Notes under the pieces: generated by a model | Database searches by the model: none | Told to the model about the DNA's origin: nothing | What the model saw: the letters and a program-made list of their open reading frames with translations, nothing else | Position numbers and translations under genes: made by a program | Assembly: GCF_003144115.1 (NCBI RefSeq) | Contig: NW_020312013.1 | Location: 310,001-374,000 of the forward strand | Origin: Tilletiopsis washingtonensis | Lineage: Eukaryota; Basidiomycota; Exobasidiomycetes; Entylomatales | DNA length: 64,000 nt | Direction of reading: 5' to 3' | In this document: positions 1 to 64,000 of the stretch, in pieces | Position numbering within the stretch: position 1 is the first letter of the stretch | Layout: each line of letters starts with the position of its first letter

Positions 1-3000
1 TGCCGCTGCTTGCTGCGCGCTGCACGCTGCGAGCTGCACGGCCGCGGGTGCGGAGGCGGCCCTTTCGCGCCCCGCCAGCCGGCCGGCCGCAGCCGCTCCC
101 GCTCGTCGAGGAGCCTCGTGCAACGCATGGCTCGCGAATGAGGCTCAGAGCGGCAATCTCTTCGATGCTCGCCGATACTCTCGCTGCCAAGGTGACGCTG
201 ACACATGTAGCGAGCTCTAACACGGGGCGAGCTTCTGAGCGGGGCGCGCGCGCAGGCGGACGCGTCGCTGCTGCCGCGAGCGGGGGCGCGTCGCAGCGAG
301 ACATCTCTCGACGACGAGCAGCTACTCTCGGAGGCCGTTTGGGAGCTCCCTTTATGGTCCAAAATCTCCTCTCCCGCTATGAGCATTGAGAAAGGCCCGA
401 GCAAGACGAGGAGAGTGGACGATCTGGCGCGCCAAACTCAAGTTCGAGCGCACGCCCTTGCGCGCTGATTGAGCGTGACCCTCACCCGTCCGCTGTACAG
501 GCTCGCTCCGCGGCCCCAAAGTGGGAGCAGGGGACGTCGCTCTAACTCTGATCATCTCTAAGCTGTCCCGCTGCCGTATGCCCTGCCGTCATGCCACGAG
601 CGAGATGTGCCACGCCTCAGGTCCGTTCAGCCAACGTGCAGAACATTTGCAGAACGATGCGGACGCCTCAGCCGCAGTGGCGTTGGCATGGAAGATAGGC
701 ACTCTCGACTGCTGCCGCGCTGCGAGACGGCCACGTCCGACGGCTTCCCGCTGCCAGTGGCTGAAGTCAGAGCTGCCCGTCGGTAGCGCTTCCTCGCCCG
801 ACGGGGAGTCGAGTGCCCTCCGCTTGGCCGCCTCGCGACAGAACGTTTCCAGGCACGGGCTTGACGACGAGGGGGCAACGTGGGTCCATCGAGCATGGTA
901 GCTCATCTGCAGCTGCTGCCTCTCCTCCTCAAGTCATGCGTGGAGTCGGCCTCAGCGAAGGTGGCTGGAATGCACACGGCAGCATCATCCTCACAGCGAG
1001 CTGTGCACACTCTCGCACGGATCGGGCCTCCGGAAAAGAAGGTCGGTCACATGATCCCTGCAGGCTGGCCGCTTGATGCAGCACGGACCCTCGCTGTGCC
1101 TAGCTCGAGACGAGACCACCATGCCTTCGGGCCTGCTCGACTTGTCTCTCCTTTGCTGGCTAGCATGCATGCTACGTCTCCTTCGCTGCCGGCGCGGCAT
1201 CCCTTCCACGCACCACGGCTTGCTGAGACGCGTCTCGCCACAGGCACAACGCTCCGGACCGCCGGGCACTAGGCCTGCCTAGCGTCGCTCGTCTGTGGTG
1301 CGCCAGAGCCTGCAGCCATCGCCTACTCACGCTGGCTGAGTGCCCGAGACCTCCGTTGGCTGCTCGGCTAGGCGAGCCGGAGGGGCGACTCGAACAGCCT
1401 CGGAGCACGCGCGATGCGAGGCATGCGGCGTGCGAAGACGCACCTTGGCAGCGAGTGTGCGCTGATGCTGCGGCCGAGCTGCGGCCGAGCATCGCGCTCA
1501 ATCAGCTACATGTGCCATGTGAGGCATGCTGGTGCTGAGCTCCCTGCGCCTGACAGCTTGATCAGGCAGCGCAGATGGGCCGTCAGGGTGCAGCTGTCGA
1601 GTACACGCGCCGCGACGGCGACGCAGCAGCAGGTGCAGCGCAGCGCTCAGTCAGAGAGCAGCATGCAGCTTCAATCAGGAGCATATTTCGCTTTGCCTCC
1701 GAGGCCGAGCCGCATGTTGCCCCTTGCGCTCGCTGCTGCTGCTGTGCTGCGACGTCTCGGAGGCCGGACGGGCTCCCCCGCCTGCACGCTGCACGCGCCT
1801 GCCAAGGCCGTCGCGCTGCGGTGACAGCAGAGCGCAGCTCCGCCACACGACACGCGCGGCCGGCGATCGGCGCCCGCCGCCAAGGGGCGGGCATATGCAC
1901 GAGCGGAGTGCAATCGAGTTAGGCTGATCCGCGATGGGCGGTGTTGCGACACGCGAGGGCGCAGCGCGGCAGTGCAGCTCACACGTGTATGCTGCTCAGG
2001 GGTGCCGCTGTGGCGCCCGCCGAGCAAACGTCGCGTCGGCCATCGCGACTGCTCCTGCGCCGCGTGCAGAAGCACACAGCGCACTGACTCCATCTCACTG
2101 GCGAGCTGCCTGCTGCCTGCTCATGCACGCCTCAACGTGCAAGGGTTCCTGCACTCTGCGCCTTGGCGTGCTGGCGGAGCAGAGCGCGCAGCGGCTCAGG
2201 TACCTACGGCCGCATAACGGCATGCGAGCAGAGCAAGCATGAAGCAAGCTGCGGCACGCTGCTCGCTGCTGCTGCTCGCTTTTCGCCGCTGCAGGCGCCT
2301 GACGTGCGAGTCTTGATGTGGGCACTCCGCCTCGGCGAGCCCAATTTGATGGCAACGCAAGCTGCGGCAGCAAGCACTGGCCCCGTGCGCTGCGCCCGCT
2401 TCTCGATTGGGACGCGTCGTGGCGTCAGCAGCGTGCGGCGCGCTCCCACAGCGCAGCATCCCCGACTGCCCAGCTTTCGCAATTCGCGCGGAGCCGCGGC
2501 GGTGTGTGCGCACAGCGTGTCCCTCTGCTGTGTGCGCTGTGAAGGGCCGAAGCGGAGACGCGAGAGCGAGGCACTCGAGGCACATTCTTGCCCCGCCTCG
2601 CCTCGACACGGCTGCTGCTGCAGGGCGCGGCGCGTCCCAGAGCGCGACGCTGCCATGTCGCCGCGTATAGCGATTGCTCCGCAGTACCTCGCTGCGCCGC
2701 GCCAGCTCGCCGATCGACGGCACGCAGAGCGCAGAGCGCTCACATGCCTCTTGACACCGTCTGCTGTAGCCAAGCTAGACGCGGCTAGCGCCTCCATTGC
2801 GGCGCTGCGCCTGCCGATGGCGCTGCTTTAGGCTGGCGTGCCTGGTCCAGAAGCAGCACAACGGTCGTCGCGCAGCGTCAGGCTGAGTGAGGCAGCTCTC
2901 GCATCTCCACTCTGCCGCTGCTCGGCCTCTGCATGTCACATGTCCTGCCGCAAGGTGAAGAGCCTCCCCCGAGTGCCCGCTCACAGCCGCACGCTGGCGG

Positions 3001-3900
3001 CCTGTGCCCTCCTCTGGCATGATGCTGCACTGCCGCTCGGCCATGCCGCAATTGAAGTGGCGCTACGGCACCTGCACCTGCACTGAGACTGCTGGCTTGA
3101 GAGGACAACAGACGACATGGGAAGGTCTTTGGCGAAGAAACACAGCAGATGTGCACCGGGAGAGTGCTGCTGCTCCTCATACGATGATGCCCGAAGCTGC
3201 ACCTCCACACTCGTCGGAAGGCAGCCCGCATTCACTGCGCCAGTGCGTCCATACCAGAGCTCGACGATGCAGCAGGTGAGCCAGCCCGTCGGTCCAGCCT
3301 GTCCCGGGCGGTCGCCTGCCGACATTGCTGCAATGCTGGTATCGGGGCGCCGTCGGCCTCGGCACCACGCTCGCCGAGAACTGCCTTACTCGGCCCCTGC
3401 CTCGAGCACGAGCTGCTCGCTTCGGCGCTACAGCACTTGTGACCTGGGTGCTCCCGCTGCGTGCCGCATAGTCTTCGTCTCGGTGCAGCGCCGAGCTGGG
3501 GCACCTCGGGAAAAGGCGACATTTGCTGCTTCTTGCTGCGGGAACCGAGCGTCGGGGGCATGCATGATGCGTCTTCGAGCGCATCCTTCTGCTGCATGCC
3601 ACGGGACAAGCACTGTCGGAGGGTCCTCGGGCCCGTGGATGTAAGTTGCCGTGCGATTCGGGTGTTTGCAAAGCGTGTGCACCAGCTGCTCCTCATAAAG
3701 GAGCATCGGCGCCCGAGCTTCTCTCCCGGACCATCACCACTCCCGCATCTCCCTCGTTCCCGCGACTCTCTCTCCGTTCCCGTGCGCTCCGAGCCCTGAC
3801 GAGTTACGACTGTGTCTCTCCCGCTCCCACGCCCACTCGGCCCCCTCTCTCTTTCTTTCCCCTCTAGTGCCTCTCCTCCCTCCTAGTCCGCACGGTCACG
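1..3900. other. gene-free left flank and promoter of the GT2 gene
   Basis: I find no supported gene here. Open frames exist in all six phases, but they are rich in Arg, Ala, Cys and Ser, show no domain motifs and overlap one another, as expected in GC-rich non-coding DNA. The last 150 bases before the ATG at 3901 are strongly pyrimidine-rich (CTCT and CCCT runs), like a fungal core promoter or 5' leader. A CTAG about 35 bases upstream of the ATG could be a leader-intron acceptor, but this is unproven. Confidence 0.6.
3691..3700 (+). promoter_or_regulatory. TATA-like element upstream of the GT2 gene
   Basis: CATAAAG lies about 205 bases upstream of the ATG at 3901, just before the pyrimidine-rich leader. 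AT-rich hexamers are rare in this GC-rich sequence, so its placement is suggestive. Function is inferred from position only. Confidence 0.3.
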
Positions 3901-6545
3901 ATGCACGGCGCCAATCAGGCTCCGCGCTGGATGGAGGGCGCCTACTTTCCGCCGCAGACGCCCTCACGCCCGCGAGCACTCTCGAACGCCTCCTACAACG
4001 ACGAGCGCACCAGCCTTCCCTACGCCAACGGCAACCTGGCGGCGAGCTACCACGACCTCCACAGCCCGAGTCCCAGCCGGCCCTCGAGCCCTTTGCCCGC
4101 TTCTTCTACGTCGCACCTCACGCCGCCGATGCCTCAGACGCCGCCCACGCCGCTGACGCCTCCGCCGGCGTGGAGCGCGCCCAAGAGCGCCTACGGCGGC
4201 CCGCACGCGTACGACCCGTACCTGCAGGGCCAGCAGTGGGTGGTGCCGAAGATCAACTGGTTCCCCACCACCATCAAGCTCGTGCTTTCGTTCTCGCTCG
4301 TGGCCGGCTTGATCGTCGGCTACGGTCTTGGTCTACGCGTTGTGTCCATCGGCGTATGGAGTCTGGGTGAGCATAGCGCGAGCGAAACGTGGCGTGCAAT
4401 GACTGCGATGTGGATGCAGCGGCTTTTCTGACGCACTCGGGCTGACTCGAGCATCTTTCAGGCATGTACGGCGTGATCCTGCTCGTCGACTTCGTCGCCC
4501 AGTCGATCTTCGCCGTGTGCAACCGCGGCTCGGTCAACCGCATCGCCAACAAGCGCGCCGGCAAGCCCGCGAGCAGGTTCAAGCAGCCGCTCGACGACGG
4601 CACGCTGCTTTGCCCGGAGGCAGACGTCTCGATCACCGTGGTCGGCTACCGCGAGGCCGACGAGGACTGGCGCAAGTGCCTGCGCAGTCTGCAGCAGCAG
4701 ACTCTTCGTCCGCGCCACCTCATCGCCGTCGTCGACGGTGATGCGCCAGCCGACCAAGAGATGGCGAAGGCGTTCGACGAGGAGTTGCGCGGCAAGAGCG
4801 CTCGCGTCATCCACCTGCCGCTTCTTCTGCACGGCCTGTTCCGCCAGACGTACGACGAGGCGCTGATCAAGTTCGAGGGCCCCAAGATGAGCAACTCGCG
4901 CTGGGCCAAGTTCGGCCGCTGGCTCGGCAACAAGCAGACGCCGGCGGAGGTGTACGCACTCGCCATCGCACGGCAGCGCATCGTCGACCAGGTCGAGGTG
5001 TGGAACGACGAATTCAGCATCGACCGCTACGAGAACGTCTGCTTCACGCAACCGCACAGCCACAAGCGTGGCGCCATGTTCACGGCCTTCGCCATGGCGC
5101 TCTGGGCCTGCCGCACGCGCGACGGCATCTTCACGACCGACTCTGACACGCTGCTCGAGACCAACGCGCTCGACGAGATGTACTGCCTGCTCTCGTCCGA
5201 GGAGCGCATCGGCGGCGTCACGGCCGAAGTCAAGATCTCGAACCGCGCCGACTCCTTCCTCTCGCGCATGTGTAGCGTGCGCTACCTCAGTGCCTTCCAA
5301 CTCGAGAGAGCAGCCCAGAGTCTTTGGCGATGCGTCGGATGTCTCTCGGGTCCGATGGCCATGTACAAGTCGAGCTCGCTGTCGACGATCCTCGGGCCCT
5401 GGGCGCTGCAGACGTTCATGGGCAAGGAGACGACCTTCGGCGACGACCGCCACCTCAGCAACCAGCTTCTCGTGCACGGCTACTACACCCGCTACACGCA
5501 CCGCACCTTCTGCGAGTCGGAGAGCCCGGCGACGTTCGTGCGCTGGGTCAAGCAGCAGACCAGGTGAACACGAACGCGAGCCCCTGTCCATGCGCACGCG
5601 TGCGACCGGCACTGACGTGCCTTAATTGCCCACTCTAGATGGTCCAAGTCGTTCTTCCGCGAGGCGTTCTGGTTCCCCAAGGCCTTCGCTCTGCACTCTT
5701 GGTGGCAGACCGTCGAGACGACGTGCGTCCGGAGGCCAGAGCCATGCCGTCGCTGCGCTGACCCACCTCTCTTTCCCAGCAAGCAAGCCATCTACAGCTT
5801 CGTCCTGACCGCCACCATCTTCCACATGCTGTTCGCACCGCCCGCCAACGTCTTCCAACCAGCCGTCTGGATCGGCACCCTTTTCGGCGTCGCAATCATC
5901 AAGGCCATCGTCGGCGCTCTGATAGTGCGCGACCCGTGGATGCTGATCTTCCCGCTCTACGCGCCGCTCTACCTCTTCGGCCTCATGCCCTCGCGCCTGC
6001 TCGCTCTCTTCACAATGAACCGCACTGGCTGGGGCACGAGCGCCCGCTCGACCGGCGAGCGCCGCCGCGGCGACGGCTTCATGGAGCGCACCGAGCACGT
6101 GCTGCACCTTGTCATCTGGCAGACGGCCATCATGGTCGGCATTGGCTACTTCTTCTCCAAGGTATTTGACAGCTGGCTCTTCCTCGTCATCGGCTGCGTC
6201 GCCGTGCCGCCGAGCATCCTCGTGTACATCGAGTTCAAGCCCAAGGCGGCCAAGCCCAAGAAGACAGCCGCCGCTCCCGTCTCGCCGACGTTCCGCGCCT
6301 TCAAGCTGCAGCCGCTCGAGGACGTCAACGTGCACAACGCGCAGGCACGCCACGAGATCTACATGCAGCCCGAGGCCAGCCAGAGCTGGTGCCACGACCG
6401 CGACAGCTCGTACAAGCACCCCGGCTCGCCGTCGGGCGCCAGCCGCGCCGGCAGCTCCTCCTCCGTCGTCGACGAGAAGGGCAACCCGTACCTGCCGCCG
6501 TCGCCGCGCAGCCAGCGGCAGCACGGGCAGTACGGCTACATGTGA
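3901..6545 (+). CDS. hyaluronan synthase-like family 2 glycosyltransferase (Cps1 type)
   Basis: Processive membrane glycosyltransferase, predicted to polymerise a UDP-sugar at the plasma membrane and extrude the chain. Exons are 3901-4366, 4462-5563, 5639-5722 and 5780-6545, giving 805 residues. About 120 disordered Pro/Ser-rich residues precede two membrane segments (about 120-180). The GT-A core shows DGD (247-249), DSD (382-384), GDD (482-484) and QQTRW (520-524). The stretch SGPMAMY and QQTRW followed by SKSFFRE are typical of hyaluronan synthases, whereas class I-VII chitin synthases have QRRRW. The C-terminal part has several hydrophobic segments and then a polar tail. In Cryptococcus the related Cps1 makes hyaluronan. 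Here the product could be hyaluronan, chitin-like or another glycan; sequence alone does not decide. The start is the first ATG after the pyrimidine-rich leader. Confidence 0.88.
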
Positions 6546-8270
6546 ACAGCGAGCACGCCTCGCCGTCACCTCACATCTCTTACCGGCCTGGCGCCGCACA
6601 CACCACACTCCTTAGAGCTCCCTCCACTCCGCTGCGAGACGCCTGCATGGGTCTCCGCGCACCACTGGGCCGTCGCCCTTCACTCCTTCTCCTCGTCTCG
6701 CCAAGAGCGTCCCAGCGTCACCTGTGCGAAAATGATACCCTGTTTCAAGCGACATGGGCGCCTGATGTTGCGTGTCTGCGGCAGGTCGTCGCTGCTGCCG
6801 GGCGATGACGACGCCCGAGCGTCACGTTCGCTTCATACGACTTCACATGATGAGCGGCGAGAGGATGATGAGCTTGCAGCGAGCGTGATGGAGGCGAACG
6901 GAGCGGCATCACGGTGCTGCCGCTCCTCAGCCCAACGGCGCGCGACGAGGCGCGTCCGCAGCTCTCTTGTCCACCCCTGATGAGAGGCCTGCTTCCGTCC
7001 CATCTGCTCCTGAGAGGCCGTTCGATTCAATGAGCACGCCCGCCGAACCGCTCACTCGTCAGGGCAGAGTGCCACTCGTCTGCGTGAGAAGGCCGAGCCC
7101 GAGCCTCCGATCTCGCCTCCTCTCGGCCTCTTGGCCTGATTCCCTCAGCCGCTGCATCATCTGGCGCGCGCTTTGCAGCTCGCCTCGCACAAGCGCTCGC
7201 TTGCCCAATTTCCTTGCATGCGCAGCCCCATGGCGGCACCGCACAGCCGCTCAGCTGCCGCAGCGTGCCTAGCCCTGAGGTGCGGCGTCTTGGATGCCTG
7301 GGATTGGCGCTTTCTGCTGCCGTGGCGCTGCTGACTGCCCGCGGAGCCCTGCTGCTGGCGGGCGAGCGCTGCAACTGCCTCGCTGCGAGAGAAGGCGAGG
7401 GGAAGGTCTGCGAGCGGCCCCGGCGCCGCTCACGCTCGAGGCAGGCGGCCTCGTGCTCTGCTGCCTTGCCCGTGGCTGCATCTGTGGCCATTTGCGCGCG
7501 TGCTCGATGGAAGGCTCTCTCGCGTTTAGCGCGGGCGTGCACAGGGGGGCAGCCGCTCAGCCGCGCGGGCGCCTCATCAGTGTGCGCCGCGCACAGGGGA
7601 GAGCAACAGAAGGCCGCGGCAGCAATCCGAAGCAGCGCAGATCAGGGTTGGCACACTGCGCTCCTGCCCGTACTTGCGCCACACCTGCGCTGCGTACAGC
7701 TGCGGCGCGCGCCTCGCGCGGCCTGCTGGCCTGCTGCCTCACGCCGGCGCGCCGTGCGTGTTGTGCTCGCTGCGGCGTGCGCTTCTCCTCTTGTGCCTGT
7801 CCGCGCCTCGCACGCCGGCAGCGTCGTTGTGTGCCGCTCGCTGCCGCTGCTGGCCGCCTGCCTGCCTCGCTGCTGCGGTGCCGCCGCTGTGCGCTGCACC
7901 TGGTGCTGCTGCCGCTGTGCCGCCGCTGCGCCATCGCAACGCTCGCGCCGCCCGCTCCCCTCTCTCGCGCCCCATCACTCGTCCCCAGCTCCAGATTTCG
8001 CAGGCCAGCACTGCGCATCCGAGACCGCCGCTCCTCTCCACCCGCACACGACTCTCCTCTCTCCGCTCCATATATCTCTCCCTCGACTCGGCGCCTCAAG
8101 TCCCTCACCCACGCTCCCTTGCCCGCTCCGCTCTCTGCCTCGCCGACTCGCTCTCTCTCACCCAACACACGCACACTTGAGCGCGCGCTCCTCTCCGCCG
8201 CGCCACCTATCTCCCTCTAGCCAGTGCAGCAGCCTCTGGCAGGCCTGCACTCTCCTCCCTCTTCGACACC
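6546..8270. other. intergenic spacer, promoter of the Ser/Thr-rich membrane protein gene
   Basis: No supported gene. The right end, from about 7940, is pyrimidine-rich and holds a TATA element at 8070. The rest has only random open frames without motifs. Confidence 0.6.
8070..8082 (+). promoter_or_regulatory. TATA element (ATATATCTCTCCC)
   Basis: ATATATCTCTCCC lies 200 bases upstream of the ATG at 8271. The same 12-base core TATATCTCTCCC occurs on the minus strand around 19793-19802, upstream of the minus-strand gene starting at 19415. Two like-oriented copies at promoter positions support a core-promoter role. Confidence 0.45.
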
Positions 8271-10482
8271 ATGACTCTCGACGCTGCCGAGCCGCTCGGC
8301 GCCCAGCGCCGCATGAACCGGCACCGCCGTGCCTCGGCCGACGGCGCCGGCTCGCGTCCGGCGCAGTGGCAGGCCCGCGATGCCGCTGCCATTCGCCGTG
8401 AGGTCGAGCGCGCGCACGACGAGGCCGTCGAGCGCCGCCAGTTCGGCTTCTTCCCGCCTGACTCGGGCAACTCGCGTCCCGTCACGCCCGCGCCCGGTGC
8501 TGGCGGCGACGAGGAGGACGACGGACCGACGCCTGCGACCACCACGCCCGCTGCGACGACGACACGGCCCACGACGACAGCGGCGTCCACGCGCCCGCTG
8601 ACGACGTCGACGTCCGCGACGCGCTGCCAGGGCCTGCTGAACTGCATTGCCGAGCCGTTCAGTGAGTAGAGCCGGCGAGACGGTGCGGCTGCGCGCAGCT
8701 GACGGCCTGCCCTACAGCGCGCCAGCGGACGACGAGCTCGTCGACGCTCTCGTCCACCACATCGTCGAGCAGCTCCACGCACTCCTCCACGCGCACCACC
8801 AGCAGCGTCAGTAGCGACACGACGACCTCGTCGTCGACCTCATCATCTCCCACCTCCTCTCTCACCTCTTCATCGGTTGGTCTTTTTGCTGCGTCCTCAT
8901 CCCCCTTCTCTTCGTCTGCGGACTGCGGCGTGGTCGGCACGCCGAGCTGCCTCTTTATATCTTTTTATCTTCTCGCCGGAACGGGCCCGTCGCGGAGACG
9001 TGCTGGCTGCCTGCTGGTCCGCGCCGCATATGGCCGGCGATGCGTGGCGCTGCATGCTCCCGTCGGACAGGATGGCCAGGCTTCGTGCCTGACCAGACGT
9101 GAGGGCGCCCGGACGTGCGGTGCTGTGCTCTCGAGCATGTGGCGCCGTTGCGAGGACTGCCGCCGGAGGCCGTATATCTTTTTACTGTTATCGCTCTACC
9201 CCGCGCTTGCACACTCCACCTCTCCTCGTCGAACGAGCCGCTGACCCTGTCCCGCCTGCAGACGCCTACGAGCACCTTCACGCCGACGCTCACTACGCCG
9301 ACTCCCTCGACGGCCACGGCCGTTGCGTTTGTCACGTCGTCAAGCATCGCCTCGCTGGCCTCGGCCACGGCGTCGCTCGAGCCCAAGTCCGAGGGTCCCG
9401 GCGCCGGCCCGATCATCGGCATCGTGGCCGGTGCGCTGGCCGGTGTGGCCGTGCTGGCGGCGCTCATCGGCTTCCTGGTGAAGAAGTACAAGAGCTCGAA
9501 GGAGGACCCGTACGAGGCGAATCCCTTCGACCGGGACGACTTCCGCCGGCAGAGCGCCATGCTGCCGGAGCACTTTGACGACGAGGACGGCCACCAGCCG
9601 TCGATGTCGGAGCACCACCACGCCAGCATCGCCTCGGGCGGCTACGGCATGGACCAGCACGACAGCATGGGCGCCGGCGTCGGTGCCGGCATGGCTGGCG
9701 CTGCCGCAGCGGGCGCGTACGGCGCGCACGCCGCGCACAACCAGGGCGGCCCGCGCCCGCCGACGATGTTCGAGCGCCACATCAACGGCCCGGCGGCGCA
9801 GTACAGCAACGCACCGCCTGTGCCGACCGTCGGAGCCTACTTCAACCAGGAGCCGGCGCCCTCGCTGCCGCCGATTGCCTTCGGCACCGGCGGCGACCCG
9901 TACTCGCTCGCCGGCGTCGGCAACTCGCACAGCCAGATGAACAACGTGAACCCCTACGCACACCTTAACCGCGGCCCGTCGCTCAACGGCTACGGCGCAC
10001 CGCAGCAGCAGCAGTACCACCAGCAGGCGCCGCAGTACGACGACGCTGGTGCCTACGGCGGCCGGCCTCAGTCGGGCAGCAGCACGCACAGCGGCCCCGC
10101 AGCGCGCGACTTGACGTCGCCGTTTGCCAACCCGCACGACCAGCAGCAGCAGTACGGCCAGGCCATGGGCGGCGACGAGCACGCCACGCGCGACTACAAC
10201 TACTCGACCACCGGCCGCCCGCAGACGTCCGAGGGCCGCAGCGGCACGCCGGACCTGCCCGACGTGCAGCAGACGTACCAGCTCGACGACGAGGCCGTGC
10301 CGCAGCAGCAGGCGCAGGCGCCCGAGGCGCCGCGTTCCGCCTCGCCGTTCGGCGCCCTCGACGCCCACGGCAACGCGCCGCTGCAGGTGCGCAACCTCAT
10401 GCCGGGCAACCAGCACGCTGCGCGCCCGCTCAGCACCAACTCGACGGCCGACCCGTCGGACGCCTACGGCGGCTGCTACTGA
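8271..10482 (+). CDS. single-pass membrane protein with Ser/Thr-rich outer region and long polar tail
   Basis: Function not recognised. Proposed exons are 8271-8661, 8718-8875 and 9262-10482 (589 residues). Exon 1 is polar with no visible signal peptide. It leads into a very Ser/Thr-rich stretch (about 90-210), probably O-glycosylated. One strong membrane segment (GIVAGALAGVAVLAALIGFL) follows and then KKYK, giving an outside-N, inside-C topology. The tail of about 350 residues is rich in Gln, Gly, Pro and Tyr. This plan resembles fungal surface sensors of the Mid2/Wsc style or polarity proteins, but no specific domain is seen. The second intron (386 nt, weak GTTGGT donor) is the least certain part. 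Its reading frame stays open to 9244, so intron retention would give a protein without the membrane segment. A missing upstream signal-peptide exon is possible. Confidence 0.65.
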
Positions 10483-13400
10483 ACGGATCATCTCGCGGCA
10501 CTGGACGGTCGCTCTCGCACGCACCGATGAGCACGCCGCCGCACCCGGATCTCGGTGACCACGACTCTATTCGCTTCGTCTCCTGCTCGTTGTCTCTCTC
10601 GCCGTCGTCGCGCGCCCTCAAAGACAGAGCCCTGGCGGCCGGCCCGACGCGCGCCCCTCCTCTCCTCCCTCTTTTGCAATCACATTCCTGATCTACCACG
10701 CTCTTTCCTCTCTTGCTCGGCCTATCCGGCGCCTTCATGTGCTGCTGCTCGTCACCCCAGTCGTGCCGGCGCGTCACCACACCGGACCTTCCCGTTCCTC
10801 GGTGTCGCCTGGGCATGGCCTGCGCACCGCGCGGCCTCGTCGGCGCCTGCCACACCCTGTACATACTAGCCACCGTGAAAAACCCAAGGTACCTCGCTCT
10901 AACTTATCTCATCACTCTCGCTGCTTGCAGTCGTGCTGAGATTTGGACGCTCAGTCGATCGGCTCCGCGTGGTCAGAGAGCCAGGAAGAGCTGAGGATGC
11001 TGCGCCGGCTCAGGGTCTGAGGCGCTCTTTCTCTTCGGAGCGAAGAGGCACTTCACGGATGCGCTCTCGCCGGCCTCGCCATCGAAGAGAAGGCAGGACG
11101 ACTCTGCACCCTGCACTCCCTGGCAACAAGGGAAGACGTCGAGCCCTGTGGCGGCAGACTGCTCGCAGCAGGCACGCACAACAGCACAAGGACAAGCAAG
11201 CGAAGCCCACACTCTTCCTGATCGTCGAGGAAGGAAAGTGCCGGCACACGGCTGGAAGATAGCAGCGAGGTGGCGGTGCAGCAAACCCTTTGCAAGAGAC
11301 CAGGGCCAGCGAGAGCAAGCGAGCCACCCGCAGCCCAGCGCACGCACGCTCGAAGGCCTCTCTGCCTCTGAGCAAGCGAGGGTCCGCTCGTCCGACTATT
11401 CGACGCGCTCAAGATTTCGGAGCCAACAGCTCAGTCAGCGCACCGAGAGCAACAGGTGTTGTTCGCAGCCGCAGGTGCACAGCACGCCGACAGCGTCATC
11501 GAGCGACGGGTCGATAGAGTGATCGCAGACCCGTGCTACGGCGTCCTGGCGGCGGTGCCTTGTTTTGCACCCGCGCGGCGGGCGCATCCCTGAGGGCGTC
11601 CTTGGACATGCACTGCAGCCTGCCTGCCCGTCACTCGTCCAGCGTCGCCCATCGCACTCTCGCAAACTCGTCATGCTCCCATCATCAGCGGCCCGGCAGC
11701 GCAGAGATACGCGTCATGGGCAGGCCGTCAGCGATGACGGCGCAAGTGCTTTGAGCTTGATGCGGCGACAGGCAGGCGACGAGGCGAAGCAAGGCGACTT
11801 GATAGAGTGTCGCCCCGCCGCTTTGCTTGAGCCGCGCTGACGAATCCGCCTAGCTCGCCTCGACGACGGCGGCCCCGTGGGTGCAGGGTGCGGGTGCCTG
11901 GCCCGCAAGCGACGGCACCGAGTGAACTCCATTCGGATCGTCCTCGATGCTGCTGTGGGCGTGCCGCTCGCCGGGCCTTGAAGCGGTGCTGCGAGCGCAA
12001 TGAGGCGGCTGAAAGACGCTCGCACCGAGGGAGCGCCGTGCTGCCTGGACCTGCTGACGGCCTGCTGGGTGCTCTGCGGTGCGCTGCGGTGCTTGCCAGC
12101 CCTCCGTGTCGCTCCGAGTCGGCCGTCCCCGATGCATCCGCTGTCCGCCGCTGCAGCGCGACAAAAAAGGGAAGACGCCGCTCATGCGTGCGAGATGAGC
12201 TGCGATTCGGCTCCGCAGCCGCAACGCGCCTCATCACCGAGGCTCGCTGTCGGCACCGAGAAGGAAGCAGGCAGGCCGACGGCGAGGCATGACCATGCAG
12301 GGGCATCTGATCGCCCTGAGCATAGGAGATGCCCGAGGCGCGGACGCGGACAAGGCGGCTGGCGCTGCTCGACGCGTCGGTCAGGGGGGCACGTCTGGCA
12401 GCGCCACGCTTCCTGGTCGCTGCCACGTGTGCTGCCCGCTGCTGGGGCACAGCAGGCGACGCCACAGCGCATCGAACAGGGGCGAGGCTGCTGCTGCTGG
12501 CCGCACTCCCAAGCAGCTTGCGAGGCATCGGCGAGAGTGGTGCGAGCTGCGATGCGGCGCGCGGATGGAGGCATCGAGGGCGCGCGCGGCAGGCAGCGAG
12601 AGGCGGCACACGGGCGAGGCGCCGCGGGCCTACTCGCCGTGCGCCGCGCCCAACTTCCGCGGCAGGCGGCCGGCAGCAGCGGCCGCGGCGGCGCACAGAC
12701 GGCAGAGGCGCGCGTCTCTGGCGCGCACGGCGCGCGCGGCCTCGCTTCGCGCTTCGCCCTCCATCCCCTTCGAAGGCAGCACCGCATCGCAGCGCATCGC
12801 ACTCTCTCTCCCTCCCTCCCGCCGCAACCACTCCCACCCACCCGCCACACAGCGTCCATCTCGCCGCTGCCAGCACTCCCGCCGCTTCTCTGTTCCTCGC
12901 ACCCTCGCCGCCAGGCACGGCGCTGCGTGACTGGCGGCCTGACGCGCCACCACCATCCTGGCGCAGGCGCCGCCCATCCTCGTCCTCGCGCCGTCTTGCG
13001 CCTTGCCTCCCACCTCCGTCTCGCCGCCTGCCGTCTTTGCTCGTCGAACTCTTCTGCACTCTGGCCAGCGCCACATTGCCTGCACCGCCTCGCACCTGCT
13101 GCACTTGTGCTCGGCAACGCCACCTCCCGCCTGCGGACCCAGTGCGCCCTTGGTGCCTGGGCAGCGCGCCTTTGCAGCCGAGGCAGAGCGCTGCGCTGCA
13201 TCGGAGCGGGTGCAGAGGCTGAGAGTTATAAGCGGACACACCTGCAGCTGGGCCTGCTCTTCTCTCCCACATCCCACCACCACCACCCAGCCTCCTCCCA
13301 CCACCGCGCCCCTCCGAGCCAGCTAGACTCGCTCCTCTCCTTTGCCTCTGCGCAGTCGCCTCTCCTCCACCGCGCCCTGGCGCCACCTCGCACAGCCTCG

Positions 13401-13509
13401 GCTGCTGCTCCTCTTCGTCGCTCTCTCACCCTTCGCCTCGCCCACACACCACCGTGCGTGGTCCTCCATCATCGTCGCCTCTCCTCGCTCACGCTTCACC
13501 CACCTCCAG
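10483..13509. other. 3 kb intergenic region upstream of the MADS-box gene
   Basis: No supported gene. The first few hundred bases are probably the 3' UTR of the membrane-protein gene. From about 12770 to 13509 the plus strand becomes pyrimidine-rich, with a TATAAG at 13227, consistent with a long promoter and leader for the MADS gene. Open frames in between lack motifs. Confidence 0.6.
13226..13232 (+). promoter_or_regulatory. TATA box of the MADS-box gene
   Basis: TTATAAG sits 278 bases upstream of the ATG at 13510 and is followed by a C/T-rich leader. It is a good TATA match in an otherwise AT-poor region. Role inferred from position. Confidence 0.45.
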
Positions 13510-15744
13510 ATGGGCCGCAAGAAGATCAAGATCCAGCGCATCGCCGAGGACCGCAACCGCTCGGTCACGTACCTCAAGCGCAAGGCCGGCCTCATGAAGA
13601 AGGCCCACGAGCTCGCCGTGCTCACCGACAGCGACGTCGCCGTCATTGTGTTCGCCAAGAACGGCAAGCTGGCCGAATTCTGCAGCACCGACATCGACCA
13701 GCTGCTGCTGCGCTACACCGAGGTGAGTCGTGTGCCGTGTCCGCTATGGTCTCATCATCACATCGGTCCTCACACACCATGCCGCTGCAGCACGAAGGCC
13801 CGGTGGAGCGCCGCGGACCCGACTTCTACTTCAAGCAGGCCGCCAAGGACGCCGCCTCTGACGACGAAGATGAGGACGAGGACGTCAAGCCCGCCGGCCC
13901 CTTTGACCCCACAGAACCGGGCCCTTCGGGTCCTCGTTGGGGCGACGGCGACGGCGGCAGTGGCCCCTCGGCCGGCGGCTCGGGCTCTGGCGGGCCCAGC
14001 GGCTCCTCCTCTGCCGACGCCGGTCGCAGCAGCAGCGGCACGGCCGAGGGCAAGAAGCGCGACTATGGTGGCGCACCCAGCAGTGGTCGTCCATCGGCCG
14101 GCAAGAAGCGTGCCATGGGTCCGTCCGACGGCGCCGACGCTACGACGCCCGGCGACAGCAGCATGCCAGCCGGCCTGGTCGCTGCCGAGTCCACTTCGCC
14201 CTCCTCGGCCTTCACCGGAGGACTGCGCATGGGTCGCTCCATCTCCGCCACCGGGCCTGTGCCGCTCGTCGAGCGCCGCAAGCTGCGTGCCGCACTGGTG
14301 CAGCGCCATCGGACCAGCGATGTCGGACCATCGACGCAAGGCTCTGCCTATGCTCAGCAACACCAGCTGCACCATGGTGCCTTCTACACCTCGTCCTCGT
14401 CGGCTGAGTTCGCCATGCCCGACTCGCGTCCGCCCACAGCACCGGCTGCGCAGAGCTACATTGGCCTGCACGACGAGCCGATGTTCGGCGCGCACGCTCG
14501 GCACCACACCTACCCGCACCACGGGCAACAGCAGCAGCAACAGCAAGGCACCTTCTCTCCGCCTCGCTTTGCATACAGCACGCCCGACTCGCTCTCCAGC
14601 AGCGGTCACCCATCGAGCACCAGCGCCAGCGTGAGCGCGCCCGAGACGAGGCCGCAGACGATGGCTGGCGGTGAGGTCTTCCACCATCCGCAGCAGCAGA
14701 GCCACTCCTACATGCACCTCGCCGTCAGCGGCAGCGGCTCGCATGCCCACTCGCACGCACGCGCATCGGCCTCATTGCCAGGCAGCCTGGGCGGCCACTG
14801 GCCGACTCGTGATGCTCGGCCTGAGGGACAGCAGCAGCAAGGCCAGCTCAACTACCCGGCGTCGGCACCGCTCGACGCACCCTACACATCTCGTGCCGGC
14901 ACTCACATGTCCGGCTCGAGCTGGGAGCAAGCTCGCTATGCGGAGCAGCAGCAACAGCAGCAGCACCAGCAACAGCTGCCACACCAGGCAGTGCTGCGTC
15001 AATACCCGCAGTACACGGCCTATGCTCGTGGCCTCGTGCAGCAGGAGCAGGAGCGCCAGATGCAGCAGCATCAGCAACCGCAGATGCACTCTTCCGGCCT
15101 TGCGCAGCAGCACTCGGGCAGCATCGAGATGCAGGAGCAGGAGCAGATCGACGCTGGCAGGGCACGCACCCTCGGCCACTACGAAGCATCGCGCAGTGCC
15201 GCTGCCTATCGAGTGAGTATCAGACCTGACTCTGACCCCGCTGCCGCCATGCTGACCTCATCTTTCTCAGGCACTGCACAGTCCGCTCGAGCCATACCCA
15301 TCCCTCGCCGCGCCCTCGGGCTTAGGAAGCATGCTGGCGCACGGCGCTGCTCCGCCTTTCTACGACGCCAGTGCCGGCGACACGCACGCCGGTCGATCCG
15401 ACGAGAAGTGGAGCTCTCAGCAGCACGCACAATCGGGCCGCTCCTACAGCTGCACCTCCTCCTCCAGCGCAGCTGGCGGCTCGGACGTCGCCATCACGCC
15501 ATCCTCCTACCACGGCAGCGGCGAAGGTGCGCCCACGACGTCGACTACGCCAGGCATGAGCAACGCCGAGCTCGACGTCCTCATCGGCTCGGTGCTCTCG
15601 CACACCACCGCCTCGGGACCCTCGCCTGCGGCCGTCGCTCGTGCCGCACAGATTGCCGCGCTGCCGGCTAGCGGCATGAACAAGACTCCGCCCAGCGACG
15701 TCGATGCTCCGCCCTCGTCGTCCTACGGCTACGCTGTCATGTGA
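13510..15744 (+). CDS. MEF2-type MADS-box transcription factor (Rlm1/Smp1 class)
   Basis: DNA-binding transcription factor acting in the nucleus. Exons are 13510-13722, 13791-15212 and 15271-15744 (702 residues). Exon 1 is almost exactly the MADS plus MEF2 region: [11 protein letters not shown], then [20 protein letters not shown] and the [15 protein letters not shown] strand. Starting with MGRKKI and having [12 protein letters not shown] place it in the MEF2/Rlm1 class and not the SRF/Mcm1 class. After an acidic patch (DDEDEDED, about 90-97) the protein is low complexity, rich in Ser, Gly, Gln and His, with polyglutamine runs. In yeast Rlm1 acts below the cell-integrity MAP kinase, so a cell-wall role is a reasonable inference given the wall-related genes nearby. 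Both introns contain CTGAC-like branch points. It converges on the minus-strand gene ending at 16323. Confidence 0.92.
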
Positions 15745-16322
15745 CTGCCGGTCTTGCCAAGCTTGGCCGCTTGCATCTAGGGTCTCTCACTATTCGAGCC
15801 GCAGCCGATTCTTCGCAGCCTGCCCTTCGCTCAACAGCTCTTCGCTTCATCTTATCGTCTCTTCTCGCTCTGCTCTTTCCTAGACCTCTCGCAGCGCACG
15901 TCGGCCGCCACGTCATCATTCCGCTTCGTCCTCTTATCCAAGCACAGTCCATCCAAGCTGCTGTATCTGCTTCTTCCCGCTGCGCGCCTCAGTCATCATT
16001 CCATCATATCGCCGTCACGCCCTGGGCCATCTTATCACACGTCTCATTCTCACCTGCCTGTACGCCCCTTCACTGCGCGCGCGTCATCGCCTCTTCATCG
16101 TCTAACTTTCAATGCACTTAGACTCTCTCCACACGGCTGAGCACACACTGGCTTGACTGACGCGGTGTGGCATTCAGAGGAAAGCACGGCGAATAAAGAT
16201 ACAGCGGGCCGCTCTCGACCGCGCGACGAGGCGAACGGGACAGCGGCGCCGCAGGGGCCGGAGGCCGTGGGGGGAATAGAGAGCGGGAGGGGGTAACGAA
16301 TGTGTGGGTGCTCGGGTCGCCC
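15745..16322. other. convergent 3' spacer
   Basis: This separates two converging genes and holds their 3' UTRs. The left half is relatively AT- and T-rich (CTTCATC and CATCAT runs), like a 3' UTR. No gene is seen. Confidence 0.6.
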
Positions 16323-19300
16323 TTACGTGCGCTGACGCAGGTACGACGAGAGCGACTGCAGGCTGCTGCGGCGCAGCTTGGAGTGGCGGCGCGCCATGTC
16401 GGCCAGCGACGCCGACGAGCTCGACTTGGGCAGCTTCGGCTCCTTCTGCTGCTGCTGCTGCGTCGAGGTCGGCATGGGCGGAGCCGGAGCTGCGTCGCGA
16501 CGAGACTTGGTGCTGGGCGTCGCGAGCGACATGGCGCGCAGACGCATGAACGAGCCCGTGCTGGAGCGCTTCGAGGCGCGCTTCGACGTCGTGGCGGCGA
16601 CCGGCTCGGCGGCAGGCCACATTGGCGGCGCAGAGGCCGGCTGCTCAGCCAGGCCGAGCGCCGAGGGCGGCGCAGCGCCACCGCGCGCCATCTCGGCCTT
16701 CCAGACGTGCGCGAGGTTGACGGGCTTCTTGTTGCCGGTGCGTGCGCGGACGTCCTTGTTGAGCCAGTCGCGGTACTCTTCTGCCGCTGCGTCGTCGGCA
16801 GCAGCGAGAACGATGCAGCCGATGCCCGACTCGCTCTGCTGCAGCTGCGGCTCCCGGCGAGTCTCTGCCGCGCCAGGAGCATCTCGGACGGGTGCCTTGG
16901 CGGAGCCGCCGAAGAAGCGGCGCAGCGCTTTGCGGATGCGGCTGACCTTCTCCGGCGAGATCGGCTGCGAGCCGTTGATCTCCACGCGTGTAGAGTCGCG
17001 CGAGAAGGTCGAGCACAATGGGATGGGCGACAGCGGGCTGGGAGCCAGCACGACGGGCTGCGTGGCGCTTGCGGTGATGCCTGGACCACGTGCGGTAACA
17101 CTTGGAAGCGGGCGCGACGTGTCCAGCGGCGAGACGCTGCGTGACGGCGGCGGCGAAGACAGCATCGGCTCCGACAGCATGCGCAGCGGCGCCATGCGCG
17201 GCGAGATAGCGCTGGGCGAGCTGCTGAGCACCACAGCAGGCGAGCTGGCAGCCAGCTGCAGCTTGGGACGCGTGACGACAAAGTCGGGCGTCGTGGGTGT
17301 GGCTGGCGGGCTGGTCGACGAACGAATGCTAAAACGCCTCGTCGAGCCATCTGTGCTGGCCTCCTCGAAGGCGCGGAATGGACGTGCAAAGTTCAGGGTG
17401 CAAGCCTTGGCGGTGACGATGGTGGCGGAGAAGGCAGTGCCGGAAGCAGGAGGATCCATCGCCGGGCTCGCCGGGCGCGGAGGCTGCGATGAGCGGCGCT
17501 TCTGCACACTCTCGCGCGCCAGCGGCGTAGCGCTGCGCGAGACAGGCGAGAAGGCAGGGCGCGGCGGTGGAGACGGAGCATCGGCGAGGGCGCGCAGAAG
17601 GTCTGCGTCGGTCGATGCCGGCGTGACCTCGAGCTGACCATCGTCGCCCGACATTTGCCGCACGGCGCGAGCCTTGGCCAGGGCGTCCTCGAGCGACATG
17701 CTGCCACGGCGACTCATCGAGCTGCCGGAGCGCGGAGGCAAGTCGCCCGCCATGCTCAGCGGCCGGAAGCCCTGCGGCATGCTGCCGCGATGCAGGCGCT
17801 TCGAGGCCGCCTGCAGGTCCTCGGCCGTCGTGTCGGTGCCTTGGCTGCGTCGCCGCGAGCTGCCGCTGGCTCGCCGGCTGCCGCTGACGGGAAAGGGGCG
17901 GAAAGGCACTTCGGGGAACAGAGCGCTCGGGCTGCCAACTGGTGCCGTCTCGCGCATCGAGTCGATCGAACCGACGCTGCCGCGCTTGCTCGTCGGCGGC
18001 TGGAACTGCCAGGCCGGCTGGAAGGCCGAGGCCGCGGCGGCGCTTTGCGGCGTCACGGAGCCGTGCGTGCGCGAGGCGATACTCCGGCTGGACGTGGACG
18101 CAGCGTCGTAAGCGTCACGCATGGAGTTGGCGGACGCGCGCCGGGCAATGATGCGTGCTCCTTCGACGGTCATCGGCACTCGCACGTCGCGCGGTGCGGT
18201 GAATGGCGAGGCACCGCGCCGGTCGCCGCCGTAGAAGGACGCGAGCGTGTCGTTGCGGATGCGCTGGCCAAAGGACGGCGAGATCAGGTACGACTGCCGT
18301 GCCTCGCGATGCGGTGCAAACGTCTCGCCATCGTCGTCATCGCGCTCACGCATCCACGTGCGTGCGGTGAAGGGCGCCAGCGGTGCCCGCTCCTTGCGAG
18401 TAGACTTCGTCGTCGAGACATCGAGATCATCCGCTGGAGAGCTGGGCGCCGAAATGGAAGCCGACGTGGCCGAGGAGCGGTCGTCGCTGCATGTCGAGAG
18501 ATCGCCGGATGAGTACTGCGAGTCCTCGAACGACGACGTGATGTCAGAGCGAGACGTGTCCGACTCCTTGCTGCGCCGCTGCATCTCGGCCTGGCTGTTG
18601 AAGTACGACGTGGAGAAGCGGCGCGAGGGCGACGTCTGCTTGCTCGCCGGCGGCGTGGACGTGGTCCACGGCGGGCTGGCGTGGTTGGTGTTGAACGGCC
18701 CGGACCGCGCCGGAGAGGCCAGTTGCAGCGGCAGCAGGCTGGACGAGCTGCCCACACGGCGCACACCATCTGCGGTGCCCGGACGCCGCGCCTGAGAGGC
18801 GCGGCCGCTGTGCAGCACGGCCGCCGTCTGCAGCACAGCTGCCGACTGCAGCTGCGCAGCCGCCTTTGGCCGCTCGACGTAGTCCCACGTCGACGACTGT
18901 GGCCGCGTGCGGTTGGAGCTCGAGTAGCGCCGTGAAGCATCTGCCTTTGCGGCGGCCGGTCTGCCCGTCGTGTCCACCGCACCGCCGCGTGGCAGCCACG
19001 AGGGCGCGTCGCTGGCAATGCCGATCGACGAGCTGCGCCGAGCGTGGCGCTGCTGCTGCGGCCCTGACGAGCTGGCGGCTGCGAACGTGGTCACGTCTGA
19101 GCGAGGCGAGCGTGCCAGGCTGGCCTGCCGTCCGCGCGGCGTGGCAGCGACGGCAGAGTGCGGCATGATCGTCTGGGCGCTGCTGCCGCTCGAGCTGCTG
19201 CTGCCCGTGGCCAGGCTGTCGGAGCTGATGCGCGGCGCTGCGGCCATGAGCGCGCTCTCGCCGAGGCTGAGGCGCCGCCGAGCGAACGCTGCGGGCGAGT

Positions 19301-19415
19301 GCGCCGCTGCGGCCGGCAGAGCGCTGCTGCTGGCGGGCGAGAGCGGCGCTGCTGCGGCGAGGACAAGCGAGCGGCGCTGCATGCCGCGCGGCGCAGGCGC
19401 CACGGCGGCGGACAT
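16323..19415 (-). CDS. large Ser-rich protein of unknown function
   Basis: Not recognised. It is an uninterrupted frame of 1030 residues from the first in-frame ATG at 19415, which has a good context; upstream in-frame codons are not ATG. Composition is dominated by Ser, Ala, Arg and Pro with many SRRxS-like kinase-type motifs, suggesting a disordered phosphoprotein. Islands of more ordered sequence include FGQRIRNDTLASFYGG, a stretch around VEGARIIARRAS, and a C-terminal part with GIGCIVLAAADDAAAEEYR and WLNKDVRARTGNKKPVNLAH. Those islands are the best handles for homology. There are no membrane segments or signal peptide. A TATATC element lies about 380 bases upstream. It could be a cytoskeletal or signalling scaffold, but nothing in the sequence proves this. 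Confidence 0.75.
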   Translation of the reverse strand: MSAAVAPAPRGMQRRSLVLAAAAPLSPASSSALPAAAAHSPAAFARRRLSLGESALMAAAPRISSDSLATGSSSSSGSSAQTIMPHSAVAATPRGRQASLARSPRSDVTTFAAASSSGPQQQRHARRSSSIGIASDAPSWLPRGGAVDTTGRPAAAKADASRRYSSSNRTRPQSSTWDYVERPKAAAQLQSAAVLQTAAVLHSGRASQARRPGTADGVRRVGSSSSLLPLQLASPARSGPFNTNHASPPWTTSTPPASKQTSPSRRFSTSYFNSQAEMQRRSKESDTSRSDITSSFEDSQYSSGDLSTCSDDRSSATSASISAPSSPADDLDVSTTKSTRKERAPLAPFTARTWMRERDDDDGETFAPHREARQSYLISPSFGQRIRNDTLASFYGGDRRGASPFTAPRDVRVPMTVEGARIIARRASANSMRDAYDAASTSSRSIASRTHGSVTPQSAAAASAFQPAWQFQPPTSKRGSVGSIDSMRETAPVGSPSALFPEVPFRPFPVSGSRRASGSSRRRSQGTDTTAEDLQAASKRLHRGSMPQGFRPLSMAGDLPPRSGSSMSRRGSMSLEDALAKARAVRQMSGDDGQLEVTPASTDADLLRALADAPSPPPRPAFSPVSRSATPLARESVQKRRSSQPPRPASPAMDPPASGTAFSATIVTAKACTLNFARPFRAFEEASTDGSTRRFSIRSSTSPPATPTTPDFVVTRPKLQLAASSPAVVLSSSPSAISPRMAPLRMLSEPMLSSPPPSRSVSPLDTSRPLPSVTARGPGITASATQPVVLAPSPLSPIPLCSTFSRDSTRVEINGSQPISPEKVSRIRKALRRFFGGSAKAPVRDAPGAAETRREPQLQQSESGIGCIVLAAADDAAAEEYRDWLNKDVRARTGNKKPVNLAHVWKAEMARGGAAPPSALGLAEQPASAPPMWPAAEPVAATTSKRASKRSSTGSFMRLRAMSLATPSTKSRRDAAPAPPMPTSTQQQQQKEPKLPKSSSSASLADMARRHSKLRRSSLQSLSSYLRQRT

Positions 19416-22400
19416 GGCGCAGAAGCGCGCGCGCGAGGAGAGCAAGAGTGCTGCTAGCTGCGGATGGGCAGCGCTGTGCGCCACAAGGATTGCGAGAGAG
19501 GAGCGGATGCGAGGGAGCGGCGAACTCTACGCGTGCGCCCAGCGAGCTCTCTACGCGAGGCGGCGCGTCTGGCGCACGCGGATGCACGCGCGCAGCGGGA
19601 CGGCGCGGAGAAAGGCGCGCAGCGCGGGGGCGTGCGCGGCGAGAGGGCGGTGGTGGTGCGGGTGGTGGTCGTGGAGACAGAGGCGAGAGCGACGGCGGGC
19701 TCGGCTCTGCCTGTGCGGGCTGATGAGGGTGCGGAAGGGACGGAGCAGAGGAGAAGCAGCAGCGGGCCGCTCGGTCGGCGGGCGAGGGCAGGGAGAGATA
19801 TAAGGGAACATCGCCGAGCAGCGCAGGCGGCAGGCACGGAGAGGGTGGGCGGCACCGGGCCCCCTCCGCGCGCGCGCGCACCCAACGGCCGGCACAGGCA
19901 CGGCGCCCGTGTCGCGGCGGCGCGCGCAGGCTCAAATTGGCAGGCGGCAGGCGCAAGGGGTGCAGCGGCGAGAAGAGGTGCAGCCGCGCGCCGCCGGCAT
20001 CACGCCAGTCTTGCGCGCGCTGTGGCGCCTTCGCGCCGGCGGGGGCGTTGCGCCGCGCCTGCGCCTGCGCCGCTCGGCGCTCACACGCTCGTCGTCGTCG
20101 TCGTCCAGGGAGGCCCCCATCGCGAGCCTGAGATGCTCACCTGCGCCACGCCTCAACACCACCGCGCAGCGCGAGGCACGCACGGCACAGACACGCCTGC
20201 TTCGAGAACGCTGTCAGCGAAGCTGCGGGAGCGTGTTGTGGCCGTGTCTTGCGGTGCTGGGCGACCCTCGGAGGGTGCGCCGCGCTCGACGGACGAGACG
20301 GGGCCGCGAGGGTGTGGCGGCCGATGCCTGCATCTCGCAGCTGGACAGCACCCGGCGCTTGCTCGCAGCGGCACTGAGCTGTCGCTGCTGCCGGGAGGGC
20401 GCGCAGCCAGGGCTTGTGCGATGGAGAGGGCAGCCGCTGCTGCCTCCGAGCCAGCATGCAGGGAGGTCAGGCAGCGCACCAGCGGTAGCCCAACGGCTTG
20501 GCTGCTGCCTCGTCTCGCGCGGCACCCCTCCGTCACGCAGGACACAAGACCCGGCCGGCCGGAGCAGGTTCCGCGATGGAAGCGCCGCCTGTGCCGCGGC
20601 GATGGAAGGGAGGGTGCGCCGCATCGTCGGGCCGGAGGCGCCGCCTGACCTGCGACGGCGGTGCGCCGCTGCGGGACGTGCAGGCGCGGGAGCGCTGCGG
20701 CTCGTGGGCGCCGCCTTGTCCGTCGCGACGCGTCCATCAAGAAGGACGTGGCGCCATCCTGCGCCTCGGAGCGGAGTTGCAGCGCAGGTCCACAGACGAC
20801 GGCTGCCGCTAGAATCTCGCTGCACCCCCAGCTGGGGGCAGCTGAGCTGCGGCACAGGCGGCGCCGGCGCCGGCTTGCGGCGCAGCATGCAGACGCTGCT
20901 CGTCATCTCGCCGCACGGCTCCCGTCATGCCCCCATGCGACGGCCGCAGCCGCAGCAGCGTGCGGGCAATTATGTCCCGCTGTTCGGCACCAGTGCAGGC
21001 ACCGGCAGAGACCAGTGTGCGAGGGAGGAGCCGATGATCCACTCCGCCATGCGGGCGCCCGCCCGCCGCTGGAAGCTGTCAGCATCGGCCGCAGCGGTCG
21101 TCTCCGCAAGATGTACCGGGCCACCACGACAGACCTCGCTGAAGTTGGCAGTTTGGTCACGGACCGTTCGGAGCGTCTCGTGCGCGGACATGTTGCATGA
21201 GGGCTCCTGCAGGCTGTGCAGGCGAGCGGCGAGCCCTCGCCTTGGCGGTGCCAACGGGCGGATCGCGCGCCCGCTCGCCGTCGCAGCGTCACGAGTTGGC
21301 CGTCGATATCGCATCCGGGACGCCACCTCCGGCTGATCCTGCTCGGCAGAGTGATCGTAAGATGCATTGATCCGCCCTTCGCTGCATGGAGGCAAGCAGG
21401 CGTCGCTGCGGCGGGTGACGTGTGCGGAGGGATCGTCGTGCCGCCTCCCCGGGGCGGCGCAGAGGCGGTGCGGCCAATATCCACCAGGCGCGCACGAGGA
21501 CCCTGTCATGCGCCGCGGTGGCGCTCGCCCACCCGAGATGAGGCTGCCCTCGCAGCGAACCTAGCCAAGAGCAACACGCAGCGCAGAGCTGCGATGCAGC
21601 GAAGCAGCGAAGCGTGGCTGCAGCGCGGGCCGGCTCGTGGGACGCACCACGCGCCGGAGGCAGCAGCAGCGTCCGGCGCTAACGCCGCAGCCGAGGCGCG
21701 TGGGTGCTGCACCCTGCTGCATGCACGCCGTGCAGCGCTGCAGCCGCGGCGCTCGGCGGCTTCGACGCCGACGGCGCAGACGACAGGCAGGGTCCGACGT
21801 CCGAAGCCCTCCCGCTTCTACGTCTCTGCACCGCTGTTGCAGCGCTCAGAGGTGCTGCTGCTGCGCTCGGCGGAGCTGTGCCGCCTGCGAAGCACGCCGC
21901 AGCATGCGCGCACCCGCAGCCGCCGATGCAGCTCAGGACAACGTCCGCCAGTCCGCTCGACGGCGGCGCCATGCGCGATGCGCAGCGCAAGCAGCAGCGC
22001 GTGGGAGCCAGCGCCATCACACCCCTTGCGCAGGCGTACCGGCCGGCCATGTGCCGGCGCCAGTGCAAGGGCTCTCAGCCTTGGGCGTGTGCTGCGCGTG
22101 CCGTGGCGCATCCACGTGTGGCGCCATGCTGCGAGGCCTGCAGGCGCCAGCGATGCCTCGACGGGCCAAGGAGCATACGTGGTGCATGGGACGGAGGACG
22201 CGCATTCTCGACGGCGTGCTGTGGCGCTGCGAGGCGAGCAAGGAGCGGTGCCGTGTGGCGGCGCGGTGGCGTCACGTGCGGGCAGATCCGCGCGGCGGGC
22301 GTGGGAGCAGCGGCGCGGGAACAAGTCGCGCAGGTCGCGCACCTTCGGCGGCATCGGCGGCGCGCCGTGAATCCGCGGCACAGCACCGCACGCTGCCTGC

Positions 22401-22672
22401 CGCTGCTCCACCATCGCCGCGATCAGCCACGCGCGTGCCGCACCTCGCATTCCTCGGGCCGCTCGCCCCTTCCTGCATCGCATCCTCACGCCGCAGCGTG
22501 ACATCCGCCGCCGCTCCGAGAAAGCGCTAGCTCGCCTGCGCAGCCTTGCTCCCACGCACGCATCTCCGCCTCCACTCCGTGTCCTGCGGTAGCCACCGGC
22601 AGCTCCGCACGCCGTCGCCCCACCGCACCCTCGGGCCCGCGCCGTCGTCGCTGGTACACGCCGCCGCCCCAA
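19416..22672. other. 3.3 kb divergent intergenic region
   Basis: Lies between two divergently transcribed genes (starts at 19415 minus and 22673 plus). I see no supported gene. The open frames show Arg/Ala/Cys-rich random composition. A short TCG microsatellite runs near 20090-20104. The two flanks presumably hold the two promoters. Confidence 0.55.
19793..19804 (-). promoter_or_regulatory. TATA element of the Ser-rich protein gene
   Basis: Read on the minus strand this is TTATATCTCTCCC, matching the 12-base core TATATCTCTCCC found before the membrane-protein gene at 8071. It lies about 380 bases upstream of the minus-strand ATG at 19415. The plus strand also reads TATAAG here, so orientation rests on the longer shared motif. 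Confidence 0.4.
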
Positions 22673-25184
22673 ATGTCCGGCGGCTCGCGCCACATGTCGG
22701 CCATTCCGGCCGAGGAGCTGCCGATCCTCGAGGCGCTCATTGGGTGCGTCTCTTGGCAGCAGGTGTGGCGCCGCTCGTCCCACTCCCGCTGATCTTGCCT
22801 CCACGCCGCAGCATCCGCAACCGCCTCACAGCGCTCAAGAAGGACTCGAGCGAGTATATCCGGCCGCAGGATGTGCAGCATCTGTACAAGGAGGTCATCA
22901 AGCAAGGTGTGCCCGGCTGGCGTGCGATTGCTACAGCTCGGCCGCTCATGCTATCTTCTCGCCTGCAGTCACCCGGCTGAACACAGTGCGTGACGAGGCG
23001 CTGGCCTCGGACCCATCGCTGGCCGAGGGCCTGCGGACCTCTGCCTCTTCCTCGTCTCGCGGCGGCGGCGAGCCGGGCGGCAGCGGCGAGGTGGACACGG
23101 CGGCACTGCAGAGCACGAACCGCGTCGACACGACGCTCAACGACGTGTTTAGCCTGCTCTCGCTCTTCTTCCTCACGATCGGCAAGAGCCGCGAGACGCC
23201 TGCCACGTTCAGTCAGCTGGGATGCATGAAGGTGAGAGAACTGTTGATATCTGCGTCTGTCTCCCGCCGATGCTCATGACGTGCCCTCTCAGCAACTGCT
23301 GGACCATCTGGCAGAGTCGGGCATCTACACCGAGGGCGATCTGCAGCCCTTCTCGAAGCGCCTGACGGAGCTGCGCGCCATCGTCAAGCGCGATGCAGAT
23401 GCAGGCAAGCACCCAGTGCAGCTGACCAAGCTCATGATGCGCAAGCTCGAGGGTTGCGGTGAGTGCTAGGCCTGTCATGCGATGAGATGGGTGTGCCACG
23501 TGCGCGCATGGCAGGATGTTAGGGCAGCGCGCGATCTGGGCGCATGATGCAAGCCAGGCCGCGCGGCTCAGAGCCGCGCTTACGAGGCCGTATGCTGATG
23601 CTCGTGCGTCGTGATCGCAGAGAAGGTGCTGCGCACCCTCGAGGGCACGCTCTCGGTGCTCTCCGTCGAGCTCGTGCCGATCCACCAGCGCCTCGTCAGC
23701 GTGCGGCGGCAGATTGCGGCGGCCGCTGCCACGCCCAAGCTGCCGCGGCAAGAGATCAAGACGCTGCAGGAGGAGCTTCGCAAGATCGACTCGTGAGTCT
23801 CCTGCAGCTCATGACTTACGCGCGCCACGCTCACATTCTCTCCTCCTCCAGCAAGCGGGTGGACGGCAAGTTCCTGGGCCCAGGAGGCTCGTCTGTGCCG
23901 GCAGGCCAAGCGATCCTCGTCGGCATTCTCGAGGACTGCTTCGAGATCTGCCATGACATTACCGTGCGCAACGACCAGGTGCCGATGACGCTGCAGCCGA
24001 TCTACGACCGCCTCTCCGAGATCAAGGGCCAGCTGGAGCATCTGGTGCTCACGCACCGCTGGACGCTACGCGAGACGGATCTGTGGAACTACCAGGTGAC
24101 GCTCAAGGAGATTGACCGCCTGCGCGTCGATGGCAAGTTTGTCGACAGCGAGGGCAAGCAGCCCGAGGGCCAGCTGGTGAGTACATGTATCGGAGACTGC
24201 AGCGCGGGCGCCTCGCTGATGTGCTATACAGGTACTCCTCTACCTGCTTCGTCGCTGCTACGGCCTGATCTACCGTCTTGTCGCCTCCTCCGAGCCCATC
24301 TCCGAGGAGCTGATGCCGATCAGCAACAAGCTCTCCACAGTGTCCAAGTGTCTGAAGGAGGTCTCCAAGTATGGCGGGCCGTTTACGATGCGCGATCTGT
24401 ACCCGTACCGGCTGGCACTGCACCAGATCGACGGCATGCGTCGGCCTGTGCTCGACGCCGAGGGCAACGACACGGGCGTCAAGAAGTGGCTGGGACGCGA
24501 CAACACAGTCCCAGAGGGACAGGCGATTCTCAGGGCGCAGTTCGAGGAGGTCGAGCAGACCATCAACGAGAGTGAGTGCAGAGTCAAGCGTGCGTGAAGC
24601 GATGCAAGGCTGATGGCTGGCCTTGTACTGCAGTGCTCAACCGGGAAGAGGAGGACGACGACGACGATGAAGACGAGGACGAGGATGATGAGGACTGGGA
24701 GGGCTCAGCCGCGAGCGGCGACGTGAGCGAGTCTGGCTCGCTGGACAGCCGTTCCGTCGGCGAGGCTTTCTCCAACGACGCCAGCTCTCCGGCGCCATAC
24801 GATCACTCGAACCCCTTCGCATCGGCCGGTACTTCTGGCCTCGTCTCGCCTGCTTCTGCGGCACTAGCTGCTGCGCATGCTGCAACGACGTCTCCGCCGC
24901 CGCCTTCCGCAAGTCAAGTCGCCGCTTCTCTCGCTGCCGGGCCTCGACTCGCGCCCGCATCCTCGGTTCTTCCGCCCGGAGCTGCACCGCTGGCAGTGCC
25001 CAGCACGCTGGCGCCGCGAGCACCGAGCGACATTCCGGTGCTTGCTGGTCTCACTGCGCGCGAGGGTGAGCCGGCGGCTGTGCCCGCGGTTGGATCACTC
25101 CCGCCGGAGGGCGCTACGAGCATCGAGATGCTCCAGGCTCAGCTCGCAAAGGCCGGCATGCAGGACTCGGCTTCGCCGCCGTAA
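22673..25184 (+). CDS. UPF0662 / DUF2408 family protein (yeast Cub1-like)
   Basis: Conserved fungal protein of poorly known function. The S. cerevisiae member YPL260W (Cub1) is linked genetically to bleomycin and copper stress. Eight exons are 22673-22743, 22812-22906, 22969-23231, 23293-23458, 23621-23792, 23852-24176, 24232-24571 and 24634-25184, giving 660 residues. The core is helical. Telling stretches are FSLLSLFFLTIGKSRETPA, RQIAAAAATPKLPRQEIK, GILEDCFEICHDI, then HRWTLRETDLWNYQ and YGGPFTMRDLYPYRLALH. Repeats such as RVDGKF with GKQPEGQ and DNTVPEGQAIL suggest an internally duplicated unit. An acidic run (about 478-490) opens a low-complexity tail rich in Ala, Pro and Ser. No signal peptide or membrane segment. 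The family call is from memory of the family's sequence style; the exon joins are well supported. Confidence 0.75.
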
Positions 25185-26867
25185 CAGCCGTAGCTAGATT
25201 TCGATACATCACCCACCTCTCTCTCACCCCTTTTCCGCGTCACCTGACCTCGACTCCTTCTCCCTCTCCCACGCATCCCACTCGGCGGCACTCCAGGCCC
25301 TCTCCCCTCCTCTCTTTCTCAGCGCCGCCGCTCGGGGCGTACCACAAAGCGCATTTGCATAGCCTCCTCCCTGCCTGACGTGTGACGTTGCGGAGGCACA
25401 CGGAGCGGAGTCTGAGTCCAGCGCAGTCTGTGTGCCGAAAAGCTCTCGCATGCGAACGCCATGCTGCCGATCGATAGAGCTTGCGCACGGCGAAGACTGC
25501 TCGATGAGCATGAGGCTGTGCCCCGTCCCAGACCGGAGCCGGCTCGGCTCGGCATGGCAGGTCAGAGTCGCGGCAGAGTGTCGGAACAGCACGTCACGCA
25601 TGAGGCTGAGATGGAGATGCTCGGCATCGGTGGACAAGGGGCAAGGAGCGCAGGGTGACGGGCCCTGCCCCCTCCACCTCGGCGCACCGTGCCTGGCCGA
25701 GCGCGAGCCGTCAGGGCCCTCGCGCTGCCTCACTTCTCCGTTCGCCCGCGCCTCGGCAGCCTTGCAGCGCCGAGAGTTGAGTGAGGTTGTCAAGCGAGAG
25801 CTCTTGCTCGCTGCTCTGCCTTTGAGCCCTGCAGCTGCTGCTGATCTGCGGCATATGGCGATGTGCGCGGCATGAATGGGAGAGGTCAGGCACCGCTGCG
25901 AGGCTGCGAGGTCCCCTTTGTGAGCGGCGGCGAGGTGCGGCGCCCGCCGCGCGCCTCAGACGACGCGCCCTCTTGATGCGCCGCCTGCGCTGCGCGTTGA
26001 GGTGACGCGTGGGACGGGCGAGCAACACCTTGCGCCGCGGCGTCTCGCCCCCTCACGAGCGTTCAAGCCGTCCGCTGCCGTGCTGCCTCAGCGCTGCAGC
26101 AGTGCCGAGCCATGCAGCATCGGTGGATGTTGGACGACGCCACGCGCCGCGGAGGCGAAGGCCAAGCGCACGTCCGGCGCCGCGCCTGTGTCTCTCCGGG
26201 CGGTTCCCTCCACTCGCCTAGCCTGCTCGCTGCGCAGGTACGGCGCGACTGCTCGGAGGTGCGCTGCATCAAGGACGGCGAGCGACTTGCTGCATCAGGC
26301 CGGAGCAGCATGGCAGCACAGCGCGCAGAGGCTGGCCTGACGAGCATGCGGCGGAGGCGGCAGGGGAAGGCACCGCTTGGCCCTTGGCCCTCGCGCTGCA
26401 CCTGCCCAACGCAGCCGTGTGCTTTGTCGTGCAGCTCCGCCGTGTTGAGGGTGCGTCGAGTGCATCGCTCCTGCGCTGCGGTGCTGACGCTGGCAACGCT
26501 GCTGCTGTACTGCTGCTGGAGCAGCCGCTGCTGCGCCGTGTTGCCCGCCAGCACAAAGTCGCCGGCAAGGGCATGCCCGGCTGGCACAAAAGGAAGGCGC
26601 GACCGTTGGGCCCCTCCGCTGTTCCCCCACGCCCGCCGTCACCCTCGCTTCTTCGCTTCCTGCCTCCATCTCCCCCTCTCCCAGCGGCCCAGTGCCCTGA
26701 CATCCCGTCTCTCGCCCTCGTCCGTCGTCTGTGCTGTGCACATCGGCCATCCCTGCTCGAGCGCCCCACACTCTCTTCTCTCTCGCCCGCCCATCTCAGA
26801 GACTGGCTCTCTCCCTTCCGCTCTTTTCGCACCTCTCTCCTCCTCCGCACGCAACCCCACTCTCACC
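25185..26867. other. intergenic region, chitinase promoter
   Basis: No supported gene. The stretch from about 26620 to 26867 is C/T-rich and leads into the chitinase ATG with a good CACCATG context. The left part probably contains the 3' UTR of the UPF0662 gene. Confidence 0.6.
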
Positions 26868-28517
26868 ATGCGTCTCCCCTTCGTGGTGCTGGCCCTTGCC
26901 GCCGCCCTTGCCTCCTCGACGGGAGCTGTGCCGCTCTCCGACGAGCTGGCGGGCGGTGCGGCCGGTGCAGCTGCTGCCCTTGCGCGCGCACCGGCGCCGC
27001 TGCGGCCCTCGCACGCCGCACGCCACGTCGCCTCCTCTCCCACCTCCGCTCCTCTCGCCGGCGCAGCGGCTGCTGCCCCGGCCTCGCTGGGTGCACGTCT
27101 GCTGAGCCTGCTCGGCAACGAGCGTCGCGCCGCCGTCGCCGGCGTGCGCCGCTCGGCGTCGCCCAAGAAGCACAAGCGCGGCACGCACGCCAAGCGCTGT
27201 GCGGCCTCGTCGTCGACGGCGTCGACGAAGAGCGCCTCCTCCACCTCCTCGGCGGCCATGACGACGTCGACGGCACTCCCGCCGACGCAGAACGCCGCCA
27301 CGCGCAAGCTCGTCGCCGGCGGCTACTGGGCCGACTGGACGGCGGGCACGCTGCCGCCCGAGTCGATCGACTTTTCCAAGTTCGACTTCATCAACTACGC
27401 CTTTGGCACGCCGAACTCGGACGCGACGATTACGTTCAGCAGCGGCACCTACTCGGAGAGCCTGCTCAAGCGTCTCGTCACCGCCGCGCACAACGCCAAC
27501 TCCAAGGTCGTGCTCTCGCTCGGCGGCTGGGGCAACTCGGGCGGCTTCAGCGGCGCCGTCGTCAGCGACACGCAGCGTGCCAAGTTCATCCGCAACCTCG
27601 TCGCCATGCAGGCCAAGTTTGCCCTCGACGGCTTCGACTTTGACTGGGAGTACCCGAACAACGTGCAGGGCGCCACCAACCGGCCCGAGGACACGCGCAA
27701 CCTGCAGACGTTCCTCGTCGACCTGCGCGCCGCCGTGCCCAAGGGCACTATCCTCTCCGCCGCCGTGCCGCACCAGCCGTGGCTCTCGTCGGCCGGCGCT
27801 CCGGTCGGCAGCGTCGCCCGTGCCGCCACCGCGCTCGACTACATCGTCATCATGAACTACGACGTCTGGGGTGGTGAGTCTGACTGAGGCGCGCACCGCT
27901 GCACACCAACTAACCTTCCCTCTTGCGCAGCCTCGTCGAAGCCTGGCCCGAACGCACCGCTCGGCAACCTCTGCGGCAACTCCACTCAGCCCGCCGCCTC
28001 CGCCGCGGCCGGTGTCAAGCAGTGGGCAGCAGCAGGCATGCCTCGCAGCAAGATGCTCCTCGGCATCCCGGCGTACGGCTACATCAACACCTCCACGCGT
28101 CGCAAGCTCGTGCAGCGCGACGAGGAGCTCGCGGCGCCCAACCTCTTCTTCGTGCGCGACGAGGAGGAGCGCAACCCCATGAAGCGCGCTGCTCCGGTGA
28201 CCAACCTCGAGGGCAACACCAACGACGGCCAGGTCAACTTCAGCGGCCTGCTCCGTCAGGGCGTGCTCACGGCCAAGAGCGACGGCTCGTTCGTCGCTGG
28301 CTCCGGATGGACCAAGTACTGGGACGACTGCTCCGACACGCCCTTCCTCTCCGACGGCAACAAGGTCATCACCTACGACGACACCTTTTCGCTGTACGAC
28401 AAGGGCGCCTTTGCGCAGCAGGCCGGCATCGCCGGCGTCAACATGTGGTCGATTGACGGCGACACCAAGAGCTGGAGCCTGATCAACTCCGCACGCAAGG
28501 GCATGGGCCTCAAGTAG
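26868..28517 (+). CDS. secreted GH18 chitinase
   Basis: Hydrolyses beta-1,4-N-acetylglucosamine chains, probably in the wall or outside the cell. Exons are 26868-27873 and 27931-28517 (530 residues). A signal peptide starts MRLPFVVLALAAALASS. A linker of about 120 residues rich in Ala, Ser, Lys and Arg, containing KKHKR and HAKR (possible Kex2-type sites), precedes the catalytic domain (about 145-530). The barrel shows GYWADW, VVLSLGGW, then DGFDFDWEY (254-262). The catalytic acid is Glu261 and the DxxDxDxE Asp residues are all present. IVIMNYDVWG follows, right at the splice joint, then KMLLGIPAYGY. No chitin-binding module is visible. The start was chosen because it gives the signal peptide in a CACCATG context. 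Confidence 0.93.
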
Positions 28518-29240
28518 TGGCCACACTCGCGCGCATCCAAGGACAAAAAGGCGACGTGCAGGTTCGGAGCAGAGGCGGCCGTGTCCGCCCCACGGTCGTC
28601 TCTCGACTTCGCAGCCTTGCTTCCCGCCACTCCTTTGCCTCCTGCCCCCACCCGCGAACCCCACTTACTTACAGTCCCGTGCCGCTTCTTCCTTGCGTGT
28701 CCTTTCCCATAGAGCTCTTCTCCGTCGTCTCTCCAGCGTCACCTATACATCACCCGCGTCCCCCGTGTCCTCCCCATCGTCTCGTGTCTCGTGTGTCTCC
28801 TCTGCGCGACCTCTTTTCTTTCTCTCAGCGCGATCTCTGGGCCAAGCGAGTCGCTTGCTGCCTGCCTCTGGTCCTTCTGAGTCTCTCCTTGGAATGCCAT
28901 GCCCGTGCTGTCAATCTCGTCTGATCTGTCTCGAGCCCGAGTGAGCTCCTCCGTCTGTCGCCGACAAGACTAGACAAGCCCTGGCGTTGTACCACGCTCT
29001 CGCGAACTGGACGACGCCGGCAAGCCTGAGTCTCGCGTCCAAGCATGGCTGCTCACGCGCAACACACCAGAGGAGGACGCAAGAGCGTATGAGCATTGCG
29101 GACACGGCAGGTGATAGGGAACGGGTGATGTACAGTGACGAGATACCGGGCCGGGGGCATGCACAAGGATGTAAGGGTAGTAGGGTCATGATGCTGCGCG
29201 AGAAGGGGCCTTGTCGGTGCAGCTTTCGAGGCGTCGACGC
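28518..29240. other. convergent 3' spacer
   Basis: Separates the 3' ends of the chitinase and the phosphate symporter. The left part is rich in C/T and TCTC runs. No gene or RNA signature is seen. Confidence 0.6.
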
Positions 29241-31272
29241 TTACGGGCGGATGCCGACGTCGGTGCCCCAGCCGGGCGCGTTGAGCACGATGGCCATGAG
29301 CAGGCCCGAGATGAGGCCGGCGCAGGGCAGCGTGTAGACCCAGGACATGAAGACCCAGGCGAAGCCCTTCCAGTTTGTCGAGCGCCACGTGCCCTCGCAC
29401 AGCGACACGGCGAGCGTGGCACCGGTGATGGACTGCGTCGTCGAGACGGGCAGGGCGAGGTAGGAGGCGAGCACGACGGTGATCGAGGCGCCGAACTCCA
29501 TCGAAAAGCCACGCGACGGCGAGTGCAGCGTGAGGCGGTTGCCGAGCACGGCCATCATGCGCCAGCCGTAGATGCCGAGGCCAATCGAGATCATCGCGCC
29601 GCCGTAGACGAGAATCCAGATCGGCACGGGCTCGCGCGACGAGGGGAACTCGGCCGACGACCACACGCTGTACACGACGGTGAGCGGCGCGATGGCGTTG
29701 GCGACGTCGTTGGCGCCGTGTGCGAAGGAGGCCGTGCATGCGGTGAGAACCTGCAGGAAGGAGAAGGCGTGCTCGGCCTCGTTGTCGAAGCTAGAGGCGA
29801 AGCGTCAGCGAATGCTCGGCGTGTCGCTGCGGCGTGCGGCTGCTACTCACTGCTCGGCGTGGGCGTGGACGCGGCGGAGACGGAGAATCTCCTTCTCGCT
29901 GGCGCCCTGCGTGGCCTGGGCCTTGTGGATGTCCGTGCGCACACCGGCGGTGAGCGAGTGGATGAGCCAGGGAAGGGCGTTGTAGCGGAGCACGATGACG
30001 GCGTTCCACGGCTCAATGGCCGAGCCCTCGTAGTGGCGGTACTTGGGCGGCAGCGGGCGGCCGTAGCGGTCGTGCGTGGCGGACGAGTACTGCTCCTCGA
30101 CGGCGGCGAGCGTGGCCGGGTGCTGCTCCGTGAGCTGGTCGACGGTGATCTCCTTGCCCTCGCCCGAGACATTGTCGTCCGAGTTGGCACGGTGCATGGC
30201 CTCGGGGTCCTGGGCCGGCGTCGGGTTGAACACGTCCTTGTCGTTGTGGTGGCCGAGGTAGTAGTCGGGCACGGCCATTTTCTCCTCGGCATCCGCCGGC
30301 GGCTGGCGGCGCCAGAGCAGGGGGCCGTAGAAGAAGTGCCACCAGCGGACGGTGTAGTCCTTGCGGATGACCTGCACGTAGAGCCAGGGCAGGTAGAAGA
30401 GCACCGAGAGCGCGCAGCAGACGGCGCCCGTGCCGAGAATGGCGGCGGCCGTCTGATTCGGCGGGAGCTCGTCGAGGTTCAGCGACGGCGAGCCCTTGAC
30501 GATGATCGACGTGGTGAGCACGCAGGGCACGACGAAGAAGAAGATCGGCGAGGCGAGCACGGCGAGCTTCTTTGGGTTCTTGCGCCGCAGGATGCAGAAC
30601 TTGCACAGCAGGAAGACGATGGCGGCCAGGCCACCGGCGACGCCGGGAGCGATGAACCACGAGGCTGTGAGGGAGGTGTGAGCAAAGGTCAAGAGCCGCG
30701 AAGTGCCGAGCATGCTCACCGATGATCTGGGCAACACCGTTCCAGCCCCAGCGCACGGCACCGCCGCCGCCGACGGCAATGCCGACACCGATGATGGCGC
30801 CGATGACAGTGTGCGTGGTCGAGACGGGCATGCCGTTGAACGTGGCGATTGTCAGCCACGTCGACGCGCCGACGGTGACGCAGGTGAAGGCGAGGAGGAT
30901 GACGCCGGCATCCTGGTTGAAGACGCGGATGTCGATGATGTTGTTGCCTGAGAACGACTGTCAGCGTCGCACTGGGGCGGTAATCAGCCTCTGGTGCTCA
31001 CGGATGGTACCGGCGACACGCGCGCCGACGAGCACGGCGCCGAGGAATTCTAGAATCGCAGCGCCGAGCAGCGCCTGCTTGAGCGTCAGGGAGCGCGACG
31101 AGACGGACGTCGCCCAGGAGTTGGCGACGTCGTTGGCTCCGATCATGAAGCTGCGCAAGGAGGCATGTGTGAGCCGCCGCAGCGAGCACGCCGGCCGCGC
31201 TGTCACTCACGCATCGAGACCGGCGCAGAAGAGCGCGATCACGAAGAGGTAGGTAAACTCAGTCCACGCCAT
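29241..31272 (-). CDS. PHO89: Pho89-type sodium/phosphate symporter (PiT family)
   Basis: Plasma-membrane Na+-coupled inorganic phosphate importer. In minus-strand order the exons are 31272-31211, 31150-31002, 30947-30720, 30664-29851 and 29790-29241 (600 residues). The two family signatures are intact: [10 protein letters not shown] (about 25-34) in the N-terminal half and [13 protein letters not shown] (about 442-454) in the C-terminal half. Each half also has a PVSTTH/PVSTTQ motif. Several hydrophobic segments flank a cytosolic loop of about 130 residues (about 280-410) rich in charged residues. Exon 1 encodes only 20 residues ([11 protein letters not shown]...), and the exon 1-2 junction falls just before the first signature. 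Fungal homologues are usually induced by phosphate starvation or alkaline pH. CACGTT motifs lie about 260 bases upstream of the ATG. The neighbouring magnesium transporter is on the same strand but 2.4 kb away. Confidence 0.93.
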
Positions 31273-33630
31273 GTTGGGCTGAGCGAGAGGGTCGGAGAGG
31301 GTGAGAGAGGAGGACGGAGCTTGGTGTCGCAGCAGGAGGAGCAGGCCAGGCCAGCGTCTGCCTTATGAAGCCTCGAGCGGCTGCGTTGCCACCTGCAGCC
31401 GCCGGCCTGCGATCTTCCAGCGCCCTGCATCCTCAGCTCGCCTCGCAGGGCGACACCGACGACTTTTGCTCGGTGCCTCGCGGTGCTTGCGTGGCGCAAA
31501 CGAGTTCTGCGGGTGCAGCATGCAGCAGGGAACGTGGGCAACGTGCGGAGACGACCTTGGCTTCGACGCACGCCCGCCACGGCAGCGGCTGCGGGCGGCG
31601 GGCGGCCAGGGCAGACAGAGCGGCGGCCCCGAGGAGGGTCCCTGCGCCCTTGCCGCTGCCGCGCGTGCCACGCCGCCGGCGCCGCGGACGCACTGCCGCT
31701 CTTCCCGCTGCGAGTGCCGTGCACTTTGGCGAGCGTGAGGAGTGATGCAGCGTCTCAGGTGCAGCACAGCGCCCTGCTGCCGCGGATGAGTGCGCAGGGC
31801 GCGAAGGACGAACGGCGGCGGGCGTGGTGGTGCAAGAGGCACGTACGCGGCGCAGTGCGGTGGGAGCGCCAAGCCTTGGCAGCACAGTGACGCGCGCTTG
31901 GGCCGGTGCCTGAAATTGTGCGGGCACTGCAGCAGTGTCGTGCGCGCGTACCACTGCCTGACAGCGCGCAGGTGACGTCTGCCGGCCGGGCACCTGAGCA
32001 GCGAGCGGCATCGCTCGGCCTCTTCCGATCGCGTCCAAGCCTCACGCCTCACCACGCCGTGCCGCAGCTGCGTCGCTCTTCCTTGCCGCCTCTCTCGAGC
32101 TCCCAGCTCGCTCGCATGAAGAGCGACGCAACGTGCGCCGAGCCGGGCGGCGCTTTCTTGCACCCTTGATCGGCGAAGCGCGGCTTCGCAGGGCTCCATG
32201 GCGCCGGCGGCAGAGGCGCTTCTCTCGAGGTGGCGCTGCTCGCTGCATGCTGCAGGAGGAGGGGCACTTTGCGCCCCTCTGGCGGCCGCGAGACGCTGCA
32301 GGCTCCTGGGCCAAGCTCGCTCCCTCGTCTCCTGCGCAGCACCAGCGCAAGGACTGTCAAATTCACGCCTCGCCCATCGCTTTCCGCCGTGCCGCACGAT
32401 GGGGAGCATCGCCATCTCCCTCCTCGGAGGCGCGGCCTTCGGCACTCTGCCCGACCATCATGCAGCGGCGGCCATGCACCCATCTGCAGCATGCATAGGC
32501 AGATGCAGGCCGATGCCGAGCGCTGCAGCTCGCATCTCACACGAGCAGTTGAGGCGCAGGTCGTGAGGGCCGGCTTGCTCCGCGATGCCTCGCGCTCGCG
32601 CTGCCAAGCCCATGGGCGCACGTGCGCACCCTGCGCCGCATGACTTCAACCTCGCGCGCGCGCGCCGACGCCGGATCAAGATCGGCTTGGTCAGGGAGCA
32701 AGGCAAGGACGCCGCTCCGCTCCCCTGCTCCTCTCCTCGTCTGCTGCGATGCTCGGACCTTGACCGCTGCATGTGCAGCTACCGGCCATTAGTGCAGGCA
32801 CACAGGCACAGGTGGCGCTCAGCAGGTGGCGGAGCACACGGCAGCATGCGGCAAAAGTCGCACCGCTCCAACCTTCTTCGTGCTCGGCAGCGTGCCCTCG
32901 TCCGCGAGACGGCATCGTGCCCTTTCCACGCTCGCACCGCTCATGCCCTATGGGAGGAGCGGCGAGAATGCCGAGAGTGGCGACTCGACGAAGCTGCTGC
33001 GTACTCACTCCTGCCGCCGCTGCCGCTGCCGCTGCACCTGCTACTGGCGCCCGATTGGCGCCGTCCTACTCACGGCTCGCAGCGCTCAGGGACGATGCAT
33101 ATCCGCATGAAGCCTCGGCGTGGCCATGCGCTCCACGCCACGCCGAGCCGGGCCGAGGCGAGCTGGGCGCTCCCCGAGCGCAGCCCAGGTGCGCTCGGCG
33201 CTTCCCGCCCAATGCTCGTCCTCGTGCGCACTTTCTCCGCGTCTGGGCGACGCCCGAGGGTCAAGGAATGCGGTGGCTTCCTGACGGCCGTTGACGGGAC
33301 TAGCTCACCTCATGCACCCCGCTCACTGCCGGCGCCACCTGCCCAGGAGAGGTACCTCTGAGGTGAAGAGCGCCGCTCCGAATGCGAGGGAACGCCGCCG
33401 AGAGGAGCGCTTGACTGGGCGACCAAGGGCACGTGAGAGCGTCGTGTGATCTTCTCACCTGCATACAGCCAGTCGTGACACGCCGGACTGCAAGCCTGGG
33501 TGATGCAGCTGTAGTTATGCGACGAGAATGACAAATAGTGATAGGGGAATCCGGTGACTGAGGGAGAACTGATGGAAAGCGAGAGATCGCGACGTGGGTT
33601 CGCGCCGTTCCTGCATGGCAGGAAGGCACC
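31273..33630. other. intergenic region upstream of PHO89
   Basis: No supported gene. It holds the PHO89 promoter at the left and the 3' UTR of the magnesium transporter at the right. CACGTG occurs at 32619-32624 and 33430-33435. Open frames have no recognisable protein features. Confidence 0.55.
31531..31545 (-). promoter_or_regulatory. pair of CACGTT motifs upstream of PHO89
   Basis: On the gene's strand CACGTT occurs at 31545-31540 and 31536-31531, about 260-275 bases upstream of the ATG. In yeast the phosphate regulator Pho4 binds CACGTG and CACGTT in PHO promoters. A CACGTG lies farther out at 32619-32624. That Pho4-like control operates here is inference; E-box-like hexamers also arise by chance in GC-rich DNA. 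Confidence 0.35.
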
Positions 33631-35872
33631 TCAGACGCCGCCGTGGCCCTCGCCGGCATTGACGGCCGCCGTGACCGTATCGCCGAGAGCGAGGGCCAGC
33701 GCAAAGGTGAGCACAAGCAGTGCCTGGCCCACGACGTCGAAGAGCGAGCTGACGAAGGGCAGCGAGTAGATGTCTGCGCGCAGTGTCAGGTGAACATGTC
33801 GTGGCGCCCTCGTGCTGCCGACTCACCTGGATCATAGTCGCGCGCCCAAAGCGCCAGCGTGATGAAGTGTGCAATGGCCAGCGCGATGGCAAAGCCAGCA
33901 GCGCCAATGACGACGAAGCAGAGCGCAAAGGGCCAGCCGAACGTCATCTGTCCAGACAGCCAGACGACGAGCAAGAAGAGCGTCTCGATGCCTGCGCCAA
34001 TGGCGAAGAGCGTGCAAGGCACCAGCCAGCCCTCCGTCGGCGGCGGGAGGAAGGCTTGCAGGCGCGCCAGCGAGAGCCTGGAGGGCGCTGCGCCGACCCT
34101 GGGTGGCCGTCGTGGAGGCGAGAGGTTGGCGGCGACTCCCTTGCCAGAGTGCAGAGCCGTCGAGGTACGCGAGACGAAGATGGCAGCGCACGCGCCGGGC
34201 AGGCCAGTCACGACTGGCCCTAGGAGAGCAAAGCCCTCGAAGCGCTGCACGAACGTGTCAAGCAGCAGGCCCGCGCCGGACGAGATGAACATCGCGATGA
34301 GCAGTGGCACCCAGCCGCTGCTGAGCAGCTCGCGCACGTAGGCGTTGCGGTACGTCGCCACGAAGCATGACGCGCAGGCTACGACGAGCGCGGCAAGAAT
34401 GACGGTGGCGAGCAGCGTGCCTTCGAAGTGCACGAGCAAGGAAGCCAGCAGACCCAGCAGCGTCAACGTCAGCAGATCGCCGAGCGATGCAGCCAGCGGA
34501 CTGGCGATGTTGTCGGGATTGCCGCCCATGCGGCGCGTCACGACGACGAGCGCGCACATGAAGCTGCCGAGGATGGCGGAGGAGAGCGAGGCGGAGAGCA
34601 TGCCTGTGGCGATGACGAGGACGAACTCGAAGTAGCCGTTGCGCAGCCGCAATGCCGGGTCGGCTGGCGGCTTCGGGTGCGGGTGGTGGTGAATGATGCG
34701 GCGCGGAGAGAGATGCGTGCTGCTCTGCGAGGCCGGCTTGCGAGCCATGACGCGCTGCAGCATGTTGACAGTACGAGGCGCCGTCGCAGCAGGTGCAGCT
34801 TCGGGCGTCATGACGCCCAGCACGAAGGCGAGCACTCCAGCAAACGAGGACACGATGAGCGCCTGCACCTGCAGCAGCGCCAGGTTGCCAAAGATGAGCG
34901 TTTCGCGCGTGCGTCGGACGTCTAGCTCGCCGATGTTGGCCTGCGCTGGTGTGAGTGCGAGAGAAAGCAAGGCGATGCGGCGAAGCTCACAGAGGTAGAC
35001 ATGCGCAGCGAGAGGTTCATTTCGAGGTTGCCCTTGAGATTGAGCAGAATGGGCACGAGAATGAAGAGCTTGTCGACTGCGCGGCTGTCAGTGGGTGAGA
35101 GAAGTGCTCTGAGCGCAGGCACGCACCTTTGATGAAGACAGGCCACCGCTGCAGCCAGATGGGACTTGTCAGCTGTGCGAGCGGGCTTGGACTTGCAAGC
35201 GCAACTCACTGCAATGTGCACCAGTAGCTCGCCGGCAAACATCAGGCTGAACACGGCAAGGATCAGGGTGGGGAGCGCCTGGCGTAGGGGTGGTCAGCAT
35301 TTTGCCAAGCACACCTCAGCAAGCATCTGAGGCCCGGCGCCTCGGTGCTGCCGCAGCTGAGCGTATCACCGCGCCCGGCTTCTCGGACTCACCTCTCTGG
35401 CGATCTCCCACGACCGCGCCCAAGCGCCTCTTCCTTTCAGTCTCGCACTCCACCCTCCCGTCTCCCTGCGATCCTCAAAGTGTTCCGCCTCGCTCGCCGC
35501 CTCCCATTCGCCATCGCGATGCAGCGTGGCGCTCGACGGCGAGTCCGAGTCGGCGGCCGCGAGTGCCTCTACGTCTTGCCGCTGCGGTGCCTCGCCGGCC
35601 TCGCCCAGCAGACTGCGCGGCGTCGCTGCACCGGCACCAGTGCCGCGCATGCCGCCGCGCTCGTAGCGAGCCCGTCGAGCAGCGCGCTCGCTCTCGGAAG
35701 AGCGCCGTCCGACGAGACCGGCATCCTCGCGGCCTGACTGTGCCGCGTCGTCGTCGTCGTCAGAGTCGTCGTGGTAGGTGCGAGCGCCGTGTGCAGCGTC
35801 GGCGGGCGCGTCGAGCGAGAGGCGCGGCGTGTCGGCCTCGGGATCCGGCGGGCGAGAGGAAGTGGCGGGCAT
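33631..35872 (-). CDS. SLC41/MgtE-type magnesium transporter
   Basis: Predicted divalent-cation (Mg2+) transporter in a cell membrane. In minus order the exons are 35872-35393, 35278-35210, 35172-35127, 35076-34991, 34940-33827 and 33773-33631 (645 residues). The first 160 residues are polar and acidic. The first MgtE unit follows: PILLNLKGNLEMNLSLRMST joined by splicing to ANIGELD, the SLC41 hallmark. Then come GNPDNIASPLAASLGDLLTL in the second unit's matching position, and hydrophobic segments up to the C-terminal DPDIYSLPFVSSLFDVVGQ motif, also typical of SLC41. The 46-nt exon 35172-35127 encodes the LTSPIWLQRWPVFIK part. Each splice joint restores a conserved motif, which supports the model. 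The CBS and N domains of bacterial MgtE are absent, as in eukaryotic SLC41 proteins. The exact organelle is not evident. Confidence 0.9.
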
Positions 35873-37551
35873 CGTGTGGCAGTTGGTGGTGAGAGGGCAC
35901 ACCCGACGAGCAGGTGATGGTGGGAGTGGGACGCCTGGCTGGTCACACGAGCGGACAGGAACGAGGCACGAGGGGGGCTGATGCGCGGCCAAACAGACGC
36001 AGCGGCCAAAGCACGGCGTGCTGCTGGCGGCGCTACGCCAGCGAGCGCGGCGCCGCCGCACCCTCGCCGCCGCGCCGCCTCCCGAGAGCCCCCTCGCTGC
36101 GCGCTGCTGCGGTCCGCTTCCGAACTGATAGCTTGCGCCAGCGCACCCGCCCCGCCGGATGCCGTCTGCGGCTTCCTGGCGCTTTCATGCAGCAGACGCC
36201 CGGCAGCAGAACACGAACGCAGGCTCTGCAGCAGGTTGCAGTTGCAGGCTCGCCCTCGACGCCCATCAGATGCAGCTGCAGGAGGGGAGCGAAGGCACGC
36301 CGGCAGTCTCGGAGCCCAAGCCCTGCGCGAGCCGCCGGGCGGGCAGGAGAGGCATGCGCCATGCAGCGCCTCTGCTGCGCGACCGCCTCTGCGCCTGGCC
36401 CCCTCCTCTGCGCGCCCTCGCGTGCCATTCCAGCACGCAGCCGGCAAACTCGGCCTCGTGCAGATGTAGCGCTCCGTCGGGCTGCTTGTGAGTCCCGAAA
36501 AGAGGAAGCGGCCGTGAGATGGCCAGCGCAGATGACAGCCCACGCCTGCTGCATGGCTCTCCGCTACGAGCTCGAGGATGGCCGCCTGCGCCGCGACGAC
36601 CTCGCAGGTGCTCTCCTGTCGCCAGGCCCCAAAGCCCTCTCTGTCGCCGGCAAGGAACCTGTCAATGAAATTGTGGCCTCTGACGCCTTCCGAAGAGTGG
36701 TTATGTACCTGGAGATCGTCCTTCGAGCTTAGCTAGGAGGTCGAGATGGCCAGCAGGGGCGGAAGCACGCCCTCCTGGGCGCAGCGCCGGATTATCTTGA
36801 TAGCGGGCGCGGCTCACGTGCCAGCCTCGGCCATCGCGCGTGCTCACCAGTCGCTCCCCAGAGAGGCAAAGCCAGAGGAGAGAGAGGAGGCGGGAGCACG
36901 TTGAGCCTCATGCTGAACTGCGCCAAGGCAGCGCAAGCTGTCATCAGGTGTGCCTCTCTCCAGGTACAAAGGGACGTCGCGCTTGGCCTACGGCCGAGGC
37001 AGAGGAGGGCGTGACAGGAGGCAGCGCGTCCGGCTTTCAAGCGAGCCGGCCGCTGCCGTGATCACGCAGCCGGGCGCAGCAGCGCAGCCGCCGGACCTCG
37101 CTTACGCGCGGCGCGCCGCGGCGCTCCCCCGCACTTGGGCAGCGCCGCACTAGGGTCTGCCACTGACCTAAGCTCCCCTCCACCGCTCGCTCTCCCCTCT
37201 CTCCACCACCACCTCTGCTGCTGCACACCTCCTGCTGCATCTCACCTCGCGGCCAGCGCCGTCCTCGTCTGGGCCGCCGTCCGCTCTCACACCCGCCTGC
37301 TGCGCCGCTCACTGCGCCGCTTCCCCGCACCCCTCCACACGCGCACCCGCTGCGCCGCCACCGCGCCTCCTGCCCGTCTGAGCAGCCGCTGCGCATCCAG
37401 CGCCGGCACAGAGACGCCTGCCACTGCTACGCTCCAGGTGAGTCTGAGCGGCCACGTCGCCCGCTGCTGGCCCCGCCCGGCGCAGCACTTCGCAGCCCAT
37501 CAGCTGCTCACGCCGCCCGCAGCCCATCCGCTGCTCACACCGCCCGCAGCC
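35873..37551. other. divergent intergenic region between the Mg transporter and Lon genes
   Basis: Holds both promoters. No supported gene. A 14-bp perfect palindrome (CGCGGCGCGCCGCG) lies at 37107-37120, and the plus strand becomes pyrimidine-rich from about 37140. A GGTGAGT at 37437 might be the donor of a leader intron of the Lon gene. Confidence 0.55.
37491..37551 (+). repeat. 27-bp tandem repeat abutting the Lon start codon
   Basis: Two 27-base units (37491-37517 and 37518-37544) differ at two positions. A 7-base start of a third unit runs into the ATG at 37552. The unit length is a multiple of three, and the frame upstream of Lon is open through it but has no earlier ATG. Confidence 0.8.
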
Positions 37552-40500
37552 ATGGCGCCGCCCGAGATGATCCACATCCCCGACCAGCTGCCGGTGCTGC
37601 CGCTGCCCTACCCGCTCGTGCTGCACCCGTCGCTGCTGCTCAGCGTGCCGCTCTCGTACGCGCACTCGCTCAGCCTGCTCAAGGCGGCGCTGCAGGCGAC
37701 GCAGGACCCGCTGCGCACGTCCGAGAGCGCCGCCAAGGAGGGCGGCGACTCGCAGCGCCCCATCATCGTCGCCTGCGTGCCGACGCTGCGTGTGCCGCCC
37801 GGCTCGGCAAGCCAGCAGGCCAAGCCGTCGTCGACGCGCGACGTGGCGCTCTCCGACGAGGCCGAGGACACCCGCGTGCGCATCAACGACCTCTACGACT
37901 GGGGCTGTGCCGCCAAGCTCGTGCGTCTCACGCGGCACCCGGCCAGCCAGACGTGCACGCTGCTCGTCACCGGCATCTGTCGCGTCCGCGTCGACCGCTG
38001 GCTCAGCGTCCGCGCGCCGCTCACCAGCACCACGCTCGACCGCAACATCACCGTGCCTGACATTCCCGTACCACTCGCCGCCATCACGACCTTCACCGAC
38101 GACGCGCCCTTCCCGCCCTACAATGCGTCGTCCTCTGACATCGAAACAGCCAACACGCTGCGACACGCCGCCGAGGACATCCTCGACGCGCTGACGCCGC
38201 TCGTTGCTACCATCTCGCGCAAGCCGAGCGAGGCCGTGCCCGCCACGTCGACGCCCACCATGCCGCTGCTGCCGCCCGGCCTGCTGCGCCGCATCCGCAC
38301 CTTCATCAAGGACGCACGCGAGGGCCAGGCCGGCCTCGTCGCCGACGTGCTGGTCGGCACGCTTGGCGGCGCATGCGAGTGGTCGGAGCGCGTGAGCGTG
38401 CTTGGCGAGTGGGACCCTCGGCAGCGTGTCAAGGCTGCTGCGTCTGTCCTCTCTGCCGGCGCAGCTCGCGTCCGTCTGGCACGCGAGCTGCTTGCTGCTC
38501 TCTCGGCACCGCTCGGCGGCGATACCAAGGAGAGCCTCGCTCGCGCCCAGCTCGAGACACTCCTCTCGCAGCTCGCCGCTCTCAACCCCAACGTCACGGC
38601 CCGCATCAGCACCGGCTCGAGCAACTTCACTATCGGGCCTGCGATCAAGTCCGAAAGCGGCCGTGGCGGCAACAGCCGCTCGAACATCGTCACGATCCGC
38701 GCACCGTCGCGTGGCTCCTCCGACGATGCCTCGGCTGCGCCGCCACGACGCGCAGGTGCCATCAAGGGCCCGCCTGGCGGCGGCAATGGCGACTCGGAGG
38801 AGGAGGATGAGGTGGCGGAGCTGAGCAAGAAGCTCGACGCCGCCATGCTGACGCCCGAGGCGCGCAAGCTGTGCGACCGCGAGCTGAAGCGTCTGGCGCG
38901 CATTCCGCAGCAGAGCGTCGAGCGCGGCGTCGTCATTACCTACCTCGAGACGATGGCCGAGCTGCCGTGGGACAAGACGAGCGCAGATCTTACGCCCGTC
39001 TTGGACGAGAAGGCGCCGAAGGCCATCACGGAGGCGGGCGAGGAGGGCATTGTGGAGCGTGCGAGACGCATCCTCGACGAGGACCACTACGGCCTCGAGA
39101 AGATTAAGAAGCGTCTCGTCGAGTACCTCGCCGTGCTGGAGCTCAAGACGGAGCAAGCCAACGAGCGCGTTGCGGCCGAGGAGACACAGATGCGCGAGCA
39201 GAAGGCTCAGGCGGCAAAGGAGGCCAAGCGCCAGCAGAAGGTCTCTGCGCCGACGGAGGACGACGACGAGGGCGAGCCGGAGTTCAAGCACCTCGAGGAT
39301 GCTGCGGAGGAGGAGCGTCGCAGCAATGAGGCTACGAAGGAGGAGCGTCGCAAGCGTCGCAAGGCCCACGTTGCAGACAAGGGCCCGATCCTGCTGCTTG
39401 TCGGCCCGCCGGGCACGGGCAAGACGTCAATCGCTGTGAGTCTCGCGTGTATGCAAGCCTTTGCAGTAGCTGATCCGCCTTTCTGCAGCGCTCGCTCGCC
39501 ACTGCGCTGCGCCGGCCATTCACGCGTCTGTCGCTCGGCGGTGTTCGCGACGAGGCCGAAATCCGTGGTCACCGCCGGACATACGTCGGCGTGAGTTGCG
39601 CCGCCGCAACGGGCGTCCTGCACCGGCTGACACTCTCTCGCCCAGGCCATGCCCGGCAGCATCGCCTCCAGCCTGCGGAAGGTCGGCGTGAGCGACCCTG
39701 TGCTGCTGCTTGACGAAATCGACAAGCTGGGCAGCGGCAATGGCCACCACGGCGATCCGATGGCCGCCATGCTCGAGACGCTCGACCCGGAGCAGAACTT
39801 TGCCTTCAACGACCACTATGTCAACTGCCCGATGGACCTGAGCCGCGGTGAGCATGGCACGAGCCGCTGCCAGTGTGTGCAAGTCTGACTGTTCATGCAG
39901 TGCTCTTCATCGCCACGGCCAACACGCTCGACACCATCTCGCCGCCGCTGCTGGACCGCTGCGAGGTGATCCAAGTCTCGGGCTACACGCACGACGAGAA
40001 GGTGGCCATTGCCAAGGCCTACCTGCTGCCGAAGCAGACCAAGGCTCAGGGCCTGCAGCCCGACGAGCTCGTCGTCGGCGACGAGGTGCTGCTCAAGGTG
40101 GCCATGTCGTACACGCGCGAAGCGGGCGTGCGCAGCCTGGAGCGCGAGATTGGCGCGATTGCGCGCTACAAGGCCGTGCAGTATGCCGAGGCGCGCAAGG
40201 GAGCAAAGGACGCGGATGGCAAGACAAAGGTGTATGACCCTGTCGTGCATGTCGAAGACCTGGAGACCATCCTCGGCGTCGAGAGCTACGAGCCTGAAGT
40301 GGCCGACCTCGACGCTCGTCCGGGCGTGGCCACGGGTCTGGCCTACCAGGGCTCGGGCAGCGGCGGCATTCTGCACATCGAGACGCTGCTTCTTCCGTGA
40401 GTAGCTGCTGAGTGCATGCAGGACTGCGCGCCTGGCTCACCGCTCTCCTGCAGGCCCGGCAACGGCAGTCTCAAGCTGACGGGCAGTCTCGGCGACGTGA

Positions 40501-41079
40501 TCCGCGAATCCGCCGAGTTGGCGCTCTCCTGGGTCAAGGCGCATGCCTTCCAGCTCGGCATCACTTCGGCGCGCGACGCTGAGTTCCCGCGCAACGACGT
40601 GCATCTGCATCTGCCGAGCGGCGCCATTCCCAAGGATGGCCCTAGTGCAGGCGTGGCCATGACCTGCGCACTCGTCAGTCTCTTCACCCGCACGCCTCTC
40701 AGTCCTACGCTCGCCATGACGGGCGAAGTGACGCTGCGGGGACAGGTCACGCCCGTCGGCGGCATCAAGGAGAAGGTGCGTGGGCGCGGAATGATCGAGT
40801 GCACACCGCAGGAGCTGACGCTCCCCTCTACAGCTCCTCGGCGCCCACCGAGCCGGCATCAAGAAGCTGCTTCTCCCCGTGCGCAACCGCAAGGACGTCG
40901 AGGCCGACCTGCCGGCCAACGTGCGCGCCGAGCTGCAGATCCACTACGTGCGCACCATCTGGCAGGCGCTCGAGGCGGCCTTTGGCACGGCGCTCTTTGA
41001 GCATGCCGCCGGCTCGCACCACGAGGGCGTCGTCGAGGGACGCAAGATGATGAGCGAGTTTGCCGAGTCGCGCCTTTGA
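37552..41079 (+). CDS. Lon protease, probably peroxisomal (C-terminal SRL)
   Basis: ATP-dependent AAA+ serine protease. Exons are 37552-39435, 39489-39590, 39646-39847, 39901-40396, 40454-40775 and 40834-41079 (1083 residues). The N-terminal substrate-binding domain starts directly with [16 protein letters not shown] and no Arg-rich mitochondrial presequence. The AAA+ module has Walker A GPPGTGKT (618-625) and Walker [11 protein letters not shown] charged Lys/Glu-rich insertion of about 70 residues sits just before Walker A. The protease domain has the Ser/Lys dyad: PKDGPSAG with Ser959, and GGIKEK with Lys1000. The protein ends in Ser-Arg-Leu, a type 1 peroxisomal targeting signal. Together these indicate the peroxisomal Lon that handles matrix protein quality control in fungi and plants, and not the mitochondrial Pim1. 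The ATG used is the first in frame. Confidence 0.95.
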
Positions 41080-42186
41080 TCATCCGTCTCGCTTTCTTCG
41101 CACTTTCCCTGCCATTCTTGCGTCTCTCACTTGCCTCCTCATGACTGTATCACCGCCTTGCCTGTCTACTACCCCCACTTCCCATCTCACTTCTCTCGTC
41201 TCACTTCTCCATCGTATTACATTTGCACACGCCTGCTCGAGCACGGCCCACAGGGCAATCGCGCCTGCCCTCAGAGGGGGGACTTGGTAAGGTAAGAAAA
41301 AGTCAAGGTGAGGGGGGCTTTCGCTCGGCCTGCATCCGGCGTGCGAGGGGCAGTAGGAGTCCTACAGCTATGCGCTTCCATGCGAACGCCGAGCATCCGG
41401 CAAGGAGAGAGGCGCAGAGGTCGGATCGGGCTGCTTCGAGCCGCGCTAAGATGCGTATGGTAGGTCATTGATGGCGCAACTGCAACGCGAGCGAAGCGGG
41501 CCCAGAAAACCCTAACGAGGTGGTCGCGTGTGTTTACGCAGGACGTAGACACACAAACGAGCGCGGCGGGATAGCAGCCGCACCGATCGTCTTGCGCAAG
41601 GGAGCTCAAAACGACGCCGTTTACGTTGCTCGAGCGTTTGCAACTGCGCCGCGACCTGGACGCCAAAACGCAGCGCTGGCTCGGCTACCAGTTCCGCCAT
41701 CAAAACCTGCTTGCCCCCTCTTCTCCACCGCGACGCTCAGCAGCTCGCAACGCACAGCTCTCGTCCAATCCGGACTCGCAGCAACGCGACGCAGGTTTGT
41801 CCTCGAGCGAAACGCTCCCAGCCACACCAACGCCGTGTCGGTTCTTGCGCGCCTCCTTTGCTCGATGCACATACATCGCTCCTGTCCGTGGATCGCCCCG
41901 ACAAGAGACTCTGCCACACCCGCAAGTACACACTCCACACGTGCGTCCGCCCGAGTGAACCACCCCCCACGTGTGGACGAGGACAATCGGACGCGCATGT
42001 GTCTCCCTGCCTCATCCTTGCTCCCTTCTTGCGCCCCGCACGACCAGCGCACAAACTAGCACAGCAACCACGCACCGCGCCAAAGGTCTTTGTGGGTTGT
42101 CCGCCGCCAGATAACAGCCTGAGAGAGGAAGTACCCGCGCACGAGTGGGGGGCAAAGACAGCTTTGCAGAAGACCCCCCTTTTCAT

Positions 42187-42232
42187 GAGAGTACGCCTTC
42201 TCCCCCCCGGGAGAGGGGAGACGCATACTCTC
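42187..42232 (-). repeat. 46-nt inverted repeat / hairpin
   Basis: GAGAGTA (42187-42193) pairs with TACTCTC (42226-42232). Inside, TCTCCCC (42199-42205) pairs with GGGGAGA (42215-42221). On the minus strand the linking pairs improve through a U-G wobble. It could be an RNA element of the candidate ncRNA or a cruciform-type DNA element. Confidence 0.7.
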
Positions 42233-42459
42233 GCCGTGCTCGTCCACGCGCCCTTGTGCGGCCTTTCCGCAAAGAACAGGCGTCCGAGCAACGAAGGAAC
42301 GCGCGAAGCCGAGCAGCAGCTTGGGAGAGGGAGGGCGCGCGACACATATGATTTGGCCCGCCCAGACGGGAGGCGGCCAGCTGCCAACGCGCCCGGCCGT
42401 GTTGCCGCCCACCAATGCGCATGCACGCAACAGCAGCGACAAGCCACGGCCAAGATGAC

Positions 42460-42471
42460 TTAGGGTTAGGG
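42460..42471 (+). repeat. two tandem TTAGGG units (interstitial telomere-like motif)
   Basis: TTAGGGTTAGGG, perfect, inside the spacer between Lon and the Sds3/Dep1 gene. A single ACCCTAAC occurs at 41509-41516. I found no other TTAGGG or CCCTAA by eye in the window. It is too short to be a telomere relic. It could be a telomerase RNA template (minus strand) or a Tbf1-like binding site. Confidence 0.85.
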
Positions 42472-43123
42472 AGAAGTCTCTGCGGTCCCGCATGTCTGCT
42501 CGCAGGAATGCGAAGCAACAGGGCACCGCATGTGAGACTTTGCGCATGCGCCGTGCACAGCCTTACCCCGAGAGGAAGAGCGTGCGCGGACATGCGCGGC
42601 GCCAGGACGTGCGTGGCGACAAAGTGCCAGCCTGCACGCTGGCGCGAGACGCAAGCAGGAAGAAGCGACGAGACGGGAGAACGGCGGCACCGGGGAGGGC
42701 AGAGCTGTGCCAGGACGAGGACGGAGAGGAGACGCGGCGAGACGGCGACGACGACGACGGGCAGCGCTGGGAGGGAGTGGGGGAGAGAGAGAAGCGAGCG
42801 TCGAGCCGACGCGTCGAAGGCGCGCACTCGGCGGGACGCGTCGGCGTGGGACCACAGTGGAGCAGGCGTGTCACGTGCGCTGCGCCAGCGGCGTGCGGCC
42901 GGCGGTGCGCTCGATGCGCCGCCGCTTCGCCCGCTCCACGCTCGGCCACCGCCGTGCCTCGCGCATGGGAGGCCTGACGTGCGTGCGTGCGCTCCCCGCT
43001 CCCCCCACCACCGCACCCTCGCTCGCTGCTCGTCCCTTGCGTACCTGCGCTCGCTCGCGGCCGCCTCTCTCCCTCCCGCGCCCGCCCGCCCGCTGTGCTG
43101 TCTGCGCCGCCTGCGGCCAGGCC

Positions 43124-45970
43124 ATGCCCGCGCGCGCACGTCCGCGTGCCCGCAACGCCAGTCCGCCCCGTCAAGTTCCCGCCGCCTCGGCGCAGCCTGC
43201 GTCGCCGCCGCCGCCCGCATCGCCCGCTGCGTCCGCATCGCCGCTCTCGTCGCCCCTGCGCACGCCCGCCACGCTGCCGCTCGCCTTCTCCGCCTCGCCC
43301 TCGCCCGTGCCCTCGCTGCACAGCATCATGCACGACGCCGCCGCCGCCGACGCCGCCGCCGCCGCCGCAGAGGCGCCGGCCGAGCAGCAGCCGGCACTCG
43401 ATGCGCTCGCCGGCCTCGCCGTCGCCGCCGCACCGCAGCAGCAGCCGCCGCACTCGTATGCCTTCAGCGACGAGAGCGACCTCACCGACGAGCCCGACGA
43501 CGACGCCTCGGCCGACGGCGACGACGACGACGACGACGCCTCGGCCGCCGGCACGCAGCAGCCCTGGCCCGCCGCGGCGGCGTCCGAGGGCAGCGTCTCG
43601 GGCAACGAGCTGCTCACCGCCGCTGCCGACGACGACGAGCTCGACGGCGACGACGACGACGAGCTGGGCGAGGTCGACGAGTCGGAGCTAGAGGGCACCG
43701 ACAATGGCGAAGGCTCGGCCAGCGACGACGACGACGACGACGAGGCGTCGCGCGCCGGCTCCGAGGAGCAGGAGGAGCAGGCCGTTGCGAGCCTGGCGGC
43801 GCTAGGCTCGGCCCTCGGCGGCGCCTCTGCTGCCGCCCCAAGCACGGGCAGCAGCTCGGCCGGCTCAGCCACGCGGCAAAGCGCCGCGACGAACGCGGCG
43901 CTCGATGGCCTCGCTGCCCTCGCCTCCCTCGATGCTCCGCCAAATGCCGGCCTCACGACGGCCGCGCAGCGCGCCGTCAATCTGGCGGCGCGCGGCCGGC
44001 GGCGAGGGCGCGGCATTGGCGGTCGCCGCGCTCGCAGTGGCCGCGCGGCCCGCGCTACCGAGGTGCAGTTTGGCAGTGGAGGCGAAGGAGGCGAGGGAGA
44101 CGACGAGGAAGAAGCATCGGAGGAGGAAGAGGAGGAAGAGGAAGAGGGCGCATCGGACGAGGAGGCTTCTGATGCCGAGGCCCTCGACCCAAGCGGCTCG
44201 GGCCTCGCGGCGCAAGTGCCCATCTCCAAGCCCTCGCTGCTGGCGCGCGCGCCTCGCATCACGCTCGATGCCGCCCCCGACGCGGCTGCTGCGGACAGCG
44301 ATGCATTGGCGCCGCCATACAGCACGCCGACGAGTCGCGAGGGCACGCCGGCGCCGCCCTTGCCGGCACATTTGCGTGCCGAGACAGAGGTGGACACGGA
44401 CGCCGATGCGCCGGCTGGCAGGCGCGATGAGGAGCAGCAGGGAGCGGTGACGAGACAGGAGAAGGAGGAGGAAGAGCGAGTCGCGCGGCTGGAGGCTGAG
44501 GCTGGACAGGAAGATGGTGAGTTGCGCTGGAGGCACGCCCATGCGGATAGTCGCCCGAGCTCACGCGTGCTATCGCCTTCTTTGCAGAGGCTGCTACTGA
44601 TGAGGCGGCTCAACGGCGGTCTGAGGCTATGGAGGCCCTGACGCGCATCGAGATTGCCTTTGCCGCGCTGCGTGACCGGCTGTACGTCGAGCGCATGGCA
44701 GAGGTGAACCGGGAGAGCGAGATGATCCTCGATGGTGTGTTGCTGGACGATGCGCCGCTCTGCTTCTCGCGTGGTTGCTCACGCACGCTGCTCTGCAGGC
44801 ACGCACCCGGAGCTCATCCACCTCACCAAGCTCATCGAGGCACGGCGAGAGCGGCGCGTGCGGCTCGGAAGCGCGTGGTTCGAGCACCAGCAGCGCCAGT
44901 ACGAGCGTGTGGGCAAGGCGGAGGAGGCTATGGAGTGGAGTGCCTGGCGCGTGAGTGCGAGAACATGTGCAGCATCTCGGATGAGCGCGGCGAGCTGACG
45001 CCGAAGGTGCCACCTGCAGAACGATGCCGCGTCGCTGCGACGCACGCAGATGGACGACGTCTCGCGCAAGCGGCGACAGCTGGAGCGCGAGAAGCGAGTG
45101 CTAGATGCCCCGCGGCCCGCGCGTCGCTACCAGCTCTTCCAGACGGAGCTGGTGCGCAATCCCGACTGGCGCGCACCCTCGCCGCCCGCCAATGCTGCAG
45201 CTGGCGGCTCGAGCAGACGCAAGCGGAGAGCGGCCGAGGCCGCGCCGGAGGAGCCGGAACGCGAGATTGGAGCGTATGTCGCTTTCCCGGATCTGAGGGG
45301 GCTCGAGGAACAGGAGGCGTGGCTGGACATGGAGCACATGGGCGTGAGTAGCCCGCAGAGCCTTGCTGACGAGGCCCGGACTGACGCGCAAAGCACTGCG
45401 CAGATTCGGCCAGACTTGCGTCTGGGCATGCATGGCTACCGCGGCGAGGAGCTGGCGCCGCCTCCGGGTCTCTACGGCGCCCAAGCAGGCGCCTCGGGCA
45501 TGTACGAAGGCAGTGCGCCGGGCGCCTATCTGCCGCCGGGCTACGACGGACCGCACGCCGGCGAGCTCTACGCCCACGAGTATGCGCAGCTTCGGCAGCA
45601 TGAGCTGCTGATGCAGCAACAGCAGCAGCAGCAACAGCAACATCTGGAGCAGCTGGCACAGCAGCATGCTCGCTATGCAGAGCATCCGGCCTCGTATGGA
45701 GCTGCCGCTATGCCGCCGCAGGGAGAGATGCCGCAGGCGGCATTTGCTGCACCGATGCCGCCGAGCAAAAGCAGTGCAGTCGGCGCCAAGGCACCGAACG
45801 CTGCGCCGCCGAAGGGCGCACGAGTGCCGGCGCCTCCGACCGCTGCGGGCGCCCAAGCACCAGCACGACCTGCAGGAGGCACAGTGAAGAACAAGCCGCC
45901 GCCGCCACCGCCACCTTCGCATGCTGCACCACAGCGTCCAAGTGTGCCGCCGTTGCCTGCTGCGCGATGA
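43124..45970 (+). CDS. Sds3/Dep1-family subunit of an Rpd3L-type histone deacetylase complex
   Basis: Predicted nuclear corepressor subunit. Exons are 43124-44516, 44588-44734, 44799-44950, 45020-45343 and 45404-45970 (860 residues). The first 460 residues are low complexity with long Asp/Glu runs (about 130-330), a GRRRGRGIGGRRARSGR basic patch, and another Glu run. The Sds3-like domain follows (about 465-610): ALTRIEIAFAALRDRLYVER, then ILDGTHPELIHLTKLIEARR and a long helix with QRQYERVGKAEEAMEW. The acidic N-terminus is like yeast Dep1. The tail is Gln-rich (a run near 720) and ends in a Pro run with PPPPPPP. Intron 45344-45403 is 60 nt and in frame, with a good GTGAGT donor and CTGAC, so its retention would add 20 residues. 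Two in-frame ATGs lie upstream; 43124 was chosen because it begins the low-complexity domain after the C/T-rich leader. Confidence 0.82.
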
Positions 45971-46195
45971 AGCCGCCTTTCGCGTCGTCTTTCTGCCCCC
46001 TTCACTCCATCCTCTGGCGCGTCTCATCACTCGACCCTGCATACCACCTGATCTCGCCTACCTGCAATCGACTCTTCACCGCACACGACCGCTCAGAGCG
46101 TGACAGACATGGCGCAGCAAGCATTCTCGCTGGCGAAGGCGCGGAGCTGAACCATGCATTGTAATCGCAGCGCCTCGGCCCCGCTCGTGGTGCAG

Positions 46196-48593
46196 CTACT
46201 GAGGCTTGGGAGCGTTTCGGCGCGGCGTGACGGTGATGTTGATGGGGTCCTTGACGAGCACGAAGCAGTCCTGAGGTTGGACACGAGCGTCAGCAGCAGT
46301 CGCCTAACTCATGCAAGCCGCCGTGGGGGCGCGCCGGGGGGAAGGGGGGAGGTGGGCGGTACACACCTTGATCGACGCCTCGAAGCGTTCCGGGCTGAAG
46401 CCGGGCGCAAGCTGCGCATCGAAGCTCTGCGCGAAACGGGCGATCATGGCGCGCATCTCCATGCTGCGTCGTGTGAACAGAGGTCAGCAAAGAGCGCGTG
46501 CGTGTCGCGCCCTCGACTGTCGAGCTCAGTTACGCACAAGGCGAGATTCTTGCCGATGCAGCCCGTGGGACCATAGCCTGTGCGTCAAGCGTCACATCAG
46601 CAGTGAGCAGCGCATCGGAGGGCAACAGAGACGACGCACCAAAGGCGGAGAAGGCACGCTGGTTGAACACTTCGCCAGCGGCAGGCTTGCTCAGCCAACG
46701 ATCGGGCTTGAATGCATGCGGGTCGGTGAAGTTGCGTGCGTCGCGGCTGCGAGGGTGGGTTGGGGGAAAAGAAGCAGGCGCTGTGTGAGCGCAAGCAACA
46801 AGGCGTGGCTGTAGAGGCTGGAGCACGCACTGCATGGTGTATGTCGCCGTCGAGACGACGGTGTTGCCCGGGATGTGCGTGCCGTCGGGCAGAAGCAGAC
46901 CTTCGGGAGGTGTGTTGCGCTGCAGTCCGCTCGCAACGGGCGGCCAGAGGCGCAGCGTCTCGTCTGTGCAGAAGGTGCGAAAGGTCTGTCAGCGAGGCTT
47001 GTCTCCCTGCCGAGAGGTGATGCGTGACCCCGGACGCACTGATGACGGCATTGAGATACGGCAACTTGCCGAGCCGCGTAAAGTCGGTCGCGTTCTCGAT
47101 GCCAAACTCCTCGTCCACCTCGGCCTGCAGGCGAGCGTAGGCGCCCGAGTTGCGCAGCAGCTCGTCTGGCGCGAAACGGACGCGTCAGCGCGACTGGATG
47201 AGTTGGCACATCGGCACACAGACGACAACGCACAGATCGTAATGGCCATCGTGTTGCTGCTCGTGTCGCTGCCGGCGACGATCAGCAGGCCTGTCGGATG
47301 AAGTCAGCATTCGTGCCATGTATGCACACTCGCGGCAAAGAAACCCACCAGCATCAGCGTTGAGTTCGGGCATCGTCTGCGTTGCACCCTGGTTCTTTGC
47401 CTCTCCCAGCAGCCACGAAAAGACATCGTGCTCGACGACGCCCGTCTTTCCCTCGCGCACGCGCTGCTCCAGTGTCTCGCGGATCCACGCCTCGAAGAGC
47501 ACGATGGGATTGGGCAGGTACTTGAACATCGCCATCAGCCAGGCCACGTTGCCCGACGCCATGATGAGCTTGACGCCCTGCTCCAGCAGCACGATGGGCT
47601 TGGCCGTCGTGGCGGACTTGACCATGTCGAAGCCGCGACCGAAGCCGACCTGTGCGAGAGGTGTGAGATGCTGGCATCTGCTGAAGGGCCATTGAGAAGC
47701 GACGCACCTCGCCCATGACATCAAAGCCGAACCATGACATCCTGCAAGAGAGCATGAGCATGGGCGCCGGCTGCCTCTCTTGAGGCCGATCCATCAAGCT
47801 CACCATTGACCAACGTCGACGGGACCCTTGGCGCCATACGCGCCGACCTGCTCAATGACAAGCTCGACATTGGAGATGACATTCTCCTCGTAGCCCTTGA
47901 GCGCCTTGAGCGAGAATGCCGCGTCCCAGACCTTGCGGCGCGCGGCGTGGTCCGTCATGGTGGGCGTAGACTGCAGATTGTACGAGCTCGTCTGGAGCAC
48001 CGGCAATCACGTTTCAGCAGAAAGAAGCATGGTGGATGTAGGGACGGAGGGCTCACCCGTGTGCTCTCGACCGTGAAGGCATACCACGGTCCGCGAGTGC
48101 AGCGAGCGCTGGCGCCCGTCGCGCCGTAGATGGCCGGCAGTGCCGCGGGGTCCGCGACGCTCAGTTCGCGCGGGCCGATGCGAATGACGGAGCCGTACTG
48201 TTCGTGCCAGCGTGTGACGCGGTAGGGACGCTGTCCCGCCAGATCCATGGGGATGCTGACGAACTTGGAGAGGGCGAAGCGCCTGGGCCCGGGAAAGCGA
48301 CGCAGCCGATGGAAGAAGGTGCGGTAGATGGCCATGGAGGCGAAGATGGTGGCCACCCACACGCCCGCCATGCGCGCCACGACGGCCGCGGCGGTGCCCA
48401 GGGGCAGCGCGTACTGCGTGTGCAGCGCATACACGGCCGCGGCGGCGGCGAACAGGAAGAGATGCACGAACGGCGGCGCGCGCGGCTCGCGCAGCTGCAC
48501 GGCGAGGTGCGAGAGCAGGGCGAGGGCCGCACTGAGCACGTAGAGGCCCGTGTGGCCGTGTGAGAGGTCGAGCTTGAGGAGTGGGGCCGACAT
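46196..48593 (-). CDS. cytochrome P450 monooxygenase
   Basis: Membrane-anchored haem-thiolate monooxygenase. Eleven exons in minus order: 48593-48057, 47991-47804, 47741-47708, 47649-47349, 47290-47234, 47165-47040, 46963-46831, 46746-46640, 46577-46538, 46463-46367 and 46270-46196 (564 residues). The N-terminus has about three hydrophobic segments (residues 15-105) before the Pro-rich hinge RRFPGPRRF. The I-helix shows AGSDTSS (359-365), the K-helix ExxR is ETLR (416-419), and the PERF-like region is DPHAFKPDRW. The haem loop FGYGPTGCIG has the ligand Cys501 and runs into KNLAFMEMR across a splice junction. All canonical residues are present, so it should be active. The substrate cannot be told from sequence. 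The triple N-terminal membrane region is seen in several basidiomycete P450 families. It sits 290 bp downstream of the polymerase gene on the same strand. Confidence 0.93.
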
Positions 48594-48883
48594 GATTGAC
48601 GTGATGGAGGGAAAGGAGGGAGGGGCAGGCACTCTTTGCCGGCTGCCACACGCTACGCCCGGCTCGCGCTCCGCCGCCCGGCTGCCGCGCTGCCGGCCTG
48701 TCACTCCGGCCTGCGCGGGCCCGTGCGTCGGCTTGGCCTTGCCGGGGACATCACGTGCATCCTGCCTCCCGCTGAGGCCGCCCGACACTGGCACAGAGAA
48801 TGACATGCATTGGGGGTGGGTATCGCATGAGCTTGAGGGGCGTGGGCGAGGCGATGCTGGCGTAGTGCTCGGCGATGCAGGCG

Positions 48884-51800
48884 CTACGCATCGCAGTTGC
48901 GCAGGTGCGGCGGCATGTACGGCACGCCGAGCAGCTCGAAGCTGGGGGGCGAAGAGGACGAAGCGAGAGAGAGAGAAAGAGGGAGGGAGAGGGAGAGAGC
49001 ATCGTCAATTGTGTGTCTCGTGCAGGCGAACAAAGAGAGCTACGCAACGCACATGTCTTGCTCCTGCGGCGTGTCCAGCGTCACGCCTGGCTGCTCGAGG
49101 CGCACGAGGCCCGTCGAGTGGAACTGGGCGGCGGCGGGTGCTGCTGCATCAGCAAAGCAGCCGCATATGAGGCTTCTCTCCCGGACGAGGCGAAGCGCGA
49201 GGCTGGCCGTACCTTGTAGCCCTGCTGGCGAGCCTGGCGTCGAATGTCCTTCTCAAACTGCTTGCCTGCGTGTTGCGCCTCCACACGTCAGTCTTGCACC
49301 TCATGTTCGCAGCAGCGACAACTGGAGCGCCAACGCACTTCCCGTCCAGCCTAATGCGCATCACGTAGCCGTTTCAGCAAAGGGCATCGTACGTCTTCGT
49401 GAAGGTGCGGCCCGAACTCACCAAGCACAGTGGCGCCATACACTTCTGCACGCGTGAGGATGATGTCGACGCGTCGATAGCGCGGACGCTTCGTGGCGTC
49501 GGCCCCGGCGCCAGGTAGAGAGGGAGGCAGGACGACAATCTCTGCAATGTCGCAGTGCGGCACTATCGCTTCGCCGCTGCATGGAACTTGTATCAGCGTG
49601 GCGCAGCAAGAAGAGGGCAGGGAGGGCGTTGAGAGGAGGAGGAGGACGACTGACTAGTACTCCGAAGGCTGCGCCACACTGACGATGTGCGTCATGACGG
49701 CTGTCTCTACGTCAGCCGAGCCCCTACCACACGCCAGTGCAGGACAGAAGCTCACCTTTCTTCTTCAGCGCCTCCAGCACCTGATGCAGCAGCCTCGTCT
49801 GATGCTTCAAGCTCTTGAGGTCCCCCACGGGCGCCTTTTCGGGATCAGGAGCAAGCACCACATCCACATCTCCACTCGTTGCCTTTCCGCGACGATAGCC
49901 GCCGCAAATCGTATACTTCATGCCCGGATGAATCTTCTCGAATTCGTCGTGAATCTGCAGCGGCGGCGAGGGAGAGAGAGGGAGGGCTCATCAGCGCACA
50001 GCGGCCAGCACGAGTGCGGCGCAGGGGGCCTCACCAGCTCAGCGATGAACTCGCACTCCCTGCGCGGAATGCGATGCAGCAAGTCAGGCAGGATGCGCAG
50101 GCATTCTTCGCGGCCCAGGCGATCCGAATAGCTGCCGCCCAACGAGCAAAGATCCTGGAGCGAGCGTGCGCCCTGTTGATAGGCCTTGCGTGCTCCTGCT
50201 GGTCCGACGCCATAGACTGCCCCCCCACCATCGCAATGCGTCAGCTTAGGCCCGCTGCGAGTGCCTGCAACCGTTTGGAGGGAGAAGGGGGGGAGAGGGG
50301 GGGGGGGAGACTCACAGTCGAGAAACGACTTCATGATCGCGTGACTCTGATCTCCACGGATGGCTCGTGCTTCAGCGACGTATCCCAGCTCGTAGAACTG
50401 CAGCACCGCCTTGTAGATTTTGGCTCCTACGCCTGCGATCTCCTTTGCCTTCTTCGGATCCTTGGCGAGTGGATGTGGATATGCCTTGATTGCCGAGATT
50501 GCGCTGCCCGTCAGGGGCGATGAGCATCAAGCCACGCAGAGGCAGACTGAGGGCAGAGGGTGGCAAGGAGGGAAAAACGTACCGACCATAGGCGGCACTA
50601 TTGTGTTGATCGCGCGCTCCGTTCTTCTCGAACAGGACTCGCGAGACACGAATGACCTCGAGTTCGTCGACGAGTGGCTGGTTGAACATGCTCCGGATCG
50701 GCGTCGGTCGGAAACAGGCGTTTGCGCTGTTCTGCCATGCCGGCACGGCGCCTTCGTACGCGACGACGTGGGGAGGCGGAGTCGGCGAGGCCGAGGCTCG
50801 ACGAGAAGGAGAGGCGTCGACGTCGAGGGCTCTGCCTTTGCCCTTGTCGATGCCACGAGGCACCATGACGGGCAGCGTGCCTTCCTCATGACTTCCATAC
50901 CCTCCTTCCTCCTCCTCTGCACTTGCGTAGCCTCCTCGCAGCGCAGCATACGCCTCGTCCTGCTCCTGCTCCTCTTCCGTGCCCGACTCTTCGAGACGCA
51001 GAATCTTCTCCGGATGTCGTCGCGGAGAGGCAGGCTCGTTGCTGGCTGCGCGCTTCAACGCCGACGCCGACGCCGAAGCCGACGCCGACGCCGACGCGGC
51101 AGGAGCGGTGAGGCGAGGGTAGATCTGATATGCCTCATGCGGCACTTGGATGCCTGCTTCTAGACAGGCAGTGAGCCAGCTGTGATGCAGCACTGGCACG
51201 CCTCGACTCTGGGGGCGCACAGGACAACGTCGAGTCAGCAAGCAGTACAAGTGACAGGGAATGGTCGAGAGTGCAGGGGCTTGCGAGGAAAAGCAGGGGG
51301 GGGAGAAAAGCAAAGAGAAACAACGCACCTCTGCTTCGTCGCCCAGCGCCCGTTCGGCACGCTTGGGCGCGCGGATCTCACTCAGCACGACGGTGGCGTA
51401 GTCGAGGCTGACTGCAACAGAGGCAGTGTGTGACGAACGCACAACTCGGTCAGCTGCAGCACAGCTCGGGCATGGGCGCGGCGCAATGAAGGGGGCGCGG
51501 CATACAGTCATTTGCTTCTCGCGCAGCCCAGTATGCACTCCTTACTCATCGCGGCTCTGCCACCCCCCTTGTCCTTGCCTCTCGCGCAGCCCAGTATGCC
51601 ACTCCTCCTCCTCGGCAGCTCTGCCCACCTCCTCGCCCTTGCCAAATCAACTGACCATTGAGCGCGCCCAAGTGCGCCACGAGCTGGCGCAGCGCATCGA
51701 TGTGCGCCTGGCCTAGCTTGTCGGGCAGCACATGGACGCGCGTCGAGGGCGCCAGGATACGCTTACTCGGCGAGCCCGCGGGCGCAGAGAGGGCGTCGGG

Positions 51801-51989
51801 CGTGCGTGCGCGCACGAGGGCGTGGAGCGTGCGCGGCGCGCTGGCGCCGCTGCCGGCGCGAGATGGAGCAGGTGCGGCGGAGCCGAGAGGCGAGGAAGGC
51901 GCCGTTTGCGAGGAAGTGGCACTCGTGGCGGAGACGAGACGTGCGCGACCGGGCGAGCGCAGAGGCACGCCGAGACGCGTGGAGGACAT
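48884..51989 (-). CDS. family X DNA polymerase with N-terminal BRCT domain (Pol lambda/Pol4 type)
   Basis: Gap-filling polymerase for base-excision repair and end joining. Twelve exons in minus order: 51989-51656, 51411-51329, 51208-50583, 50503-50316, 50216-50035, 49954-49756, 49700-49655, 49576-49422, 49350-49339, 49265-49213, 49123-49053 and 48941-48884 (668 residues). A BRCT domain (about 85-185) includes SLDYATVVLSEIR and PVLHHSWLTACLEAG. A Ser/Ala-Ser repeat and acidic linker follow. The 8-kDa/fingers region has AYPHPLAKDPKKAKEIAGVG and the helix-hairpin-helix motif FYGVGPAGARKAY. The palm has GGYRRGK then SGDVDVVL with catalytic Asp500 and Asp502, and RRVDII with Asp590. The thumb motif WTGSKQF is completed only by a 12-nt exon (49339-49350). 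The end, DIFELLGVPYMPPHLRN, is typical of the family. Donors at exons 1 and 7 are GTCAGT. Confidence 0.93.
51512..51644 (-). repeat. 63-bp imperfect tandem duplication inside a polymerase intron
   Basis: Unit 1 (51512-51574) and unit 2 (from 51575) share TTGC[T/C]TCTCGCGCAGCCCAGTATG and then diverge through small substitutions and indels. It lies in intron 1 of the family X polymerase gene (51412-51655), which at 244 nt is long for this window. The duplication explains part of that length. Confidence 0.75.
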
Positions 51990-52470
51990 CGATGGCGCTC
52001 GGTGGGGGGGGTGGTGTGAGGAGGTGAGGGTCGGGCAGGATGTCGAGGGAGAGGGGTGAGAGAGCGGCACAAAGTGGAGGCCGCGCCGCGCCATGCAGGG
52101 GCGCAGACAGCTGTTCCCACGCTCCGCTCTCGCCGCACCGCCGCCGTCGACGCCGCCTACAGCACCAGCTAGGCAGAAGGCAGCTCTCGCGCCAAGCTGT
52201 GCATCTGCGCCGCAGCTGCCGCGAGACAGGCGCCGCATGCCGTGCACGTGCGAGGCAGCCGCACGCTTGCTGCATCCGCCGTGCCCCTTCGACGCCCTCG
52301 CCATCTCGAGCTGGCTTTGTGGCGGAGGCAGCGGCGGCTGCTCCCACGCGCCCCGTGCTCAAGTGACGCGCCCAGCCGGGCCGGCGGCTCGCTGGCGCTT
52401 CAAGGCGCACCCCGGCGCGACGCGTTGTTCTTCCTCCTCTCCCACCCCTCCCTCCCGCTTCGGCGCAGCC
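51990..52470. other. divergent promoter region
   Basis: This 481-bp spacer separates the divergent starts of the polymerase (51989, minus) and the SGNH-like gene (52471, plus). No gene is seen. It contains CTCC-rich stretches near the plus-strand start, and GAGG/GGGTGAG runs that are C/T-rich on the minus strand near the other start. Confidence 0.6.
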
Positions 52471-54482
52471 ATGCCCTCCAACGCCTCCTACCGTCCGCTC
52501 ACCAAGAAGCCCAGCGGCGGGGCTGGCAGTCCCCTGGCCGCGCCGCTCGTGCTGCAGGCCAACACGGCGCTGACGGCCTTCAGTGCCCTCTTCCTCTTTC
52601 TCTGCCTCGTCGCCTCGCTGGCCCCCACGGCGCCCTCGGCCTCGGCACGCGGCGGCGGGCCGCGGCGCGCGGGCGTGCGTGCGCCCGCATGCAACCCTTT
52701 TGCGCTGCCGGGCTACGTGGCGCGCCTGGCGCCGACGAACGCGGCGCCCGCCGGGCTGGGCACGTGGCGCACCTTTGACCCCGCCTGCGCCGCCAGTCCG
52801 CTGCTGGCCGCGCTGCTGAGCAGCCGGCCGTCGACGGCGCCGCACCACCTGCACACGCCGCTGCCGGCGTCGCTCGCCATGCTGCGCAACGCCACCGCGC
52901 TCCTCGTCGGCGACCGCACCGACCACGCGCTCCTCACGCACGTGTGCGACATTGCGGGAGAGAAGGTCGAGGCCGTCGATGCGGCGCATCCGTGGGGCGC
53001 GCCGCTGCAGACGGTGCCCAGGGCGCATCGCTGGCCCAACAACGATGCCGCGGCGCTCAAGGCGGGACAGACGGCCGATGAGCGGGAACTGCTCGACACG
53101 GGCAAGAGGGCACTGGCGCATTACTGCTGTGAGTGCTGCGTGCCCCGAGCGAGAGAGAGAGAGAATGCAAAGTGCTGCAGAGAGCGACATGTGCTGATGT
53201 GCGTTGATGGTGCAGATCTCTCCGACTATGAGTGAGTATTTTGTCTGCGAGGCGAGACGAGGAGGAAGCAGCAGGCGCAACAGGGATTGGGCAAAGAACC
53301 CCTCCCCCACCCTTGCTCATGAGGGAGTGACGTCGCAGGCGAGGCAGGGGGGGCAGCTGCGCTGCACGTATGAGGGATGATGAGCGGGCGCGCGTGATGG
53401 AGTGGGAGTGCAGGGGGGGGGGGGAGGGGGAGGGGGCACGGAAGGGGGGCAGGAACAGGAGGAGCATGCTGCTCCTTTCGAGCTCGACGGGCACGGAAGA
53501 GGGAGCAAGGAAGGCCACCTGTCCAGCAGGGTGTTCTGACCCTCTCCTCCCCCCCCCTCAAGCTTCCTCCTCACTTCAGTCTACCACTACGGCACCGACA
53601 CTGCCTCGCGCTGGCGTTCTCTGCCCTCCTTCGTCGCTCCCTCCCTCTTCGAAGACCGCGTCTCCGATCTCTTCGTGCCCTACATCAGCGCCATGTCATC
53701 TTCCTTGCCTCAGCATCGCTCTCCCACGCTGCCTCCCGCGCGCAGCCGCCTTGATCTCGTCATCTTCTCCTCGGGCTTCTGGGACCTGGCGGCCTGGGCA
53801 CGCGAGGACATCAAGGCGGGCAGCAGCGCCACGTCGGATCTGAGCGAGAGTCGCCTGCTGGAATGGCGCGCGCGAAGCGTGGATATGGTGGCGGCCCTGG
53901 CAAAGGCTTGGCCAAAGACGAGCTTGGCGTGGCGAAGCAGCCAGATTCCAAGCAGCACCGAACCGGCAACGGTCGAGTGGTGGACGGGAGAGCTGGGCGA
54001 GGGAGAGCAGGTAGGTTCTTGCCCCCCTCCCCCTCCTTACCCCCTGCCCGCGCGACTTGTCGAGCCCTCATCCTCCCCCTCATCTGACTCCTTTTGTCTT
54101 TCCCCCTTCTCCCTCTCGCGCAGCCAAAGAATCATCCTCTCTTCTCTCTCAATCGTCTCTCGGCACTCACGAACGCCCGCCGCTCCGTCCTTGAGCCGCA
54201 CGGCGACGACGTGGCGAAAGGGCTGCGTGATCGTGCCGCACGCTTCCCTCGGAGAGTGAGAGACATGCCTTGGGGTGGAGAGAAGTTGCTCGGTAAGTTC
54301 CCTTCCCCACCCCCCCCCCGCCTCTGTGCAAGAGAGACAGAGAGAAGAAAGCCTGAGCTGACGCGGAGTGCGTGGCAGGACAAGGTCAACTGGATCCAGT
54401 CTCGCCGTCTATCGACGCGGGAGGAAGCATCTTCACAGAGATGCTGCTGCATCAACTGGCAGTCGCTGCGTCGGGCTACTAA
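52471..54482 (+). CDS. SGNH/PC-esterase-like type II membrane protein, catalytic Ser apparently replaced
   Basis: Family call is tentative. Exons are 52471-53128, 53216-53231 (16 nt), 53563-54010, 54124-54292 and 54379-54482 (464 residues). A short cytosolic tail precedes one membrane segment (about 30-52: ALTAFSALFLFLCLVASLA), so the bulk should face the Golgi lumen or outside. The layout follows fungal SGNH/PC-esterase proteins. A block I-like LLVGDRTDHALL stands where GDSxxR is expected; YDFLLTSVYHYGTD follows, then DLVIFSSGFWDLAAWARED. The end is LDPVSPSIDAGG with FTEMLLHQL, where an Asp-x-x-His pair is usual. Here the nucleophile position is Arg and the His position is Ser. If the family call is right, the protein may be a non-catalytic relative. 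The 16-nt exon encodes the YLSDY piece. Intron 2 is 331 nt with a long G-run. Confidence 0.65.
53413..53449 (+). other. G-quadruplex-type motif in intron 2 of the SGNH-like gene
   Basis: Four G-runs of 12, 5, 5 and 6 bases, separated by A, A and a 7-base loop, lie on the transcribed sense strand within intron 53232-53562. Other introns here use C/T-rich tracts, so a G-run on the sense strand is unusual. RNA folding into a quadruplex is inferred from the pattern. Confidence 0.6.
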
Positions 54483-54724
54483 GCCAGACAAGCGAAGCAA
54501 CGAACTGAGAAAAAGAGTGGAGAGGGACACGCCATCTGCAATGCCTACCTTATGACCTTTCGCACTGCTTGCCCGCCTCAACTGCACCGCACGACTCCAG
54601 GCTGCACTCTCGCAGTGAGGGCTGCAAGTAAGATGATGCTAGAGCATTCGATTATGCAGGTGGGATGGAGGGCTGTTACAAGTACATGGACGCGTGAGGC
54701 TCGTGTATGATTTCGCCGCTGCGT

Positions 54725-57352
54725 CTAGAAGTAGCCATTGCGGGGCCGCTTGGCCATGCGCTCGTCGTGCGCAAGGTGCGGGCTCGGACTGCCGGCAGCA
54801 GCAAAGGGCGCCAGGCGTCGAGGATCCTCGCGCGGCTCGGGCATGCGGGGCCGCGCGGCCGCCGGGTGCTGTGCGGCGTGGTGCGGCGGCGGACCTTCAG
54901 CCGCAGGCGAATGGGCGCCGGGGTAGTACTGAGGCGCAGGAGGCATGCGCCGCGGCTGCTGGTGTGCAGCGACGTGCGGAGGCGCACCAGAGCCGCCGGC
55001 ACGCTCGTCGGCGTACGGACCGCCGGCCTCCACCTCGTACTCGCCACGCGCACGCCGAGCGTCCGGCGCCGCCCCCGCGGCGGCGCCATTGCCGTAGCGC
55101 GGCGGCGGCAGCGCGTGACTGCTGCCCGACGGGCCGCTCATGGGTGCCGAGGCAGCGGCGTGCGCAGGATGCCGACGCGGCGGAGACTCGTACTCGTCGG
55201 CATAGGCGCCCTGCGGCGCAGGGCCGCCGTGCTGCTGCGGATGGTGTGCGTACGCAGGGTGCGTGGCCGGCGGAGCGGCGGAAGCGTAGCGCGGCGACGG
55301 GTGAGGGCCCTCGCGGTGCTGCTGCTCCTGACGCTGCTGCTGTTGCTGCTGCTGCTGCTGATGTTGGAGCTGCTGCTGCTGTTGCTCGTGCTGATGCTGC
55401 TGCTGCGCGGCTTGGGCCTGCGCTTGTGCCGCTTGCTGCTGCTGCTGCTGCTGCTGATGCGATGCTTGTGCATGCGCTTGCTGCGAGGCAGTGAGGTCCT
55501 CTTGAGCACGCGACAGGTGCTGGATCCACTGCGCCGCGTTGTCCGACTGCTTCTCGAGCTGCTCGACGCGCGCGGTGAGCGCCCGGTTCTGCGTCGCCAG
55601 CTCGCGGTTCTGCTCCGCGACTGATGGCATTCGGCGTTAGCGAGCGATTGGCTGGCATCACGGCGACGGTCACTCACGCTCGTGCATCACCATGGCGCGC
55701 GCCTCGTTGAGGATGTCGGCGCGCATCATGTCGAACAGGCCCGGCGGCAGCGTCTTGCCGTTGGCGACGCCCGGCGGTGAAGGCTCGCCGTGCATGTGCT
55801 CGTTGCGCACGGGCTCCGGACCGTACGACGGGTGAGACTGAGGGCCAGCAGGACGACGCATCGGTGCCTGCTCGTGCGGCCGCTCAGTGCGGCGCCAGTC
55901 GCCGCTGAGCGTGACGTTGGCCTCGCGCGGGCTGGCGACCATGCGAGCACGCGCACTCTGAGGTGCACCGTTGCTGCGAGGTTCGTCGGCATAGCGCGGC
56001 TTGCCGTCGAACGGCGTCGGCGGCATCTGCCTCCGACGCGGACCGCCGACGCCCGGGTGGATGGCAGCGGCGGTCAGAGCGGGCCCGAGCTCCTCGCGGC
56101 CGTTGGAGGCGCCGTTGTGGCGCGAGCCTTGGACGATGCCCATGGCGCGCTGCCGCCGCTCCGGTCCGTATGCGCCTTGGTGAATCTGCAGTGGGTGAGG
56201 GTGGGTGCATGGTCTACAGATCTTGCCTGCAGCTCTACTCACGCGCACAAACTCGGACACAAGCGCCGGCTTGCTCTTGGTGCTGAGTGTGCCGCGAGAG
56301 GCACACCACTCGAGCCACTCCTGGTACAGCTCGGTGACGCTGCGTGCCATGTCCTCCTCGTCGCTGGCGTCGAGGTTGTGCTTCTCGATGAGCGCCAAAA
56401 ACTTGTCGACTGCGGCGGGACATGATCAGCCAGTTGTACACAGGCAGCCCCACGCATCAGACTCACCCTCCTCGGGCTGCAGGTCTGCATCTTCGGCAGG
56501 CACCGCCCGCGGTGCTGCGTGCATGTGCTCATGCGGCGAGCGTTGCGGCGGGTGAGGGCTGCCCGGCAGGGAGCGCGGACCTTGCTGCCCGCGGTGGTGA
56601 GAGAGATGCGCCTGCTCGCGCGCAGCGGCCGACGACGAGGGCAGGTGGTGCAGCGGACGCGAGCCGGACGGCTCATTGAGCATGGGCGGCAGGCGGCGCT
56701 GGTCGGGCATCGGGCCGCCGGGCGCAGAGGCCGGCCACTCGGCGTGGCGCGGAGACTGCGAGAGGTGACGTCCCAACGGCGCCGCCTCGGGCTCGTGCAG
56801 CGTGCGGGCGTCGAGCGGCGGCGGACGGTGCGCTCGCTTGCGGTCAGGCACCAGCGGCGGCGAGACGCTGTCCGCCTTGCCGCCGGCCCACGACGGCGGC
56901 GCGCCGCGAGCATCGACGTTGGGCGCCGAGCGCGAAGTCGACATGCCCGAGGTCGTCGAGTGGGCCGAGTGCGGCGGCGCAGAGGCGCCGGCGGTGCGCT
57001 CGTCGTCGCGCGGAGGCATCTCGACGCTGGTGACGCGGCGCGGTGCGCCGGGCCGCTCGGCCGCGTTGGAGGGAGCGCGGCGCCGGTTGACTCGGAGCGG
57101 CAGCGTCGAGCGCGAGCGCGGCGGCAGGTCGGCGTCGGTGGGCTCGTCCTCGAGCTCGTCGACCTGCGAGCCCGTCTCGTGGCGCTCGTGTGCGGCGGCG
57201 GCGTCGGCGTCGGCGCCGGGCGGCGCGGTGCTGAGGGAGCGGCGCGGCGGGATGCGCGGGTAGAAGGACTCGGGCTCGGCGGGTGCAGTGAGCGTGCGGC
57301 GCGGCGAGGGCGCGCGGCTGCCACTGCCGCTGCGGGGAGAGGGCATGGACAT
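54725..57352 (-). CDS. unknown protein with a conserved-looking helical domain, coiled coil and Gln-rich tail
   Basis: Not recognised. Exons in minus order are 57352-56467, 56409-56243, 56185-55678 and 55620-54725 (818 residues). The first 295 residues are Pro/Ser/Arg-rich with many SP and SRS motifs. Residues about 296-350 (all of exon 2) form an ordered helical unit: VDKFLALIEKHNLDASDEED then VTELYQEWLEWCASRG. Exon 3 is polar and basic and ends in DMMRADILNEARAMVMHER. Exon 4 opens with a clear coiled coil (LAEQNRELATQNRALTARVE) followed by Gln runs encoded by mixed CAG/CAA, then a Pro/Tyr/His-rich tail ending AKRPRNGYF, a possible nuclear-type signal. The start at 57352 follows a C/T-rich leader; an in-frame ATG farther upstream (57499) is possible. 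A nuclear or RNA-granule protein is a guess. Confidence 0.72.
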
Positions 57353-60300
57353 GGGGCGAGACGGAGAGGTAGAGGTTGGAAGGGCAGAGCGTAAGGTCGG
57401 AGGGGATGGACGAGTCGCGAGTGGGCGCGGCTCGGCGCTGTAACGCCGGCCGCGCGCGCCAACGTCCTGGGCGGCGACGGAGGCTCCCGAGCGTCGCATC
57501 ACATCACCGCGACACCTGCGCCGCACGCTCGTCCTCTCCCTCGCCTCCCTCGCAAGCGTGGTGCAGCGCACACGCCGGCGCTACGCCGTAGCGGCGCCCG
57601 CCGCCCGCCTGATGGGCCGCGCCTTGCCTGCGCCCCTTGATCCGGCGCCGCTGCCCGCTCGCGGCGCCATGTGACACGGGCGCCGGCCGGCTTGCTCGCA
57701 GCGTTGGCCCGCCTGCCGCACGCTGCTGCGATGCATGATGCAAGCTGCAGCCGCTTGCCGGCGCAGAAGTCAGCGAGCTGCAGGGGCAGAGCGCATGGGC
57801 GGGCGTCGGCAGCGCCGCCGCAGCAAGGTGCGCGCGGGCGATGGCTGCTGATCCTGCTCCGCTGCACGAGGCACGGTCGGTGCGTGTTGGCGCCTCCATG
57901 CTCACTGCAGCCGTCGCGCCTGCGTCTGCATGCTGCTGCTGCGCCGCCACGCCTCGCGCCTCTCGGGCTGCCCGCGGCCCCGGCACCTTCCATGCCATGC
58001 AAGCCGCCGCCGCTGCCCCATGCACGGCGGCCCAACGGGACGGCGCTGCGCAGGGCCGCTCGTGCTTGTGCATCCGCAGCCGTCGTGCCGCTGCGCTGCT
58101 GCATGCCGCCGCCGCCCGTGCTGCGTCGACACTGCCCTCGGGCCAAGCCACCATCTAAGTCCCACGGCAGCAGCGCCTCCGCCACACGCGCGCAAATCGG
58201 CTCTCTCGCCAGACCGTGCAGCGCAGCGCAGCATGCGTCGCGCATCATCCGGCATCGTGGCTGCCGCAGGAGGGGCGCGCATACAGACACCGCTCGTTGC
58301 ACCATCGCCAGAGGCAGCGAAGTGCCGTGGCGGCGCCGCAAGATGACAGCTTGCCCGCGAAGCATGCCGCTGCGGTGCGGCGGCGGCGCAAGCGCGCCAT
58401 CGATCCGACGGCCTCGGTGTGCACGCGCGCGCCGCCAGCCACGCGCCTTTGCTGCGCGCGGGAAGACGGAGGCCCCGCGAGACTTGCTGCGACCCTGGCC
58501 GGGAGCCACGACGCTCCAGCAAGCACTGCGCCGTGCGTTCTAGCTTGCTCCTCCATCTCCCTTGCCCAGCCAACAGCAGCGCTTGCTCCACCTTTGCGAT
58601 GCTGACTCAGGCCGCGCTCGGCCAGGCCGCCCTTGCGCCAAGCGCGTGGGAGCTGGCAGGCAGTTGCGCTTGCGCTGCCAGCGAGCCGTGCTAGCCGCAG
58701 AGTACCGCGCTTGCCGGGCGCAACTTGCGGAGAGGCGTGCGCTGTGGTTGAAGTACGATGCACGCTGCATGGCTGCGGCTGCTTCTGGGCGTCCGCTGAG
58801 GCGGCGGTGCAAGGGAGCACTTGATGCGCAAGAGCTCTCCGACGGAGCGGCCACGCTGCTCCCGCCCTTGCTTTCCTGCTGCCCACGCATCGAGAGCCAG
58901 ACTGCGGCCATGCGCGACAGCGGGAAGGCCGTTGGCATGCAGCTTGCGCCCGAGGCGGCCTCCGCGCCTTTCCCGCACCTCTCCTGCTGCTGCCCCTCGA
59001 TGGCTGCTGATGCTGCCTTCGCTAGCACGCTTGCAAGCCGCTCCTCCCTTCGCGTCGTCCGCTACCCGCTCGCCGCAGCACGCAAGGCGCGCCTCTACCG
59101 TGCGACACCGGCGTGATGGTAAAGCGAGCAGCAGCCCCCGGGTGCGCTAGCGCTGTCGCCTCTGCACGCAACAGGCGGATGCAGCAGCGTGCAGGACGCA
59201 TGCATGCATGACAGCAGGCGCATCTCAGGCGGCGTCTGCGGCGGCGTCGCGAGGGGCAGGCACGGGACGATGCAGAAACATGCATGGCGGCACGGGAAGG
59301 CGGAGACGGCGAAGAGGCGGCGGAGGCGGCGCAGGGCGGCATGCGGCGTGCGGAGGCTCCTGTACCGAGCGTTCGGCTGCCGCTCCCTCCTCTTCCCGTC
59401 TGCTCGCAGCAGTGCAGCTCGACGTGCCGACCACGGCACCAGACGCTAGCACGACACTTGGAGCCGTGGGCCGAGGCTGTCGTCGGCACAATGCACCATG
59501 CTGGACGAACGTCGAGGGAGGGACAAAGAGCGGTGGTTGCACCGTTGCCGAGGCGATGCCGCGGCGCAGATGCCGCAAGCGGCGGAAGCATCCTGAGGCT
59601 GGCTGTGGTGCTGTGCGCGGCGCGCTCGCGGCACCGACGCCGCTCGGAGCGGACCAACCCTCGTTCCCTCCGGACGAGCGCCGCAGCGGCACCGCTGCCG
59701 CCTGCGCCGCGTTCCGATCCGCGCGCACGCCTTGTTTGGACAGCATGTTTCGCCGCCGCAGGACAGCGCAGGAGCGGCGCACGGGAGCGCCTGCCGACGC
59801 TGCGCTGGCCGCATGCGAGACGCGGGCCGCCCTTCTGCGAGCAGCATGACGACGAGGCTTCGCTGCCGCTGAGTGTGCTGTTCCGCCGCCGCATCGCCCT
59901 GCTGCGGCTGTCTATGGCCCTCGCTTTCGGCGCCCCTCCCGCACTGAGACGGCCAGTGCAGCAGCTGTCATGCATCGACCCTGGCGCGTCGACGCGCTCG
60001 GCGTCGTCGACACCGAGCCGATGCGCGCATGCTCGCAGGCTGCATGCTGCCGCGCGAGGCTCAACGGCCTTCCCATGCGCCAAGCGACGCGAGGCGTACT
60101 CCTGATGCACGCAGCATCGAGCCCTCGTCGCTGGATGGGCTGGCCGAGGCGGTGCCGCGCACCACCTGCGGGGGAGAGATAGAATGTCTCGCTCGCTCCG
60201 CAGCGTGCTGCGGATTTGAGCTTCAGCAGGGCAGCAGCATCGGAGCAAGTCTGGGAAATTCGGGCCTGTGCAGCCGCGTCTCGCGCGCCACGCCGCTCCG

Positions 60301-61977
60301 CTCTCGAGGCGCAGGCGAGAGTCATGGCGCACGGAAGCGTGAGACTGCGCCGCCTCCCGCCCCCGTTCGCATCGAGCATGAGCACGTCGTGGCTGGAGAG
60401 AGCTCGGCCATCTCGAGACCCCCGCCAGGTCGCTGCTCCACGTGAAGCAGACCCGGCGTGCCCAAGTCTGAGAGCAGCCACGCCAGCCGTGGCTGGCTCC
60501 GGCGCGGGCAGGTGAAGGCGAGCGCGATGCGGGAGCAGCAGCGGCCGCGCAGCAGCTGCACCTGCTGGGTGCTGCTGCTGCGAGAGCCCTGAGCCCTGCA
60601 GCACGCTCGCTGGGCGGCGCCGACGTGCATGTGCATGAATTCGACCGTCCGCACGCTGGCACGCAGCGCATGAGAGCAGCCTCGCAGTGGCCGCAGTAGC
60701 GCGCCGTGCCTGCGTGGGCCCAGTGCTGCGGCATGCATGCCTGTCGCCCCGAAAGACGCAGCGGCCGGCGGCAGAGCGCAGGGGCAGCAGGCAGCAGCAA
60801 GCCCAGGCAGCAGGGCAGCGCGCGTTGATGCACGCTGCGTGTCGAACGCCGGGACCGGCCTTATTTTGCGCAAGACGCGGCAGCAAGAGCAAGATGCAGA
60901 GGCAAGAGGAGGTGCAGCACAGAAACGCCATCGCACATGCCGACGGCGCACGCCTTCCCGCGGCTCGCGGTGTGGCAGACCAGAGAGATGCCCGCGCCGC
61001 AGGGGGGCTGACTGCACGGGCGAGGGCCACGCTGTTGCGCGCTGCGCCGCACGCGCCCGCGTACGCGCGCGCGCCACCCTCACCCACGCGCAGGCGCGGA
61101 CTGTCGCACCACCGCCTCGGGCCGCAAGAGCCAGAGGCCTCCCTCTCGTGTCGCCACGTCCAGCACGGATAAAGGAAGCGTCATCTGATGCCGCAGGAGA
61201 GTAAGATTAGCTCCGATGCCACAGCGCTTCGCTAGCGCAGACGATGCACGGGCGCAGAAGGCGCGCGACGCGCGGGATGCGCGGGTGCGGCGGCGCCCGT
61301 GCAGCGCGCAGCGGCTCGGAGGCGGCGGCGCTGACGAGGACGCTGCTGCTGCTCTCTGGCGGCTGGTCACCGCACCGCACCGCCTCGCGCTGCTGGTGCT
61401 GGCTTGGCGGTGTCGCGACGCTGCCCGCTGCACTGCACCCTCCTGTGCCCACGCTAGCGACGCTTTAGGCTGTGAGGCCTCGACGCAACTTGCCGGAACA
61501 CATGCAGCCTGGCTTGTCCCTGCACAACGCCAGGCACAGCATGCCGATCGACAGAAGCGGTCCGAAGGGTCAGGTCATGCTGTCTGCCAGGGACTGGCGT
61601 GCACAAGCGCGAGTCTGAGCCAGCCGCAGGCCGCAGTCGCGCGCGAGGAGATCTCCTACCCGCGGGGACCAGTCGCTCGGGCCGGCACTCTGTCACTTGC
61701 CACCGACTGCGGAAGCGCCGCAGACGTGGGAATGAGGGAGGCGAGACAAGCTCGGGACGCCTTGCCCAAGGCAGGCAGACTGGCGTCGGGGCTGCGAGAC
61801 CGTGCTTCCTCGAGTCAGGCTAGGCTAGGCTGCTGCGCTTAGCACGCCCGTTGCGGATAGCAAGCGTCTTCCGAGCAAGGACTGGAACGTGACAAAGCAT
61901 TCTGATTCTATCTCCCTCCACCTCACAAGCGCGTTGCCGCGCCTCTCTCTCTCCTCTATATCCGGTCGCACGGGCAC
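57353..61977. other. 4.6 kb gene-free spacer
   Basis: The largest gap in the window. It lies between the 5' end of the coiled-coil gene and the 3' end of argininosuccinate synthase, both on the minus strand. Several long frames stay open (up to about 600 codons on the minus strand between 59022 and 60833). Their products are Arg/Cys/Ala/Ser-rich without motifs or plausible splice-joined domains, and I reject them as genes. GCAGC/CTGC words are very frequent. AGGCTAGGCTAGGCT occurs near 61820. I see no tRNA, rRNA or transposon signature. Confidence 0.5.
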
Positions 61978-64000
61978 TCATGCCTTGCCACCAGAGTGAG
62001 CGCTCTGGCGGTCGACGCCACCAAGGCCCTTGCGCGTCTGGTTGACGCCGTGCGCCTTGAGGCGGATCGAGCTCGTGGCGATGAAGCCGCCGGCAGCCTC
62101 GACGTCGAAGCCCTCCACCACGTCCATGGACGCAGCGTCGGCGCTGTACAGCGTCTCGGACGACGAACGGCCCTCGACGATCGTGTTGCCCTTGTACAGC
62201 TGCAGAAGGCGCGAGGTCAGTTCTCTGCAGCGCCGCCAGGCTGCTCAGGCACGCTCACCTTCAGGCGCACGTCGCCGTTGACGTTCTTCTGGCTGGCCGG
62301 AATGCACGAGCGCACAAACTCGCACTCAGCCGAGTAGTACAGGCTGCGGGGACCCATGTGAGCCCGACTGCATGCGTTGCACGAGGTGCAGTGCACTCAC
62401 CCGTCGTAGAGCTGCTGCGAGAAGCTCTTGGAGAGCATGGCGTCGCGCAGCTTGCGCAGCTCCTTGTCCATGACGAGGCCCTCGAGGGCAATGTGCGCCG
62501 TGCGCAGAATCGTGCCGGCCGGCGTCTCGTAGCAGCCGCGCGACTTGAGGCCGAGCAGGCGGTTCTGTGGCAGGTGTGAGCACGAAGCACGACGTGGCCC
62601 TGGGCGCGCGCGCGCAACACGCACCTCGACAATGTCAATGCGGCCAATGCCGTGCTCGCGCGCGAGCAGGTTCAGCGTGTCGAAGATCTCGACGGCGTCC
62701 GTGACCTCCTTGCCGTTGCTGCCAATCTTGACCTTGGTCGGGATGCCCGTCGTGAAGGTGATGACGATCTTCTCGGGCGTGTCGGGCGCAGCCTCGGGCG
62801 ACTTGATCAGGCCCCACATGTCCTCCGGCGGCGTGTGGTCCGGGTCCTCGAGGATGCCGGCCTCGTACGAGCAGTGCATGGCGTTCTCGTCTGCGGCAGT
62901 CACGCTCAGCGTGCTGTGAGGCACAGCACATGCCAGAGAGCACTCACCAGTGGACCACGGCTTGGCCTTGCTCTGCGTGACCGGGATGCCCTTGGACGCG
63001 GCGTAGTCGAGCAGCGCAGTGCGGCCAGCGAAGCGGTTGTAGAACTCTGTGCGATCGCAGCGAGCGTGAGCGGCGGTCTCTCAGCGGAACCTGGCGCACT
63101 CGGCGACGGAGGAACTGCCGAGCACTGCCCGCCTCCGTCTCTGTACCACACCGCTGCCGCTCAGAATCACTCGCAGGTCAAGCGAACCTGCCGGCTCTCC
63201 TAGCGGAGGATCGCGGCACTGCGGCGCCAGCAGGGCAGTCATTGCTGAGCTGCACCGCATCGCCGCGGCAGTCTGAGCGCCTCAGGCGCCCCGGCGGCAG
63301 AGCCTGCGAGTGCTAGTACCTCGCGCGTCCGCTGGCTCTCCTGGGTGCGCGGGCAGACCCCTCTCCCTTGACCCCTGCCTTTGCCGTGTTCGCTCAGCTC
63401 CGTCTCTTCCTCCCTTGCAACTCACCAGCCATACGCCAAGGCGCGATCACCTTGATGTCAGGCTTGAGGCCGTAGAATGCCAGCTCAAAGCGAACCTGGT
63501 CATTGCCCTTGCCCGTGCAGCCGTGCGCCACGTACTCGCATCCCGTGCGCGCGGCCGCCTCGATCATGCCGCGCGCAATGACGGGGCGCGCGAGCGAGGT
63601 GCCGAGCAGGTACGTGTCCTCGTAGATGGCGTTCACTTGCACGGCGGGGTAGATGAGCTCCTCGATGAACTCGCGACGCATGTCCTGTGAGAGCAGTCAG
63701 GCACTGCGCATGTGCGATGTGAAAGCAGCAGGCTCACCTCGAGGATGAACTCCTTGGCGCCGCACTTGAGCGCCTTGTTGCGCGCGACCTCGAAGTCCTG
63801 GGCGAGAGGAGGGCGTGAGTTCTGGCGCCAAGGCGAGGCTCTGTCTTTGCGCCAGGTGCAGTGAGCGAGAGCGCGCGCCTCGCAGGCTCTCAGCCTGCGC
63901 TCGCCCCCGAGGCACGGGCAGCCGGCGAGGCACTCGGCTCTGCCCGCCAGGCGGCGCCCCTCTGCAGGCTGTGCGCGCCTCGTGCGCCGCACACTCACCT
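61978..64000 (-). CDS. ARG1: argininosuccinate synthase (5' end outside window)
   Basis: Joins citrulline and aspartate using ATP to form argininosuccinate in arginine synthesis. The visible exons in minus order are 64000-63999, 63797-63738, 63684-63426, 63046-62948, 62890-62625, 62564-62401, 62343-62259 and 62199-61978, encoding about 385 residues. Roughly 35 N-terminal residues with the ATP-binding SGGLDTS loop lie beyond the window edge. Diagnostic stretches are [75 protein letters not shown] and [16 protein letters not shown]. The aspartate/citrulline-binding parts are intact. Intron 63047-63425 is 379 nt and the first visible one (63798-63998) is 201 nt, both long for this region; the remaining ones are about 55-60 nt. 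No sign of damage. Confidence 0.95.

Follow-up and report, generated by a model that had tools for sequence, protein, structure and literature searches.

A candidate telomerase RNA locus in the Lon–Sds3 intergenic spacer of Tilletiopsis washingtonensis

Does the minus strand of an intergenic spacer in Tilletiopsis washingtonensis encode the telomerase RNA of this fungus? The window, that is, the whole stretch of DNA analyzed here, covers 64 kb (C16:310001–374000) of an assembly of 18.7 Mb in 32 contigs. An earlier reading based on the letters alone (the sequence-only reading) had placed a candidate telomerase RNA locus on this strand. In our analysis, a minus-strand telomerase RNA gene with its own divergent promoter was the leading explanation, and we gave it a probability of roughly one in two. 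The spacer, which shows several but not all features of such an RNA and was not an expected location for it, is the best telomerase RNA candidate found in this genome, and its membership in this class of RNA is not established.

The spacer was located between a Lon protease gene (stop at ~41079) and an Sds3-like gene (start at ~43124), both on the plus strand, with the ends placed by eye. The closest named relative of the first Lon ORF belonged to Ceraceosorus bombacis (63% identity), followed by Exobasidium (57%), and by this single protein the fungus appears to belong to Exobasidiomycetes and not to Ustilaginales. The protein cluster of the Lon N-terminal part comprised 11 sequences from 7 contigs. 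No clear codon-usage signal was detected in the six frames of the spacer up to ~42950, a minus-strand block of low complexity scored 0.22 in this test, and seven ORFs in or across the spacer had no Pfam match at E 0.1. On these two analyses, a minus-strand protein-coding gene in the spacer was rejected, and the earlier claim that it is protein-free was borne out. No repeat origin was indicated by BLAST against the genome segments extracted for analysis. The spacer had also been described as unusual in base composition, which was true mainly of the pyrimidine-rich part of the minus strand (Table 1).

The 12-mer CCCTAACCCTAA was found as an exact match at 42471–42460 on the minus strand, as the sequence-only reading had reported. 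It was the sole match within the window with at most one mismatch, and shuffled sequences gave an expectation of 0.01 per window. The telomere repeat of the species was confirmed as TTAGGG by 342 + 332 12-mer matches in the assembly, which for most among the matches listed formed arrays at contig ends. The candidate template comprised 12 nt of the CCCUAA repeat, which exceeds one repeat and does not exceed two, and was complementary to the TTAGGG telomere. Six phase-specific searches of the genome yielded 69 left-maximal telomere-like runs of at least 9 nt; any telomerase RNA whose template is shorter than this limit would have escaped these searches. Twenty-one of them were set aside (20 telomeric or subtelomeric runs and one run in an array 8.8 kb inside contig C4), and 48 were kept. 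The telomeric array in C4 (G000:C4:8760–8795) has the orientation of a left end and lies 8.8 kb inside the contig start; it must be an internal one unless the contig end was misjoined. Six of the 48 non-telomeric runs had at least 12 nt (19, 14, 13, 12, 12, and 12 nt). Because 18.7 Mb held so many such runs, the 12-mer by itself is little proof at the genome scale.

Other runs were considered as templates and rejected. Five of the rejected sites contained UAACCCUAA: the 19-nt run of L029 exceeded two repeats, the run of L059 was one of an inverted pair and its template was paired, the intergenic 13-nt run of L060 lacked a boundary helix as well as a pseudoknot and an Sm-like site, that of L027 was in an intron-like stretch interrupting an ORF and was only 0.03 unpaired, and that of L025 was within a coding-like ORF. 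At L043, whose 12-nt run did not contain UAACCCUAA, a boundary helix was lacking and the pseudoknot, at 1148 nt, was weaker. Two of these places showed features of their own. The runs at L059:3059–3097 (G000:C1:566058–566096) were arranged head to head, with 14 nt on the plus strand and 12 nt on the minus strand separated by 13 bp, directly upstream of a coding-like ORF and may form a duplex TTAGGG-binding promoter element. Rfam matched a tRNA gene (36.8 bits) at a distance of ~400 bp from the interstitial 19-nt run at L029:2059–2077 (G000:C15).

The genes EMI1, DUF1115, and ornithine aminotransferase adjoin the telomerase RNA in Ustilaginales or Malassezia (PMC10035886; PMC10532341; PMC12506658). 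The sequence-only reading had seen no EMI1-like gene at the present locus, and this held: the single EMI1-like gene (PF11326) was on contig C20. No template-like run of at least 7 nt was found within the 9.5-kb stretches around this gene, the DUF1115 gene (C25), and the best ornithine aminotransferase gene (C8). A C/D snoRNA-like match to the snR61 family (L012:4552–4648, G000:C20; 39 bits, below the gathering level of 45) was located ~340 bp from an EMI1-like exon match.

Table 1. Positions in the window of the spacer and of the features discussed in the text.
Feature	Position	Strand	Evidence or remark
Non-coding spacer	41080..43123	.	From the Lon protease stop to the inferred Sds3-like start codon (first ATG); ends by eye
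Pyrimidine-rich stretch	42641..42762	-	Possible promoter or start of a minus-strand transcript; composition only
Predicted helix, 5' arm AAGUCUC (RNA)	42534..42540	-	Inverted repeat, fold
Predicted inner hairpin	42482..42529	-	GGGCACCGC at 42521–42529 (plus strand) opposite GCGGTCCC at 42482–42489; minimum-energy fold
Predicted helix, 3' arm GAGACUU (RNA)	42474..42480	-	Ends 2 nt 5' of the template; pair probabilities 0.75–1.0 in four global folds
Candidate template 5'-CCCUAACCCUAA-3'	42460..42471	-	Exact match; includes the Ustilaginales template UAACCCUAA
Predicted stem 1, 5' strand GGGGGG	42174..42179	-	Pseudoknot search
Predicted loop 1 UCUUCUGCAAAGCU	42160..42173	-	Pseudoknot search
Predicted stem 2, 5' strand GUCUUUG	42153..42159	-	Pseudoknot search
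Predicted stem 1, 3' strand CCCCCC	42147..42152	-	Pseudoknot search
Predicted stem 2, 3' strand CAAAGAC	42086..42092	-	Pseudoknot search
Second telomere-like run AACCCTAAC	41508..41516	+	GUUAGGGUU in the minus-strand RNA, complementary to the template
Sm-like site ACUUUUUCU	41295..41303	-	Possible RNA 3' end; one base off the Ustilaginales AAU5-6CY (PMC10035886)

Next to the template, the 7-bp inverted repeat noticed earlier was exact (AAGTCTC at 42474–42480, GAGACTT at 42534–42540), and the minimum-energy fold turned it into a strong template-adjacent hairpin, in agreement with the hairpin that had been claimed. The ranking of the 48 sites combined the unpaired state of the run with the presence of a helix of five or more pairs that ended 0–6 nt upstream. 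The candidate came first for a predicted open template plus boundary helix (mean unpaired 0.88 in the 212-nt fold, helix 0.99, product 0.87), by a narrow margin over site L033 (0.83, 1.0, and 0.83). When the 12-mer was inserted in 4000 random positions of the extracted DNA, 0.9% reached the candidate's values and 3.5% reached 0.8/0.8; with shuffles of the candidate's own flanks (n = 1000), the fractions were 0.3 and 0.7%, and only 0.025% of 4000 random positions qualified if no motif was inserted. The predicted open template and helix were robust with flanks of 80–300 nt and were lost with 60 nt because the hairpin gets cut. In global folds of 581–1351 nt, the first ten bases of the template were 0.67–0.99 unpaired and the last two 0.36–0.53. 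The folding stability of the boundary-helix block was z −3.18 on the minus strand vs. −2.84 on the plus strand (60 shuffles each).

Two marks could be added to the features listed by the sequence-only reading, and both followed in the expected order: a pseudoknot and an Sm-like site. The predicted pseudoknot, found by eye and then by script, reads GGGGGG–UCUUCUGCAAAGCU–GUCUUUG–CCCCCC–54 nt–CAAAGAC and was positioned 292–385 nt downstream of the template start. The UUCU of loop 1 can be placed parallel to the AAGA of stem 2, where four major-groove triples (U.A-U, U.A-U, C.G-C, and U.A-U) might form. Under strict rules, the candidate was the only one of the 48 sites with a pseudoknot; in shuffled sequences, any strict pseudoknot was found in 19/3000 and an equally strong one in 0/3000. 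Four more strict pseudoknots occurred in the rest of the extracted DNA, all of them weaker. Relaxed rules gave pseudoknots at 7/48 sites and in 31/500 shuffles. By a stacking-energy score, the candidate's pseudoknot ranked first of 48 and was equalled by 1/1000 shuffles. The hairpin of its stem 1 has a rival inner pairing. The block had a folding stability of z −2.68 on the minus strand vs. −1.87 on the plus strand (60 shuffles each).

The Sm-like motif (A-N-U5-C-Y) was located 1168 nt downstream of the template. The search pattern was loosened by one base to A-N-U5-6-C-Y once the match had been seen; with this relaxed pattern, a motif 500–1300 nt downstream was found at the candidate only (1/48) and in 1.4% of 2000 shuffles. 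At the other end, the pyrimidine-rich stretch was 170–300 nt upstream of the template. Stretches with at least 75% pyrimidine over 120 nt numbered three on the minus strand of the window, this one included, and 12 on the plus strand. By this measure the candidate was second of the 48 sites, tied with L046 and behind the plus-strand site of its own spacer.

No canonical P6.1 hairpin (UUNGN loop) was found 3' of the pseudoknot, and the sole such hairpin was at ~42273, that is, 5' of it. The full P6.1 score, reached at 4/48 sites, had no placement in the candidate. With up to two mismatches, the P6.1 pattern had 26 matches in the window vs. 26.9 expected, and none on the minus strand of 41300–42471. 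A search for a three-way junction returned 71 loose arrangements, which were uninformative, and 18 strict ones; the 12 listed among these all used the ~42273 hairpin. The comparison with covariance models that had been proposed returned no telomerase family, either at the Rfam gathering level in the window or at E up to 10 at the locus, and the same was true at E up to 10 of eight other loci; the Rfam telomerase models may, however, have little sensitivity for basidiomycetes. Exact 20-mer scans of the collections viral_contigs and genome_contigs, which contain no fungi, gave no match, as was to be anticipated. P6.1 was lost in echinoderms and protostomes (PMC8480181), and the absence of this element is therefore compatible with a telomerase RNA. 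Since the canonical P6.1 was missing, the candidate should not be filed as a member of the fungal telomerase RNAs now. In short, the earlier proposal was partly supported: telomere repeat, motif, non-coding spacer, and hairpin were confirmed, and the Rfam match and canonical P6.1 failed to appear.

The spacer also contained the run AACCCTAAC on the plus strand (41508–41516), which the sequence-only reading had passed over in silence. Two of the 48 genomic runs therefore share one spacer, in opposite orientation and 950 bp apart. In a minus-strand RNA, GUUAGGGUU (41516–41508) could pair with the template at −10.8 kcal/mol across ~950 nt. A telomerase RNA should avoid such a template-complementary 9-mer unless its 3' end precedes the 9-mer or structure masks it. 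The paired runs are poorly explained by the telomerase reading or by chance.

A different explanation takes both runs as duplex binding sites in a promoter: a Myb protein that recognizes TTAGGG, of the Tay1/Trf2/Tbf1 kind, would bind them and regulate the Sds3-like gene or a divergent transcript, and the hairpins would be incidental. In its favor, a chance neighbor within 1 kb was estimated by hand for ~0.5% of sites. GGGTTA/TAACCC is the binding sequence of the U. maydis proteins Tay1 and Trf2, and the relative in S. pombe acts as a transcription factor (PMC7744550). A coding-like ORF lay no more than 400 bp downstream of 14/44 other runs vs. 17.3% of random positions; however, the excess was no longer clear when only non-coding positions were compared (14/31 vs. 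~33%, own arithmetic). Telomere-like runs were not in excess genome-wide either (69, telomeric ones included, vs. 120 matches of reversed control patterns), and the 12-mer was ~650 bp upstream of the inferred Sds3-like start codon. Promoter elements would predict neither a boundary helix nor a pseudoknot nor an Sm-like motif, and we considered this explanation unlikely. Could the plus-strand run itself be a template? An RNA with AACCCUAAC (41508–41516) as template would stem from the 3' UTR of the Lon mRNA, comparable to the EMI1 case in U. maydis. The run is on the same strand as the upstream Lon gene and 429 nt past its inferred stop, similar to the U. maydis template, which is 385–393 nt into the intergenic region (PMC10035886), and a P6.1-like hairpin with the loop UUAGG was found 947 nt downstream. 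However, the boundary helix was absent (0.04), the template was 0.69 unpaired, and strict and relaxed pseudoknots and the Sm-like site were all lacking, which made a plus-strand telomerase RNA very improbable.

It might also be that the 12-mer is simply one of several in 18.7 Mb and that the structural matches reflect intensive scrutiny of a spacer rich in G+C and in hairpins. The six runs of at least 12 nt and the frequency of relaxed pseudoknots fit this possibility. All structural tests were devised after inspection of the candidate site, and the quoted frequencies overstate the evidence because the structural scores were set up post hoc. Even allowing generously for hindsight, we thought chance unlikely, because three independent features (boundary helix, strict pseudoknot, and Sm-like site) came together, correctly ordered and suitably spaced, at a single one of the 48 sites, and each had a frequency of ~1% or below in its respective control. 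The estimate for a minus-strand telomerase RNA was kept near even because P6.1 was missing and the complementary 9-mer was present.

If the telomerase RNA is real, its position antisense between the Lon and Sds3-like genes means that it would have its own promoter. Transcription by RNA polymerase II would begin near the pyrimidine-rich stretch (~42640–42760), divergent from the Sds3-like gene, and produce a minus-strand RNA of ~1.1–1.35 kb. TERT would use the single-stranded CCCUAACCCUAA to make TTAGGG repeats, copying would be halted by the helix two bases 5' of the template, and the downstream pseudoknot would place the template. The Sm-like U-rich site near 41300 may represent the 3' end of the RNA. 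Going one step further, we speculated that this is an independent, divergent telomerase RNA gene rather than an mRNA product, with its canonical P6.1 lost or replaced, and that both the origin and the activation domain vary within the subphylum; this proposal is tentative and less likely than not.

If true, the locus would provide a telomerase RNA in Exobasidiomycetes, a fungal class for which none was found in the literature searched (no paper combined "telomerase RNA" and "Exobasidiomycetes"). An origin from mRNA, as described in U. maydis and suggested in Malassezia, would then not be common to the whole subphylum. With exact coordinates and a testable fold, the otherwise hard hunt for a rapidly evolving RNA is reduced to a straightforward bench experiment.

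In Ustilago maydis and other Ustilaginales, ter1 (UmTER) likewise serves TTAGGG telomeres and has UAACCCUAA as its template, which is included in the candidate template (PMC10035886). The U. maydis template is at 385–393 and the pseudoknot at 730–780, and the distance of ~350–390 nt between template and pseudoknot in Ustilaginales is similar to that predicted for the candidate; ter1 has a U-rich Sm-like site toward the 3' end, comparable to the putative site of the candidate (PMC10035886). However, ter1 follows EMI1 on the same strand and precedes an ornithine-oxo-acid transaminase gene, whereas the candidate would be antisense between its neighbors, and the P6.1-like element reported for ter1 was not found in the candidate (PMC10035886). 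For the telomerase RNAs of Ustilaginales and Malassezia, an origin in the transcript of a protein gene that precedes them on the same strand is reported or proposed (PMC10035886, PMC12506658). In this respect the candidate would differ from both.

MgTER of Malassezia resembles the candidate in its small non-coding spacer, and a template-boundary stem, a pseudoknot, and an Sm-like site comparable to the predicted ones of the candidate have been proposed for it (PMC12506658). It is ~500 nt long, lies between NDK1 and a DUF1115 gene, and has a proposed NDK1 read-through precursor, whereas the DUF1115 gene of the present genome is on another contig than the candidate (PMC12506658). The Aspergillus telomerase RNAs differ in their compact three-way junction with a vertebrate-like P6.1, which was not found in the candidate, and in the 5' splice site beside the Sm-like site, for which a non-systematic look at the candidate gave no counterpart (PMC3603654). 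Their pseudoknot with U-A.U triples and their U-rich Sm-like site resemble the predicted pseudoknot and the putative Sm-like site of the candidate, and their yeast-type boundary helix of ~8 bp is mostly two nt from the template, the same spacing as predicted for the helix in the candidate (PMC3603654).
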